Below, piece by piece: positions 1 to 49,051 of a stretch of 49,051 bases of DNA. Numbering within the stretch: position 1 is the stretch's first letter; every line of letters begins with the position of its first letter. This DNA comes from Planctomycetota bacterium (lineage in GTDB: Bacteria > Planctomycetota > PLA2 > JAEUHO01): contig JASJDY010000032.1 in assembly GCA_030065025.1 (NCBI GenBank), positions 1-49,051 of the forward strand, in the 5' to 3' direction. Under the pieces are notes generated by a model. The model saw only the letters and a list, made by a program, of their open reading frames with translations. It was not told the origin of the DNA and made no database searches. The translations under genes and the position numbers were made by a program.

Positions 1-1446
1 GCGCGGCTCACGCGCTGGCAGCATCTGGCGAGCGACGACCGCCCTGCGTGGCTACGTCACATCGCCTCGTACCACGCCGGCGTCGCGGCCCTCGCTCTCC
101 GGGACCACGCGGAGGCGGAGCGCCGTTTCCGTGTCGCCCTCGAGGCCCACCCGCTGCTCGTGAGCGACAAGGTGCGCGTGCGTGCTGCGAGCCTGCAGCA
201 TCTCGCACTCGCAGGTCTCGCGCGGGACGCCACCGGCCCGCTCGACGTGTTTCTCACCGCTGCGCTCGACGGCCGTCGCCTGACGCTCGGCGAGGTGGTC
301 GGTCCGGACGATCTCCTCGTCGAACTCGAGGCTCGCGTCCGGGAGGACGGCACCGTCCTGCCCCGGGCGCTCGACGAGCGCCTCGACAAGGCGGCGCAGC
401 GGGCGGCCGACGGCATCGCCCTGCTCCGCGCTGTGCCGAAGCGCGGCGATCTCGCGCTCGTGGACGGCCGGGTCGCGCACCACGACGAGATCGAGCTCCA
501 GGTGCACGGACTCCAGAGCCTGGTCGCGCCGCCGCCCGGCTTCGAGGCGCGCGTCCACGCGGCCGTCGATCCGACCGACGTCTCCGCGGACCCGCTACGC
601 GCGCGCCTGGCCGCGCCGTTTTCGGCGGTGGTGTTGACCGTCGAGCGCGAGCCGCTCCAGGCCAAGAGCCTCCTCGCGCTGGTCGGGCTCGCCCTCGGGC
701 TCGGGTTCTACGTCGTCGGCGCCGTGCTGGCACTCCGTGGCTGGCGGCGCAGTCGCGACGCCGCACGGATGCAGGCCGACTTCACGGCGGCCGTCAGCCA
801 CGAGATGAAGACGCCGATCGCGTCGGTGCGGGCGATGGCCGAGATGCTCGCGCAGGGCGATGCCACGCTGGCGCAGCGCTACGCGCCGCGCATCGAGGGC
901 GAGATGCAGCGCCTCGGCGCTACCGTGCGCAACGTGCTCGACGCCGCGCAGATCGAGCGCGGCACCCTGCCCGTCCATCTCCAGCCCGGGGATCCTGCGG
1001 GCGTCGCGCAGCGCGCAGCGGAGGCCCAGCGCCCGGGCCTGGAGCGGCGCGGGCTGACGCTCGTCACGAGCATCGAGCCTGCCGCCGCGGCCCAGCCCCT
1101 CGACGCCGACGCGCTCGAGGGCGTGGTCGCGAACCTGCTCGACAACGCCGGCAAGTTCGCGTCCGACGGCGGCCGCGTGGAGGTGCGCGGTGAGGCCGTC
1201 GCTGCGGGCTACCGCCTGGCCGTGCTCGATCGCGGCCCCGGTCTCGGATCGGATGATGCGGAGTCCCTGTTCGGACGTTTCCAGCGTGGGGCGGCGGCGC
1301 GCATGGGCGCGGCGCCGGGCGTCGGACTGGGGCTGCACATTGCCCGTCAGGTGATCGAAGCGCACGGCGGTACGCTCGACGCGCGTGACCGGAGCGGCGG
1401 AGGCGCCGTCTTCGAGATCCACCTGCCGGTCCGGGACCCTGCATGA
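1..1446 (+). CDS. sensor histidine kinase, 5'-truncated by window edge
   Basis: Frame 1 is open from base 1. HisKA box FTAAVSHEMKTPIASVRAMAEML; HATPase motifs NLLDNAGKF, DRGPGLG, GVGLGLHIARQVIEAHGG; TM segment LLALVGLALGLGFYVVGAVLAL; ATGA overlap with the response regulator. Confidence 0.93.
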   Translation, partial: ARLTRWQHLASDDRPAWLRHIASYHAGVAALALRDHAEAERRFRVALEAHPLLVSDKVRVRAASLQHLALAGLARDATGPLDVFLTAALDGRRLTLGEVVGPDDLLVELEARVREDGTVLPRALDERLDKAAQRAADGIALLRAVPKRGDLALVDGRVAHHDEIELQVHGLQSLVAPPPGFEARVHAAVDPTDVSADPLRARLAAPFSAVVLTVEREPLQAKSLLALVGLALGLGFYVVGAVLALRGWRRSRDAARMQADFTAAVSHEMKTPIASVRAMAEMLAQGDATLAQRYAPRIEGEMQRLGATVRNVLDAAQIERGTLPVHLQPGDPAGVAQRAAEAQRPGLERRGLTLVTSIEPAAAAQPLDADALEGVVANLLDNAGKFASDGGRVEVRGEAVAAGYRLAVLDRGPGLGSDDAESLFGRFQRGAAARMGAAPGVGLGLHIARQVIEAHGGTLDARDRSGGGAVFEIHLPVRDPA

Positions 1447-2135
1447 GCCAACGCCTCCTCCTGGTGGAAGACGACGAGAGTCTCGGCGCCGTGCTGCTCG
1501 ACGCACTCGAGAGCGAGGGCTACCGCGCCGACTGGAATCGCGACGGTCGCGCCGCGCTCGACGCAGCACTGGCCACACCGTACGACCTGGTCGTGCTCGA
1601 CCTGATGCTGCCGAGCATGGACGGCTACGAGATCTGCCGCCGATTGAGGTCCGCGGGACGCGACGTGCCGATCCTCATGCTCACCGCGCGCGGGCGTGAG
1701 GAGGATCGCGTCATGGGGCTGGACCTCGGCGCGGACGACTACGTCGTGAAGCCCTTTTCGCTCAAGGAGCTGCTCGCCCGCATCCGCGCGCGTCTCCGCG
1801 CGAAGAGGCCGGTGGCTCCGGAGCTCGTCGTGATCGGCGACGCCGAGATCGACCTCGGGGCGATGCAGATCCGGCGCGACGGGACGACCATCGCGCTCAC
1901 GAAGCTGGAGGCGGGCGTGCTCGCGCTGTTCCTCGCCAACCCCGGCCAGGTGCTCTCGCGGGCGCGCTTCCTCGACGAGGTCTGGGGCTATCACCGCCAC
2001 CCCACGACCCGCACCGTGGACATGCACGTTGCGCGCGTGCGCGAGAAGCTGGGCGACGGGGGGCCGCATCCGCGCTGGATCAAGACGGTGCACGGGATGG
2101 GGTACCGATTCGATCGGGAGGATGCTCCCGCGTAG
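1443..2135 (+). CDS. OmpR/PhoB-family response regulator
   Basis: Receiver domain LLVEDDESLGAVL, DLVVLDLMLPSMDGYE, DDYVVKPFSLKELLARI; winged-helix C-terminus VWGYHRHPTTRTVDMHVARVREKLG...WIKTVHGMGYRF. Confidence 0.96.
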   Translation: MSQRLLLVEDDESLGAVLLDALESEGYRADWNRDGRAALDAALATPYDLVVLDLMLPSMDGYEICRRLRSAGRDVPILMLTARGREEDRVMGLDLGADDYVVKPFSLKELLARIRARLRAKRPVAPELVVIGDAEIDLGAMQIRRDGTTIALTKLEAGVLALFLANPGQVLSRARFLDEVWGYHRHPTTRTVDMHVARVREKLGDGGPHPRWIKTVHGMGYRFDREDAPA

Positions 2136-2160
2136 CGATTGCAGTACAGTCCCCGGCCGC

Positions 2161-3981
2161 ATGGACCTCGACATCCACGGCTGGATCGCGCTCGCTACCC
2201 TCGCCGGCGCCACGACCCTCTTCCTCACCAAGTGGCTGCCGATCCCCGTGACCGCGTTGAGCATCCCGGTCGTCCTGTTCGCCACGAACGTGCTGCCCGA
2301 CGCCAAGGACGCGCTCAAGGGCTTCGGCAACCAGGCGGCGCTGGCCATCGCGGCCGTGTTCGTGCTCGGGGCGGGTCTCAAGGAGTCGGGCGTCGCCACG
2401 CTCATCGCGCGCGGCCTGCAGCGGCTGGGGGGGACCAGCGAGCCGCGCCTCATCGTGCTCCTCATGCTGGCAGCCGGCGTGCTGTCCGCCGTCATGAGCA
2501 ACGCGGCCGTCGTCGCGATCCTGCTGCCCGTCGGCATCGCCCTGGCGCACCGCTCCGGCGTCGCCGCCTCGCGCCTCCTCATGCCGCTCGCGTTCGCCGC
2601 GGTGCTCGGCGGCACGATCACGCTCATCGGGACGGCGCCGAACTTCCTCGTCGGCGACTACATCGCGCAAGAGGGCGCCAAGCTGGCCGAGGGCCTCAAG
2701 CTCACGATCTTCGACTTCGCGCCGGTCGGGCTCGCCATCCTCGCGACGGGCACGCTGTTCATGGTGCTCGTCGGCCGGCGCATGCTGCCCGAGGTCAGGC
2801 GCGAGGATCGGTTCGCGGCCGCGCAGCTGCCGGTCGAGACGGCCGAGAGCTTCGGCGTGGCCGACAAGCTCTTCGCCCTGCCCATCACCGAGCGCTGCGG
2901 CTTCGCCAACATGTCCGTCGCGGAGGCCAACATCCGCAGCCGCTACAGCCTCGGCATCGTGATGATCCACCGTCCGAAGGCCGTCGCGCAGCGCTGGATC
3001 GATCCCGAGCCCGCGCGCACGATCCGCCCCGGCGACGTGCTCTACGTGCAGGGTGAGGAGGTCGCGGCCTGGAACATCTGCGAGGAGGAAGGACTACAGT
3101 TCAGCCTCGCGGAGGCGGGTGACCTGAAGGAGATCCTGCGCCGCGGTACGACGCTCGCCGAGATCGCGCTGCCTCCGCACTCGCGTGCCGCGGGACGGAC
3201 GCCGCGCGACATGCGGTTCGGGGAGCGCTTCGGGCTCGACGTGCTCGCCGTGAGCCGCCGCGACGGCGTCATGGTGGACGCGCCCAGCGACGTCAAGCTC
3301 GAGGTCGGTGACGCGTTCCTCGTCTCCGGTCCGCCCGAGAAGGTGCATCAGATCTCGCGGCACCCCGACTTCACGGTCCTCACGGACATCTCCCAGGAAG
3401 AGGACGTCACGCGGGCGCCCATCGCGATCGGCCTGCTCTTCACCGCGCTGATCCCGCCGATCGTGCACGGCGTACCGCTGGCGGTGTCGGGTCTCGGTGC
3501 CGCGCTCCTCATGTACGCCACGGGCTGCGTCTCGAAGCGCGCCGTGCGGCGCGCGGTCGACTGGAACGTCATCTTCCTGATCGTCGGCACGCTGCCGCTC
3601 GGCATCGCGCTCGACCGCCATGACGTGGCCGCCGTGGCTGCAGGCTGGATCAGCGACCTCGGCGGCGCGACGGGGCCGATGGGCGTGTTCGGCGCGCTCT
3701 TCCTGCTCGCTGCCGGCGTGGCCGTGCTGACGAGCAACGCCGCGGCTGCCGTGATCGTGGCGCCCGTCGCCGCCCGCGCCGCGGTGGAGGCCGGCGTCGA
3801 TCTGCGCGACGCGCTGCTCGTCATGGGGTACGGCTGCAGCTGTGCGTTCCTGCTGCCGTTCGCGCAATGCAACATCCTGGTGATGGCCCCCGGCGGATAC
3901 AAGACACGCGACTTCCTGCGGATCGGCGCGTGGATGAGCCTCGTCATGGCGGTGACGACGATCGTGCTCTTCTCGTTGTGA
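2161..3981 (+). CDS. SLC13/DASS-family permease with central TrkA-C (RCK-C) domains
   Basis: Start MDLDIHGWIALATLAGATTLFLTKWLPIPVTALSIPV; SNAAVVAILLPVGIAL and LTSNAAAAVIVAPVA permease motifs; soluble centre with two RCK-C-like segments (GDVLYVQGEE, GDAFLVSGPPEKV). Confidence 0.9.
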   Translation: MDLDIHGWIALATLAGATTLFLTKWLPIPVTALSIPVVLFATNVLPDAKDALKGFGNQAALAIAAVFVLGAGLKESGVATLIARGLQRLGGTSEPRLIVLLMLAAGVLSAVMSNAAVVAILLPVGIALAHRSGVAASRLLMPLAFAAVLGGTITLIGTAPNFLVGDYIAQEGAKLAEGLKLTIFDFAPVGLAILATGTLFMVLVGRRMLPEVRREDRFAAAQLPVETAESFGVADKLFALPITERCGFANMSVAEANIRSRYSLGIVMIHRPKAVAQRWIDPEPARTIRPGDVLYVQGEEVAAWNICEEEGLQFSLAEAGDLKEILRRGTTLAEIALPPHSRAAGRTPRDMRFGERFGLDVLAVSRRDGVMVDAPSDVKLEVGDAFLVSGPPEKVHQISRHPDFTVLTDISQEEDVTRAPIAIGLLFTALIPPIVHGVPLAVSGLGAALLMYATGCVSKRAVRRAVDWNVIFLIVGTLPLGIALDRHDVAAVAAGWISDLGGATGPMGVFGALFLLAAGVAVLTSNAAAAVIVAPVAARAAVEAGVDLRDALLVMGYGCSCAFLLPFAQCNILVMAPGGYKTRDFLRIGAWMSLVMAVTTIVLFSL

Positions 3982-4006
3982 GCGCGGTTGTGTATCGTCC
4001 CGGAGC

Positions 4007-5815
4007 ATGGAGCTGACCGTCCACGGCTGGATCGCGCTCGCGACGCTCGCCTTCGCGACGACCATGCTCATCACGCGTTGGCTGCCGATCCCGATCACGG
4101 CGCTCAGCATCCCCGTCATCCTGACCTCGACGGGCGTGCTCAGCGATCCGCGCGATGCGCTGCGTGGCTTCGGCAACAACGCCGTGATCGCCATCGGCGC
4201 CATCTTCGTGGTCGGAGCCGCGCTGCGGGAGAGCGGCGTGGCGACGTTGATCGCGCGGGGCCTGCAGCGCGTCGGCGGACGCAGCGAGACGGGCCTCGGG
4301 CTCCTGCTCATGGGGGCCACGGCGCTCATGGCGGCGTTCATGAACAACACCGCCGTCGTCGCGATCCTGCTGCCGGTCGGCGTCGTGCTCGCGCGCCGGT
4401 CCGGGCTCGCCCCCTCGCGGTTGCTGATGCCGCTCTCGTTCGCGGCCGTGCTGGGCGGCACGATCAGCCTCATCGGCACCGCCCCGAACTTCATCGTGGC
4501 CGACTACTACAACGAGGGTGACTTCGAGGGCAAGATCGGCATCTTCGACTACGCCTTCGTCGGCATACCGATCACCGTGGTCGGCGTGGTCTTCATGGCC
4601 TTCGTCGGCCGGCGCTTCCTACCGACGATCAGCACGGAGGATCGTCTCGCTGCTGCGCAGGTCCCCGAAGAGGTGGCCAGCAGCTACGCCGTGCCGGACA
4701 AGTTGTTCACGCTGCGGATCGGGGGCCACTCCCCGCTCGTGGGCAAGACGATCGCCGAGTCGGGCGTGCGCAACCAATACAGCCTCGAGATCGTGATGAT
4801 TCGCCGTCCCACGGCGCTGGCCGACAAGTGGATGCATCCGGATCCGGGGCTGCGCCTGGAGCGCGGCGACGTCCTCTACGTCAGTGGCGACGACGCGCAG
4901 GCCTGGGACATCTGCGAGGAGGAGGCGCTCCAGTTCGGGCTCGCAGATCGCGAGTCCATCAACGAGCTGCTGGGACACGGCGCGACGCTGGCCGAGGTCA
5001 CGCTCACGCCGCACTCCCCGGCCATCGGACGCACGTTCCGGCGCATGGACTTCCGCAAGCGCTTCGGTCTCAACGTGCTCGCGATCTTCCGCCGGAACGA
5101 GGTCCTCCGTGAGAACCTGCCCGAGGAGCCGCTGCAGCTGGGCGACGCGTTCCTGGTGACGGGCACGCCGCGCAACGTGCGTGCGCTCGAGCGCCATCCC
5201 GACTTCAACGTGCTCACGGATCAGAGCCAGGTCGAGGACGTCACGCGCGCACCGCTCGCCATCCTGCTCATGCTCGTGGCGCTCGTGCCGCCGATCGCGT
5301 TCGACTTCCCGCTCCCGATCAGCGCGATGGGCTCGGCGATCCTGATGGTGCTCACGCGCTGCATCTCCCGCTCGGCGCTCCGGCGCTGCATGGACTGGCC
5401 CGTGCTCGCGCTCCTCGTCGGGACGATGCCGCTCGGCACCGCGCTCGAAGAGCAGCAGATCGCCGGCGGCGTGGCGACGTTCCTCACCGATCTGAGCTCG
5501 GAGCCGCTCGTCCTGTTCGCCCTGCTCTTCGGCATGGCGGCCGTGTTCTCCAACCTCGCCAGCAACGCAGCCGCGGCCGTGATCATGGCGCCCGTCGCCG
5601 TGCGGATCGCCGCGGGCGTCGAAGGGATGGAGCCCAAGGCCGCGCTCCTGGCCATGGCCTACGGCTGCTCCTGCAACTTCATCGTCCCCTTCTCGCAGTG
5701 CAACCTGATCGTGATGGCGCCCGGCGGCTATCGCGCGCTCGACTACATCCGTACGGGGCTGGCGCTGTCCTTCGTCATGGCCGCCACGACGATCATCACG
5801 CTCTCGTTCATGTGA
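4007..5815 (+). CDS. SLC13/DASS-family permease with TrkA-C domains (tandem paralog of preceding CDS)
   Basis: MELTVHGWIALATLAFATTMLITRWLPIPITALSIPV...; collinear similarity with 2161..3981 along the whole length. Confidence 0.9.
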   Translation: MELTVHGWIALATLAFATTMLITRWLPIPITALSIPVILTSTGVLSDPRDALRGFGNNAVIAIGAIFVVGAALRESGVATLIARGLQRVGGRSETGLGLLLMGATALMAAFMNNTAVVAILLPVGVVLARRSGLAPSRLLMPLSFAAVLGGTISLIGTAPNFIVADYYNEGDFEGKIGIFDYAFVGIPITVVGVVFMAFVGRRFLPTISTEDRLAAAQVPEEVASSYAVPDKLFTLRIGGHSPLVGKTIAESGVRNQYSLEIVMIRRPTALADKWMHPDPGLRLERGDVLYVSGDDAQAWDICEEEALQFGLADRESINELLGHGATLAEVTLTPHSPAIGRTFRRMDFRKRFGLNVLAIFRRNEVLRENLPEEPLQLGDAFLVTGTPRNVRALERHPDFNVLTDQSQVEDVTRAPLAILLMLVALVPPIAFDFPLPISAMGSAILMVLTRCISRSALRRCMDWPVLALLVGTMPLGTALEEQQIAGGVATFLTDLSSEPLVLFALLFGMAAVFSNLASNAAAAVIMAPVAVRIAAGVEGMEPKAALLAMAYGCSCNFIVPFSQCNLIVMAPGGYRALDYIRTGLALSFVMAATTIITLSFM

Positions 5816-5889
5816 GGGTCGTCCGACCCCGGTCCCGGCTCGCCCGGCGCCGGTCTGGCGGTACCTTCGGGGGCCCTGGAGGAGGCTCC

Positions 5890-7044
5890 ATGCGCTCGCT
5901 ATCTCGCGTCCTGATCGTCGTCGTCGTTCCCCTGCTGCTCGCGCTGCCCGCGATCGCCGAGGACGCCAAGCCCGATCCCGTGATCCCGGGCTACAGCATC
6001 GAGTTCCTGATGCCCACGAGCGAGAAGGGGCCGGACGGCTGGAAGGCCGGCGACGGTTCCGTTGCGGGCGCGCCCACCGAGGACGGTCTCACGGAGCTGG
6101 CCGAGTCCTGCAAGCTCGACGACGACACCTTCTACGTCGAGACCGGCGTCCTCAAGCAGGGCAGCGACAAGGTCGGCCTCGCGATGCTCGACGTCGACGA
6201 GAACGTGTTCGCGTTCCGCGCGAAGCTCGACGCGCAGGCATCGGCCTCGGGTTGGGTTGTCCGCGAGCTCGGTAGCCCGGCACGCCTCGCCGTGCTGTCC
6301 GGCTCGAAGGCTGCGGCTGCGGCCGACGGGCTCATGGTGCACGTCGTCTACGCGATCGGCGAGATGGCCATGAACCGCGTTCGTGGTCAAAGCGCCATGC
6401 AGGCCGCCGGCCAGGAGGCTGCGCTCGAGTACGTCGAGTCCATCCAGCGCATCGTGCCGGACACCGGCCTCGCCCACGGCATCATCGGCCGCGTCCACTG
6501 GCTGCGCTCGCTGCCGAAGAAGCGCGGGGACAAGCCCGACCGGCCGTTGCAGGACAAGTCGATCGGCTCGTTCAAGAAGGCGATCGCGAGCAGCGCGAAG
6601 CACCCCCCGAAGGGGCGCGTGCTCGTGTGGATCTCGGGGACGCTCGGCGGGATGCTGCTCGAGCGCAAGGACAAGGCGCTGCTGGCCGACGCGACCGCCG
6701 CGCTCCAGACGGCCGTCGACAACGAGCTCGAGGCGCCGACGAACAACCAGCGCTACAGCAACCGCTACAACCTGACGTGCGCCCTCGCGCGCGCGGGCAA
6801 GGTCGACGCCGCCTTCAAGATGCTCGAGAAGAGCATCGAGGTCGGCAAGACGCTGCCGCCGGGGTTCTGGCGCCAGAGCTTCCAGCACATGGAGCAGAAG
6901 GACCAGGACCTCGCTCCGCTGCGCCGGGATGGGCGATTCAAGAAGCTCATGGACGAGCATCGTCCCGAGGCGCCCAAGAAGCGCCCCATGCCGCCGAAGC
7001 AGGAGCCGAAGAAGGACGAGCCCAAGCCGAAGGACGATCGGTAG
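5890..7044 (+). CDS. secreted protein with signal peptide and TPR-like C-terminal region
   Basis: [26 protein letters not shown] signal peptide; GGAGGAGG Shine-Dalgarno upstream; helical repeat-like [26 protein letters not shown]; Pro/Lys-rich C-terminal tail. Confidence 0.8.
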
Positions 7045-7050
7045 GGAGCG

Positions 7051-8238
7051 CTACACCCTCTCCACGAGCGTCGCGAGGCCCAGGCCACCGCTGATGCAGA
7101 GCGTGGCCACGCCGCGCTTGGCGTCGCGCTCCTCCATCGCGTGCAGGAGCGTCACCAGGATGCGCGCGCCGGTTGCACCGATCGGGTGGCCGAGCGCGAT
7201 CGCGCCGCCGTCCACGTTCAGCTTCTCCTCGGGGATGTTCAGCTCGCGGTTGCAGGCGAGCACCTGCGCGGCGAACGCCTCGTTGAGCTCCCAGAGGTCG
7301 ATGTCGTCCACCGTGAGGCCCGTCTGGTCGAGGAGCTTGCGCACGGCCGGCACCGGGCCGATGCCCATCACCTTCGGATCGACACCCGCCTCCGTGTAGG
7401 CGAGGAGCTTCGCCTGGGGCGTGACGCCGTGCTTCTCGACGGCCTTCTCGGACAGCACGCAGATCGCTGCCGCGCCGTCCGTGATGCCGCTCGCGTTGCC
7501 GGCGTGCACCGTGCCGCCCTCCTTGCGGAAGACGGGCGGCAGCTTGGCCATCTTCTCGATCGTCACGCCGTCGCGCGCATGCTCGTCGGCGGTGAAGGTC
7601 CACTCGCCCTTCTTGCGGTCCTTGAGCGGGATGCCGACCTTCTCTGCGTCGAAGCGGCCGCGCCCTCGGGCCTCCTCGCAGCGAGCCTGGCTCTGGGCGG
7701 CGTAGCGATCCTGGTCCTCGCGCGAGATGTCGTACTGGTCCACGAGGTTCTCGGCCGTCGCGCCCATCAGCTGGTCGGCGAGCATGCAGTGGAAGCCGTC
7801 GCGGTACATGCCGTCCACGACCTGGTCGTTGCCCAGTCGGTACCCCCAGCGCGCGCGCGGCAGGAAGTAGGGCGTGTTCGACATGCTCTCCATGCCACCG
7901 GCCAGGATCGCGTCGGCCTGGCCCAGGCGGATGGCGTCCGCGCCCAGGTGCACGGTCTTGAGCCCGCTGCCGCAGGCCATGTTGATCGTCCACGCCGGCG
8001 CCTCGACGGGCACCCCCGTCCGGACCGACACCTGGCGGCCCGGCCCGGGCCCCTGGCCGGCCTGCCGGCCGTGCCCGAACAGGGTCTGGTCGATGGCCGC
8101 GGGCGGCACGCCTGCCCGCTCCAGCGCCGCCTTCGAGGCGTGGACGCCCAGGTCGGGAGCAGAGAGGCCCGCCAGGGAGCCGCCGAACTTGCCGATGGGG
8201 GTGCGTACGCCCCCTGCGAGGTAGATGCCGTCGAGCAC
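7051..8238 (-). CDS. acetyl-CoA C-acetyltransferase (thiolase)
   Basis: GTG start giving [95 protein letters not shown]. Confidence 0.93.
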
Positions 8239-8340
8239 GATGGGCCTCCCGGGCTGCCGCGGCCGGTTCACCGCGGGGCTGGGGATCCTACCGGCGGTGG
8301 CCGCGGGCGGGGTAGCCTTGCCCGCCGGCAGGAGAGGCCC

Positions 8341-9477
8341 ATGGCCGCGAAGAAGAAGGCAGCGAAGAAGAAGGCGGCGGCCAAGAAGGCGGCCAAGAAG
8401 AAGGCTGCGCCGAAGAAGAAGGCCGCGGCCAAGAAGACCGCCAAGAAGGCGCCCGCGAAGAAGAAGGCCGCCAAGAAGACCGCCAAGAAGGCGGCGAAGA
8501 AGGCGGCCAAGAAGACCGCGGCGGCGCCCGCCGTTCCCGCCGAGGACCTCCCTGAGGAGGAGCTCGAGGAAGAGCCGGTCGAGCTGCTGCCGCCGATGCC
8601 CAAGATGCCGCCGCGCAAGGCGGGTCCCATCACGCTGGCCTACGGTGGCGCCTCCGACCAGGCCTTCATGGTCTTCGCCCTGGCCGCGGAGCAGGTCGAC
8701 ACCGAGGACCGTACGTACGAGCTGGTCCGCCGCGAGATCCAGGAGCTCGAGGCGGAGGCCGAGAAGGTCGTGCACGACGTCACGGCGATCAGCTTCGGCG
8801 CGTACCCGCGTCTGCGGGATCGCTACCTGCTGCTCGCGTGCGGCGGTGCGTACGGTGACCACCAGGGACCGATCCTCGTCGCGCGCAAGCCGATTCGCGC
8901 CGGTGAGGTCGAGGGGCTCGAGGTCGCCGTGCCGGGCGAGGACTCGTCGGCGGCGCTCGCGCTGCGTCTCTGGCTGCCGCAGGCCAACCTGAAACTGAAG
9001 CCGATGCCCGTGCGCGAGATCTCGCTTCGCGTGCGCGCCGGCCATGTGCGCGCGGGCCTGCTCGTGAACGAGGACATCGTCACGTACCGCAACCACAACC
9101 TCGTGCGCATCGTGGACCTCGGCCAGTGGTGGGGCGACCGTACGGAGGGGCTGCCGATCGCGCTCACCGCCAACGTCATCCGACGCGACATCCCCGAGGA
9201 GCTGCGCGTCAAGATCGCGCTCGATCTCAAGCGCTCGATCGCGTACGCCCTCGGCCATCGCGAGGAGGCGCTCGACTGGGCGATGCAGTTCGCGGGCCGC
9301 AACGTGCGCGAGACGCTCGATCGCTTCGTGGGGCGCTACGTCAACGACCTGTCGCTCGACTGCGGCGAGCGTGGGCGTCAGGCGGCGCGGCTGCTCTTCC
9401 AGGAGGGCGCGCGGCACCGCTTCCTCGATGAGGCGTACGAGCCGGTCTACCACGGGGACGAAGCGGCCAACGAGTAG
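8341..9477 (+). CDS. mqnD: 1,4-dihydroxy-6-naphthoate synthase-like (MqnD, futalosine pathway) with N-terminal histone-H1-like Lys/Ala tail
   Basis: Tail MAAKKKAAKKKAAAKKAAKKK...; MqnD-like ITLAYGG..QAFMVFALAAEQVDTEDRTYE, DVTAISFGAYPRLRDRYLLLACGGAYG.GPILVARKP, GLEVAVPGEDSSAAL, IVDLGQWWGDRTEGLPIAL, RSIAYALGHREEALDWA, YVNDLSLDCGERGRQAARLLF. Confidence 0.85.
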   Translation: MAAKKKAAKKKAAAKKAAKKKAAPKKKAAAKKTAKKAPAKKKAAKKTAKKAAKKAAKKTAAAPAVPAEDLPEEELEEEPVELLPPMPKMPPRKAGPITLAYGGASDQAFMVFALAAEQVDTEDRTYELVRREIQELEAEAEKVVHDVTAISFGAYPRLRDRYLLLACGGAYGDHQGPILVARKPIRAGEVEGLEVAVPGEDSSAALALRLWLPQANLKLKPMPVREISLRVRAGHVRAGLLVNEDIVTYRNHNLVRIVDLGQWWGDRTEGLPIALTANVIRRDIPEELRVKIALDLKRSIAYALGHREEALDWAMQFAGRNVRETLDRFVGRYVNDLSLDCGERGRQAARLLFQEGARHRFLDEAYEPVYHGDEAANE

Positions 9478-9522
9478 CGCGGCCCGGTGTGACCGACGCC
9501 GCCCCTCGCGCGATGTAGGGGC

Positions 9523-10236
9523 ATGCGCCTCCTGCTCCTCGCCCTCTTCCTCACCGCCTGCACCCCGTCCCCGCCGTCCGGCCCGCCCGCGCTCGTCCTC
9601 GCGCACGAGGTCCTCACGATCGGGGAGGTGCCCGGTGACACCTTCGCCGTCGTCCGTGTCCCGTGGCGCCGGACCGGAGCGGGGACCCTGCGTGTGCTCG
9701 CCGTCGAGACCGACTGCGGTTGCGCCGTCGCCGAGGGGCCCCGCGGTGACCAGCCGGCCGGCGCACGCGGTGAGATCGTCGTCCGCGTCCACGGCCTTCG
9801 CCGGGCCGGGCCCTTCGCGCACCGGGTGACCGTCTACACGGATCAGCGCCCGCCGCGCGACCGGGTCTCGTGCCGCCTCCGCGGCTGGACGGGAAGGCCC
9901 GCCGCGTTCGCGCCGGGCGCGCTCGCGCTGGGCCCCCGCTCCCCGCGCGCCAGCCTCACGCGAGACGTCGAGCTGCGCCTCGACCCGTCCGTGGATGCGC
10001 CGGATCTCACCGTGCGCCTGACGGGCGTCGCCGGCACCGCGAGTCTGCTACCGCCGGCGCGGCCGGCCGTGCCGGGGCGCCTGCTGCTGCTCGAGTTGGA
10101 GGCGCCCGCGGAGCCGGGGCCCTTCACGGCGCAGGTGGAACTCGCCCGCGGCTCGCGGGTGCTCGCGGTGCTGCCGATCCGCGGTCGCGTCAGACTGCCG
10201 CGCCGAGGACCCCCAGGTCGTGGCCGACCTCGGTGA
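9523..10236 (+). CDS. DUF1573-like lipoprotein
   Basis: Lipobox [16 protein letters not shown]1573-type [13 protein letters not shown]...[25 protein letters not shown]. Confidence 0.75.
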
Positions 10237-11395
10237 ACGCCGTGATCGCCTTGTCGATGTCCTCGTCCGAGTGCGCCGCCGAGAGCTGGACGCGGATGCG
10301 CGCCTGGCCCTTGGGCACCACCGGGTACGAGAAGCCGATGACGTAGATGCCCTTGGCGAGCATCGCGTCGGCCATCTGCATGCTGAGGCGGGCATCGCCC
10401 AGCATGATCGGGACGATCGGGTGGATGCCGGGCCGGATGTCGAAGCCGGCGGCCGTCATGCCCTCCCGGAAGCGCATCGTGTTGGCCTCGAGCTTGTCGC
10501 GCAGCTCCGTCGTTCCGCTGAGCAGGTCCATGCATGCGATCGACGCCGCGACGATGGGCGGCGCCACGGTGTTGCTGAACAGGTACGGACGCGAGCGCTG
10601 GCGCAGGAGGTCGACGATCTCCTTGCGCGCAGCCGTGAAGCCGCCCGACGCGCCGCCGAGGGCCTTGCCCAGCGTCGACGTGATGATGTCGACGCGGTCC
10701 TGCACGCCGTGGTGCTCGGGCGTGCCGCGCCCGGTCTTGCCGATGAAGCCGGTTGCGTGCGAGTCGTCGACGAGCACCATTGCCTCGAAGCGTTCGGCGA
10801 TGTCGCAAACCTCGTCGAGCTTCGCGATGTCGCCGTCCATGCTGAACACGCCGTCTGTCGCGACCAGCACGCGGCGCGCCCCGCCCTCACGGGCCTCGGT
10901 GAGCTTCGCCTCGAGGTCGGCCATGTCGTCGTGCGCGTAGCGGAAGCGCTTGGCCTTGCAGAGACGGATGCCGTCGATGATCGACGCGTGGTTCAGGCTC
11001 GCGGAGACGATGGCGTCCTCCGCGCTCAGCAGGGTCTCGAACAGGCCGCCGTTGGCGTCGAAGCAGGACGTGTAGAGGATCGCGGCCTCCTGGCCCACGA
11101 ACTCGGCGACGCGCCGCTCGAGCTCGGTGTGCTGGTCCTGCGTGCCGCAGATGAAGCGCACGGAGGCCATGCCGTAGCCGCGCTCGTCGAGCTCCTTGCG
11201 GACGGCGTCGACCAGCGCCGGATGGTTGGCGAGGCCGAGGTAGTTGTTGGCGCAGAAGTTGATCACCTCCTGCCCGTCCTGGACGCGGATGTGCGCGCTC
11301 TGCGGCGTCACGATGATGCGTTCATGCTTCGTGAGGCCGCCCGCCTCGATCTCGTCCAGCTCCTGTTGGAACCCAGCACGTACGGTATCGAACAT
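10190..11395 (-). CDS. kbl: glycine C-acetyltransferase (2-amino-3-ketobutyrate CoA ligase)
   Basis: [89 protein letters not shown] Shine-Dalgarno. Confidence 0.95.
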
Positions 11396-11475
11396 CAGTG
11401 CCTCCTTCGGGACCCAAAGGGTAGCGCAGGCGGTGCCGGTGGTCGCCGGCAGTCGCGGCGCTTACCCTGGAGTTC

Positions 11476-12918
11476 GTGACGATTCGCACCCTCCTCGTGA
11501 CGGCCTTCGCGGCCCTCCTGATGATCGGTCTGCAGGGGCCTTCGACTGCCGTCGCAGACGACGCCGCCGACGCTCGCAAGGCGTTCCGTGCCGCCGTCCG
11601 TGCGGAGGACTGGAAGCTCCGCAAGGAGGCCTACTTCACGATCGCGGACTACGACAGCGCGGAGGTCGTGAAGGAGATCCTCACGGCCATGGGCCGCGAG
11701 AAGAACCCGGCCGTGCTGCTCACGGCCATCGGCGTCCTGGGCGGACTGCAGAGCGAGGGCGCCCAGGAAGAGCTCATCCGCCAGTTCGGCAAGGCACGCG
11801 GCACGCGCAAGCTGTACGTGCTGCTCGTCCTCGCCCGGCAGAAGGGCGACCTGGCCGTGCCCGTCCTCCTCGAGACCGTGCGCGGCAAGGACGCGCCGGC
11901 GATGGCACAGGCCGCACTGGCGCTGGGGGAGAAGGAGGTCGAGGAGGCCGTGCCCGACCTCGTGCGCCTGCTGCGCCACAAGGACTGGCAGGTCCGCCGG
12001 GCCGGCGCGATGGCCCTCCGGCGCCTCGCACAGCCGCCGCCGCCCAAGCCCAAGAAGGGCGAGCAGCCGGATCCGAACTTCCGCTGGCCGGTGAGCGATG
12101 CCCTGAAGGCGCCCGAGGTCACGCAGGCCCTCGTCGCGGTCCTCGGTAGCTCGAAGGGTCGCGACCGACGTGACGCCCTGCACGCGCTCGACGCGATCCA
12201 CGACAAGCAGTTCGGCGACAACGTCGCCGCGTGGAAGCTCTTCGCGCAGGGCAAGGAAGTCGACGAGCGCACCCTGCGCAAGCGCAAGCGCCCCGCCCAC
12301 GCCTACGGCATCCCGCTCTACGGCCAGCGCGTCGTCCTCATCTACGACAACAGCCTGCGCAGCGGCGACCCCCACGCCTTCGGCAGCGACGACCGCATGC
12401 TCGAGGTGTGCGAGGTGCCGGGCAGCCGGCCGCTGCTGCACATGCGCCTGCGCACCGTCGGTCAGTTCGCCCAGGCGCACTACAAACGCGCCATCCTCGA
12501 CATGCCGAAGGGCACGAAGTTCGAGCTGATCCACTTCAACGAGATCGTGCATTCCGTCTTCGGGAAGTTTGCGAGCGCCGGAACGGCCAGCCGCAAGGTC
12601 GTCGAAGAAGTGTTCACCGAGATGAAGAACGACAACGGCATCGCCAGCTACACCGCGCTCGAGACGGCGCTCGACACGGGTGGCGGATCGGACGCGAAGG
12701 CCTGGAAGAAGGGGCCCGACGAGATCGTGTTCACGACGTGCAACGTGCCGACCCACGGCGAGATCAAGGAAGCCGACGTCGTGGGCGCCGCGATCGCCCT
12801 GAAGGCTCGCCTGCGCATGGTGCCGATCCACACCGTGGGCATCGAGACGCACCCCTACGCCATGCTCGAGACGATCGCCCGCGAGACCGGCGGCGTGTAC
12901 CGGAACTACGTCAAGTAG
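11476..12918 (+). CDS. secreted HEAT-repeat protein with VWA-like C-terminal domain (degenerate MIDAS)
   Basis: GTG start, signal peptide MTIRTLLVTAFAALLMIGLQGPSTAVA; HEAT-type repeats (VPDLVRLLRHKDWQVRRAGAMALRRL); VWA-like YGQRVVLIYDNSLRSGDP ... PIHTVGIETHPYAMLETIARETGGVYRNYVK. Confidence 0.8.
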   Translation: MTIRTLLVTAFAALLMIGLQGPSTAVADDAADARKAFRAAVRAEDWKLRKEAYFTIADYDSAEVVKEILTAMGREKNPAVLLTAIGVLGGLQSEGAQEELIRQFGKARGTRKLYVLLVLARQKGDLAVPVLLETVRGKDAPAMAQAALALGEKEVEEAVPDLVRLLRHKDWQVRRAGAMALRRLAQPPPPKPKKGEQPDPNFRWPVSDALKAPEVTQALVAVLGSSKGRDRRDALHALDAIHDKQFGDNVAAWKLFAQGKEVDERTLRKRKRPAHAYGIPLYGQRVVLIYDNSLRSGDPHAFGSDDRMLEVCEVPGSRPLLHMRLRTVGQFAQAHYKRAILDMPKGTKFELIHFNEIVHSVFGKFASAGTASRKVVEEVFTEMKNDNGIASYTALETALDTGGGSDAKAWKKGPDEIVFTTCNVPTHGEIKEADVVGAAIALKARLRMVPIHTVGIETHPYAMLETIARETGGVYRNYVK

Positions 12919-12975
12919 CGACCGGGCCTGGGCGCCGGTGGTACCCTGCGAAGAACCCCCCTGGGGAGGTTCCCG

Positions 12976-13911
12976 ATGATGCGCAGCAGCGTCCGCTCGA
13001 GCGGTTTCTTCGTTCTCTTCCTCGTCGCAGCGTTCGTCCTGCCGCTTGTGGGCTTCGGCCCGGCGGTGGCCGAGGAGGACGCCAAGAAGAAGGAGAAGCC
13101 GATCCCGCCTCTCGCCTCCGACGAGGAGGCGGCCGAGGCGCTGAAGGCCTTCAAGGTCGACTTCAAGGCGAAAGGCCTGAAGGGCGAGGAGAAGATCGGC
13201 GCCAAGGCGTGGGCGCTCACCACGCTCTCCAAGGTGCAGCACCCGAAGGTGGTCGACGAGATCGCCAAGCACACCAAGAACCGCAACGCCGACCTGCGCA
13301 CGGGCGCGGTGCTGGCGCTCGGCAATCAGCGCCGCATCCCGGGCTACGCCGGCAAGGCGGTCGTCGTCGCACTGAAGCGCCACGGCAAGGACGCGACGTT
13401 CGTCATGGCCTCACTGGAGTCCATCGGCAAGCTCCGCTACTTCGGTGCCAAGCAGCAGCTCGCCGAGCTGATGAAGCACCACGAGTACGCCGTCGTGAAG
13501 AACGCGCTCGTGACCATCGGGCGGCTCAACGACGCGCGCTTCATCGCAGACATCGTGAAGCTCATGAAGGAGCTCAAGCTCGAGAAGGGCGCCAAGTGGG
13601 ACGGCGTCAACGTCACCTACGACACGGGCACCGCCGGCGACCACGACCAGAAGATGGCCGAGAAGATCGGCAAGGCGCAGGAAGCCAAGAACAAGAAGAA
13701 GGGCAAGCGCGCCGCCAAGAGCATGCGTGACCTCGGCCCGATCGTGCTGGAGGTCATGTACGACCTCACCGGCGAGCGCTTCACCGGCGGCATCGAGGCG
13801 CGCAAGTGGCTCGACAAGAACCGCGCGGACGTGGACAAGAAGGTCGCCGCGGCGAAGAAGGTCGCCGACGACCAGGCGAAGGAAGCGACGGAGCTGAAGA
13901 AGAAGCGGTAG
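12976..13911 (+). CDS. secreted HEAT-repeat-like protein
   Basis: Signal peptide MMRSSVRSSGFFVLFLVAAFVLPLVGFGPAVAEE; repeated helical units (NADLRTGAVLALGNQRRIPGYAGKAVVVALKRHGKDATFVMASLESIGKL); GGGGAGG Shine-Dalgarno. Confidence 0.75.
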   Translation: MMRSSVRSSGFFVLFLVAAFVLPLVGFGPAVAEEDAKKKEKPIPPLASDEEAAEALKAFKVDFKAKGLKGEEKIGAKAWALTTLSKVQHPKVVDEIAKHTKNRNADLRTGAVLALGNQRRIPGYAGKAVVVALKRHGKDATFVMASLESIGKLRYFGAKQQLAELMKHHEYAVVKNALVTIGRLNDARFIADIVKLMKELKLEKGAKWDGVNVTYDTGTAGDHDQKMAEKIGKAQEAKNKKKGKRAAKSMRDLGPIVLEVMYDLTGERFTGGIEARKWLDKNRADVDKKVAAAKKVADDQAKEATELKKKR

Positions 13912-13916
13912 CCCCG

Positions 13917-14153
13917 CTACTCCTCACCGTCCTCCCCGATCGCCTCGACGGGGCAGCCCTCGAGCGCCTCGCGACAGAGGTCGATGTCCTCAGCGCTGCT
14001 GGGCTGGGTGTGGACGAACGAGTAGCCGCGGTCGTCGTTGCGGGTGAAGAAGTTCGGCGCCGTCTCGCGGCACGCGTCGCAGTCGATGCACTGATCGTCG
14101 ACGTAGAAGGTGCCGGGAACGTTCTCCGGGAGCTTGTTCTCGCGATCCGCCAC
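13917..14153 (-). CDS. single-cluster ferredoxin (4Fe-4S type)
   Basis: DDQCIDCDACRETAPNFF ... DLCREALEGCPVEAI. GTG start at 14153 is preferred because AAGGA lies just upstream; the ORF can extend to a TTG at 14180. Confidence 0.85.
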   Translation of the reverse strand: MADRENKLPENVPGTFYVDDQCIDCDACRETAPNFFTRNDDRGYSFVHTQPSSAEDIDLCREALEGCPVEAIGEDGEE

Positions 14154-14207
14154 GACGTGTCCTTTCTCAGGGCTGGCCAAGGTACCAACGCGGGGGCCCG
14201 CTGTGGT

Positions 14208-14420
14208 CTAGGAGCTACGGCGTCCACGCGCGAAAGCAGCGGACAGCACGAGGACGGCGCCGACCGCGAAGAACGCGCCTGCCACCGCCCAGACGATGAT
14301 CTGCGGCCAGCGCAGGATCGCGTAGCCGATCCCGCCGAGGACCGCTCCGCCCACCAGCATGCCGAGTCGCCAGCCGGGGCTGCGCCCGTCCCGCGGTACG
14401 AGGGGAGGGGATGTGCTCAT
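14208..14420 (-). CDS. small membrane protein (two predicted TM helices)
   Basis: MSTSPPLVPRDGRSPGWRLGMLVGGAVLGGIGYAILRWPQIIVWAVAGAFFAVGAVLVLSAAFARGRRSS; TGATG stop/start overlap with the upstream carbamoyltransferase. Confidence 0.65.
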   Translation of the reverse strand: MSTSPPLVPRDGRSPGWRLGMLVGGAVLGGIGYAILRWPQIIVWAVAGAFFAVGAVLVLSAAFARGRRSS

Positions 14421-15442
14421 CAGACGCCGAGGACCTCCTGGAAGAGAGCTCGCTGGATGTGGAGCCGGTTGCCAGCCTGGCGCACGACCAGGCTCCCCGG
14501 AGCGTCGACGACCGCGTCGTCGACCTCCACGTTCCGGCGGATGGGCATGGCGTGCATGAAGCGGGCGCCGTTCGTCGACGCCATGAGCGCGGCGGTGATC
14601 CGGCGCTCGCGGTGCTGCTCCCGCATCGAGCGCTCCTTCTCCGGGCTGCCGTGCCGGTCGATGCTGCCCCACGAAGCGGCGTAGACCACGTCGGCCCCGT
14701 CCACGGCCTCCTCCAGCGAGCTCACGCTCCGCAGCGATCCGCCCGACGTCGCCGCCGTGTGCTCCAGCGACTGCTGGACGCGTGCGTCGAGGGGGAAGCC
14801 ATCCGGATGCGAGATCGTCAGGTCCATGCCCAGCTTGCACGCCATCATGCTGATGCCGTGCGGCACGGCGAGCGGACGCGCCTTGGGGTGGTAGGCCCAG
14901 GCGAGGGTCAGCTTGCGGCCCGGCAGGTCGCCCAGCTCTTCTTCGAGGGTCAGCGCGTCGCCCCACGCCTGACACGGGTGATCGAGCACGGACTCCATGT
15001 TGAAGATCGGCACGGTCGCGTGCTTCTGGAAGGAGACGATCACGCGGTCCCGCCGATCGCGGGCCCAATCGCCTTCCTTGCCCAGCGCGCGGATCGCGAT
15101 GATGTCGGCGTACTCCGAGAGCACACGGGCGGCGTCCTGGACGTGCTCGTCGGCGAGGTCGTCCATGACCGCGCCTTCCTGCATCTCGAGCGCCCACAGG
15201 TCGCGGCCCGCGACCATGTCGATCACGGTGCCGCCCAGGCTGGAGAAGGCGATCGCGAAGGAGGCGCGCGTCCGCAGCGACGGATCGAAGAAGACCATCG
15301 CGAGCGAGCGCCCGCGCAGGGGCGAGCCGTGCCCCACGGTCTTGTGTGCGCGAGCCCGCTCGATGACCGCGCGGATCTCCTCGGCGCTGAAGGTGTCGAG
15401 CGTGACCACGTCCCGCCCGGTGATGCTCGGACCGTCCCTCAT
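14420..15442 (-). CDS. N-acetyl- (or N-succinyl-) ornithine carbamoyltransferase-like
   Basis: FFDPSLRTRASFAIAFSSLGGTVIDMVAGRDLWALE; DWARDRRDRVIVSFQKHATVPIFNMESVLDHPCQAWGDALTLEEELG; LAWAYHPKARPLAVPHGISMMACKLGMDLTISHPDG; FMHAMPIRRNVEVDDAVVD. Closer to recalled AOTCase/SOTCase than to OTCase. Confidence 0.85.
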   Translation of the reverse strand: MRDGPSITGRDVVTLDTFSAEEIRAVIERARAHKTVGHGSPLRGRSLAMVFFDPSLRTRASFAIAFSSLGGTVIDMVAGRDLWALEMQEGAVMDDLADEHVQDAARVLSEYADIIAIRALGKEGDWARDRRDRVIVSFQKHATVPIFNMESVLDHPCQAWGDALTLEEELGDLPGRKLTLAWAYHPKARPLAVPHGISMMACKLGMDLTISHPDGFPLDARVQQSLEHTAATSGGSLRSVSSLEEAVDGADVVYAASWGSIDRHGSPEKERSMREQHRERRITAALMASTNGARFMHAMPIRRNVEVDDAVVDAPGSLVVRQAGNRLHIQRALFQEVLGV

Positions 15443-15505
15443 GGCGGCGCAGCCTACCTGCCTCGGGGCTTGCTCGCGAGGCGCCCCGGAGGGATCTTGG
15501 GGGGC

Positions 15506-16738
<1,233 letters not shown>

Positions 16739-16784
16739 AGCGGGTAGGATCGGAGCGCGCAGCAGGCGCCCCAGGAGACCGCCG

Positions 16785-18062
16785 ATGGCCGACGACGCCG
16801 CAGGGGCCGGACAGCCCGAAGCCCTCGACCAGGACGTGATGCAGAGCCTCCTGGACATCACCCGGCGCATCAACGCCGAGGTCGATCCGGACGCCGTGCT
16901 CGGCACGATCGTCGACAGCCTCGTCTCGCTCGTGGCGGCCGACCGCGGCTTCCTCATGCTGCGCGGTGACGACGGCAACCTCGAGTTCGCCATCGCCCGC
17001 GACAAGAAGGGCGAGCCCCTCGAGGAGAAGAAGTTCCGCGTCAGCAGCGGCGTCGTGGACGAGGTCGCGGAGAGCGGCGAGACGCGCCTCATCGACGACG
17101 CCGCAGCGTCCGACGCCTACAACGCGCGGATGAGCATCGTGAGCCTCTCGCTGCGCACGATCCTGTGCGTGCCGCTCAAGACGTCGCACGGCGTGATCGG
17201 CGTCATCTACGTCGACAGCAACGCCATCACGCGCCGCTTCACCGAGAACGACGTGCCGCTCATCGAGGCGTTCGCCGCCCAGGCCGCCGCGACCGTGGAC
17301 CGTGTGCGCCTGCAGCAGGCGGAGCGCGAGCGCGATCGCATGGCCGCACAGCTCTCCGTGGCCTCGGACATCCAGAAGACGTTCCTGCCCAGCACCTTCC
17401 CGCCGAAGGAAGGCGTGCGCGGCGCGGTGGCAAGCGTCGCCGCACTCGAGGTCGGCGGAGACTTCTACGACGTGCTGAGCCTGCCGGGCGGCCGGGTCGG
17501 CTTCCTCGTCGGCGACGTCTCGGGCAAGGGCGTGCCGGGTGCGCTCTTCGGTGCCCGGCTGATGTCCGACGTCCGCTACCAGGCGCTCTACCGCGACGAC
17601 GTCGCCGAGACGCTCAGCCACGTGAACGACATCGTGGCGGAGCGCGCGACGCGCGGGATGTTCGTCACGATGTTCTACGGCGTGCTCGATCCCGCCAGCG
17701 GCGAGCTCGAGTACGGCAACGCCGGGCACCTGGCGCCGCTGATCCGCGCCCCCGATGGATCGCTGACGGAATGGCTGGAGCCCGCGGGCGTGCCGCTCGG
17801 CATCCTGCCGGGGACCCGCTACGAGGCGGGCCGGCGCTCGCTCGCGCCGGGTGAGACGCTCGTGGTGCTGAGCGACGGCCCCGCCGACGCCGTCGGCGCG
17901 GGCGGCGAGCGCTTCGGGGACGACCGCGTGCACGCCACGCTCAAGGCCAGCTCGGGCGAGCCGGACGCGCTCGTGAGCGGCCTGCTCCAGGCGGTCGCCG
18001 AGTTCACGGGCAACCGGCCCCAGGCGGACGATCAGACGCTGCTGGCGATCGCGCTGGCGTAG
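16785..18062 (+). CDS. GAF domain - PP2C/SpoIIE-type serine phosphatase
   Basis: GAF (ADRGFLMLRGDDGNLEFAIARDKKG); linker QLSVASDIQKTFLPSTFP; phosphatase EVGGDFYDVLSLPGGRVGFLVGDVSGKGVPGALF, NAGHLAPLIRAPDGSL, LVVLSDGPADAV. Confidence 0.93.
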   Translation: MADDAAGAGQPEALDQDVMQSLLDITRRINAEVDPDAVLGTIVDSLVSLVAADRGFLMLRGDDGNLEFAIARDKKGEPLEEKKFRVSSGVVDEVAESGETRLIDDAAASDAYNARMSIVSLSLRTILCVPLKTSHGVIGVIYVDSNAITRRFTENDVPLIEAFAAQAAATVDRVRLQQAERERDRMAAQLSVASDIQKTFLPSTFPPKEGVRGAVASVAALEVGGDFYDVLSLPGGRVGFLVGDVSGKGVPGALFGARLMSDVRYQALYRDDVAETLSHVNDIVAERATRGMFVTMFYGVLDPASGELEYGNAGHLAPLIRAPDGSLTEWLEPAGVPLGILPGTRYEAGRRSLAPGETLVVLSDGPADAVGAGGERFGDDRVHATLKASSGEPDALVSGLLQAVAEFTGNRPQADDQTLLAIALA

Positions 18063-19237
18063 TGGCGTTGCAGCCTGCCGCGCTCTCGCCGTGGACCTAC
18101 CTGCTGCGCAACCCGCGCCGCATCGCGCCGGTGTTCCTCATCCAGGTGCTCGTGACGGCGCTGCTCGTGCTGATCATCACGCCGACGAACGCCTTCGAGG
18201 CGACGGCGCGCGCCAACGTGAAGCCGCTCGACGGCTTCACGATCGTCCGGCCGCGTGTCATCAACGGGTTCGACGAAGAGCTCCTCCGACTCCTCGATGC
18301 GAACCCACAGCTGCGCGCGCGCGTCGAGGCGAAGATGTTCTGGCTGCGCATGCCGATGATCGTCGGCGAGGGCGTGGCCCCGATGATCGCGCTGCCGCAG
18401 TCCTTCTGGGCTGAGTTCCTCGACGGGGTCGGCAGCACGCTGGTCGACGGCGAGATGCCCGAGCCGGGCTCCGACGGCGTGGTGCTGCACGAGGCGGTCG
18501 TGCGCGCCAAGGGGCTGAAGATCGGTGAGGCCTTCGGCAAGCTCGTCGATCCGCAGGACATGACGCCCGGGCGCTTCACGCTCGTGGGCGTGCTGGGCGG
18601 TGAGGCGCGCATCGGGCTCGCGGACCACGCGTATGCATCCGAGCCGCTGTTCGTGCTCGCCCGCGTCCCGCCCTTTCAGGTGATCTACGCCAAGGCGGGG
18701 GGCAAGGCGGCGAGCGACGCGTACCTGCGCGAGGCGCGGCACGAGGAGGCGTTCGGCGAGGGAGAGAAGGCCTTCGACGTGATCGATGCCGCCTACATGG
18801 ACGAGCGCATCGCCGGCATGCTCGCCAACCTGCCGCTCATCATCGGCTTCATCACGCTCAGCGTCGGCATCGTCGTCGCGCTCGTCATCTCGCTCCTCAA
18901 CGTGATCGCCTTCCAGGTGCGTGTCGACGAGTTCGGCCTCTACCTCGCCGTGGGCCACCGCCGGGCGCGGCTCGTGCGCAAGCTCGCGGTCGAGACGGCC
19001 GCGGTCGCCATCGCGGCGTGGCTCGCGGGCCTGGCCCTCGGCATCGGCGGTGTCGCCCTCTACCGCGACCTGTGGCTCGAGCCGCGCGGCATCCTGCTGA
19101 CGGTCGTCGATCCGCGGCCGCTGCTGTTCTCCCTGAGCGTTCCGGTTCTCAGCACCCTCACGGGCGCCATCGCGCTGGGACGTCGGCTGCACCGCATGGA
19201 TCCGGTCGCCGTGATCCAGCGGAGGGGGGCCGGATGA
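18062..19237 (+). CDS. ABC transporter permease (FtsX/MacB-like)
   Basis: GTG start overlapping the upstream TAG; four TM segments; QVRVDEFGLYLAVGHRRARLVRKLAVETAAVAIAAW; ends in ATGA overlap with the ATPase. Confidence 0.82.
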   Translation: MALQPAALSPWTYLLRNPRRIAPVFLIQVLVTALLVLIITPTNAFEATARANVKPLDGFTIVRPRVINGFDEELLRLLDANPQLRARVEAKMFWLRMPMIVGEGVAPMIALPQSFWAEFLDGVGSTLVDGEMPEPGSDGVVLHEAVVRAKGLKIGEAFGKLVDPQDMTPGRFTLVGVLGGEARIGLADHAYASEPLFVLARVPPFQVIYAKAGGKAASDAYLREARHEEAFGEGEKAFDVIDAAYMDERIAGMLANLPLIIGFITLSVGIVVALVISLLNVIAFQVRVDEFGLYLAVGHRRARLVRKLAVETAAVAIAAWLAGLALGIGGVALYRDLWLEPRGILLTVVDPRPLLFSLSVPVLSTLTGAIALGRRLHRMDPVAVIQRRGAG

Positions 19238-19893
19238 GTGCCGACGTCCTCCTGCGCGCCACCGACGTGTCCCTCGAGTACCTCGACGGCGCTCGCCGGA
19301 TCCGCGCCGTCGATCGGGTCTCGCTCGAGGTGCGGCGCGGCGAGTTCCTAGGCCTGGTGGGGCCCTCCGGCTCCGGCAAGTCGAGCCTGCTGTTCCTGCT
19401 CGCGGGCCTGCGCGCGCCCACGGCCGGCCACGTCGAGCTGCTCGGGCACGTGCTGCCGCCGCAGGCCGACGCGAGCGCCGCGCTGCGGCGCCGCCACGTC
19501 GGCTTCCTGTTCCAGGAGCCGTTCCTCGTGCCCTATCTGGACGTCCGCGAGAACGCCCTGGGCCACGCGACCCACCCCGAGGCGGAGACGCGCCTCGAGG
19601 CCCTGGCCGCGGCCATCGGCATGGAGACGATGCTGCGCGAGCGGCCGCACCGCCTCTCGGGCGGCGAGCGCCAGCGGGCCAGCCTGCTGCGCGCGCTCGC
19701 CAGCGCCCCCGACCTCGTCCTGGCCGACGAGCCGACGGCCAACCTGGACCAGGAGACCGGGCACGCGGTCATGGACGTCCTCCGCGCCCAGACGCAGGGG
19801 GCCGCCCTCATCGTCGTCACGCACGATCCCGGCATGCTCGAGGGCGCCGACCGTGTCCTCTTCCTCCGCGACGGGGTCCTGCAACAGGCGTAG
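19234..19893 (+). CDS. ABC transporter ATP-binding protein (LolD/MacB type)
   Basis: Walker A GPSGSGKSS; signature LSGGERQRASLLRAL; Walker B LVLADEPTANLD; VVTHD. Confidence 0.95.
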   Translation: MSADVLLRATDVSLEYLDGARRIRAVDRVSLEVRRGEFLGLVGPSGSGKSSLLFLLAGLRAPTAGHVELLGHVLPPQADASAALRRRHVGFLFQEPFLVPYLDVRENALGHATHPEAETRLEALAAAIGMETMLRERPHRLSGGERQRASLLRALASAPDLVLADEPTANLDQETGHAVMDVLRAQTQGAALIVVTHDPGMLEGADRVLFLRDGVLQQA

Positions 19894-19902
19894 ACTGCTT
19901 CC

Positions 19903-21270
19903 ATGGATGGGATCCGGATCGGTTGGCGGGCCACGGTACTGCTGGCGCTCCTGCTGGCGCTGCCGGCCGACGCGCACGCCCGCGGCGGCGAGCCGCTCAG
20001 CGCGAAGATCCCGGACGTGCGCAGGCTGCGCACTGCCGACGCACGCCGCCGGATCGAGCAGGCCGGCTTCAAGCTGGGCAAGGTCTACGAGGTGTCGCGC
20101 GAGCGCATCCTGCGCACCTGGAAGGTCCGCTATCCCGTCGGCTACGTGTTCATGCAGGCGCCGTCCTTCACCGAGACGAAGCCGATCGGCACGCCCATCC
20201 ACATCGTCGTCTCCGCCGCGCGCGACGGACCCGAGCTGCCGCCCGGCGTGCGCGAGCTGACCGAGCCCGAGCCGAAGAAGGCGCCGCCCAAGCCGCCGCC
20301 GCCCAAGGCCGACGACAACCGCCTCCCGCCGCCGGCGCCTGACGATCCGGCTCCAGAGATCGCAGAAGGCTCGCCCGACGCCCCGCGTGCCGCGCCGAAG
20401 GGCGATCCCCAGACGGTCCCGCCGCTCGTCGGGCTCGACCTGGCCCAAGCCGAGCAGTTGGCGCGTGAGGCCGACATGAAGCTGCACGTCGAGCGCGTGG
20501 CCGGGCATCCCGTCGGCCGCGTGCTCGAGCAGCTGCCCGCGTCGGGCCTGAAGCGACCGCCCGGCGGCATGATCAAGGTGGTCGTGACCGCAGGCGGCGA
20601 CTTCGAGGGCGAGCGGCCCGGCGCGCCGGAGGTCTACCTCGCCGAGATCGAGGTGCCGAACCTGCTCGACCGCACCCTGCTCCAGGCCCGCCGCATCATC
20701 GGCGACCTAGGCCTGCGCGTGCGCGAGGAGAAGGCCAAGCGCGGCCTCGCGGGCCGCGTCGTCGACCAGATGCCCATGGAGGGCGGCAAGGTCCCGAAGG
20801 GCGGCTTCGTGCGCATCTGGATCGGTCCCATGCCGGAGGGCGCGGACGACCCCGAAGCTCAGCCGCCGATGGGCCCGCTGCGCGCGCCGCGCGACCTGCC
20901 GGCGAAGTCGGCTCCCAAGAAGTCGGCTCCCAAGAAGGAGGATGCGCCGCCCGCGCCCGGTCCGCTACCGGGCGGCATCCCCGCGCCGGTCGCGCCGTCG
21001 GTGAACACGGAGATCCCCAAGGGCGAGGCCGTGCCCGTGGGCTTCACCTGGCGTGGCGTGCAGGGAGCGGCCGCCTACATCCTCGAGATCGAGGAGGAGG
21101 GCGCCGAGGGGCGCTGGATCGCCAACGCGCGCAAGACCTCGCGCCGGACGGCCGTGCTGCTCGAAATCGAGCGCCTCGATCCCAAGATGCAGAAGCGCCT
21201 GCGCTGGCGCGTACGCGCCGTGATCGGCGGCAGGGAAGGGAAGGCGAGCGACTGGGTGTTGTTGCGATGA
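19903..21270 (+). CDS. secreted PASTA-domain protein with C-terminal beta-sandwich-like region, no kinase domain
   Basis: Signal peptide; PASTA-like units IPDVRRLRTADARRRIEQAGFKLG..., VPPLVGLDLAQAEQLAREADMKL...GRVLEQLPASG, VPNLLDRTLLQARRIIGDLGLRV...GRVVDQMPMEG; FTWRGVQGAAAYILEIEEEG C-terminus. Confidence 0.85.
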   Translation: MDGIRIGWRATVLLALLLALPADAHARGGEPLSAKIPDVRRLRTADARRRIEQAGFKLGKVYEVSRERILRTWKVRYPVGYVFMQAPSFTETKPIGTPIHIVVSAARDGPELPPGVRELTEPEPKKAPPKPPPPKADDNRLPPPAPDDPAPEIAEGSPDAPRAAPKGDPQTVPPLVGLDLAQAEQLAREADMKLHVERVAGHPVGRVLEQLPASGLKRPPGGMIKVVVTAGGDFEGERPGAPEVYLAEIEVPNLLDRTLLQARRIIGDLGLRVREEKAKRGLAGRVVDQMPMEGGKVPKGGFVRIWIGPMPEGADDPEAQPPMGPLRAPRDLPAKSAPKKSAPKKEDAPPAPGPLPGGIPAPVAPSVNTEIPKGEAVPVGFTWRGVQGAAAYILEIEEEGAEGRWIANARKTSRRTAVLLEIERLDPKMQKRLRWRVRAVIGGREGKASDWVLLR

Positions 21271-21280
21271 GGGGCGCCGT

Positions 21281-21703
21281 CTAGCGCACCCACGCCCCGC
21301 CCTGCACCTTCCACAGCTTCCAGTCGTCGTCGACCTCCTTGAACCAGGCGTCCACCGGGACACGCACGGGCCGCCCCAGCGCGGTGCCCTTCACGACCGC
21401 TCGCGCCTTCGCCTCGGCGTCGTCCACCTGGATCTCGAAGATGGCGACGCCCACGTCGGTCGGCTTGTACTTGCGCACGAGGGAGCGGATGTGCTCGACC
21501 GTCTGCGCGCGGTCGCGGTTCTCGTAGGTGAACTCCTCGTGGAGCAGGTTCTCGAGCCACTCCCACGCCTCGGCGCGGATGGCGTGTGCCGCGTCCTCGC
21601 CGAGCTGCTCGATCTTCTCCGCGTCCGTGACGATGAGACGCTCGATCCCGTAGACCGCGAGCACGACGAGGAGCAGGCCCAGAAGGGGCGAACGGAGGGA
21701 CAT
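21281..21703 (-). CDS. small membrane-anchored NTF2/SnoaL-like protein
   Basis: N-terminal TM LRSPLLGLLLVVLAVYGI; LENLLHEEFTYENRDRAQTVEHIRSLVRKYKP ... DAWFKEVDDDWKLWKVQGGAWVR. Confidence 0.65.
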   Translation of the reverse strand: MSLRSPLLGLLLVVLAVYGIERLIVTDAEKIEQLGEDAAHAIRAEAWEWLENLLHEEFTYENRDRAQTVEHIRSLVRKYKPTDVGVAIFEIQVDDAEAKARAVVKGTALGRPVRVPVDAWFKEVDDDWKLWKVQGGAWVR

Positions 21704-21795
21704 CGTCACGGCGTGAACTCCCAGGAAATGCGCCTCGGTGAGGCAATCAGACGCCAGAGGTCGCCGCCTCCGTGCAACGGTAGACTCTTCCGGCC

Positions 21796-22728
21796 ATGCC
21801 GGACGAGGTCAACAAGTACTGCCGCCTGGGCGCCCAGCACCTGGAGCGCGGGGAGCCCGAAGAGGCGCTCCAGTGGTACGACCGGGCGCTGGCGATGGAC
21901 CCCGAGAATCCGATCGCCTGGTGCGGCCGCGGCAAGGCCTGCTACGACCTCGGGCGCCTCGATCGCGCCGACCGGGACTTCCGCAAGGCCCTGCGCTTCG
22001 CCCGCCGCCGCCTCGAGGCGAGCGGCCGCGCGAGCCGCTGGTGGGCCGACGAGGCCACCCGCCCGTACCTGCGCGCGCTGCACGGCCGCGGCCTGTGCCG
22101 CTTCTGGCTCGCCGCGTACGAGGACGCCGCGCGCATGTTCCGTCGTCTGCTGCGCCTCGCGCCGGCCGACCCGCTGGACGTGCGCTTCCTCCTGGGCGAG
22201 ACCTACTTCCGGATGGGTGAGGTCGACCGCGCCATACGGGAGTGGCAGTACGTCGGCGACGATCCCGACGCGCTCTACAACCTCGGCCTCGCGTACTTCT
22301 ACCGCGGCGAGTTCACGCGCTCTGTCGGCGCGTTCCGCCGCGCGATCTTCGAGAACCTGTTCCTCGTCGCGCGCCTGACGAACAGCGAGATCGTCTCGGA
22401 CGTGCCGAGCTACAGCGGGACCCACTACAAGGGACTCGACAGCGAGCACGCGGCCGTGGACTACCTCGACCGCTGCGGCGACCTGTGGCGCGGGCGTCCG
22501 CTCCTCGGACGCTGGCTGCGCGGCATCTACGAGCACGAGATCGTGCACTCCGACGTGCGCCGTCACGTGCAGCAGGTGCGTACGCTGGTGCGCTCGGACC
22601 TCGGCCCGGGCGAGCGCGCGCGGCTCGAGGGCGAGAACACGGCCTTGCGCAGCACGCAGCGGCTGGAGCAGACCGATGGCCAGATCGCTGGTGAGCTGTG
22701 TCGGAAACTCTTCAGAGTCGAAGAGTGA
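21796..22728 (+). CDS. TPR-repeat protein
   Basis: QHLERGEPEEALQWYDRALAMDPENPIAWCGRGKACYDLGRLDRADRDFRKAL; further TPR units at LYNLGLAYFYRGEFTRSVGAFRRAI. Confidence 0.85.
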   Translation: MPDEVNKYCRLGAQHLERGEPEEALQWYDRALAMDPENPIAWCGRGKACYDLGRLDRADRDFRKALRFARRRLEASGRASRWWADEATRPYLRALHGRGLCRFWLAAYEDAARMFRRLLRLAPADPLDVRFLLGETYFRMGEVDRAIREWQYVGDDPDALYNLGLAYFYRGEFTRSVGAFRRAIFENLFLVARLTNSEIVSDVPSYSGTHYKGLDSEHAAVDYLDRCGDLWRGRPLLGRWLRGIYEHEIVHSDVRRHVQQVRTLVRSDLGPGERARLEGENTALRSTQRLEQTDGQIAGELCRKLFRVEE

Positions 22729-22744
22729 CCCGCAGAGCGGGGCA

Positions 22745-24004
22745 CTAGTCCTTGGCTCTGACCCAGCGCCACAGCTCCTTCACGCTCGGCGGCTGCCCGT
22801 AGAGCAGGATGCCCACGCGGAAGACACGCGCAGCCAGACGCACCGCGAGCCACGTCGAGATTGCGAGCAAGCCAATGGTCGCTGCGATCTGCCAGGCGGG
22901 CGGTGAGGGGACGCTCGCGATGCGCGTCATCATCACGAACGGCGTGAACGGCGGGATGAAGGACGAGACCGTCGCCAGCTGACCGTTCGGGTTCTGCAGC
23001 GTGACCATCGAGAGAATCAGCGGCACTGCCAGCAGCATCGACAGCGGCGCCATGAGGTTCTGCGCTTCCTTGATCGTGTTGCAGGCGCTGCCGACCGCCA
23101 CGAACAGGCTCGCGATCATCAGGAAGCCGAGCAGGTAGTAGACGACGAACATGCCGATCTGCTGACCGCCCACCAGACCGTCCGAGCCCTGCAGCGTGGC
23201 CGCCAGCAGGCCGCCGCCGGACCAGAACGTGAGCAGCGTGAGGCCGACCCCGCAGATGCCGAGGATCTTGCCGGACATCAGCTGGTACGGGCTCACGCTC
23301 GAGAGCAGCACCTCGTAGACGCGGTTGGCCTTCTCCTCGATCGTGTTGCTGATCAGCATCTGGCTGATGCCGACGATGCCCATGTAGAGCAGCATCACGA
23401 CGATGATCGGCAGCAGCACCTGCACCGCGCCGGCCTTCTCGCCCTTCTCCGTGACGGCCTCGAACCGCGTCGCCGGCCGCTGCAGCAGGGAGGCCATCTC
23501 CTTGGGGAGCTCGCGCTCCTCGATGATGCGCTGCGTGACGATGCCGTTCACCAGCGCCTCGAGGACGCGGCCCGGCCCGGTGACGCCGGAGGTCGGTCCG
23601 AACACGCCGTGCGACCGCTCGCCCTGAGACACCTCAGCCGGCCGCTTCTCGAGCACGGGGGGCGTCAGCAGGATCAGGTAGTGCTTGCCCTCGCCGGCCT
23701 CGCGCTTGAGCCGCTCGACGCGCGACAGACCGTTCGCGTCCTGCTCCCAGGCCCGCTCGGCCGGCTCGGTGAGGATCGTCCACTCCGGATCGGGGATCGC
23801 GCTCAGCTTCTCGCTGACGGGCCCGGCGAGCACGCCCGTCGCGTCGACGATGACGGCGGTCTCGTACTTCTTGCCCTCGATCATGCGCGGCACGAGGAAG
23901 ATCACGCCCATCCAGACGGGCGTCAGCACGAGGCCGATGATGAACGCCTTCGTGCGGACGTTCTCGAGGTACTCGCGCTTGAGGATGTGCCAGGTGCGGC
24001 TCAT
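22745..24004 (-). CDS. ABC-2 type transporter permease
   Basis: LKREYLENVRTKAFIIGLVLTPVWMGVIFL; IMVLLYMGIVGISQMLISNTIEEKANRVYEVLLSSVSPYQLMSGKILG. Confidence 0.92.
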   Translation of the reverse strand: MSRTWHILKREYLENVRTKAFIIGLVLTPVWMGVIFLVPRMIEGKKYETAVIVDATGVLAGPVSEKLSAIPDPEWTILTEPAERAWEQDANGLSRVERLKREAGEGKHYLILLTPPVLEKRPAEVSQGERSHGVFGPTSGVTGPGRVLEALVNGIVTQRIIEERELPKEMASLLQRPATRFEAVTEKGEKAGAVQVLLPIIVVMLLYMGIVGISQMLISNTIEEKANRVYEVLLSSVSPYQLMSGKILGICGVGLTLLTFWSGGGLLAATLQGSDGLVGGQQIGMFVVYYLLGFLMIASLFVAVGSACNTIKEAQNLMAPLSMLLAVPLILSMVTLQNPNGQLATVSSFIPPFTPFVMMTRIASVPSPPAWQIAATIGLLAISTWLAVRLAARVFRVGILLYGQPPSVKELWRWVRAKD

Positions 24005-24924
24005 GAGGCTTCCGCTCCCGCCACGCGCTTGAAGATCTCGTGCAGGCTCGGCGCACGGAGCTCGAAGCGGCGCACCTCGGCGCGCTCCAAGAGCGCCGCG
24101 AGGAGCGCGTTCGCGTCCGTGCCGGGCTCCAGGGTCAGTTCCGCCTCGTTGCCGTGATCCGTCACGGCGATCACGCCCGGCAGACCCTGGAGGTCCTTCC
24201 CGGCGTGCAGCCGGTAGCGGATGTGCGCCGCGTCGCGGCCCTCCGCCCTGCGCACGTCGTCCACGCTGCCGGAGAGCTGCACCTCACCGTGGTGGATCAT
24301 GATCAGCTCCTGGCAGAGCTGCTCGGCCTGCTCCATCACGTGCGTCGAGAAGACGATCGTCGTGCCCTGCTCGTTCATGGCGAGCACGGCGTCGCGCAGC
24401 ACGTCACGGTTCACCGGGTCGAGTCCCGCGAAGGGCTCGTCCAGCACGAGCAGCTCCGGCTCGTGGATGACCGTCGTCACGAACTGCAGCTTCTGGGACA
24501 TGCCCTTGCTGAGCTCCTCGACGCGGCGCTTGCGCCAGCCGGCGAGACCCACGCTGTCGAGCCAGCGGTCGATGCGCGGCTGCAGGAACGCGTCGTCGCG
24601 GCCCTTGATGTGGCCGAAGAAGCGCAGCATCTCCTCGATGCGCATCTTCTTGTAGAGACCGCGCTCCTCCGGCAGGTAGCCGAGGCGCGGCTTCATGCGC
24701 TCGCTCACGTGCGAGCCCAGCACCTCGACCGTGCCGCCGTCCGGCTTGAAGATGTTCATCAGCATCCGGATCGAGGTCGTCTTGCCGGCGCCGTTGCTGC
24801 CCAGGATGCCGAAGATCGACCCCGCGGGGACCTCGAACGAGATGCCCTTGACGGCGGTGAAGTCGCCGAAGTGCTTCACCACGTCGCGGAAGCGGACTGC
24901 CGGATGCTGGCCGTTGGAGCTCAT
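24001..24924 (-). CDS. ABC transporter ATP-binding protein
   Basis: Walker A LGSNGAGKTTSIRML; LSKGMSQKLQFVTTVIHEPELLVLDEPFAGLDPVNRD; 4-nt overlap with the permease. Confidence 0.95.
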   Translation of the reverse strand: MSSNGQHPAVRFRDVVKHFGDFTAVKGISFEVPAGSIFGILGSNGAGKTTSIRMLMNIFKPDGGTVEVLGSHVSERMKPRLGYLPEERGLYKKMRIEEMLRFFGHIKGRDDAFLQPRIDRWLDSVGLAGWRKRRVEELSKGMSQKLQFVTTVIHEPELLVLDEPFAGLDPVNRDVLRDAVLAMNEQGTTIVFSTHVMEQAEQLCQELIMIHHGEVQLSGSVDDVRRAEGRDAAHIRYRLHAGKDLQGLPGVIAVTDHGNEAELTLEPGTDANALLAALLERAEVRRFELRAPSLHEIFKRVAGAEAS

Positions 24925-24937
24925 CGAAGGGGGGATC

Positions 24938-25888
24938 CTACCGCTTCGTATCGGTCCGCGTGACCGTGCCCCGTACCGTGGCCGTTGCACCGATGGTCAT
25001 CTTCTCCGAGCCGCGCGTGTGGTGCTCGAGGTGGGTGTGGGTCACGTCGAAGGTGGTCGGCACCCCCGTGACGGCGTCGATCGTGGCGAGGCCCTGGAAC
25101 CGATCGCCCGACGAGAACGCGCGGGTCCCGCCGTCCTCGTCTCGCAACGTGCCCTCCAGCTCGATCAGCGCGTCCAGCTCGACCTCGAGCTGCCGGCCGG
25201 TGGGGCCGTCGATGATGCGCTTCAGCCGCGCCGTGCCCTCGAACGTCGGGTTCGGGTTGCTCATGCCCAGCTCGCGGGTGCGGCCGCGGAGCATGCGGAC
25301 GGCGCGCAGGTCGAGCAGCGGGGCGAGCGGCCACGCCTCGCCGACCTGGATCGGACGCGGCGGCAGCCAGGAGGGCGCGCCCCCGTAGCCGGCCAGCAGC
25401 AGCGAGCCGACCCGGTCCGCCACCTCGAGCTGCTCACCCTTCGTGCCGCCGGCGAGCTTGAGGGAGTCCGGCACCGCGCGCCCGTCGCGATCGTGGGCGA
25501 GGCGTCCGGTCATCGCCTCGCGCTTCATCAGGCCCTCGGCGCCGACGCCTTCGGCGTCCAGGTACTGCAGCTGGATGCTCGACGTGGGCGGGGCGCCGTG
25601 GGGCGGACGCTGATGGGTCCACGTGTGCTCCAACGTCGCGTGCCGCCTCACGCTCTGGTCCTTCGGGCGCCCCCGATCCACCCCCTTCACGTAGGCGGTG
25701 CTCGTGATGCTGAGCACCGCGCGGTAGGCGGTGCCGTCTTCGACGCCCCAGGTGACCTTCACGGCGTCGCCCTCAGGCGCGCTCTCGAGTCCCTTGGACT
25801 TCAGCCCGTGGGGCGTGGGCTCGGGCGTCTCGTCGCCGCAGGCGGTGAGGAAGGCGAGGGCGAGGAGGAGGGGGAGGACGCGGGGCAT
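24938..25888 (-). CDS. lipoprotein of unknown function (DUF6263-like)
   Basis: Lipobox MPRVLPLLLALAFLTACGDE; ORF may start at 25906. EVELDALIELEGTLRDEDGGTRAFSSGDRFQGLATIDAVTGVPTTFDVTHTHLEH. Confidence 0.65.
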   Translation of the reverse strand: MPRVLPLLLALAFLTACGDETPEPTPHGLKSKGLESAPEGDAVKVTWGVEDGTAYRAVLSITSTAYVKGVDRGRPKDQSVRRHATLEHTWTHQRPPHGAPPTSSIQLQYLDAEGVGAEGLMKREAMTGRLAHDRDGRAVPDSLKLAGGTKGEQLEVADRVGSLLLAGYGGAPSWLPPRPIQVGEAWPLAPLLDLRAVRMLRGRTRELGMSNPNPTFEGTARLKRIIDGPTGRQLEVELDALIELEGTLRDEDGGTRAFSSGDRFQGLATIDAVTGVPTTFDVTHTHLEHHTRGSEKMTIGATATVRGTVTRTDTKR

Positions 25889-25909
25889 GGCGGGGGATTG
25901 TGGCACGGC

Positions 25910-26857
25910 CTACTGCGGCAGGGTCCTCTGCAGCACGCGCATCCAGTTCCCACCCAAGATCTTCGCGACGGACGTCTCGTCGACGCCGCGCCCGCGGAGG
26001 CCCTCTCCGATCAGGCGCAGGTCCGCCACGGAGTCGATGCCCTGCGGCGCCCGGTCCGGCGGGAATCCGCCGTCGAGATCCGAGCCGATCCCGACGTGAT
26101 CCGCACCCACGAGCGCGAGCATGTGCATCGCGTGATCCAGCACCGTGTCGACCGTGGACTCCTTGCCCGCCAGGAACTCCTCGTAGAGCACGAGCCCGAC
26201 GAGTCCGTCGCGCGCCGCGATCGCCCGGATCTGGTCGTCGGTGAGGTTGCGGCGGTGCGGCTGCAGCGCGTGGGCGTTGCTGTGGCTCGCGACGACCAGC
26301 CCGTCGTCGACGGAGAGCACATCGTCGAACGCCTCCGGCTTGAGGTGGCTGACATCGGGGATGACCCGCGCCGTCCGCATGCGCTCGACCAGCCGGCGCC
26401 CGTCCGCCGTGAGGCTGCGCGCGTCGTCCCACGCGCCGCAGTAGCGGTTGCCGGTGTTCCAGGCGATGCCCACGACGCGCACGCCGCGGTCGGCCCAGCG
26501 CTCGAGGTCCCGCGGCGAGCGGATGGGGTCCGCGCCCTCCATCAGGTGCAGGAGGCCGATCGGGCCGCCGGCCTGGCAGAGCCTCAGGTCGCCCTTGCTC
26601 TCGATGCGGAAGAGGTCGTCCGCGTGGCGCTTGAGCAGGTCGTCGTAGCAGTCCAGCTGCCGCTTCGCGAGCTCGAAGGGCGTGCCGTCAGGCCAGTAGC
26701 CGGCAGGGGCGAAGAGGGTGCCCAGGATCAGGCCGAGGCCGCCGCGCTTGGCGTCCGGAAGGGAGAGCGCGTGGCGGTCCGAGGCGGGGGTCCCGAAGTC
26801 CCAGGCCGGATCCTCGAGCATCGCCATGGCGATGTCCTGGTGGCCGTCGACGATCAT
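25910..26857 (-). CDS. membrane dipeptidase (peptidase family M19)
   Basis: IVDGHQDIAMAM; DVSHLKPEAFDDVLSVDDGLVVASHSNAHALQPHRRNLTDDQIRAIAARDGLVG; DHVGIGSDLDGG. Confidence 0.92.
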   Translation of the reverse strand: MIVDGHQDIAMAMLEDPAWDFGTPASDRHALSLPDAKRGGLGLILGTLFAPAGYWPDGTPFELAKRQLDCYDDLLKRHADDLFRIESKGDLRLCQAGGPIGLLHLMEGADPIRSPRDLERWADRGVRVVGIAWNTGNRYCGAWDDARSLTADGRRLVERMRTARVIPDVSHLKPEAFDDVLSVDDGLVVASHSNAHALQPHRRNLTDDQIRAIAARDGLVGLVLYEEFLAGKESTVDTVLDHAMHMLALVGADHVGIGSDLDGGFPPDRAPQGIDSVADLRLIGEGLRGRGVDETSVAKILGGNWMRVLQRTLPQ

Positions 26858-26979
26858 CTGGTCCCTCTCCGACCCGTCCCCACGCCACCCGGCGTCGGCC
26901 GCGATTCTGGCCCAACGGCCGCGGAAGCGGAAGCCGCATCTTGGGGGCCCTGAGGCCCAGGCGGGTAGCCTGTCGCGCC

Positions 26980-27648
26980 GTGGACCCCTTCTCGCACGAG
27001 ACCCCGATCCTGCTCGTCCTGCCCGCCGCGGAGCGGGTGGAGGCCGTGCTGCCGCGCATGCTGGCCGAGCCGGAGATCCGCCAGTTCGCGCTGCCGCCGC
27101 TGTGGGCCCTGGAGAAGGTCGGCATCGACCTCGTCGGCGCGCTTCCGGGGGTGCCGACGATCTCCCTCGAGACGCTGGAGGAGGTGCTCGGCACGCTCAT
27201 CCGCCTGTGCGACGAGCAGGAGCTCGACGCGCTCGTCAAGCGCGAGTGGGCCTCCGTGGACGAGCGCGTCCGGCAGTACTACCTGGACGCGAGCATCGCC
27301 CAGACGTTCGCCATGATCTTCAAGCTCGCGCCGCGCTCGCTCGAGCAGGAGCCGCCGCCGAGCTTCCGTCGCGACCGCATCCACGAGAACGGCTTCACGG
27401 TCGAGTACCGCCTCGCGCGGGTCTTCGACGAAGGCGACTTCCGCGCGCCCGAGGAGGAAGGCTCGATCGTCGTGTATCCGTTCGACCCGGCCAACGAGGA
27501 AGCGCGCACCGAAGCCGGCCTCGAGCCGGGTAGCGGTGCGGTGCTCGAGATCTTCCCGTACGAGGCGGGCCGGGAGCGGCATCGCGAGGTGTGGGCGGCG
27601 GTCGCGGCGCGGCACGGCGGCAAGGTCGTGGATCCGCGGGGGAGCTGA
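26980..27648 (+). CDS. hypothetical protein
   Basis: GTG start; TAGCCT box 8 nt upstream; 222 aa with coding-like composition; no family recognised. Confidence 0.65.
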   Translation: MDPFSHETPILLVLPAAERVEAVLPRMLAEPEIRQFALPPLWALEKVGIDLVGALPGVPTISLETLEEVLGTLIRLCDEQELDALVKREWASVDERVRQYYLDASIAQTFAMIFKLAPRSLEQEPPPSFRRDRIHENGFTVEYRLARVFDEGDFRAPEEEGSIVVYPFDPANEEARTEAGLEPGSGAVLEIFPYEAGRERHREVWAAVAARHGGKVVDPRGS

Positions 27649-27737
27649 GTCCCGCTCTCGCTCGCGCTCCCGCTCGAATTATCGGGCCTATCCATGATGC
27701 GCGCGAATGGCGAGCGCGTGTGAGAGCGCGAGCGCGA

Positions 27738-29639
27738 CTACCTCGTCACCAAGAGAGTTCCCGTTACGCCGTTCTTCGGACCAGCCGGCCACAGACTCGT
27801 CGGCCCCCAGGAGATGCCGCAGTCGAAGAGACGCCCCGCGTGCGGCTCGCCGCCGAGCGCGAAGCGATCGAACACCACCTCGATGGTGTGGTGCGTCTTC
27901 GAGACGTGCCGCGCCGTCCGCACGTGGCCCGGCTCCAGCGCGGGCGCGCCGGGACGGCCGCTGGCGTCGAGCGTCACGCCCTCGGGTGTCGCGCGCACGT
28001 GCCAGCGCTGCGAACGTCCGGGCGCCTCGAGCGAGAGCTGCAGCACGTAGGGCACGGTGCCGACGACGTCACGGTCGATCCGGATGCCGACATGCAGCGC
28101 GTGCCCGTCGGAGTACGTCAGGACGTCCACGCCGCGGTCGTAGCGCACGAGGCCGCGCGCGAAGCCCCAGGCGCGATCGTCGAGCCGCCCGTCCACGCTG
28201 CCTGAGGACGGCACGATCGGGATGCCGGCGGCGCTCGGCCGCCCACCACGGTTCCACACGCCGTCCCGCAGTGCGTCCGCCATGGGAGCCATCCACGGGA
28301 CGAGGCCCAGGTTCTCCTTGTCCGCCGCCCGCAGGCGCCGCATCAGGTCGGCGGCGAATGCCTCGGGATCCTCGGTGCCTGTCGTCGGCACGAGCGGCTG
28401 CAGCAGCTGGGTGCCGAAGCGGTGCGCCTCCAGCGGCTCCCACGCGGACTCGAGGATCGGCGCCGTGTTCCGGCCGACCACCACGACGCCCGCGAGCACG
28501 TCGGGCAGATCGGCGTCGCGGCCTCGCGGCAGCGACGGAATCCGCGCCTTGTCCTTGCCGCGCTGCGACGGCGCGGCCCACGTCTCGAGCAGCACGACGG
28601 GCACACCCGCCTCGCGCACGCGGCGCTCGGCCTGCTCGCGCGTGACGGTGGTCGCGTGCTCGGACGGGCCGCTCCACGCGATGAGCGCCTCGGGGATGTC
28701 GCGGAGATCGGGCGGCGGTCCGAGCGCGCGCGCGAGGCGGTCGCTGTACGCGCTCGGTACCACGATCAGCTCCTCGAGGCCGCCCGGGCGCAGGGCCTCA
28801 GTGATGCGGCGCGCGATGGCGCGCTCGCGGGCCGCGGTGTTCCTCTCGAACACGAGGGCGACGTGTTGGACACCCAGCTCGCGCTGCCAGGCGCTCGCCG
28901 TGAGGGCGTCGGCCCGAGCGAACACGTCGGCGTCCTTCGCCGAGAGGGGCCACGGCGTCCGGAGCGCGAGCACCGGCGTGACGCCTTGCGTGCGCAGGGC
29001 CGCCACGGTCGCCCGCCAACCGCGGTGCGGCTCCTGCCGGGTCTCGATCCAGACGCGGTTCGCGCGTGCGCCGCCTGCGGTCGTGGCGTCCTCGTCACGC
29101 ACGAAGTCGCCCGGCGCCCACGCGCGGATGGCGTGGTGCGGGCGTACGCGGCGCGTGCCCGCGCGCACGACGGTGAACGCCTCCTCGTTGGGGCGCTTGA
29201 AGTCGAGCGAGCGCATGTCCGGCGCGATCATCTTCGCCGGCGCACTGGCCTCGAACTCGAAGCGTGCGGCCTGCAGCGCCGCGGGATCGGCGCCCATCAC
29301 GAAGACCTTGGCATCACGGCCGTCGCGCCAGGCCCAGATCGCGTACCCGCCGCCGAGGTCGTCGACGTCGAGCTGGAAGACGTCGCAGAGGCGGCGCGCA
29401 AGCGGGTCGTGGTGGGGGAGCCCGAGCACGACCACGGAGCCCTTCGGCAACGGCCAGGCAAGCGGCTGCGGTCGCTTGCCGCCGGGCAGGAAGGCGTCGA
29501 GCGCCTTGGGTACGCCCGGGCTGCCGAGCACCGCCGCGCGGTTGACGACGAGGGCCTCGGCCATCGCCACCTCATCCTCCGCTTGCGTGAACGCTGCGGG
29601 AACGAGGAGGAGCGCGACGATCAGCAGGGGCCGGACCAT
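27738..29639 (-). CDS. secreted GH84/O-GlcNAcase-like protein with C-terminal CBM9-like domain, catalytic Asp pair apparently absent
   Basis: Signal peptide MVRPLLIVALLLVPAAFTQAE; LRTQGVTPVLALRTPW, LGVQHVALVFERN, LIAWSGPSEHATTVTREQA, AGVVVVGRNTAPILESAWEPLEAHRFG; CBM9-like DGRLDDRAWGFARGLVRYDRG. Confidence 0.6.
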   Translation of the reverse strand: MVRPLLIVALLLVPAAFTQAEDEVAMAEALVVNRAAVLGSPGVPKALDAFLPGGKRPQPLAWPLPKGSVVVLGLPHHDPLARRLCDVFQLDVDDLGGGYAIWAWRDGRDAKVFVMGADPAALQAARFEFEASAPAKMIAPDMRSLDFKRPNEEAFTVVRAGTRRVRPHHAIRAWAPGDFVRDEDATTAGGARANRVWIETRQEPHRGWRATVAALRTQGVTPVLALRTPWPLSAKDADVFARADALTASAWQRELGVQHVALVFERNTAARERAIARRITEALRPGGLEELIVVPSAYSDRLARALGPPPDLRDIPEALIAWSGPSEHATTVTREQAERRVREAGVPVVLLETWAAPSQRGKDKARIPSLPRGRDADLPDVLAGVVVVGRNTAPILESAWEPLEAHRFGTQLLQPLVPTTGTEDPEAFAADLMRRLRAADKENLGLVPWMAPMADALRDGVWNRGGRPSAAGIPIVPSSGSVDGRLDDRAWGFARGLVRYDRGVDVLTYSDGHALHVGIRIDRDVVGTVPYVLQLSLEAPGRSQRWHVRATPEGVTLDASGRPGAPALEPGHVRTARHVSKTHHTIEVVFDRFALGGEPHAGRLFDCGISWGPTSLWPAGPKNGVTGTLLVTR

Positions 29640-29680
29640 GGGGCGGAGTGTACGCCGCGGAGATGCGTACAATCCTCGGC

Positions 29681-30382
29681 GTGCGCAGCGTGGCGATCCT
29701 CATCATCGGCGACGAGATCCTGAGCGGCGAGATCGTCGACGAGAACGGTCCGTGGCTCATCGCCCGACTCAACGAGGCCGGCGTGCGCGCCGTGCGGCAG
29801 GTGGTCGTGCCGGACGACGCGGAGCAGATCGGCGCTGAGCTCACGCGGCTGCGCGGTCTGGCCGACGCGGTCGTCGTCTCGGGCGGCATCGGCCCGACGC
29901 ACGACGACGTCACGCGTGAAGCCGTGGCCGAGGCGCTCGGGCTACCGCTCGAGGAACACGCCGAAGCCGTCGAGCGCATCCGCGGCTACTACGGCGACCG
30001 CGCGACCGATGCGGAGCTTGCGATGGCCTGCCTGCCGCGCGGCTCGCGGCTCGTCAACGGCGCGAAGACGAACACGATCGGGTTCGCGATCTCCGGCGTG
30101 TACGTGTTCCCCGGGGTACCGTTCCTCTTCCGCGATCTCGTCGCGGGTGTGACGCCCGAGTTCTCTTCTGCACCACTCCACAAGCAGGAGCTGCGCAGCG
30201 ACCTGCGGGAGGGGGAGATCGCGGCGCTCCTGGCGCGCTTCCAGGGCGGCGTGGCGGACGTGGCGATCGGCAGCTACCCGGTGTGCGAGGAGGGCTGCTG
30301 GCACGTGCGCGTCGTGGTGCGCGGCGTCGATCCCGAGCGCGTGGCAGCCGTGGCGGCCGAAATCGGCCCGCGGTTGGGGTGA
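29681..30382 (+). CDS. CinA N-terminal-type molybdopterin-binding (MoCF) domain protein
   Basis: VRSVAILIIGDEILSGEIVDENGPWLIARLNEAGV; VVSGGIGPTHDDVTREAVAEALG; NTIGFAISGVYVFPGVPFLF. The ORF can start at ATG 29663, but a TACAAT box lies over that position, favouring GTG 29681. Confidence 0.88.
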   Translation: MRSVAILIIGDEILSGEIVDENGPWLIARLNEAGVRAVRQVVVPDDAEQIGAELTRLRGLADAVVVSGGIGPTHDDVTREAVAEALGLPLEEHAEAVERIRGYYGDRATDAELAMACLPRGSRLVNGAKTNTIGFAISGVYVFPGVPFLFRDLVAGVTPEFSSAPLHKQELRSDLREGEIAALLARFQGGVADVAIGSYPVCEEGCWHVRVVVRGVDPERVAAVAAEIGPRLG

Positions 30383-30427
30383 TGGGCCCCCTGGATGCGG
30401 CCCAGGGTTGACCGGGAACGGCACGCC

Positions 30428-30433
30428 TATACT
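30428..30433 (+). promoter_or_regulatory. candidate -10 box (TATACT) of the tRNA-Ala gene
   Basis: TATACT about 20 nt upstream of the tRNA 5' end. TTGACC at 30408-30413 gives only a 14-nt spacer, so the -35 is uncertain. Confidence 0.45.
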
Positions 30434-30453
30434 GTTTCGCCTCCCCGAGACGT

Positions 30454-30529
30454 GGGGCCGTAGCTCACTTGGTAGAGCGCCTCGTTCGCAATGAGGAGGT
30501 AAGGGGTTCGATTCCCCTCGGCTCCACCA
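30454..30529 (+). tRNA. tRNA-Ala (anticodon CGC), encoded CCA end
   Basis: GGGGCCG acceptor pairs with CGGCTCC (one G-U); D-arm GCTC..GAGC; anticodon stem CCTCG/TGAGG with loop TTCGCAA; T-arm AGGGG-TTCGATT-CCCCT; ACCA end. Confidence 0.96.
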
Positions 30530-30603
30530 TTTCTCGTTTTGGCGGCTGCCCCGGTTTGGCGGGCGGCTCGATCATCCAGCGGTGCTCGCCACCCCCGGTT
30601 GCA

Positions 30604-30649
30604 TGTAGGGGCGGGTTGAGCGAGGCGGAGCCGAGCGGAATACCCGCCC
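30604..30649 (+). repeat. TGTAGGGGC hairpin repeat, copy A
   Basis: TGTAGGGGCGGGTTGAGCGAGGCGGAGCCGAGCGGAATACCCGCCC; stem GGGCGGGT/ACCCGCCC. Confidence 0.6.
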
Positions 30650-30718
30650 GGAGCACATGCTCCAGCGACGTGCACGCGGCTGGTGATGCACCTCGCTCAG
30701 GGTCGAGCCAAGGCCGGC

Positions 30719-30747
30719 GTCCGCACGGGCACTGTGCCCACACGGAC
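30719..30747. other. strong inverted repeat / hairpin in intergenic region
   Basis: GTCCG-CAC-GGGCAC-T-GTGCCC-ACA-CGGAC: 5+6 bp stems around a 3x3 internal loop. Confidence 0.55.
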
Positions 30748-30792
30748 CAGGGCCCCACGCGCGTGCGGTCGACCCACGTGGTGTCACGGGCC

Positions 30793-30847
30793 GGGCAACG
30801 TTCGCCTTCGACTCCCTTCGGTCGCTCAGGCTCACGATGCCCCTACA
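30793..30847 (-). repeat. TGTAGGGGC hairpin repeat, copy B (reverse orientation)
   Basis: Reverse complement TGTAGGGGCATCGTGAGCCTGAGCGACCGAAGGGAGTCGAAGGCGAACGTTGCCC; stems GGGCA/TGCCC and GCCT/AGGC. Confidence 0.55.
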
Positions 30848-30875
30848 CGCTCCACCGCGTGCGTACACTCCACCC

Positions 30876-31019
30876 ATGCGCTCTCCCGAGGAGGTTGCCC
30901 GCGACGCCGACGCGCTGGTCCCGTGGCGCCGCGTCTGGACGATCGTCGGGATCGCGGTGGTCGTGCTGGTCGGCGGGCTGTGCTGGTTCTTGTGGGGCCT
31001 CGGCGGCCTCGCTGACTGA
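30876..31019 (+). CDS. small single-TM membrane protein (47 aa)
   Basis: MRSPEEVARDADALVPWRRVWTIVGIAVVVLVGGLCWFLWGLGGLAD; TACACT box exactly 6 nt upstream of ATG. Confidence 0.55.
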   Translation: MRSPEEVARDADALVPWRRVWTIVGIAVVVLVGGLCWFLWGLGGLAD

Positions 31020-31022
31020 CCC

Positions 31023-32405
31023 CTACGCCTCCGCCGTCGCGTGCGCCGCGAGAGCCTCGAGGAACGGCAGGGCCTTGTCGGCCAGGCACTTGAGCACCGT
31101 ACCGCCCGCCGTGAAGGCGTGCGTCACGTCGTCCAGGGAGCCGAAGCGCTCCAGCGCCGCGCGGCCCTCGCCGCCGCCGACGTAGACCGCGGCGCCGCCG
31201 TCGTGCAGGGCCTTGAGGGTGGCGACGATCGCCTCCGTGCCCGCGGCGAACGTGCTGTTCTCGAACTGGCCCATCACGCCGTTGTGGAACACCGCCTTGC
31301 GCTCGGTCGAGTCGAGCCACGCGCGCGCCGTCTCATCGAACAGCTGCCGCGTCTCGGGCCCGATGTCCCGCTGCCACATACCTGCGCCCAGGTCGCTGAC
31401 GACGCTGCCGTCCTCGACCACGAAGTCGATCGGCAGCACGACCCGCACGCCGTTGGCCTCGGCGTCGACGAGCAGCTGGCGCGCCTTCTCGACGGCCGAC
31501 GGCGGCACGTACGCCTTCTCGTCGCGGTTCACCTCGTCGCCGGCGGCGCCGATCGAGATGCGTTCGCCGCTGATCTCGCCCGACGCCTTGCGCAGCGCCA
31601 TCGCCAGGCTGCCGCCCGCGAGGATCACCTCGACGCGGCCGCGCTGCACGATGCCGTGCAGGTGGCGGAGCTTGTCGAGCTTCATGCCCGAGAACACCAC
31701 GAGGCCGGCGTCGCGCGCCTGCACCGCGTGCTCGGCGAGCTCGCGACGCGTGAACACGCCGAGGGCCGTGCGCCCCATGGCGAGCGGCAGCGCGGTCGTC
31801 GAGAAGTCCTTGCTGCCCGACGCGATGGCGTCGTTGATGTACACCGTCGCGCCCTGGCGGAACGCCGCTGAGATGCGTCCGAAGTGGTCGCTCACGAGGC
31901 CGAGCTGTTCCTCGACCGTGGTCCACAGGCGCATCTCGAAGTCGTACTTGCGCACGTTCTCGAAGACGAGGAACTCGCCGGGCTTCAGGCTCTCGACGCC
32001 CTTCACCGCGACGCCGGTCAGCGTCTCGGCGTGCTCGTCGAACCAGTCCTTGATGAACGGACCGCAGCCGGGCTCGATCGACTTCAGCTTCTGATGCACG
32101 TACTCGAGCGTGCGGTCCGCGGTGCGTCCACGGTGGCCGATGAGCAGCATGCGCCAGCCGCGCTCGCGGCCGTACGCCAGCGTCTCGTGCAAGCTGGCCA
32201 GCCGCGGGTCGTCGCCGATCATCCCGTCGCGGTCCGGTACGTCGAGGTCGGCCCGGATCCACACGGGCGTGCCCTCGGGCAAGTCGTCCAGCGTGTCGAT
32301 CGCCGGGATCTGACCCAGGCGCTCCTCGATGCCCACCCCGGCGGGGTCGAAACCCGCCGCCTGGCGCAGGGCCTCGGTGAACGTCTCGCTGTGCAGCTGA
32401 GGCAT
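31023..32405 (-). CDS. divergent phosphoglycerate kinase-like protein
   Basis: VWIRADLDVP (RVDFNVP region), GHRGR (SHLGRP), LVFENVRKY (ENLRF), YINDAIASGSKDFST (NDAFGTAHRAH), VLPIDFVVEDG, DIGPET, HNGVMGQFE (NGPMGVFE), GGGEGRAALERFG (GGGDTAAA), HAFTAGGTVLKCLA. Confidence 0.8.
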   Translation of the reverse strand: MPQLHSETFTEALRQAAGFDPAGVGIEERLGQIPAIDTLDDLPEGTPVWIRADLDVPDRDGMIGDDPRLASLHETLAYGRERGWRMLLIGHRGRTADRTLEYVHQKLKSIEPGCGPFIKDWFDEHAETLTGVAVKGVESLKPGEFLVFENVRKYDFEMRLWTTVEEQLGLVSDHFGRISAAFRQGATVYINDAIASGSKDFSTTALPLAMGRTALGVFTRRELAEHAVQARDAGLVVFSGMKLDKLRHLHGIVQRGRVEVILAGGSLAMALRKASGEISGERISIGAAGDEVNRDEKAYVPPSAVEKARQLLVDAEANGVRVVLPIDFVVEDGSVVSDLGAGMWQRDIGPETRQLFDETARAWLDSTERKAVFHNGVMGQFENSTFAAGTEAIVATLKALHDGGAAVYVGGGEGRAALERFGSLDDVTHAFTAGGTVLKCLADKALPFLEALAAHATAEA

Positions 32406-32529
32406 GGCTCCTCCGTGCGGCGTGGTCACGTCGCCTCGCCAGAGCATACGACCCGCCGACCGGGTCGACAGCCCCCGACCGGCCCCGCGCGGCTGGAAAC
32501 AGGACCCTGCGCTTCCGGTCGGCGTTGGC

Positions 32530-32535
32530 TACAGT
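32530..32535 (+). promoter_or_regulatory. candidate -10 box (TACAGT) with leaderless spacing to CDS 32542
   Basis: TACAGT-AGACCC-ATG: 6-nt spacing, same geometry as several other genes here. Confidence 0.4.
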
Positions 32536-32541
32536 AGACCC

Positions 32542-33399
32542 ATGGTCGACGAGCCCAGCCCCCGCGCCGACGAACCGGTCCATGTCGAGGACCGGGGCGA
32601 GCCCATCATCGAGGTGAAGGACCTCGTCGTCCGCTACGACGAGCAGGTCGTCCTCAACGGCGTCAGCATGAGCGTCCATCGCGGCGAGGTCATGGTGATC
32701 CTGGGCGGCTCGGGCTCCGGCAAGTCCACCCTCCTCAAGTGCCTGCTCGGCATCCTCAAGCCGGTCTCCGGCTCCGTGAAGGTGCTCGGCGTGGACATGG
32801 TCAACGCGAGCGAGCGCCAGCGCGAGGAGGTCTACCAGCGCCTCGGCATGGTCTACCAGTCCGGCGCGCTCTTCGGCTCGATGTCGGTGTGGGAGAACGT
32901 CGCGCTGCCCCTCCAGCAGCACTCCACGCTCGACCCGAAGATCATCGACATCTCAGTGCGCATGAAGCTCGGCCTCGTGCGGCTCTCGGGCTTCGAGAAG
33001 CGGCTGCCCAATCAGCTCTCCGGTGGCCAGGTCAAGCGCGTCGCCTTCGCGCGTGCGATCGCCATGGATCCCGAGATCCTCTTCTGCGACGAGCCTTCGG
33101 CCGGCCTCGACCCGCGCATCGGTCGCGGCATCGACGACCTCATCGTCAACCTCAACAAGGCCTTCAACATGGCCATCGTGGTCGTCACGCACGAGATGGA
33201 GTCGGTGAAGATCATCGCCGATCGCATCACGATGCTGGCGCCCCGGCCCGGCGGCGCGCGCGTCGTCTTCAGCGGCTCCTACGACGAGCTCGCGGCTTGC
33301 GCCGAGGACCATGTGAAGGAGTTCGTCAATCGCTCGCCCCTCGACGAGCCTCGCTCCGAGGCGGCCGAGGTCCTCAAGCAGCTCGTCGGCGAGGACTAA
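32542..33399 (+). CDS. ABC transporter ATP-binding protein, MlaF/Ttg2A-like
   Basis: VMVILGGSGSGKSTLLKCLLGILKP; MVYQSGALFGSMSVWENVALPL; LSGGQVKRVAFARAIAMDPEILFCDEPSAGLDP; VVVTHEMESVKIIADRITML. Confidence 0.9.
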   Translation: MVDEPSPRADEPVHVEDRGEPIIEVKDLVVRYDEQVVLNGVSMSVHRGEVMVILGGSGSGKSTLLKCLLGILKPVSGSVKVLGVDMVNASERQREEVYQRLGMVYQSGALFGSMSVWENVALPLQQHSTLDPKIIDISVRMKLGLVRLSGFEKRLPNQLSGGQVKRVAFARAIAMDPEILFCDEPSAGLDPRIGRGIDDLIVNLNKAFNMAIVVVTHEMESVKIIADRITMLAPRPGGARVVFSGSYDELAACAEDHVKEFVNRSPLDEPRSEAAEVLKQLVGED

Positions 33400-33429
33400 G
33401 CCACGCGCACGCTGTACGTCGGCTTCGAT

Positions 33430-34332
33430 GTGGGCGGCACGGGGCGCAAGTGGGCCCACGCCGCCGCCTGGACGGACGGTTGGCCGCGCACGCTCTTGGG
33501 CGCACTCCGTGATCCCGGCGTGCACCCGGTGTACGCGCACGCGTTCCCCTGCCTCGACGCCGCCACCCTGCGCTCGATCCGCGGTGCGCTCGGGCGCTTC
33601 TGGCAGGACGTGCTCGAGGCGGACGGCGCCCCCGTGCCGTCGGCCACCCGGGCGCGAGGACACGTCGCGCAGCGCTTCGATCGCGTGCACGTCGCCATCG
33701 ACGCACCCTCGGGCTTCGCCGTGCCCGGCGTCGGTCGCAGGGACACCGAGAGCACGTGCGGCAACTTCACGACGCCGAGTGAGGCCGCGTTCCACGCGTC
33801 GGCTCGAGGCTGGCTCGAGACGGACAACGTCACGCCGCTGCGGCAGCGCGTGTACTGGAAGGGTGTCGGCTTCGAGCTGTTCGCCGACGCGCTCCGGGGC
33901 GCGGGCGTGCGCTCGCCGCGCGCCGCCGACGTCGCGGCGAACGCCGCGGGTGGCATCGGGCTCCAGCTCGCCCGACTCGAGCCGCGGCCCGGCTGGCGCA
34001 CGTTCGAGGCCTTCCCGACCCAGATCTACCGCTGCACGCACGAGGGCCCCGCGCGCGACGTGCTCGTGGAGCACGCGGCACGTGGCGCGGCGTTCGCCGC
34101 CCGCTCCCCTGTTCCCGGCCGGACGACGCACGACCGCATCGAGGCCGAGCTCACGCGGATCGCTGCCGGCGAGCTGGACTCGTGGACCAAGACGAAGGAC
34201 GCCCTCGGCGACGTGCGCGACGCCTACGCCTGCATGCTGCTCGGGCTGTGGGCCGACACGACGGGCGTGCGCGGGCTGGGGCGCGATCCGACGCTGTGGC
34301 CCCGGGAGGGCGTGATCGTCCTGCCTGGCTAG
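33430..34332 (+). CDS. DUF429-like protein, true 5' end uncertain
   Basis: First canonical start is GTG 33430, but in-frame codons upstream read TLYVGFDVGGTGRKWA, which looks like the N-terminal beta-strand. FPTQIYRCTHEG...DAYACMLLGLWADTTG. Confidence 0.6.
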   Translation: MGGTGRKWAHAAAWTDGWPRTLLGALRDPGVHPVYAHAFPCLDAATLRSIRGALGRFWQDVLEADGAPVPSATRARGHVAQRFDRVHVAIDAPSGFAVPGVGRRDTESTCGNFTTPSEAAFHASARGWLETDNVTPLRQRVYWKGVGFELFADALRGAGVRSPRAADVAANAAGGIGLQLARLEPRPGWRTFEAFPTQIYRCTHEGPARDVLVEHAARGAAFAARSPVPGRTTHDRIEAELTRIAAGELDSWTKTKDALGDVRDAYACMLLGLWADTTGVRGLGRDPTLWPREGVIVLPG

Positions 34333-35408
34333 CGCACGCGACGGCGGCGGTTGCGCATGAAGTCGACGAGCACGAACGACTCGATGCGCGCGCTGTCGGC
34401 GAAGTAGGCCTGCCCGCGACACGCCTCCGTGAAGTTCTCGATGAACTTCTGGAGGTACGGGTCGGACGTGAGCATGAACGTCGTGACGCGGATGCCGCGG
34501 CGACGGCAGCGCACGGCTTCCTCCAGCGTCTTGTTCACGATGCGCCGGTCGAGGCCGAAGGGGTTCTTGTAGATGCCGCCGTCGTCGTGGATCGCCGACG
34601 GCTTGCCGTCGGTCAGCATCACGATCTGGCGGTTCACCGCCTTGCGGCGCCGCAGGATGTCCTGCGCCATCATCAGGCCGGCGCGCGTGTTCGTGTGGAA
34701 GGGGCCGTTCGAGAGATACGGCAGGCGCTCGAGCGGAACGGTCGTGGCCTCGTCGCCGAAGAGCACGACGTCGATCGTGTCCTTCGGGTACTTCGTGAGG
34801 ATCAGCTCGGTGAGCGCCAACGCGACGCGCTTGGCCGGTGTGATGCGGTCCTCGCCGTAGAGCGTCATCGAGTGGCTGACGTCGATGAGCAGCACGGTGG
34901 CGCACGACGTGTTGCGCTCGCGCTCGCGCACCTCCAGGTCGTCCTCGGCGATGTCGCCCTCGCCGCCGGTGCGCTTCACCCAGTTGCTGAGTGTGCGGTG
35001 CGCGTCCAGCGTGTCGACGGAGTCGCCGAACTCGAACGGCCGGGTCTCGTCGGCGATCTCGCCACTGCCGCCGGTCTGGGTCGTGCGGTGCTCGCCCAGC
35101 GCGCGCGCATCCATGCCGCGGAAGATGTCCTGCAGCGCCTGGCGGCGCAGCGCGCGCTCGCCCTTGCGCGTCATCTTCATGAGGCCGCGGGCGTCGCGCC
35201 GCGCTTCGCCGCTGCGCTCGAGCAGCTGCTTGAACTCCTCGATGCCGAAGTCCTCACGCCAGAGCTGGTAGCGCTGCCCCACGTGATCGAGCTGCTCGAG
35301 GGACGTCTCGACGTCGCCGTCGAAGATCAGCAGGAGCTGGCGGTAGATGCGCAGCAGATCCCGGACGAGCTTGTCCAGGGAGTCAGCCTTGCCATACCGC
35401 CAGTACAC
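34329..35408 (-). CDS. VWA-domain protein (CoxE/BatA-like)
   Basis: Canonical MIDAS VLLIDVSHSMTLYGEDRITPAKRVAL; NTRAGLMMAQDILRRRK; IVMLTDGKPSAIHDDGG. Confidence 0.9.
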   Translation of the reverse strand: MYWRYGKADSLDKLVRDLLRIYRQLLLIFDGDVETSLEQLDHVGQRYQLWREDFGIEEFKQLLERSGEARRDARGLMKMTRKGERALRRQALQDIFRGMDARALGEHRTTQTGGSGEIADETRPFEFGDSVDTLDAHRTLSNWVKRTGGEGDIAEDDLEVRERERNTSCATVLLIDVSHSMTLYGEDRITPAKRVALALTELILTKYPKDTIDVVLFGDEATTVPLERLPYLSNGPFHTNTRAGLMMAQDILRRRKAVNRQIVMLTDGKPSAIHDDGGIYKNPFGLDRRIVNKTLEEAVRCRRRGIRVTTFMLTSDPYLQKFIENFTEACRGQAYFADSARIESFVLVDFMRNRRRRVR

Positions 35409-35414
35409 GGAGTG

Positions 35415-36905
35415 CTAATCCTCGAAGCCGGCGAACATGCGCTTGAGCATGTCGCCGTACGTGATGCCGTCTGCGGAGCGGTCCTTGCTCAGCAGCGAGG
35501 CCTGGTGCAGGCCCTCGAGCACGAGCTCGCAGGCGGCCGGCAGCTCGCCGTCGGGGAGGCGGTCGTCGGTGCCCAGGTAGGTGCGCGCCACGTCGGTCAG
35601 CTCGGGCACGGCCAGCAGGCGGCCGTCGTCCTCGCCCTGGTCCTCGACGACGATCTGGTTGCCTTCGGTGAACCAGTCGACGATCGACTTGTAGACGTCG
35701 TCGGCTTCCGCGCCCTCGGGCGCCTTGACCGCGTCGTAGGGCGCGGGGCAGTAGCGCTGGAACACGGCCTGCACGCCCTGTCCGAGGATGCGCTCCGCCA
35801 CGGCGGCCGGGCCTTCGCGCTCGCCCTCGAAGACGAGCTCGATCTTGCCGGTCACCGCGCCGATCGCGCCGAAGAGGTCCGCGATGCGCGCGGTCACACG
35901 CTCCTGTCCGAGGAGGAGCCCGCGACGCTCGGCGCTGCTGATGACGTTCTCGAGCAGCGCGATCGTCAGTCGCACGGACACGCCCGAGGACTGGTCGACG
36001 AACTCGCTGTCGCGCGCCTGGATGGCGGTCTCCTCGATCGCCTCGCGCACGAAGCTCGGCACGTGCACCGTGACCGGGCCGCCGCGCTCGGCGTAGGCCT
36101 CCTGATCGGTGATCGCGCGCGCCGTGTCGAGCGACGTCGGATAGTGCGTCAGGATCTGGCTCGCGATGCGGTCACGCAGCGGCGTGATGATCGATCCGCG
36201 GTTCGTGTAGTCCTCGGGGTTGGCCGAGAAGACGAGCATCGTGTCGAGCGGGATGCGTACGGGGAAGCCGCGCAGCTGGACGTCGCGCTCCTCGAGGATG
36301 TTCAGCAGGCCCACCTGGATGCGCTGCGACAGGTCGGGCAGCTCGTTGATGGCGAAGATGCCGCGGTTCGTGCGCGGTACGAGGCCGAAGTTGAGCGCCT
36401 CCTCGTCGTCGAGCGTGACGCGCCGCGACGCCGCCTTGATGGGATCGACGTCGCCGATCAGGTCGGCGATGGTCACGTCGGGCGTCGCGAGCTTCTCGCG
36501 GTAGCGCTCCTCGCGCGGGATCCAGCGCAGCGGCGCCGCGTCGCCCGCCTCGGCGACGAGACGGTGTCCGGCGCCGGAGATCGGGTCGAACGGGTCGTCG
36601 TTCAGCGGGCACCCGTCGAGCGCGGGGATCTCGGGATCGAGGAAGTTCACGATCTGGCGGAGGATGCGCGTCTTCGCCTGACCGCGCAGGCCCAGCAGGA
36701 TGAAGTCGTGCTTGCTGAGGATCGCCTGCTCGAGCTGCGGGATCACCGTGTCGTCGTAGCCGAGCACGCCGGGCCAGCGCTCGGCCGCGCTCATGCCGGT
36801 CTGGATCGCGCGAAGGAGGTTCTCGCGGAGCTCGTCTCGTACGGTCCGACTCTGCCAGCCGGCCGCCCGGAGGGCGCCCCGCGTCATGGGCTTCTCTGCT
36901 GCCAT
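35415..36905 (-). CDS. MoxR/ChlI-like AAA+ ATPase with atypical Walker motifs
   Basis: ILLGLRGQAKTRILRQIVNFLDPEIPALDGCPLNDDPFDPI; GIFAINELPDLSQRIQVGLLNILEERDVQLRGFPVRIPLDTMLVFSANPEDYTNRGSIITPLRDRIASQI. Confidence 0.9.
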   Translation of the reverse strand: MAAEKPMTRGALRAAGWQSRTVRDELRENLLRAIQTGMSAAERWPGVLGYDDTVIPQLEQAILSKHDFILLGLRGQAKTRILRQIVNFLDPEIPALDGCPLNDDPFDPISGAGHRLVAEAGDAAPLRWIPREERYREKLATPDVTIADLIGDVDPIKAASRRVTLDDEEALNFGLVPRTNRGIFAINELPDLSQRIQVGLLNILEERDVQLRGFPVRIPLDTMLVFSANPEDYTNRGSIITPLRDRIASQILTHYPTSLDTARAITDQEAYAERGGPVTVHVPSFVREAIEETAIQARDSEFVDQSSGVSVRLTIALLENVISSAERRGLLLGQERVTARIADLFGAIGAVTGKIELVFEGEREGPAAVAERILGQGVQAVFQRYCPAPYDAVKAPEGAEADDVYKSIVDWFTEGNQIVVEDQGEDDGRLLAVPELTDVARTYLGTDDRLPDGELPAACELVLEGLHQASLLSKDRSADGITYGDMLKRMFAGFED

Positions 36906-37009
36906 GCGCGGGATTGTAGGAGTGGGGCAGGGTGGGCTCGGGCTGAAGGAGTCCGCCCCTTGCGGCATCGGTAGAATCCGGCGCTCGTTTGCAGCCCCGG
37001 AGCCCAGCC

Positions 37010-37426
37010 ATGCCCTACGACCCGATGCTCGTCCAGCCCATGCGCGAGGACATGACCTCGATGAACGCCGAGGAGCTGCTCGACGCGGCCGCGGTCGACG
37101 CCTTCATGGCGCGCGAGGGCACCAAGCTGCTCTTCGTGAACAGCGTCTGCGGCTGTGCCGCCGGCCAGGCCCGACCGGCGCTGCGCATCGCGCTCCAGCA
37201 CGGCACGACGCCCGATCACGTGGGCACCGTGTTCGCCGGTCAGGACCTCGAGGCGACGGCCAAGGCGCGCGGCTACTTCGAGCAGGTCCCTCCGAGCAGC
37301 CCGTCGGCGGCCCTGTTCAAGGGCGGCGACCTCGTGCACTTCGTGCCGCGCCACATGATCGAGAGCCGCGACGCGAACACGATCGCGTTCGATCTCGTGT
37401 CGGCCTTCGACGAGCACTGCGCCTGA
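37010..37426 (+). CDS. BrxA/BrxB-family bacilliredoxin (YphP/YqiW)
   Basis: MPYDPMLVQPMREDMTSMNAEELL; CGC motif LFVNSVCGCAAGQARPALRIAL; VGTVFAGQDLEATAKARGYF; VHFVPRHMIE. Confidence 0.93.
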   Translation: MPYDPMLVQPMREDMTSMNAEELLDAAAVDAFMAREGTKLLFVNSVCGCAAGQARPALRIALQHGTTPDHVGTVFAGQDLEATAKARGYFEQVPPSSPSAALFKGGDLVHFVPRHMIESRDANTIAFDLVSAFDEHCA

Positions 37427-37434
37427 GCCGGCCC

Positions 37435-37725
37435 GTGGGTACGTTCCACTCGCACAAGGGTGAGCTCCACGGCATCACGGTCGTCGTCGATCTGATCGAC
37501 GATCGCGTGTACGTCGGCCGCTGCGATACCGTCCTGCCCGAGGGCGTCGTCTTGCTCGACGCCGACGTGCACGACGCGAGCGAGTCGAAGTACGACGGCA
37601 CGAAGATGTCGAAAGAGGACTACCTCGCCAACGCCGTGAAGTTCGGCGTGTGGCCGCGCATCGAGCGCATCGTGGTGCCGGCGGAGGACGTGGCGAGCGT
37701 CACCAAGCTCGGCGATCACGCCTGA
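37435..37725 (+). CDS. conserved small hypothetical protein
   Basis: GTG start, VGTFHSHKGELHGITVVVDLIDDRVYVGRCDTVLPEGVVLLDADVHD...; same strand just downstream of the bacilliredoxin. Confidence 0.7.
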   Translation: MGTFHSHKGELHGITVVVDLIDDRVYVGRCDTVLPEGVVLLDADVHDASESKYDGTKMSKEDYLANAVKFGVWPRIERIVVPAEDVASVTKLGDHA

Positions 37726-37731
37726 TCGCGC

Positions 37732-38907
37732 TCACCGCCTCCGCTTCGGATAGTCCAGCTCGTCCCGCTCGCGCTTCGACTGCTCCTTGATCCACTTCGT
37801 GTCGATCGCGCCGGCGTAGAAGCGGTTCGGCTGCCACAGCGCCCAGTACTGCTTGCGCAGGTACCACGCCCCGGGCGTCCGTCGGCGTGCGTCGTCGAGC
37901 ACTTTCAGGGCGGCGGACGCGTCACCTGCGTCCAGGAGCAGCGCCGCGAGCCGGAACGCGTGCGCCGGCACCTTCGGCTTCGCCGTCACCAGCGCTCGCG
38001 CTTGCTCCAGGGTGGTCGTGCGCTTCGGCGTGCCTGGCGCCTTCGGCGGCTTCGCTTCGAGCACCGCCTCTTCGAGGTGCAGGTCGATCCACTGCAGCGC
38101 GACCGAGTCCAGCGATGTGCCCTCGGCGCGCAGGACACCCAGCTCGTCGATCAGGTACCAGTGGCCGACGTCCTTTCCGCCGAAGGTGCGCGTCAGCTCT
38201 GCGTTCCGGTCGAGCAGCACCGGGGTGTCGAGGCCGACGCCGACGTAGTCCTTCACGCGGGAGGCTCCCTCGACGTCGATCGCGGCCAGCCACAGCTCGA
38301 GCTTCTTGCCCGAGCGCTGCTTGTGGTGCGCGGCCCAGGCCTGGATGCGATCGCGCGTAGGCGACCACGGTGCCCAGGTCGCCAGCAGGAGGCGCTTGCC
38401 GTCACGCGCGCGCAGGCGGCGCGAGGTGCCGTCCAGATCCGGCAGGGCCACGTCGGGGATCAACCCGCCGATGCGGGCGCGTCGCGGCGACTTCGTTTGG
38501 CCAGTCGCCGGCGAACGCAGGTCGATCACGTCTCCGCGCTTGCGCATGCGATGGCCCAGGGTGCGAGCCAAGCGCGCGAGGTCGAACGCGGGCTGCTCCG
38601 TCGTGCCGAGCAGCCGTCCGCGGTAGGTCGCACAGCGCAGTCGTCCGCACAGAATCCATGCGTCCTGCTCGCGCCGCGGCTGGGGGCGCTTGCCTGCCGG
38701 CGGCCTCGGGATGAGGCGCTTCACCTCGATATCCAGGACGCGCTTGGCGTCCGCCAGCGTGATCCAGATGGCGCCGTCCGCGGATCGCTGCAGGCCGTCT
38801 TCGAGCTTGGCCGTGGCGCCGTCGATGCGCAGCGCGGGCGGTTCGTCTGCGTGCGCCGCACCGGCGCAGGCGAGCAACGCGATCAGGACTGCCACCCGCG
38901 GGACCAT
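37732..38907 (-). CDS. secreted protein with thioredoxin-like domain lacking CXXC
   Basis: Signal peptide MVPRVAVLIALLACAGAAHADE; PDVALPDLDGTSRRLRARDGKRLLLATWAPWSPTRDRIQAW; DTPVLLDRNAELTRTFGGKDVGHWYLIDELGVLRAEG. Confidence 0.7.
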   Translation of the reverse strand: MVPRVAVLIALLACAGAAHADEPPALRIDGATAKLEDGLQRSADGAIWITLADAKRVLDIEVKRLIPRPPAGKRPQPRREQDAWILCGRLRCATYRGRLLGTTEQPAFDLARLARTLGHRMRKRGDVIDLRSPATGQTKSPRRARIGGLIPDVALPDLDGTSRRLRARDGKRLLLATWAPWSPTRDRIQAWAAHHKQRSGKKLELWLAAIDVEGASRVKDYVGVGLDTPVLLDRNAELTRTFGGKDVGHWYLIDELGVLRAEGTSLDSVALQWIDLHLEEAVLEAKPPKAPGTPKRTTTLEQARALVTAKPKVPAHAFRLAALLLDAGDASAALKVLDDARRRTPGAWYLRKQYWALWQPNRFYAGAIDTKWIKEQSKRERDELDYPKRRR

Positions 38908-38919
38908 GCCCGAGGGTAC

Positions 38920-40812
38920 CTAATAGCCGGGAATGGACCGCAGGCCCGCCGCCGGGGCGGCGCCTTCGGCCGGCGCCTTGGCGCCGGGCCGCGGCATGCC
39001 GTCGAGCAGGCGCCGGATGTCCTCGCTCGCCTTCTCGAGCGCGGCCTTCGAGCCCGAGACGAAGACGACGTACGTGCGAGCTGCGTCGCCCGCGATGTGC
39101 ATACGGCTCACACCGTCCGCGGCGGGGAGCGGATGCTGGATGCCGGCCTGCCCCATGACCCGCGTCTGGGTCACCGACTGCGGGTTGAACATGTTGCCCA
39201 GCACCATGCGGCCTACGCGCGGCAGGCCGGCCGCGGTGCTGCCCTGGTCGACGACGATGAACGCGACGGTGACCTCGCCCTTGCGCGCCGTCGCGAAGGC
39301 CATCGGCGACCGGCCGCCCTCGATCGCCTCCCAGCCCTCGGCGGGGAGCTTGAGGCCGAGACCGCGCTGGCGGTCTACGACGTCGTAGCCCTCGAAGGGG
39401 TCGCGCGCCTCGTCGCCGTGGTCGTCTTCGCGCTGCTCGAAGGACGTCTTGACGACCTCCGCCCAGGCCCGGTCGAAGCGCTCTGCGGCGATGCCGTCGA
39501 GGATCAGGACCTCGTGGTCGCGCTGCAGGATGCGGCCGCGGCCGTGGATGCCGCGGTAGTCGAAGCGCTTGCTGGAGCCCTCGTCGTCGAGCAGCGTCCA
39601 GCCCTCGCCCTTCCACGCGTCCGCGTTGCGGAGCCTCAGGGCGGCGCCGAACGTGCGGGCCGCCTCGTCGGCGTCCTCGGGCGAGTCGAAAGCCAGCGCG
39701 TGCACGACGACCATGCCGTGCTCCGGATGCTCGATGTACTTTGCGCGCCCGGCATCCCAGCCGCGCGCTGCGCGGTTGGACATGGCGTCGACGAACTTGC
39801 CGATGCCCATCGTGCGCGTGTTCAGGCGGCCCTTCCGGTCGCCGAGGAAGTAGTCGAGGTAGACGGCGAGGTCGAGCTCGCCGACCGAGTGCTCGGCCAG
39901 CTTCGTCCAGCCGTCACCCAAGGACTTCGCCACGTCGCCGCCCCAGATCACGCGCCGCGGATGATCGCGCTTGGTGCCGAGCCACTTGTGCGGGTGCAGG
40001 ATCTGCTCCTGCGAGACGGGCGGGTCGGCGACGAGCTTGGCCATGCCGCCGACGTAGTCGTCCCCGACGGCGTGCGTCACGAAGTTCGGGCCGGCGCGGT
40101 AGTGCAGCATCGTCGAGAGCAGCATGTGCGTGGGCACCGTGCGCATGACGCGCGCCTGTCCCTTCTGCATCGCGGTGTTCTGGGCCATCTGCTTCTGGTG
40201 GGCGTGGGCAGCGTCGGGACGCAGGGTCTCGAAGCGGCGCCGGGCCCACTCGGCGCTGCCCTCGAAGAGGCAGCGGATGGCGAACTGACGGTCCGGGTCG
40301 TCCTCGCGGTAGGGCTTCTCGATCTTCTGCAGGTCGAGGTGCTGGTCCTCCAGCGCGTGGATGAGCTCGTGGACGAGCGTGGGGATGTTGGCCTTGCCCT
40401 CGAAGCCGGCCGTCAGGACGAGACGCTTGGTCTTCGGGTCGTAGGCACCCGCGACCATCTCCTGCAGCATCAGCTGCGCCAGGTCGCGTAGATCCTCGTC
40501 CTCCTTCAGGAGACCGAGCCGCCGGACGATGCGGTTGTCGCGCGCCCACTCCTCCGGCTTGACGTCGCGCGCCATGCCCTTCTGCATGTACTCGCGCAGC
40601 TCCTCGCGTGAGAGCAAGCGAACCGGCACGTCGTGCTTCCACTCGAGGCCGCGGAGCTTGGCGACCTGGGGGCGGATCTCGTCGACCAGCTTTTGGAGCG
40701 CGACCTGCTCGGCGTCGTCCTGCGGCGCCGGCTTCTCGCCCGCTGCCAGGGGGGCGGCGAGGAGCAGCAGGACGCCGGCGAAGGCGACGATGCGGGCGAC
40801 TTGACGGCTCAT
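38920..40812 (-). CDS. secreted HExxH putative metallopeptidase
   Basis: Signal peptide VARIVAFAGVLLLLAAPLAAGE; zinc-binding type motif IPTLVHELIHALEDQHLDLQKIE; 630 aa. Confidence 0.7.
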   Translation of the reverse strand: MSRQVARIVAFAGVLLLLAAPLAAGEKPAPQDDAEQVALQKLVDEIRPQVAKLRGLEWKHDVPVRLLSREELREYMQKGMARDVKPEEWARDNRIVRRLGLLKEDEDLRDLAQLMLQEMVAGAYDPKTKRLVLTAGFEGKANIPTLVHELIHALEDQHLDLQKIEKPYREDDPDRQFAIRCLFEGSAEWARRRFETLRPDAAHAHQKQMAQNTAMQKGQARVMRTVPTHMLLSTMLHYRAGPNFVTHAVGDDYVGGMAKLVADPPVSQEQILHPHKWLGTKRDHPRRVIWGGDVAKSLGDGWTKLAEHSVGELDLAVYLDYFLGDRKGRLNTRTMGIGKFVDAMSNRAARGWDAGRAKYIEHPEHGMVVVHALAFDSPEDADEAARTFGAALRLRNADAWKGEGWTLLDDEGSSKRFDYRGIHGRGRILQRDHEVLILDGIAAERFDRAWAEVVKTSFEQREDDHGDEARDPFEGYDVVDRQRGLGLKLPAEGWEAIEGGRSPMAFATARKGEVTVAFIVVDQGSTAAGLPRVGRMVLGNMFNPQSVTQTRVMGQAGIQHPLPAADGVSRMHIAGDAARTYVVFVSGSKAALEKASEDIRRLLDGMPRPGAKAPAEGAAPAAGLRSIPGY

Positions 40813-40892
40813 GGGCGTCTCCGTGTGGAATCCGGCGATGGTACCGACGGATGGGGCGCTGCCTTCGTTCCATCGGGCCCGGGGTCAACGGG

Positions 40893-40898
40893 TACGAT
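40893..40898 (+). promoter_or_regulatory. candidate -10 box (TACGAT) with leaderless spacing to CvpA
   Basis: GGGTACGAT-CCCGCC-ATG: 6-nt spacing. Confidence 0.4.
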
Positions 40899-40904
40899 CC
40901 CGCC

Positions 40905-41477
40905 ATGCTCCTGGTGCAGACGCTTACGGTTCCGGACACGATCGTGTTGGTCGTGTGTCTGATCGTGGGCATCCGCGGCGCGTTCAAGGGCTTCGTCTGG
41001 CAGGCCATCCGCACCGCCGGTCTCATCGGAGCGCTCTGGGCCGCCACGCGCTTCCACGAGCCGATCGGTCGCCGCCTCGACGAGTGGTTCTCGTTCCTGC
41101 CGACGTTCGCCACGCCGGTCGTGGCGTGGTTGCTGATCCTCGTCGGGATCTTCCTGGTCTTCGCGTTCCTCGCCTACATGGCGCGCGGTGCGATGAAGAC
41201 CGCCAACTTGACCGGCGTCGACCGCGTGCTGGGCCTCGCGATGGGCGCGGTGATGGGGCTCTGCTTCTGCGCGATCGCGTTCGTGATCTGGGGCTTCCTC
41301 TTCCTGAAGACGGACAGCGAACTCGAGAAGGCGCTCGAGGGCAGCCAGTCGGCGCGCTTCATGGCGAAGATCATCGAGGTCGTCGACCCGCTGTTTCCCG
41401 AGGGCGTCCGCGAGCGCTTCGGCGCGTCCCTCAAGGCCATCGAAGCAGCGGGGGAGTCAGGGACCGCAGGTCCCTGA
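40905..41477 (+). CDS. CvpA-family membrane protein
   Basis: DTIVLVVCLIVGIRGAFKGFVWQAIRTAGLIGALWAA ... VDRVLGLAMGAVMGLCFCAIAFVIWGFLFL. Confidence 0.85.
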   Translation: MLLVQTLTVPDTIVLVVCLIVGIRGAFKGFVWQAIRTAGLIGALWAATRFHEPIGRRLDEWFSFLPTFATPVVAWLLILVGIFLVFAFLAYMARGAMKTANLTGVDRVLGLAMGAVMGLCFCAIAFVIWGFLFLKTDSELEKALEGSQSARFMAKIIEVVDPLFPEGVRERFGASLKAIEAAGESGTAGP

Positions 41478-41478
41478 C
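41456..41478. terminator. perfect 10-bp hairpin spanning the cvpA stop codon
   Basis: GTCAGGGACC-GCA-GGTCCCTGAC; the TGA stop is 41475-41477. No T-tract. Confidence 0.5.
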
Positions 41479-41516
41479 CCTGAGCAAGGCGCGCAGCGCC
41501 GCGTCGAAGGGGAGCC

Positions 41517-41550
41517 GTAGGGGCAGCCTGAGCGAAGCGGTTGGCTGCCC
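41517..41550 (+). repeat. TGTAGGGGC hairpin repeat, copy C
   Basis: GTAGGGGCAGCCTGAGCGAAGCGGTTGGCTGCCC; stem GGGCAGCC/GGCTGCCC. Confidence 0.6.
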
Positions 41551-42258
41551 TCAGTCCTCGTCCACCGTCTCGAAGCCGTCGATCTCCATGAGGCCCGGGC
41601 CCGGCGGCTCGTCGAGCTCACCGATGTCGTCGAGGCCGAGGTCCGTGGGGATCTCGAACGCCTTGGGCGCGTCCTCATCCAGGGGTGTCGGCTCCGGCGC
41701 TGGGGCGGCCGGGCGCGGCCTGGCCACGGGCGGCGGCAGCGTCTCGTCGGCCCCGTACTCGAAGCGCGCCCACGCGCGCACGGCGGTGCGCCGCTCCTGC
41801 GCCTCGGCGACGACGTCCTCGCCCTCGTCCTCGCGCGCCACCAGGTCGACGAGCACGGCGTCGTAGCGCACCTCGTCGTCTACGCGCAGCGAGGGCACCG
41901 TGCCGTCGCTGTCGAGACGCGCGAGCGCGGCGTCGGTCGCGCACAGGCGGCGGGCTGCCTCGGCCGGCGTCAGCAGCTCCGCGGCTTCCAGGGACTCACG
42001 GGAACGTCGCGGCCTGCGCGCGTTCGCGGACGGCGGCGCCAGGCGTGCCAGCCAGTACGTGGAGAGCGCGATCGGATCGGCGTCGCTGACCCCGGCCTCG
42101 GCGTCGACCCACGGCGCCGGCAGTGCGAGCCCCGCCTCGACGCGCGTGGCGGGCAGCCTCCGCAGGCGCGCCTCGCGGGCAAGGCGTGCCGGGTCCTTGA
42201 ACAGCAGGCCGCCTGCCTCCGAAAGATCGTAGAGTTGGACGTCGTCCAGATGGAGCAT
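41551..42258 (-). CDS. hypothetical protein with HTH_17/excisionase-like segment and acidic Pro-rich tail
   Basis: ELLTPAEAARRLCATDAALARLDSDGTVPSLRVDDEVRYDAVLVDLVA; acidic C-terminus. Confidence 0.6.
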   Translation of the reverse strand: MLHLDDVQLYDLSEAGGLLFKDPARLAREARLRRLPATRVEAGLALPAPWVDAEAGVSDADPIALSTYWLARLAPPSANARRPRRSRESLEAAELLTPAEAARRLCATDAALARLDSDGTVPSLRVDDEVRYDAVLVDLVAREDEGEDVVAEAQERRTAVRAWARFEYGADETLPPPVARPRPAAPAPEPTPLDEDAPKAFEIPTDLGLDDIGELDEPPGPGLMEIDGFETVDED

Positions 42259-42315
42259 CCCGCCAGTCTACGGAGGCCCCCCCCTGCCTCCGCGCGCGGG
42301 GTGCGGGAGGCCTCC

Positions 42316-42843
42316 ATGGCACGTGCGCTCACGATTCTCGCCTGTCTCGTCCTCATGGCGGGGTGCACCAGCGACGGCGACGGTGCCCCTGCGAGCGGCG
42401 TGGCCACGCCGACCGTGGCGGGCGGACCCACGCCGACCTACACGGACTACGCCACCGCCCGCGAGGCCTTCACGCGCCGGAGCGACGACGGGGTGCTGGG
42501 CGCCACGCTCGAGGACGCGGCGTGGCTGCGGTTCGAGGGCGACGCGGAGACGGTCCAGAAGGCGCATCGCGCGTACTTCGACTACGGCTACACCAGCTTC
42601 AAGATCATCCTGCGTGCGAAGGAGTACACGCGGCCCACGGAGGAGGTGTTCCTGCTCGAGGACGACGGGGGCGCCCGGGTTCAGGGCAAGCCCGTCACCT
42701 TCACGGGCAGCATGCGGCTCGTGGACGACCGCTGGCAGTTCACCTTCGACCTGTCGTTCCAGCACGCGATCACCAAGGACACGCGCTGGCTCCGACTCAC
42801 ACGGGTCAAGGACAACGCGACCGTCGAATGGTCGTTCCGCTGA
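42316..42843 (+). CDS. lipoprotein of unknown function
   Basis: Lipobox MARALTILACLVLMAGCTSD; coherent 175-aa ORF; GGAGG upstream. Confidence 0.7.
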   Translation: MARALTILACLVLMAGCTSDGDGAPASGVATPTVAGGPTPTYTDYATAREAFTRRSDDGVLGATLEDAAWLRFEGDAETVQKAHRAYFDYGYTSFKIILRAKEYTRPTEEVFLLEDDGGARVQGKPVTFTGSMRLVDDRWQFTFDLSFQHAITKDTRWLRLTRVKDNATVEWSFR

Positions 42844-42849
42844 ACGGCC

Positions 42850-44064
42850 CTACGTCGCCTGCTTGACCGTCCCCCGCGCCACGCGGTCCAGGACCTCGTC
42901 GACGCGGCCGCCGATCTGTACGGGGCGGATGCCGACGGCCCGGAGGAGCGTGACGGCGCGCTGCGAGAAGCCCGTCGCCACGACCGCCCGGCAGCCGACG
43001 ACGGCATGCAGGAAGGCGCGCGAGTCGCCCACGCCGTCGTGCCGGCGCAGGATGCTCTCGTCGAGGTGCCGCGTGCCCAGGCAGCGGATGTGGTTCTCGG
43101 TGACCGCATAGATGCGCAGCAGCGGCGTGCCGGCGAGCGTCGAGTCCACCAGCGTGCCGTCGCGGCTGGCGACCGCGACGAACTGTGCCTTGCGTCGCGG
43201 CAGCAGGCGCGCCGGCTCGTCGAAGCCGTCCGGGTCCGGCAGCGTGCGCAGGATGTCGACGGCTTCGAGCGAGTCGACGTCCACGGCGCGGCAGCGCTCG
43301 GGGCTGATCCAGTCGGTGACGCGGGGGCCACGCAGGCGGCCGCGCGACGCCTTGGCGAAGGCATCGGCTGCCGTGTCGCGCGCGTCCTCGAGCTCGCCTT
43401 CGGTCGGGGTGCCGCCCCGCAGCAGCGGGGCGCCGGGGACCTCGACGTGCGGGACGACGTCCATGCGCTCCGCGCCCCAGCGCGCGGACTCGCGCGCGAT
43501 GCGCTCGATCTCGTGCGCGTTGACGGTGGGGACGAGCGTCGTGCGGATCGCCACCGAGAAGCCGTGCTGACGCGCGATGCCCAGCGCGCGGTGGGTCTCG
43601 TCGAGGACGAGCGTCGCGGCCGCGCTGCGCTCCAGGCGGTCGGCGCGGTAGACGGCGCCGGCGACGAGCCGCTCCGCCGTCCGCTGGGTCGCGGCATCCA
43701 CCTTGAGCACGAGGTAGCCGAGACCGAACGTCTCCAGCTCCTCCGTGTACTCGGCGAGCAGCGGACCGTCGATGACGAGGCCGGTCAGGACGTCGGGGTG
43801 GTGTTCGCGCACCAGCGCCAGGATGCGCAGCACGCTCTCTGGGCTCGCGAGCGGATCGCCGGGGCCCTCGACCTCGAGCACCAGGGGACCGCGGAGGCCG
43901 GCCCGCGCCGTCGCCACGTAGCGCAGCACGTCGGGCACGTCCACGACGGGGGCCTCGGCGTCGAAGGGCGTGTCGCGGCGCAGCACGAGGGGGTGCGGCG
44001 CGGCGGCGACACGGAGGCGCCAGATGCCGAGCTGGGTGCCGGAGGGGGTGGGGCCGGGACTCAT
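42850..44064 (-). CDS. NifB-like protein (radical-SAM-type barrel plus NifX/NafY-like C-terminal domain) lacking the CX3CX2C cluster motif
   Basis: EVEGPGDPLASPESVLRILALVREHHPDV (NifB GPGDPLANPE); RQHGFSVAIRTTLVPTVNAHEIERIARESARWGAERMDVVPHVEVPGAPL; ERCRAVDV (NifB HCRQCRADA); QFVAVASRDGTLVDSTLAGTPLLRIYAV...FLHAVVGCRAVVATGFSQRAVTLLRAVGIRPVQI. Confidence 0.7.
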   Translation of the reverse strand: MSPGPTPSGTQLGIWRLRVAAAPHPLVLRRDTPFDAEAPVVDVPDVLRYVATARAGLRGPLVLEVEGPGDPLASPESVLRILALVREHHPDVLTGLVIDGPLLAEYTEELETFGLGYLVLKVDAATQRTAERLVAGAVYRADRLERSAAATLVLDETHRALGIARQHGFSVAIRTTLVPTVNAHEIERIARESARWGAERMDVVPHVEVPGAPLLRGGTPTEGELEDARDTAADAFAKASRGRLRGPRVTDWISPERCRAVDVDSLEAVDILRTLPDPDGFDEPARLLPRRKAQFVAVASRDGTLVDSTLAGTPLLRIYAVTENHIRCLGTRHLDESILRRHDGVGDSRAFLHAVVGCRAVVATGFSQRAVTLLRAVGIRPVQIGGRVDEVLDRVARGTVKQAT

Positions 44065-44162
44065 GAGGCGGCGCCGGTGTACCGCTCCGTGGGGGGGTGC
44101 GCAAGGGCGAGGTCTCGGTCTCCGGACGCGGGATGCTCGGGCTCCGAGTACAAGATGAAGCC

Positions 44163-44915
44163 GTGAGCGAACCCCTGCCCCCGTCGTACCCCGCACCGCA
44201 GCACCCCGCCCCGAAGAGCGAGTGGAAGCCTCTCTCGGGCCTGGCCGTGACGGCGTTCGTGCTCAGCCTCGTGCTGATCCTGATCGCCCTGCCGGGGCTC
44301 TGGATCGTGCAGCTCGTGCCGCTGCTGCTGGGCATCGCGACCCTGGTGATGGTCAAGCCGGGGCAGCGCCGCGGCCGCATCCTCGCGGTGTGGGCCATCG
44401 TCATCTCGCTCGCCATCGGCTCGTGCTCGTTCACGATGCACCAGGGCATGCGCGGTGTGCTGAGCGGGACGAACGAGTCGATCCTCTCCGTGCTCTCGTC
44501 GAAGATCTCGGACGAGGAGAAGGCGAAGTCCTTGCGAAGCTGGGTCTGGCCCAAGGCGCTGGAGCAGGACGAGAAGCTGCCCGCGACGTGGATGCAGCGC
44601 TACGCCGGTGTCGTGGCGGAGTTCGGTCCCTGGCGTGAGTCCTTCGAGCTGCCGTCCATCGTCTACGGATCGACCCCGCTCTTGATCGCGCCGGAGGGTC
44701 TCGTGGAGATCGGCAGCGACGGCGAGAAGCCGCCGAGCTGGACGATGGGTTCCACGATCTGGACCCCCGCCGTGTTCGAGAAGGGCATCGTCCACGTGGC
44801 GATCGTGCTCCAGGAGGGCGATCAGAAGGGCGTCGAGGCTCTCGGCACGCTGCGCCCCGGCGAGGAGACGGCCGTCGTAGGCGACGTCCGCTTCTTCCGC
44901 GCCAAGGCTCCGTAG
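44163..44915 (+). CDS. membrane protein (DUF4190-like N-terminus)
   Basis: VSEPLPPSYPAPQHPAPKSEWKPLSGLAVTAFVLSLVLILIALPGLWIVQLVPLLLGIATLVMVKPGQRRGRILAVWAIVISLAIG. Confidence 0.75.
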   Translation: MSEPLPPSYPAPQHPAPKSEWKPLSGLAVTAFVLSLVLILIALPGLWIVQLVPLLLGIATLVMVKPGQRRGRILAVWAIVISLAIGSCSFTMHQGMRGVLSGTNESILSVLSSKISDEEKAKSLRSWVWPKALEQDEKLPATWMQRYAGVVAEFGPWRESFELPSIVYGSTPLLIAPEGLVEIGSDGEKPPSWTMGSTIWTPAVFEKGIVHVAIVLQEGDQKGVEALGTLRPGEETAVVGDVRFFRAKAP

Positions 44916-44987
44916 GGCCGTCCGGGGGCCGAGGGCCCTCCCAACGCCCAGGCCCGGCCCGGTAAACTGGCACGCGGAGACACCGCC

Positions 44988-46583
44988 ATGCGCACCCGTC
45001 GACTCGCTCTGCCGCTCGTCGCCCTCGCGGCGATCGCGCTGCTGTTCGCGGCGCCCGCCGACGCCAAGCTGAGCAGCAAGGAGTGGAAGGAGGCCGAGAC
45101 CCGCTTCGAGGAGCTGTTCTCGCAGAAGGGCAACGCGAAGGCCAAGGCCGAGGTGCTGGCGACGATCGCCTCCGACGGCTCGGGCCGCGCGTTCCGCCTC
45201 ATGGCGGACGGCCTCTTCAAGGAGGTCGAGCTCTTCAACCGGCTCATGATCAAGATCACGAAGGCGTCCGCCGAGCGCAGCATCCTCGTGGGCAAGGGCA
45301 TCAAGGGCTTCACCGCCGTGGACGAGGCGCGCGCCAAGGAGCTCGATGCCGAGCTGAAGGAGCTCGAGGCCGCGCTCAAGGAGGAGCGCGAGGCGCTCAA
45401 TGCCGTCACGAAGGCCGTCTGCGAGGGCCCGGAGATCCTGCGGAAGAACATCCTCCAGCGCGCCAAGGGCGGCGGCGATTGGACCTTCCGTGCCGCCGCC
45501 ATCCGCGTCGCCGTGATGACGATGAAGGAGAAGGCCTCGAAGCAGTTCCTCATGCGCACGTTGAGCAACGACAAGGACCCGCGGGTGCGCCTCGCGGGCC
45601 TCGACGCGCTCGGCTCCGTGCCGGAGGGCTACGAGGATCTCGTCATCGGCCGCCTCGCGGATCCGTACTGGGGTGTCGTCTTGCGCGCCGTCGCCATCGC
45701 GAAGGACCGCGAGATGCACGACGCGGTGCCGCACCTGATCAATGCCCTGCCCAAGGCCGGCCCGCGTGTGGCCGAGGCCGTCGGCGCGGCTCTGCGCAAG
45801 CTCACGGGCGAGAACTTCGAGGCGTACGCCGACGTCTGGAGCAAGTGGTGGGAGGAACACAAGAAGGACTTCACGGGTGACGTGAAGGTCAAGAAGGGCA
45901 AGCGCGAGGAGTTCGCGCGCGTCGACTTCTACGGCGTACCGATCAAGTCGGACCGCATCCTCTTCATCATCGACATCAGCAGCTCGATGAAGCTGAAGAC
46001 GAAGAACGACAATCCCAAGGAGCGCTGGAAGCCGCCGCCCACCACGACGGGTGGCAAGGCGCCGCCTCCGCCGCCGCCCCCCGAGGAGATCCTCAGCGGG
46101 CCGAAGATCGACGTCGCCAAGCATGAGCTGAAGAAGGCGGTCAAGCAGCTGCCCAAGCACTACATGTTCAACATCATCTGCTTCAACCAGGGCGCCGTGC
46201 CGTGGCAGAAGACGATGGTCAAGGCGAGCGCGAAGAACAAGGAGAGCGCGTATCAGTGGATTCGCACGCGCAAGCCCAGTGGCAGCACCTACATCGACGG
46301 TGCGCTCCGCATGGGCTTCACGATGGCGGGCCTCATCAACTACGACAAGCGCTATCCGGACATCTCCGTGGACACGATCGTCCTGCTGTCGGACGGCGCG
46401 CCCACGGACAGCTCGTTCCCCGTGTCCAAGCTCATGGATCCCGAGGTGATCCTCGAGCACGTGCGTCAGTGGAACAAGGACAAGAAGATCGTGATCCACT
46501 GCATCGGCGTCGACATGGTCACGAGCATCGAGTTCCTCCAGAAGCTTGCCGCCGAGAACGGCGGGACCTACGTCGACCGCTGA
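44988..46583 (+). CDS. secreted HEAT-repeat protein with canonical VWA domain
   Basis: Signal peptide; HEAT-like LMRTLSNDKDPRVRLAGLDALGSVPEGYEDL; MIDAS ILFIIDISSSMKLKTKND; TYIDGALRMGFTMAG; IVLLSDGAPTDSS; IHCIGVDMVTSIEFLQKLAAENGGTYVDR. Confidence 0.9.
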   Translation: MRTRRLALPLVALAAIALLFAAPADAKLSSKEWKEAETRFEELFSQKGNAKAKAEVLATIASDGSGRAFRLMADGLFKEVELFNRLMIKITKASAERSILVGKGIKGFTAVDEARAKELDAELKELEAALKEEREALNAVTKAVCEGPEILRKNILQRAKGGGDWTFRAAAIRVAVMTMKEKASKQFLMRTLSNDKDPRVRLAGLDALGSVPEGYEDLVIGRLADPYWGVVLRAVAIAKDREMHDAVPHLINALPKAGPRVAEAVGAALRKLTGENFEAYADVWSKWWEEHKKDFTGDVKVKKGKREEFARVDFYGVPIKSDRILFIIDISSSMKLKTKNDNPKERWKPPPTTTGGKAPPPPPPPEEILSGPKIDVAKHELKKAVKQLPKHYMFNIICFNQGAVPWQKTMVKASAKNKESAYQWIRTRKPSGSTYIDGALRMGFTMAGLINYDKRYPDISVDTIVLLSDGAPTDSSFPVSKLMDPEVILEHVRQWNKDKKIVIHCIGVDMVTSIEFLQKLAAENGGTYVDR

Positions 46584-46590
46584 TCCGGGA

Positions 46591-47358
46591 TTGAACGCCG
46601 CGAGCGCCCGCGTCCCGAAGAAGCCTGCGGGGCTCTGGATCCCCGTTCTCAAGGTGGGCTCCATCGGCATCTACGTCGAGGGACTCGTCGTCCTGCTCGT
46701 CGCGTTCCTCTTGGTCGGCGGCGAGGCGGGCGCGCCGCTGGGGCCGCGCTTGGGGCTCATCGGCATTGCGCTGGGCAGTGTCCTGCTGCACGAGCTCGGG
46801 CACGCCGTCATGGCGCGGCTCCGCGGACTGAAGGTGGGGGGCGTGTTCCTGCACCTCGTGCCGTTCGCGTATGTGGAGCGCGGGAGCCCGCGCGACGAGC
46901 TGCGCACGGCGCTGGCCGGCCCGGTGACCAACCTGCTCATTGCCGGTGGGCTGCTGGCCGTGCCGCACGTGCGTGAGGGCTTCCCCTGGCTCGAGCTGGA
47001 GCGTTGGCTCGACGATCCGCTGTGGACGGCGTTCGGCGTCAACGCGCTGATGGGGGTGCTGAACCTGATCCCCGCGCTGCCTGCCGATGGCGGCCGTGCG
47101 CTCAGGGCGGCACTCATGCTGCGGATGGCGCCGGCGAAGGCCTACGCGCTGACCGCCCGGGCCGGCACCTTCACGGGCGCGGCGTGCTTCTTCGTAGCCG
47201 TGCTCCTCTGGCCGAACACGGACGCCTACGCGGCGATCGTGGCCGGCCTCTTCTTCATCGTCGTGGCGTGGCGCGAGGCGAAGCAGGGGCAGATCGAGCG
47301 CCGGCGGGAGCGCGCGAAGGCCAAGGAAGCGCCGAACGGGCGTACCCTGGAGGCATGA
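46591..47358 (+). CDS. site-2-protease-like M50 metallopeptidase
   Basis: TTG start; SVLLHELGHAVMARLRGLKVGGVFLHLVPFAYVE; LAGPVTNLLIAGGLL; NLIPALPADGGRALRAAL. Confidence 0.88.
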   Translation: MNAASARVPKKPAGLWIPVLKVGSIGIYVEGLVVLLVAFLLVGGEAGAPLGPRLGLIGIALGSVLLHELGHAVMARLRGLKVGGVFLHLVPFAYVERGSPRDELRTALAGPVTNLLIAGGLLAVPHVREGFPWLELERWLDDPLWTAFGVNALMGVLNLIPALPADGGRALRAALMLRMAPAKAYALTARAGTFTGAACFFVAVLLWPNTDAYAAIVAGLFFIVVAWREAKQGQIERRRERAKAKEAPNGRTLEA

Positions 47359-48434
47359 GGACGAGGTGGATGTCGATCATCGCGTGCGCGGTGATCGTGG
47401 TCGTGTCGATGCCCGTGGCCGCGAAGGACGAGGCGCCCACGGAGGCGGCCGTCGAGGCGGCGACGCGCAACTTCATGGGGGCGATCGGCGCCCGCCAGGA
47501 TGCGTTTGAACGGGATGACCTCCTGCGCCGCTTCGTCGATGCGCGGGGCTTCGCGGAGCGCGCACTGGGTGCGGACTTCGCGGCCTTGCCGGAAACGGAT
47601 CAGAAGCAGGTGCTCGACAGCGTTGCACGCTTCCTCTCGCGCGGACTGCTGTGCAACTGGACCTTGCCTGAGGACGTTCATCGCGTTGACCTCAGCGTCA
47701 CAGAAGCCGTTGGAGCGACGCGTTCTGTGTCCTACGTCGAGCAGGGCAAGCGCGTGGTTCTCGTGTGGCGCGGCAGCCTGCTTGTCGATTTCGGCGGTGG
47801 GGACGAGGGTCTGCTGTCGAAGCTCCTGCGCCGTCAGCGCGCGAAGCTCGGGGTGGGGGTCGTCGACTTCGCGCGCGCGCTCGAGAAAGCGGTCGGGACG
47901 ATTCGCGAGAACGCTGCGATCGTCTGGTCGAAGGACAACATTCGCACATTGCTCACCCTGATGATTGCGCGACGCACGATGAAGGTCAGGGCCGGCTGGC
48001 CCCGCTACAGCGGGAAGCGCTTCGTGCTGTCGGTGCTCGCGACGGGCGATGTGGATCGCAGCAACCCGAAGAACCTGGAGATCTTCTTCAGCCCCGGTGA
48101 CAAGCAGCGCTCCGTGAAGAAGGCGGGCGGTCCCGACGCCTACAAGGGCATCACGAAGCAGGCCCTCAGGGAGGGCAAGCTGCCCGTGGCGCACCTGACC
48201 TCCTACGCCGGCCGCCGCAATCTCGAGCGGGAGCACGTCGTGACGCCGGCAGAAGAGAAGGCCGGCACCGCCGTGATCGCGGACCTCTCCTTCCCCGACA
48301 TCGCGATCGTAGGCTTCACGAACGGCGCGGTACGCACGATGACGCGCAAGCAGCTCGGCCTGGGCCCCGAGGATCCGATCGTGGTGGGCGACAAGTCGAA
48401 GTCGGAGCTCCTGCGTTCGTTGTCGTCAGACTGA
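47355..48434 (+). CDS. secreted protein with C-terminal pseudopilin-like (H-X9-DG type) region
   Basis: Signal peptide MRTRWMSIIACAVIVVVSMPVAAKD; NIRTLLTLMIARRTMKVRAGWPRYSGKRFVLSVLATGDV; GFTNGAVRTMTRKQLGLGPEDPIVVG; ATGA overlap with the M50 gene. Confidence 0.75.
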   Translation: MRTRWMSIIACAVIVVVSMPVAAKDEAPTEAAVEAATRNFMGAIGARQDAFERDDLLRRFVDARGFAERALGADFAALPETDQKQVLDSVARFLSRGLLCNWTLPEDVHRVDLSVTEAVGATRSVSYVEQGKRVVLVWRGSLLVDFGGGDEGLLSKLLRRQRAKLGVGVVDFARALEKAVGTIRENAAIVWSKDNIRTLLTLMIARRTMKVRAGWPRYSGKRFVLSVLATGDVDRSNPKNLEIFFSPGDKQRSVKKAGGPDAYKGITKQALREGKLPVAHLTSYAGRRNLEREHVVTPAEEKAGTAVIADLSFPDIAIVGFTNGAVRTMTRKQLGLGPEDPIVVGDKSKSELLRSLSSD

Positions 48435-48437
48435 TCG

Positions 48438-49004
48438 ATGAGGTGGCTTGCCGTCCTCGGCTGCACGATCGTCGGCTTCATCCTGCTCGTCTTCGTGGGC
48501 CTGCTGATCGCGGCGTCGCACGTCAGCGAGCGCGCGAACCGGACCAAGAGCGAGGACAACGTGCGCACGCTCCTCACGCTGCACTTGAACGCGGCAGATC
48601 ATGCGGGGGGTCTCCAGGGCCGCAACTGGATCCTCAGCTTGGTGGCAGCCGGTGTGATCAAGGCCGAGCACCGTCCCAACCTCGTATGCCTCTTCCCCAC
48701 GACCGTCGCGGGTCTCGACGATGTCGACCACGGCGAGTACCTGGCGCTCACGCCCGAGCGGCTGCGCACGGAGCGCTTCCCGCATCTGACAGGCTTCTGC
48801 GGTCCTGGTCCGCTCGAGCCTGGGTGGGAAGGCCCGCGGCCCCTGATCGGTGACCTGACCCACGAGGGCGGCGCGACCATCGGTTTCAGCGACGGCAGTG
48901 TCCGTTGGCTCGAACGCGAGGAGCTGGGCCTCGGCGACGACGATCCGATCGAGGCCGGGCCCGACTCGCGCTCACCCATCTTGCGGATGTTGTCGTCGGA
49001 GTGA
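48438..49004 (+). CDS. membrane-anchored pseudopilin-like protein, paralog of the C-terminal half of the preceding CDS
   Basis: MRWLAVLGCTIVGFILLVFVGLLIAAS; NVRTLLTLHLNAADHAGGLQGRNWILSLVAAGVI; GFSDGSVRWLEREELGLGDDDPIEAG. Confidence 0.75.
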   Translation: MRWLAVLGCTIVGFILLVFVGLLIAASHVSERANRTKSEDNVRTLLTLHLNAADHAGGLQGRNWILSLVAAGVIKAEHRPNLVCLFPTTVAGLDDVDHGEYLALTPERLRTERFPHLTGFCGPGPLEPGWEGPRPLIGDLTHEGGATIGFSDGSVRWLEREELGLGDDDPIEAGPDSRSPILRMLSSE

Positions 49005-49020
49005 TCGACTGCCGGGGCGC

Positions 49021-49051
49021 TGTAGGGGCGGCCGGAGAGATCGCGAAGCGA
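49021..49051 (+). repeat. TGTAGGGGC hairpin repeat, copy D (cut by window end)
   Basis: TGTAGGGGCGGCCGGAGAGATCGCGAAGCGA; the partner stem arm would lie outside the window. Confidence 0.4.

Follow-up and report, generated by a model that had tools for sequence, protein, structure and literature searches.

Locus and protein layout

The window, meaning the whole stretch of 49,051 nucleotides analysed here, is a single contig of a 3.89-Mb Planctomycetota genome that is 89% complete. It carries a gene for a protein of 404 amino acids related to NifB, together with three conserved neighbours, and the features of this locus are as follows.

42316..42843 (+): lipoprotein-like protein of 175 aa without a Pfam match; conserved convergent neighbour
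42850..44064 (-): gene for the putatively cluster-less NifB-like protein; 404 aa plus stop, ATG start
42868..43185 (-): residues 294-399, NifX-like domain (Nitro_FeMo-Co), from Pfam and Foldseek matches to 9ian_F and 2re2
42991..42993 (-): Cys358, invariant in 12/12 orthologs and common to the NifX-like domain of two-domain NifB
43186..43344 (-): linker of low conservation (residues 241-293) replacing NifB HCxxCRADA
43291..43293 (-): Cys258, present in only 3/12 orthologs
43345..44028 (-): partial barrel of the NifB radical-SAM type lacking the cluster ligands (residues 13-240), from PDB sequence matches, the predicted model and Foldseek
43543..43545 (-): Arg174, invariant; NifB has an equally invariant Asn at this barrel-strand site
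43846..43866 (-): residues 67-73, GPGDPLA, corresponding to the NifB AGPG motif, situated where the GGE motif for the SAM amino group would be
43972..44010 (-): residues 19-31, site of NifB LPVAPxCNxxCxxC, without Cys in the alignment with 15 planctomycete NifBs
44163..44915 (+): DUF4190-like membrane protein, under the Pfam cut-off; conserved divergent neighbour
44988..46583 (+): HEAT plus VWA protein; conserved neighbour

Orthologs of the NifB-like gene, 49-84% identical to the window protein, are present at the same locus in all twelve genomes of the same taxonomic family, which span six genera, and all twelve have intact frames without internal stops. The lipoprotein and DUF4190-like genes flank the ortholog in each of the 11 other family genomes, ten of which also have the VWA/HEAT gene next; in the remaining one the contig ends beforehand. 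Regarding operon context, the gene stands alone among lipoprotein, DUF4190-like, VWA/HEAT, M50 and CvpA neighbours; because it is convergent with the lipoprotein gene and divergent from the DUF4190-like gene in most genomes, its surroundings indicate no metabolic pathway. An exception to the divergent order is genome G009 (L024 7549-12651), where the gene shares its strand with the DUF4190-like and VWA genes. Nearby in the window, positions 38920-40812 (-) encode a conserved secreted protein of 630 aa with a weak match to DUF6782 (putative metallopeptidase), and this gene is syntenic across much of the family.

Relationship to NifB

NifB is the nitrogenase cofactor maturase, building the core of that cofactor, and the 404-aa protein is a true two-domain relative of it. 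The NCBIfam nifB model TIGR01290 matches the protein at an E-value of 4.8e-20 and 71.7 bits, short of the nifB equivalog cut-off of 343.65 bits, and NifB chains of the PDB are matched by sequence (6y1x at 2.2e-12; 7bi7, 7jmb and 7jma at about 1.3e-11), with a profile of the 12 ortholog sequences raising the match to 6y1x to 2e-21. Pfam Nitro_FeMo-Co (PF02579) scores 38.9 bits (E 1.1e-9), over its gathering score of 26.3, and is matched in all twelve orthologs at E 0.01 or better; Pfam Radical_SAM scores slightly under its gathering score for the window protein. Judged by these scores, the homology to NifB is well beyond chance, and the NifB-like stretches that an earlier sequence-only reading of this DNA had picked out are present, with the NCBIfam, PDB and Pfam matches backing the kinship it proposed.

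A template-free AlphaFold2 model (pLDDT 80, pTM 0.73, with pLDDT below 50 for residues 272-292 and low confidence for loop 71-73) was compared with the PDB using Foldseek, where the top five matches were NifB chains, followed by other radical SAM enzymes; the best match was 7jma (E 5.5e-15, TM by target 0.89, rmsd 2.2), and the C-terminal domain matched NifX 9ian_F and 2re2. The predicted structure has both a NifB-like partial barrel and a NifX fold, as the sequence-only reading expected, and the predicted, sequence-related partial beta-alpha barrel places the protein in the radical SAM superfamily by fold. The collinear order of its domains, radical-SAM partial barrel first and NifX-like domain second, is that of two-domain NifB (PMC5715403), and the AGPG region is retained, whereas the PDB NifBs 6y1x, 7bi7, 7jma and 7jmb are single-domain archaeal forms.

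Loss of cluster ligands and NifB motifs

In NifB of M. acetivorans, Cys50, Cys54 and Cys57 are the ligands of the SAM cluster, Cys30, Cys63 and Cys129 together with His43 those of K1, and Cys264, Cys274 and Cys277 those of K2 (PMC7145814). When the twelve orthologs are aligned with 15 planctomycete NifBs, none of them has any of these nine cysteines or the K1 histidine, and their cluster loop falls about 13 residues short of that in the NifBs. Compared with NifB, the 404-aa protein lacks HPC, CX3CX2C, ExRP, TxTxN and Cx2CRxDA, and its cluster loop is shortened; the three-Cys site of the catalytic radical SAM superfamily is not present in it.

The missing CX3CX2C motif had already been reported from the letters of the window gene, with a hidden frameshift named as a possible cause. 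Neither the gene nor the sequence immediately before it contains such a motif in any frame of the gene's strand, it is missing from all twelve orthologs too, and starts further upstream in frame offer no alternative, the upstream open frame of the orthologs being without the motif as well. Because twelve of twelve same-locus orthologs share the loss, it is not a sequencing artefact. The motif is retained in all 18 other planctomycete NifB loci read.

Regarding the remaining motifs, the alignment finds neither HPC, which holds a K1 Cys, nor the K1 His ligand in the orthologs; the other remaining K1 Cys is Gly95 in 12/12, and the columns of the K2 motif Cx2CRxDAxG are without Cys in all twelve. 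ExRP has lost its E while most orthologs retain RP, TxTxN is replaced, its Asn being Asp123 throughout the orthologs, and AGPG is found as GPG only, the preceding Ala usually being Glu. Thus AGPG alone survives, as GPG, of the six NifB motifs in PMC5715403; GPGDP is invariant, and G67-L72 are unchanged in 12/12 orthologs.

The protein contains exactly the three cysteines counted earlier, Cys258, Cys328 and Cys358. The proposal that one of them aligns with the second Cys of HCRQCRADA fails: Cys258, considered as a surviving K2 ligand, is found in only three of the twelve orthologs and, aligned with NifB, lies off the columns of the K2 cysteines, and the resemblance is a coincidence. Cys358, the sole invariant Cys, is the ordinary Cys (DCRA) of the NifX-like domain, as in two-domain NifBs.

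Origin, selection and residue exchange

In an unrooted tree of the barrel a long branch leads to a single clade (100/100) holding the 12 orthologs, and the inner order of the clade broadly tracks the genera. No ortholog was found in the sister-family genomes forming the rest of the class sample (0/5), and the search for an empty site there showed that the locus is not preserved. A peptide scan of genome contigs for Cys-less relatives outside the phylum returned two family members only, and the best plasmid matches were distant proteins annotated as NifB or radical SAM. The best reading of these patterns is that the cluster-less family would have a single, ancient origin.

Pairwise dN/dS among the orthologs is 0.17-0.32 (Nei-Gojobori), values that are approximate because synonymous divergence is moderate to high, and the gene is, on this sequence measure, under purifying selection and not decaying. 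Within the barrel, invariant residues make up 40% of the mouth loops, 15% of the base loops, 21% of the strands and 18% of the helices, where the mouth is defined by the secondary structure of the predicted model and not by measured coordinates; such conservation of the mouth loops can also stem from structural constraint. Between the family orthologs and the NifBs, 33 columns are fixed alike and 18 are fixed in both groups but exchanged. The fixed exchanges from NifB to the family include Cys to Gly95, Thr to Arg121, Asn to Asp123, Lys to Ala172, Asn to Arg174, Asn to Asp202 and Leu to His206, a pattern at the former active site that would be expected from a change of function and not from decay.

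Nitrogenase genes and physiology

The twelve family genomes contain no nifH and neither a nifDK-type gene nor a nifB over the cut-off, so that the earlier statement that the window is free of nif genes holds and extends beyond it; a second, canonical nifB elsewhere, which was considered, did not appear over the cut-off in any of them. Because each of these metagenome-assembled assemblies is incomplete (70-93%), the absence rests on the 12 genomes jointly. As positive controls served two planctomycete genomes with canonical nifB, G351 and G260, and nifDK was detected in both. The members of the family are apparent non-fixers. Because all twelve encode a haem-copper oxidase, aerobic respiration is likely in the family, judging from gene content; circumstantially, the oxidase is consistent with bacteria living in air, for which an exposed cluster would be a liability.

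Genome G009, which is without nifH or nifDK, has two adjoining Nitro_FeMo-Co genes (L027 2824-3877), followed by a fragment of a MinD/Mrp-like ATPase gene at the contig end.

Possible function of the protein

The gene product is very probably a radical-SAM pseudoenzyme derived from NifB. A cluster-less pseudoenzyme was among the options of the sequence-only reading, and it is well supported because the Cys loss is fixed across the family and the gene is under purifying selection; the scaffold put forward beside it is disfavoured, if taken as an iron-sulfur scaffold, because all nine cysteines and the His ligand have been lost, while the cofactor-binding or regulatory role that it also named is kept as a candidate. 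Since all the amino acids that hold the clusters of NifB are gone, an ancient radical enzyme seems to have become something else, and we infer that no cluster is present in the protein. The ancestor would have been a two-domain NifB, i.e., barrel plus NifX-like domain; because the barrel tree is unrooted, it is this shared architecture that favours NifB proper over an older NifB-like radical SAM protein as the suggested source. After the loss of the cluster ligands the protein would have been kept cluster-free and, most likely, oxygen-tolerant, its rebuilt barrel mouth probably binding a small anionic or polar ligand at a candidate site composed of the GPGDP loop with Asp99, Asp123, Arg174, Thr176, Asn182 and His206, and the NifX-like domain may pass the state of this ligand on as a sensor, carrier or regulator. 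Taken as a whole, this account of a NifB-derived, cluster-free pseudoenzyme with a mouth ligand and a NifX-like relay is the one we favour as probable, while small-ligand binding at the mouth, which draws on the predicted model, is put at even chances. Similarly balanced is the formulation that a vertically inherited two-domain NifB was stripped of its three cluster sites, acquired new mouth residues and would act as a ligand sensor or a non-radical enzyme.

The barrel could instead bind no ligand and serve as a structural platform for other proteins, e.g., for the products of the conserved neighbours. The loss of all catalytic ligands and the family-wide retention of the lipoprotein, DUF4190-like and VWA/HEAT neighbourhood, in which VWA and HEAT domains are interaction modules, agree with such a role, but it is the barrel mouth that is most conserved, more so than the helices, on which an outer contact surface would lie, and new charged residues are fixed at the mouth; we regard a platform as rather unlikely, if worth serious thought. 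Those same new Asp, Arg and His residues around the mouth, along with the invariant GPGDP in the place of the SAM amino-group motif, would also suit a non-radical enzyme that binds SAM via GPGDP and uses SAM or another substrate in cluster-free polar chemistry. This is an unlikely reading: the TxTxN and the strand-5 Asn of NifB are exchanged, the cluster that anchors the amino-carboxylate of SAM in radical SAM enzymes is missing, and the searches made here gave no known cluster-free SAM enzyme of this fold.

Carriage or chaperoning of a metallocluster in the manner of NifX/NafY is suggested by the NifX-like domain, which passes the Pfam cut-off in the 404-aa protein and is matched in 12/12 orthologs, and by the invariance of Cys358; since that Cys is an ordinary one of the domain family, one Cys alone makes a poor site for a cluster, the HLG motif known from NifB's NifX-like domain has lost its His here (Thr309 and others) and there are no nif genes to make such a cluster, this role appears very improbable. 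That the gene is a decaying nifB remnant or an assembly artefact would fit metagenome-assembled genomes in which no nif genes remain, but it is refuted, to near certainty, by the 12 intact same-locus orthologs, with their 49-84% identity and dN/dS of 0.17-0.32.

Relation to known systems

To our knowledge, NifB is regarded as a protein of nitrogen fixers only and as one that cannot do without its clusters. A descendant of NifB that is cluster-free yet under selection throughout a family of apparent non-fixers would show that the fold can be reused after the loss of its chemistry, and the protein would be a tractable, probably oxygen-stable subject for studying such reuse. The C-terminal domain has the same fold as the Nitro_FeMo-Co proteins NifX and NafY (9ian, 2re2), whereas here it is fused to a putatively cluster-less barrel, the HLG His is replaced and there is no nitrogenase cofactor to carry. 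A precedent for the reuse of a radical-SAM fold in binding and delivery is HemW, a radical SAM protein acting as a haem chaperone (PMC10320005); HemW, however, belongs to another subfamily and retains CX3CX2C and its cluster, unlike the 404-aa protein, which is without the motif.

A literature search found no description of a cluster-less NifB-derived family, and a search for clusterless radical SAM proteins gave nothing fitting. The NifB survey of PMC5715403 dropped NifB annotations without CX3CX2C and deemed them NifX, a filter that would conceal proteins of this kind. For annotation pipelines the family is a warning that such genes should not be called nifB.

Other genes in the window

A tandem pair of similar CitMHS/TrkA-C transporters is encoded at 2161-3981 and 4007-5815 (+). 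At 8341-9477 (+) lies a gene for a menaquinone biosynthesis protein (Pfam VitK2_biosynth at residues 98-356) whose N-terminal extension is long, Lys/Ala-rich and histone-H1-like (MAAKKKAAKKKAAAKKAAKKKA...).
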